DNA of 5,774 bases. It comes from a bacterium (GTDB taxonomy: Bacteria > ARS69). Under the pieces are notes generated by a model that ran no database searches, was not told the DNA's origin, and worked only from the letters and a program-made list of their open reading frames with translations. Location: contig JALGZO010000569.1 of NCBI GenBank assembly GCA_025774865.1, positions 1-5,774 of the forward strand, in the 5' to 3' direction. Below, in pieces: positions 1 through 5,774 of this stretch. The position numbers and the translations under genes are program-made. The first letter of the stretch is position 1. Every line of letters begins with the position of its first letter.

Positions 1-1281
1 CATCTCTCGCTGCAGGGCGATCTGGAGGTGATGGCCGGGAACGGCTTCGTGGTACGCGAGCGCCGCCATGGTGTAGCGCGGGCGGCTCGGAAGGTCGTAC
101 GTGTTGACATAGAAGTAGCCGGGGCGCGAGCCGTCGTCCGGCGGGCCGTAGTAGTACGCGGCCGGCGCCGCCGCCGCCCGGTACGCTTCGATCTCCTTCA
201 GGTCGCACGACGCCTTCGGCAGCGTGCCGAAGAGCTCGGGAAGCCGCCGGTCCATCGTGTCGAGTATCTCGCGGTACTCCTCGAGCAGCGCCTCCGGCGA
301 GTCGTGGTAGAAGATGGGGCTCTCGCGAAGGTGCGCAAAGAACTCGAGAAGATCTCCCGTGAACCCGACCTCCTCACGAATCTGGTTCATCTCGCCGAGA
401 ATGCGTTCTATCTCGCGGAGTCCGATCTCGTGGACCTCCTGCGGCTCGAGATCGGTGGTCGTGTACCGACTCACCTCGAAGGCGTACCATTCCTCCCCCT
501 GGGGCAGCGCGTTGATCCCGGGGACGTCCCGGCACGCCGGCAGGTAGTCCTTCTGGAGGAAGTCCGCGAGCTTTCCGTAGGCGGGAATCACCTGCTCATC
601 GACGGCGAGCTCCACCGCGATGATGATCCGGTCCTTCTCCGCCGGCTCGATCGCGTCGCCGAGGCGATCTCCCACGTCCGCGACGACGTGCTCGGACGCA
701 TGTTGCAGCATCAGCGCGCGAACCTGGGGGATCGCGCGCTCGATCGAGACGCGATACGGGACGATTCCTTCCGCCATCCCCTTGCGCATGTTCGCCATGA
801 TCTGGTCGACCTGCTCGGGGAATGCACGCAGTCGCGCGATATACGCGTCGCAGAACTCGACAGTGTCGAACGGGTGCGACTCGATGATCTGAGGGAACCC
901 GATATGGGGTCCTGATTGCTGACTCATCGGCACGAGGTACCCGCGGAAACGCGCACCCTCGACGCCGCGCTCGAGACCGCGATCGAAGATCTCCACGCTC
1001 ATACGATCCGCGTCGGCGAGAGCGGCCCGATCGATGGCTTGGCTACGGATCAGATACGCTCGCAGCGAGTCGACGTGCGCGAGGTGTGCAGCCTCGGAGA
1101 GGTCTTGGAGGCGATCGCCGTATCGGTGGTCGCCGAGATACGTTGCCCAGGTCGGGTCCCGGCGCATCTGGTACTCCCAGTAGTCGCCGAAGAGCGACGA
1201 AAGATCGTCAGACGGCGCGGCGGCGGCAGATACCGCGGCGAACGCGAGCAGACCGCCGACGAGGGCTCGAATTCCGGGCAC
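1..1281 (-). CDS. Exported DUF885-family putative zinc metallopeptidase (3' end outside window)
   Basis: The first 427 residues are present and the C-terminus lies beyond base 1. Translation starts at GTG (1281-1279), 5 bases after an AGGAGG core. Residues 1-22 form a Sec-type signal peptide: an Arg at position 5, a hydrophobic core (LVGGLLAFAAV) and an Ala-rich cleavage region (SAAAAP), so the mature protein should leave the cytoplasm. Family marks follow in order: DPTWATYLGDHRYGD (about 42-56), PMSQQSGPHIGFPQ (about 118-131), GYFYVNTYD (388-396) and HEAVPGHH (411-418). The last is the DUF885 signature. From family knowledge, DUF885 is placed with gluzincin-like metallopeptidases, with the two motif histidines and a later glutamate as likely zinc ligands; that later region is not in the window. 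Family members are usually about 550-620 residues, so roughly a quarter is missing. Substrate is unknown; peptidase activity is inferred from the motif. It is transcribed divergently from the binding protein, kinase and regulator operon. The family call is secure, the enzymatic role less so. Confidence 0.93.
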   Translation of the reverse strand, partial: MPGIRALVGGLLAFAAVSAAAAPSDDLSSLFGDYWEYQMRRDPTWATYLGDHRYGDRLQDLSEAAHLAHVDSLRAYLIRSQAIDRAALADADRMSVEIFDRGLERGVEGARFRGYLVPMSQQSGPHIGFPQIIESHPFDTVEFCDAYIARLRAFPEQVDQIMANMRKGMAEGIVPYRVSIERAIPQVRALMLQHASEHVVADVGDRLGDAIEPAEKDRIIIAVELAVDEQVIPAYGKLADFLQKDYLPACRDVPGINALPQGEEWYAFEVSRYTTTDLEPQEVHEIGLREIERILGEMNQIREEVGFTGDLLEFFAHLRESPIFYHDSPEALLEEYREILDTMDRRLPELFGTLPKASCDLKEIEAYRAAAAPAAYYYGPPDDGSRPGYFYVNTYDLPSRPRYTMAALAYHEAVPGHHLQIALQREM

Positions 1282-1285
1282 AGTG

Positions 1286-1294
1286 ACCTCCTCC
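1286..1294 (-). promoter_or_regulatory. Shine-Dalgarno of the DUF885 gene
   Basis: Read on the minus strand this is GGAGGAGGT, four bases before the GTG at 1281. It is the strongest ribosome binding site in the window. It decides the GTG start, which also places a complete signal peptide at the N-terminus. Confidence 0.85.
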
Positions 1295-1343
1295 GATGAC
1301 TCCGATTGCGATTTCGGGTCCTGCCCGGCATGGTAGTGGAAAC

Positions 1344-1349
1344 GGAGGA
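1344..1349 (+). promoter_or_regulatory. Shine-Dalgarno selecting the ATG at 1353
   Basis: GGAGGA lies three bases before the ATG at 1353 (four if the core is taken as GGAGG). This spacing is slightly short, but it is the only good site near the start of the gene. It favours 1353 over the in-frame ATG at 1296. The 1296 ATG would add 19 residues without signal-peptide character, and it lies next to the ribosome binding site of the divergent gene. Confidence 0.7.
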
Positions 1350-1352
1350 TTC

Positions 1353-2774
1353 ATGCGATTGGGGCATTGTCGATTCGGCCCGGCCGTCGGGGTGGGAGCG
1401 TGCCTCGGCGCCCTCACACTCGGATGCGGCGGGACCGGCCCGCCGCCGGCGGACACCCGGACGGTGGGCGAGACCGACTGCATCGAGATGCCCGGGTTCG
1501 GGGCGGCAAGGACGCGCAGCCTCACGTTCGCGTTGACCGACTGGATCGATCCGGGGCATCTCCCGACACCGCGCAACGAGTCGGAGGCGATTCTGTTCCG
1601 TCACCTCTACGAGACTCCGTTCGAGATCGACTGCCGGGGAGACGTCGCCGAGGGGCTGGTCACAGAGTGGCAGTCCCGCGACGACGGTCGGACCTGGGTC
1701 CTGTACCTGCGTCAAGACGCACGATTCACGGACGGGTCCCCGGTGACGGCGGAGGAAGTCAAGCGTTGCTGGATGCAGACGCGACGGGCGATTCCGGCGG
1801 CGGAGCGGTCCTGGATCTGGGACGTCGTGCGACCGTCTTCGGTGCAGCCCACCGAAGACGGAGGGCTCGTGGTCCAGCTGGACGAAGCCCGGGACCTTCC
1901 CGATCTTCTCGCGCGCCCCGAGTTCTTCGTGTTTCGTGAGGACCCGGAGGGGTGGCCGCTCGGCACCCGCGGGCTACGGGCGGAGACTCGTCCGCAATCC
2001 GGCCGGTCGGGGGTGCATATGGTGACCTGTCACGATTCGACGGACGCGCTCGTCACCACGTTCGAGATCCTGCAAAACGGCGACTCGCGCGACGTCATCG
2101 CGCCCGGAGTCGACGCCGCCGTCGTGCGGGGCCGCGCGGCGCTTCGCTTTCTGGAACGATTCCCGGACGTTCGCCTGACACCGCTGCCCTGGGATCGGCT
2201 CTACTTGCTCCTCTCTCCGCACCGCGATCGCAGATCGGAACTGCCCCCCGAGATCCGGGACGAGCTCGCTCGGGACGTCACGGGCTCTGACGCTCGCGCG
2301 GCAACGTCGTGGCTTCTCGCGCCGCGGTCGATGTCGCCGCCCGCGTGGCCCACGGACGACTTGGTCCTTCCCCCCGGGTCACCCACCGGAGAGATGCGAA
2401 TCGTGATGCCTCGCCGCGACGACGACGCCAGCCGTCTCGCGGAGCGCATCGCATTCCTGTGGACGGAGGCGGACCCATCGATCCCCGTCCGCGTGGCCCC
2501 CCTCGCTCCGCGCGACTTCCGCGATTCCCTCCGCCGAGGCGACGAAGCCGCGTACGTCGTACCGGTCGCCCGTGGCACCGCCGCGGCCGACCTGCAGCTG
2601 CGAGACCTCCTCGATCGCGCGCCGTGGCTCGCCGGCCCGGAGACGATCGTCCCGCTCGTCGAGACTCGTGCACATCTCGTGAGTCGCAAGCAGCTGACCG
2701 GTGTCGTCACCGGCTACGAAGGAACCCCCCTCCTTCAGAGCGCGGGCTGGGCCGGGTCCGGAGACGCGCCATGA
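1353..2774 (+). CDS. Family 5 extracellular solute-binding protein (peptide-type SBP), probable lipoprotein
   Basis: 473 residues from the ATG at 1353. The N-terminus has an Arg at position 2, a hydrophobic stretch and LTLGCGG, with Cys25 the likely lipidation site. The lipobox is imperfect (Thr at -3, Leu at -2). A low-complexity G/P linker follows. The family-5 (DppA/OppA-like) signature is clear at about residues 97-136: VAEGLVTEW, then DDGRTWVLYLR, then FTDGSPVTAEEV. An upstream HLYETPFEIDC segment matches the usual 'YE.L...d' region, and PLGTRG further on resembles the conserved GTGPY turn. The protein is a little shorter than typical family members (about 500-550 residues), and its second half is divergent. 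Proteins of this family capture oligopeptides, nickel, heme or other ligands outside the cytoplasmic membrane and hand them to an ABC permease. No permease or ATPase gene is visible here. Instead the stop codon overlaps the kinase start by 4 bases, suggesting a sensory role. Cys43, Cys94, Cys139 and Cys226 could form disulfides. Ligand unknown. Confidence 0.87.
   Translation: MRLGHCRFGPAVGVGACLGALTLGCGGTGPPPADTRTVGETDCIEMPGFGAARTRSLTFALTDWIDPGHLPTPRNESEAILFRHLYETPFEIDCRGDVAEGLVTEWQSRDDGRTWVLYLRQDARFTDGSPVTAEEVKRCWMQTRRAIPAAERSWIWDVVRPSSVQPTEDGGLVVQLDEARDLPDLLARPEFFVFREDPEGWPLGTRGLRAETRPQSGRSGVHMVTCHDSTDALVTTFEILQNGDSRDVIAPGVDAAVVRGRAALRFLERFPDVRLTPLPWDRLYLLLSPHRDRRSELPPEIRDELARDVTGSDARAATSWLLAPRSMSPPAWPTDDLVLPPGSPTGEMRIVMPRRDDDASRLAERIAFLWTEADPSIPVRVAPLAPRDFRDSLRRGDEAAYVVPVARGTAAADLQLRDLLDRAPWLAGPETIVPLVETRAHLVSRKQLTGVVTGYEGTPLLQSAGWAGSGDAP
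2760..2763 (+). promoter_or_regulatory. Shine-Dalgarno of the histidine kinase gene
   Basis: GGAG inside the 3' end of the binding-protein gene, seven bases before the ATG at 2771. Together with the ATGA overlap it supports 2771 as the true kinase start. The open frame could be extended back to an ATG at 2309, but that would overlap the binding-protein gene by over 450 bases and add an Arg/Pro-rich segment of no domain character. Confidence 0.7.
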
Positions 2775-4477
2775 GCCTCCGGAATCGGCTCTTGCGGTCG
2801 GCGCTCGCGCTCGTGCTCGGACCGCTGCTCGTACTCGTGGTCGTCATCCGCGAGGAGACAGCGAAGCGTTTGGAAAGGGAGTACGTCCGACGCGTGGACT
2901 CGCTCATCGCCGTGATCGAGGGGGATCTGGAAGAGCAGGCGCGGAGACTCGCTGCGCGGCTCACCGCCCTCTCCGAAACCGTCGCGGAAGACGATCGGCT
3001 CCGCCTCGCGCTCGGCGGCGACGATCGATTCCGCGCCTACCGACTGAACTGGGCCGGCCGGGCGGCGACGCTGACCGGACTCGCTCTGCTTCAGCTCCAG
3101 GACGAGACGGGGACGATCCTGAGCTCCGGCCACTTCCGCAACGAGTTCGATCGCGTCGATGCCCAGACGCCTGAGTGGCTGGCTTCCGCGCCGCGCGAGC
3201 TCACGCTCCTCGAGGCGCGCCGGCCCACCGGTCCGTTCTGGGCGCTCGCGCGCGTCGACTCGGTGCGCCTCGCGAACCGCACGCTGCGAGTCGTGGGAGG
3301 CGTCGAGATCGACCGCGGAAAGCTCGCCGCGCTCGCCCCCGACGACGATCTCGTCGTGACACTGGAGCACCCCGGGGGCACGCTTCGTCCCGACGGTGTC
3401 GCCGCCGATCCGCTCACCGCACCCGCCGCGATCGTTCGGGCGCTCCGGTTGCCGGCCCTGCCTCTGAACGCGGCTCCGACCCGACGGGAGGCGCGGTTCG
3501 TCGTGACGCACTCCCTCTCCCCGATGCGCGCGCTCCTGAAAAGCCTCGATGCCTGGCTGTTCGCCGCCTGGGGCCTCGTGGCGCTCGGAACGATCCTCCT
3601 CGCGATCCGCTTCTCCTCGCGCATCGCGCGACCGCTCGAGACGCTTGCCCGCCAGACCGCCTCCCTCGATCTCGACAAGCTCGACGCGGACTTCGATACC
3701 GACCGCCGCGACGAGGTAGGCACCCTCTCCCGGTTCCTCGGTGAGATGACGGTCCGACTTCGTACGAGCGTGTCGCGCCTCCGGGACGCCGAGCGCCGGG
3801 CCACGCTCGGCGACGTCGCCCGGCAAGTGAACCACGACCTGCGCAACGGCTTCACGCCGATCCGGAACGTGGTTCGCCACCTCTCCCAGGTCGCTTCCGA
3901 CTCGCCCCAGGACCTCCCGCGCGTCTTCGACGAGCGGCACGGCACACTCGAATCCGGGCTCACCTATCTGGAGCAGCTCGCGTCCAGCTACTCGCGAATG
4001 TCCCCGGGCCGAAGCCGAGTCCGCTGCGATCTCGGCCACGTCGTCCGCCAAGCCGCGGAAGGGAGAATGGAACGCGACGAAGGTCCCGTCCGGCTGTCGC
4101 TCGCCCCCGACTTGCCCCCGGTGCTCGCGGATCCCGTGGGACTACGGCGAGTCGTCGAGAATCTCCTGGCGAACTCCTGTGAGAGCCTCCGGGGAGCTGG
4201 ATGTGTGCGGGTCGCCACGGAACGGGCGAAGACCGGCACCGGAGATCCGGCCGTCTGCCTGACCGTGGCCGACGACGGCGCCGGGATCCCTCCCGACGAC
4301 CTCGACCGCATCTTCGATCCCTTCTTCACGACGAAAGAGACCGGCGGGCTCGGCCTCTCCATCGTCCGACGCCTCCTCTCCGACTGGGGCGGGACCATCC
4401 GGGTGGAGTCGGAACCGGATCACGGAACCCGGTGTACGGTCGTGCTCCCCGCCGCGATCACGGAGCCGGTGTCGTGA
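2771..4477 (+). CDS. Membrane-bound sensor histidine kinase (HAMP, HisKA-type, HATPase_c)
   Basis: 568 residues. Order of parts: a transmembrane helix at about 7-26; an extracytoplasmic sensor of about 230 residues (28-259) that I cannot assign to a named fold; a second transmembrane helix at about 262-281; a HAMP linker at about 282-334 (ARPLETLA, then RRDEVGTLSRF); and the catalytic core. The H-box is NHDLRNGFTP with the phospho-acceptor at His355. The N-box is NLLANSCESL (464-473), the G1 box is DDGAGIP (501-507), the F-box is FDPFFTTK (515-522) and the G2 box is GGLGL (525-529). The core resembles NtrY/NtrB-like kinases that pair with sigma-54 regulators. It autophosphorylates from ATP and passes the phosphate to a receiver Asp, most likely Asp53 of the next gene product. 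Oddities: Gly replaces the usual Pro after the H-box Asn, and the G2 box is one residue shorter than the common GxGLGL form. Start and stop both overlap neighbouring genes by 4 bases. The kinase call is firm; the stimulus is unknown. Confidence 0.95.
   Translation: MSLRNRLLRSALALVLGPLLVLVVVIREETAKRLEREYVRRVDSLIAVIEGDLEEQARRLAARLTALSETVAEDDRLRLALGGDDRFRAYRLNWAGRAATLTGLALLQLQDETGTILSSGHFRNEFDRVDAQTPEWLASAPRELTLLEARRPTGPFWALARVDSVRLANRTLRVVGGVEIDRGKLAALAPDDDLVVTLEHPGGTLRPDGVAADPLTAPAAIVRALRLPALPLNAAPTRREARFVVTHSLSPMRALLKSLDAWLFAAWGLVALGTILLAIRFSSRIARPLETLARQTASLDLDKLDADFDTDRRDEVGTLSRFLGEMTVRLRTSVSRLRDAERRATLGDVARQVNHDLRNGFTPIRNVVRHLSQVASDSPQDLPRVFDERHGTLESGLTYLEQLASSYSRMSPGRSRVRCDLGHVVRQAAEGRMERDEGPVRLSLAPDLPPVLADPVGLRRVVENLLANSCESLRGAGCVRVATERAKTGTGDPAVCLTVADDGAGIPPDDLDRIFDPFFTTKETGGLGLSIVRRLLSDWGGTIRVESEPDHGTRCTVVLPAAITEPVS
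4462..4465 (+). promoter_or_regulatory. Shine-Dalgarno of the response regulator gene
   Basis: GGAG within the last codons of the kinase gene, eight bases before the GTG at 4474. It supports this GTG as the start, which is also required to keep the first beta strand of the receiver domain (LILVVED). Confidence 0.7.
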
Positions 4478-5774
4478 GCCTCATCCTCGTAGTGGAGGAC
4501 GTGGCGGCGCTCCGTGAGCAGTACGCCTACGACCTCGCCCGCCTCGGCGGACACGAAACGCGAGGGGCGGGAAGCGTCACGGAGGCGCGCGATCGCCTGG
4601 AGACCGACACGTTCGACTGTGTCGTTCTCGATCTGGAGATGCCGGGAGGCGACGGCTTCGAGCTCCTGGAGGTACTCCGGGCGAGGGGCAGCTCGATCCC
4701 GGTGATCGTCTATACCGGAACCGGCGACTACGAGCGCTGCGTGCGGGCGGTGAAACTCGGCGCGTACGGTTTCGTCGACAAGGCGGAACCGATGGAGAAG
4801 GTGCTCCGCGAGATCGACAACGCGATCGATCGATCGCGGCTGCGCGCCGAAGTACAGGAGCTTCAGCGGCGCCTCGACGACGATTCGCCGCTCCTCGGCA
4901 CTTCTCGCGCGATGAACGAGCTGCGCGACACGATCGCACGCCTCGCACCGATCCCGAGCCCCGTCCTCGTCCTGGGCGAAAGCGGGACCGGCAAGGAGCT
5001 CGTCGCGCGGGAGCTCCATCGGCTCGGCCCCGCTTCCGGTCCCTTCCGCGCTCTCAACTGCGCCGCGTTGCCCGAGACCCTCGTCGAGAGCGAGCTGTTC
5101 GGGCACGAGCGCGGGGCGTTCACCGGGGCCGACCGCGCGCGCAAAGGGGCGTTCGAGATGGCGGCGCACGGAACGCTCTTCCTCGACGAGATCGGAGAGC
5201 TCCCCGCTCCGATGCAGGCGAAGCTCCTTCGGGTTCTGGAAGAAGATGTGGTGACGCGAGTCGGCGGCGAACGGGAGATCACGATCGCCGCGAGGGTCGT
5301 CGCCGCCACGAATCGCGACCTGGACGAAGAGGTCGCGGCGTCGCGGTTCCGCGAAGACCTTCTCTTCCGCCTCAATGTGCACGTCATCACCGTGCCCCCG
5401 CTCCGCGAACGGCTCTCGGACGTGCCGGCGCTCGTCGAGCATTTCCTCGCCGCCACCGCGCGGCGCTTCGGGGCTCGGCCGAAGCACGTCGACGCGGACG
5501 TGCTTCGATCCCTGCGATCGTTCGAGTGGCGACGGAACAACGTGCGGGAACTGCGCAACGCGGTCGAGCGCATGATCATCGCGGCCGAAGGCGACACGAT
5601 CGAGTCAGCCGCGATCCCGGTCGAGGTGCGCGGCGCGGTGTCTGCCGCCGGAACGTTGAAGGATCTCAAGGCCGAGGCGGAGCGGCGCATCGTCCTGGCC
5701 GCGCTCGAACGGAACGACTGGCACGTCACGAACACGGCCGCGGATCTCGGACTCGCGGATCACGCGAGCCTCTC
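4474..5774 (+). CDS. NtrC/AtoC-type sigma-54 response regulator (C-terminus outside window)
   Basis: 433 complete codons from a GTG start; the gene continues past the right edge. Receiver domain at 1-120: acidic pair Glu8/Asp9, phospho-acceptor Asp53 in LDLEMPGGDG, Thr81 and Lys103. A short linker helix follows. Sigma-54 AAA+ domain at about 138-370: Walker A GESGTGKE (168-175), the sigma-54-contacting GAFTGA loop (214-219), Walker B GTLFLDEI (233-240), AATNRDL (277-283), the arginine-finger region FREDLLFRL (292-300), and a sensor II region WRRNNVREL (352-360). The start of a Fis-type helix-turn-helix (about 394-433, with NTAADLGLADHASL) is cut by the window end. An intact GAFTGA implies a true activator that remodels RNA polymerase with sigma-54. 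Its start overlaps the kinase stop (GTGA), so the kinase is its probable partner. Unusual points: the conserved lysine is followed by AEP instead of P, and the sensor II WPGNVREL motif is altered and one residue longer. Target promoters are not visible in the window. Confidence 0.95.
   Translation, partial: MSLILVVEDVAALREQYAYDLARLGGHETRGAGSVTEARDRLETDTFDCVVLDLEMPGGDGFELLEVLRARGSSIPVIVYTGTGDYERCVRAVKLGAYGFVDKAEPMEKVLREIDNAIDRSRLRAEVQELQRRLDDDSPLLGTSRAMNELRDTIARLAPIPSPVLVLGESGTGKELVARELHRLGPASGPFRALNCAALPETLVESELFGHERGAFTGADRARKGAFEMAAHGTLFLDEIGELPAPMQAKLLRVLEEDVVTRVGGEREITIAARVVAATNRDLDEEVAASRFREDLLFRLNVHVITVPPLRERLSDVPALVEHFLAATARRFGARPKHVDADVLRSLRSFEWRRNNVRELRNAVERMIIAAEGDTIESAAIPVEVRGAVSAAGTLKDLKAEAERRIVLAALERNDWHVTNTAADLGLADHASL

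Follow-up and report, generated by a model that had tools for sequence, protein, structure and literature searches.

A binding-protein-derived lipoprotein encoded with a sensor kinase and a sigma-54 activator: a probable envelope signalling module with its own predicted target gene

Organization of the locus

The window analysed here is the whole of contig C573, 5774 bp of an assembly of 785 contigs. Three genes lie on its plus strand, encoding a lipoprotein derived from a family 5 solute-binding protein (SBP), a membrane sensor histidine kinase (HK) and an NtrC-type response regulator (RR), with a metallopeptidase gene on the other strand (Table 1). These three reading frames and their four-nucleotide overlaps had been proposed in a first-pass annotation of the sequence and are confirmed here. 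A GGAGG motif, read from the sequence, precedes the lipoprotein start at 1353. The exact four-nucleotide overlap between the SBP and kinase genes recurs at 42 loci, nearly all of those with a placeable kinase start, and because it is near-universal across different phyla, this coupling is not a product of chance.

Table 1. Coordinates of features on the window and on contig C496 (L088 positions)
Feature	Position	Strand	Remark
DUF885 metallopeptidase gene	1-1281	-	divergent from the three plus-strand genes
SBP-derived lipoprotein, family 5 / cluster C, 473 aa	1353..2774	+	Pfam SBP_bac_5, 46.2 bits
Lipobox LTLGC, Cys25	codon 1425-1427	+	ends signal sequence
Cys43	1479-1481	+	conserved in all full-length relatives
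Cys94	1632-1634	+	as for Cys43
ATGA, binding-protein stop / kinase start	2771..2774	+	read from sequence; nearly all relatives alike
Membrane sensor histidine kinase, 568 aa	2771..4477	+	Pfam HAMP and HATPase_c
Kinase domain order: TM1, periplasmic sensor, TM2, HAMP, DHp, HATPase	2771..4477	+	Pfam, AF2 model
Kinase periplasmic sensor	about residues 31-250, bases 2861-3520	+	
Kinase DHp His355	3833-3835	+	in NHDLRN box
GTGA, kinase stop / regulator start	4474..4477	+	read from sequence; conserved in most relatives
NtrC-type sigma-54 response regulator	4474..5774, runs on to C496 (L088:1-148)	+	445 aa completed
Receiver Asp53 of regulator	4630-4632	+	
GAFTGA loop of regulator	5113-5130	+	
111-bp identical overlap with contig C496 (L088:1-111)	5664..5774	.	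unique in genome
Regulator 3' end	L088:148	+	completes 445-aa protein
Two ORFs between regulator and TPR gene	C496 (L088)	-	opposite to regulator; Pfam scan
Putative dyad GTGACCGGTCGAACAC	L088:2247-2262		about 114 bp before TGGCCGCCTCCTTGCG
Predicted -24/-12 promoter TGGCCGCCTCCTTGCG	L088:2361-2376		ends 59 bp ahead of TPR start
TPR-protein gene	L088:2435-3460	+	module's predicted target in window genome
DUF5916 gene	within ORF L088:3627-6284		after TPR gene

The regulator gene is completed on contig C496, a join found through a search of the same genome for the TPR protein. Evidence that C496 follows directly on C573 comes from the assembly overlap, whose 111 bp have no second occurrence in the genome, and the join is consistent with how the genes are ordered in relatives. 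The first of the two minus-strand ORFs on C496 encodes a GDSL-hydrolase-like product (2.1e-7, just below the Pfam cut-off), and the Pfam scan gave no match for the second. The contig also holds one more partial gene.

Family 5 binding proteins are typically, although not universally, encoded beside an ABC permease and ATPase. Neither gene is present on the window or on C496, all 19 BPD_transp_1 matches of the window genome fall on other contigs, and none of the relative loci fetched encodes a homologue of the permeases from this genome's peptide-type transporters. The remark in the first-pass annotation that no transporter is visible thus extends past base 5774, where C496 holds no permease or ATPase gene after the regulator.

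The lipoprotein, kinase and regulator

The lipoprotein matches SBP_bac_5 at 46.2 bits against a cut-off of 32.4, covering no more than profile positions 3-99 of 368, at the N-terminal end, and is by far the weakest match to this family in its own genome, at 45.8 bits versus 108-302 for the others. Although Pfam scores the N-terminal part only, the fold predicted by AF2 (pLDDT 78, pTM 0.77) is that of a complete two-lobed cluster C binding protein, aligned by VIA-align to family 5 structures of the OppA/NikA/DppA/AgaA type over 371-393 residues with Z of 22-25, the family 5 SBPs at Z of about 25 being aligned over 376-390 residues. Cys25 of the lipobox, Cys43 and Cys94 are present without exception in the full-length orthologues (43 of 43) and point to a lipid anchor and a predicted disulfide specific to the family. 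The lipoprotein is also the fastest-evolving member of the module, with 32-37% identity versus 63-68% for the regulator. In OppA and DppA an Asp holds the amino group of the peptide; this residue is not evident in the lipoprotein by profile alignment to the canonical family 5 proteins of the genome, which is weak evidence.

The AF2 model of the kinase begins with a long first helix; between this and the second transmembrane helix lies the periplasmic sensor, of alpha/beta type. Its DHp/CA region matches the structures of ZraS, CckA and HK853, and such DHp/CA matches filled the fold-search results; the strand and helix order of the modelled sensor looks dCache-like. Relatives have both His355 and the N box unchanged. 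The regulator contains Response_reg, Sigma54_activat, AAA_lid_14 and a partial HTH_8 by Pfam, that is, the receiver, AAA+ domain with GAFTGA loop and Fis-type HTH of an NtrC-type activator, and this HTH is conserved; identity to the regulators of relatives is 58-67%. The divergence of the binding protein parallels that of the kinase sensor (partial Mantel r 0.40) no more strongly than the sensor-regulator control (0.38), and so is no proof of contact between the two.

Conservation of the operon

A scan of genome contigs with the single protein gave no match, but an alignment query did find relatives. With the alignment, the binding protein was detected in four of five genomes examined from the window's own small phylum, and also in metagenome-assembled genomes of Gemmatimonadetes and Krumholzibacteriota. 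Among 298 sampled Gemmatimonadota genomes, 80 have a match at E < 1e-15, of which roughly 50 are clear orthologues, and 64 encode a kinase orthologue. The kinase is found at 48 of 50 distinct SBP loci and the regulator at 46, while the full SBP-HK-RR-TPR series stands in one order and on one strand at 41 of the 50. Seven of the nine incomplete loci stop at a contig edge, the window included (its TPR gene is on C496), and both loci without a kinase end in this way. At L133 the regulator is split, with its C-terminal half and the TPR gene elsewhere in the genome (L203), and at L147 no regulator was found. The neighbourhood comparison called for by the first-pass annotation therefore bears out its three-gene order in relatives, commonly with the TPR gene as a fourth member, and its view of the three genes as a conserved, co-inherited unit without a transporter.

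Several loci have neighbours with a peptide theme: the DUF885 metallopeptidase in the window, a prolyl oligopeptidase at L058 and L060, an M19 dipeptidase at L064, L065 and L067 and, counted toward the same theme, a proline dehydrogenase in the L052-L057 group. Peptide catabolism was rejected as a general pattern, given that the upstream genes at the remaining relatives have no such connection (PI-PLC-like, PFK, FBPase, malic enzyme, aminotransferase/APH and RsmB/F). No ligand-specific neighbour gene is conserved among the relative loci.

Predicted enhancer, promoter and target gene

Of 42 regions between the regulator and TPR genes, 38 contain a -24/-12 pattern in the sense direction, versus two of 42 on the antisense strand; shuffled sequences gave 3.8 on average and 10 at most. 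With related loci this count, like that for the dyad, overstates the number of independent events. Upstream of it, a GTGT-N8-ACAC dyad is present with at least seven of eight positions in 40 of the 42 regions and is perfect in 35 (shuffle mean 4.2), a spacing of 8 being far commoner than other spacings. The dyads are often paired, two copies lying about 33 bp apart, and 57 of the 67 perfect dyads found in 571 kb sit inside the 11.9 kb of these regions. Across whole genomes, tandem dyads occur in 22 of 34, usually at one site per genome, versus none for the reversed pattern. As the loci are related, the claim is carried by these controls: antisense strand, shuffles, other spacings and reversed pattern. 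A generic sigma-54 weight matrix also separated the strands (Fisher 1.4e-11 sense versus 0.89 antisense) but was weak per locus, and was replaced by the pattern test.

The arrangement of putative enhancer dyads upstream of a -24/-12 promoter is that of NtrC-type activation. Each of the 11 genomes tested, that of the window among them, carries a sigma-54 gene. The sigma-54 output postulated in the first-pass annotation has thereby gained a predicted enhancer, promoter and target gene, and as these are recognisable, the wiring is directly testable by reporter assay.

Perfect dyads were absent upstream of the SBP gene (0 of 41 regions), and the module therefore appears not to regulate itself through the dyad. 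Autoregulation by this route was likewise rejected for the window, where the only match, with one mismatch, is at chance level and inside the kinase gene. A few genomes have extra tandem dyads, for example before a BlaI-like/BlaR1 pair and before a small TPR-like lipoprotein, which hint at envelope roles.

Comparison with known systems

Sensors of three components that include an SBP have so far been described one by one. Among the closest in design is AioX-AioS-AioR, in which a binding protein, a histidine kinase and an AtoC/NtrC-type regulator are encoded together and act on an RpoN promoter with the regulator site upstream (PMC5908839). With this system, and with ArxXSR, the present module shares the three kinds of protein, the grouping of their genes and a predicted sigma-54 output, to judge from gene order and promoter sequences. 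However, AioX is PhnD-like and its target is arsenite oxidase, whereas the sensor protein here is of family 5, with SBP_bac_5 as its only Pfam match, and the predicted target is a TPR protein; no arsenic gene, oxidoreductase or other, occurs among the annotated neighbours of the module loci. The QseE-QseG-QseF (GlrK/GlrR) operon likewise encodes a lipoprotein, a kinase and a sigma-54 regulator, the site of the regulator being a TGTN12ACA dyad and a main target gene adjoining the operon (PMC6075780). The likeness thus extends to a dyad site and a nearby target, but QseG does not belong to the binding proteins, the system acts on rpoE and the small RNA gene glmY, and the gene order differs. No homology to QseG was seen in the lipoprotein, whose sole Pfam match above the cut-off is again SBP_bac_5.

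Among the precedents for binding proteins that feed a kinase, the first-pass annotation had listed TorT/TorS, LuxP/LuxQ and ChvE/VirA. None of these uses a family 5 protein, as it stated, but the list was incomplete in omitting CBP/ChiS: the Vibrio CBP, a cluster C (family 5 type) binding protein, is reported to control the sensor kinase ChiS (PMC8449061). To claim no family 5 precedent is accordingly too strong, although CBP also serves a chitooligosaccharide ABC importer and no sigma-54 regulator is described for that system (PMC8449061). In CuaD-CuaS-CuaR, as in XylFII-LytS, a lipoprotein SBP has its own kinase and regulator, and contact between SBP and sensor has been shown (PMC10384115); there, however, the SBP is of family 1, the regulator is of the AraC type and a sugar importer is induced. 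Finally, PrsK-PrsR-PrsT of PEP-CTERM regulation combines a kinase, a sigma-54 regulator, a TPR lipoprotein, a regulator motif and a -24/-12 site (PMC1569441), but unlike the present module has no binding protein. The NCBIfam equivalog cut-offs TIGR02916, TIGR02915 and TIGR02917 are missed, at 71 versus 300, 333 versus 503 and 86 versus 312 bits, respectively.

By analogy, then, the design has precedents in AioXSR, CBP/ChiS, QseEGF and CuaDSR, and it is the combination rather than the logic that is new. The module differs from each known system in the sensor protein or the target that defines it, yet would work in a similar way. Literature searches, limited to open-licence papers, returned no description of it, and in the papers searched no sigma-54 system is reported to use a sensor protein of the cluster C type. 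Also new are a dedicated TPR target with its own predicted enhancer, conservation across many genera of poorly studied phyla and a graded reduction of the binding protein across lineages.

Proposed circuit and alternative explanations

The conserved operon, the lipid-anchor signal, the fold predicted to be intact, the kinase and regulator motifs, the enhancer, promoter and target gene and an encoded sigma-54, all of them recognized at the level of sequence, argue that the locus is probably a dedicated three-component envelope signalling module with its own target gene. Lipoprotein, inner-membrane kinase and sigma-54 activator would be made from one message. The lipoprotein most likely docks on the periplasmic sensor of the kinase and sets its activity, and a small extracytoplasmic ligand probably tunes this interaction because the two-lobed fold is complete in most lineages, that of the window included; a peptide, muropeptide, metal chelate or sugar are all possible. 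The kinase would then phosphorylate the regulator, as suggested by the conserved His and Asp, and the regulator would bind one or two GTGT-N8-ACAC dyads to activate the -24/-12 promoter, which is predicted to drive the gene for a periplasm-facing TPR protein. No transporter would participate locally.

Eleven fetched relatives (L163-L165, L178-L185) complicate the role of the ligand. Their lipoproteins are shortened or diverged through the SBP_bac_5 domain, so that little beyond the C-terminal lobe is left (profile positions about 206-445), and the six that were scanned matched no Pfam family. These relatives retain the operon position, the regulator and the TPR gene, as well as the lipobox in those inspected. 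With about ten relatives lacking the family 5 domain, ligand sensing cannot be universal, and this speaks against the presentation of a ligand to the kinase, which the first-pass annotation had envisaged for a peptide-like one, as the function of all members. Lobe II and the lipid anchor, being kept throughout, would be the parts needed to meet the kinase. Physical partnership with the kinase may therefore outweigh the ligand. A less likely reading on these grounds is that the former SBP has become an accessory lipoprotein, structural or stress-sensing like QseG, which would report the state of the envelope and so switch on the kinase; its ligand binding would be vestigial. The rapid evolution of the SBP is consistent with this, as is the precedent of QseG, a lipoprotein that the sigma-54 two-component system encoded in its operon requires, but most lineages, including that of the window, keep the whole cluster C fold, beyond what a docking scaffold would need.

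Service in ordinary peptide import, with the SBP working for an unlinked Opp/Dpp permease and the adjacent two-component genes only regulating uptake, is very unlikely. Binding proteins are able to serve unlinked permeases, and the genome does encode other family 5 proteins, several sharing contigs with permease genes; yet the lipoprotein is the one that least resembles its family, the unit is without permease genes across phyla, and the linked promoter is predicted to drive a TPR protein and no transporter. It is hardly credible that the lipoprotein is a chance neighbour or fast-decaying relic, merely carried along without a signalling role. Its high divergence and its shortening in some lineages could be so read, but the lipobox Cys and two further Cys are unchanged in all 43 full-length orthologues, the four-nucleotide overlap with the kinase gene is conserved, and the lipoprotein is co-retained with the kinase at 48 of 50 loci, the other two ending at a contig edge.

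For the signalling module favoured here, one tentative history is that a binding protein was captured from transport and became an obligate kinase subunit, in some lineages shortened and probably ligand-less, with Gemmatimonadota and neighbouring phyla preserving steps of the conversion in one operon that, by way of its own sigma-54 enhancer, governs essentially a single gene of the envelope. By comparing lineages whose SBP is shortened, one can address how a subunit of an importer turns into a subunit of a kinase. In several little-studied bacteria, a relative of peptide-importer SBPs lacks an adjacent importer and is passed on as the fixed partner of a sensor kinase and activator.

Distant look-alikes

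A distant look-alike occurs in Acidobacteria/Aminicenantes (L064, L065 and L067), where a canonical SBP_bac_5 protein is encoded with a kinase. This kinase resembles that of the window in its cytoplasmic part only, with matches beginning near residue 264, and the arrangement may therefore be an independent assembly. At L065 and L067 a sigma-54 regulator follows, succeeded by a solitary receiver gene whose -24/-12 promoter is close to the consensus.

Candidate regulon and variation of the module

Beyond the module itself, tandem copies of the GTGT-N8-ACAC dyad, the predicted regulator site, also occur at four further loci (L202, L204, L206 and L207) in relatives G262, G254 and G210. They stand in front of the genes for a BlaI-like/BlaR1 M56 pair, an ankyrin plus beta-lactamase-fold protein, a small TPR-like lipoprotein and a protein that looks secreted. 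These are possible further members of the regulon, perhaps linked to the cell wall.

The regulator gene of G262 is in two pieces: the N-terminal half (L133) follows the kinase, and approximately 1 Mb separates it from the C-terminal half (L203), which accompanies the dyads and the TPR gene. The break reflects either an inversion breakpoint or a misassembly. At the locus L058 of one relative, kinase and regulator flank a gene on the opposite strand that encodes a long repeat protein, and an S49 peptidase gene lies in the stretch from the regulator to the TPR gene.

The kinases also vary. In the window, the G2 box of the ATP lid (4340-4360) reads TGGLGLS, an in-frame deletion of one residue relative to the GTGLGL of relatives. 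The deletion may lower the affinity for ATP, or it may be an artefact of the assembly. The HAMP region has been lost from the kinases of one Gemmatimonadota group (L052, L053, L055 and L057), such that TM2 leads almost straight into the His-phosphorylation helix.

Neighbouring genes and a distant operon

A gene for a CBM9-like DUF5916 protein, probably located in the outer membrane, occurs near the module, on either side, in the window's phylum and in Gemmatimonadota alike. The DUF885 metallopeptidase gene, cut by the contig end, and the binding-protein gene diverge from a short upstream region that they share. In the distant Aminicenantes-type operon, an upstream M19 dipeptidase gene is followed by those for a canonical family-5 binding protein, kinase, sigma-54 regulator and lone receiver, the last preceded by a near-consensus sigma-54 promoter (TGGCACGAAATCTGCT in L067).

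Coordinates of genes and operons near or resembling the module
Feature	Locus	Position	Strand
DUF885 metallopeptidase gene, divergent from binding-protein gene	window	1-1281	minus
DUF5916 gene	L088 (contig continuing the window)	3627-6284	
DUF5916 gene	L042	1144-3222	
DUF5916 gene	L055	929-3286	
Long repeat protein gene	L058	13294-15954	
S49 peptidase gene	L058	17697-20258	
Aminicenantes-type operon	L065	22-5596	
Aminicenantes-type operon	L067	8538-14788
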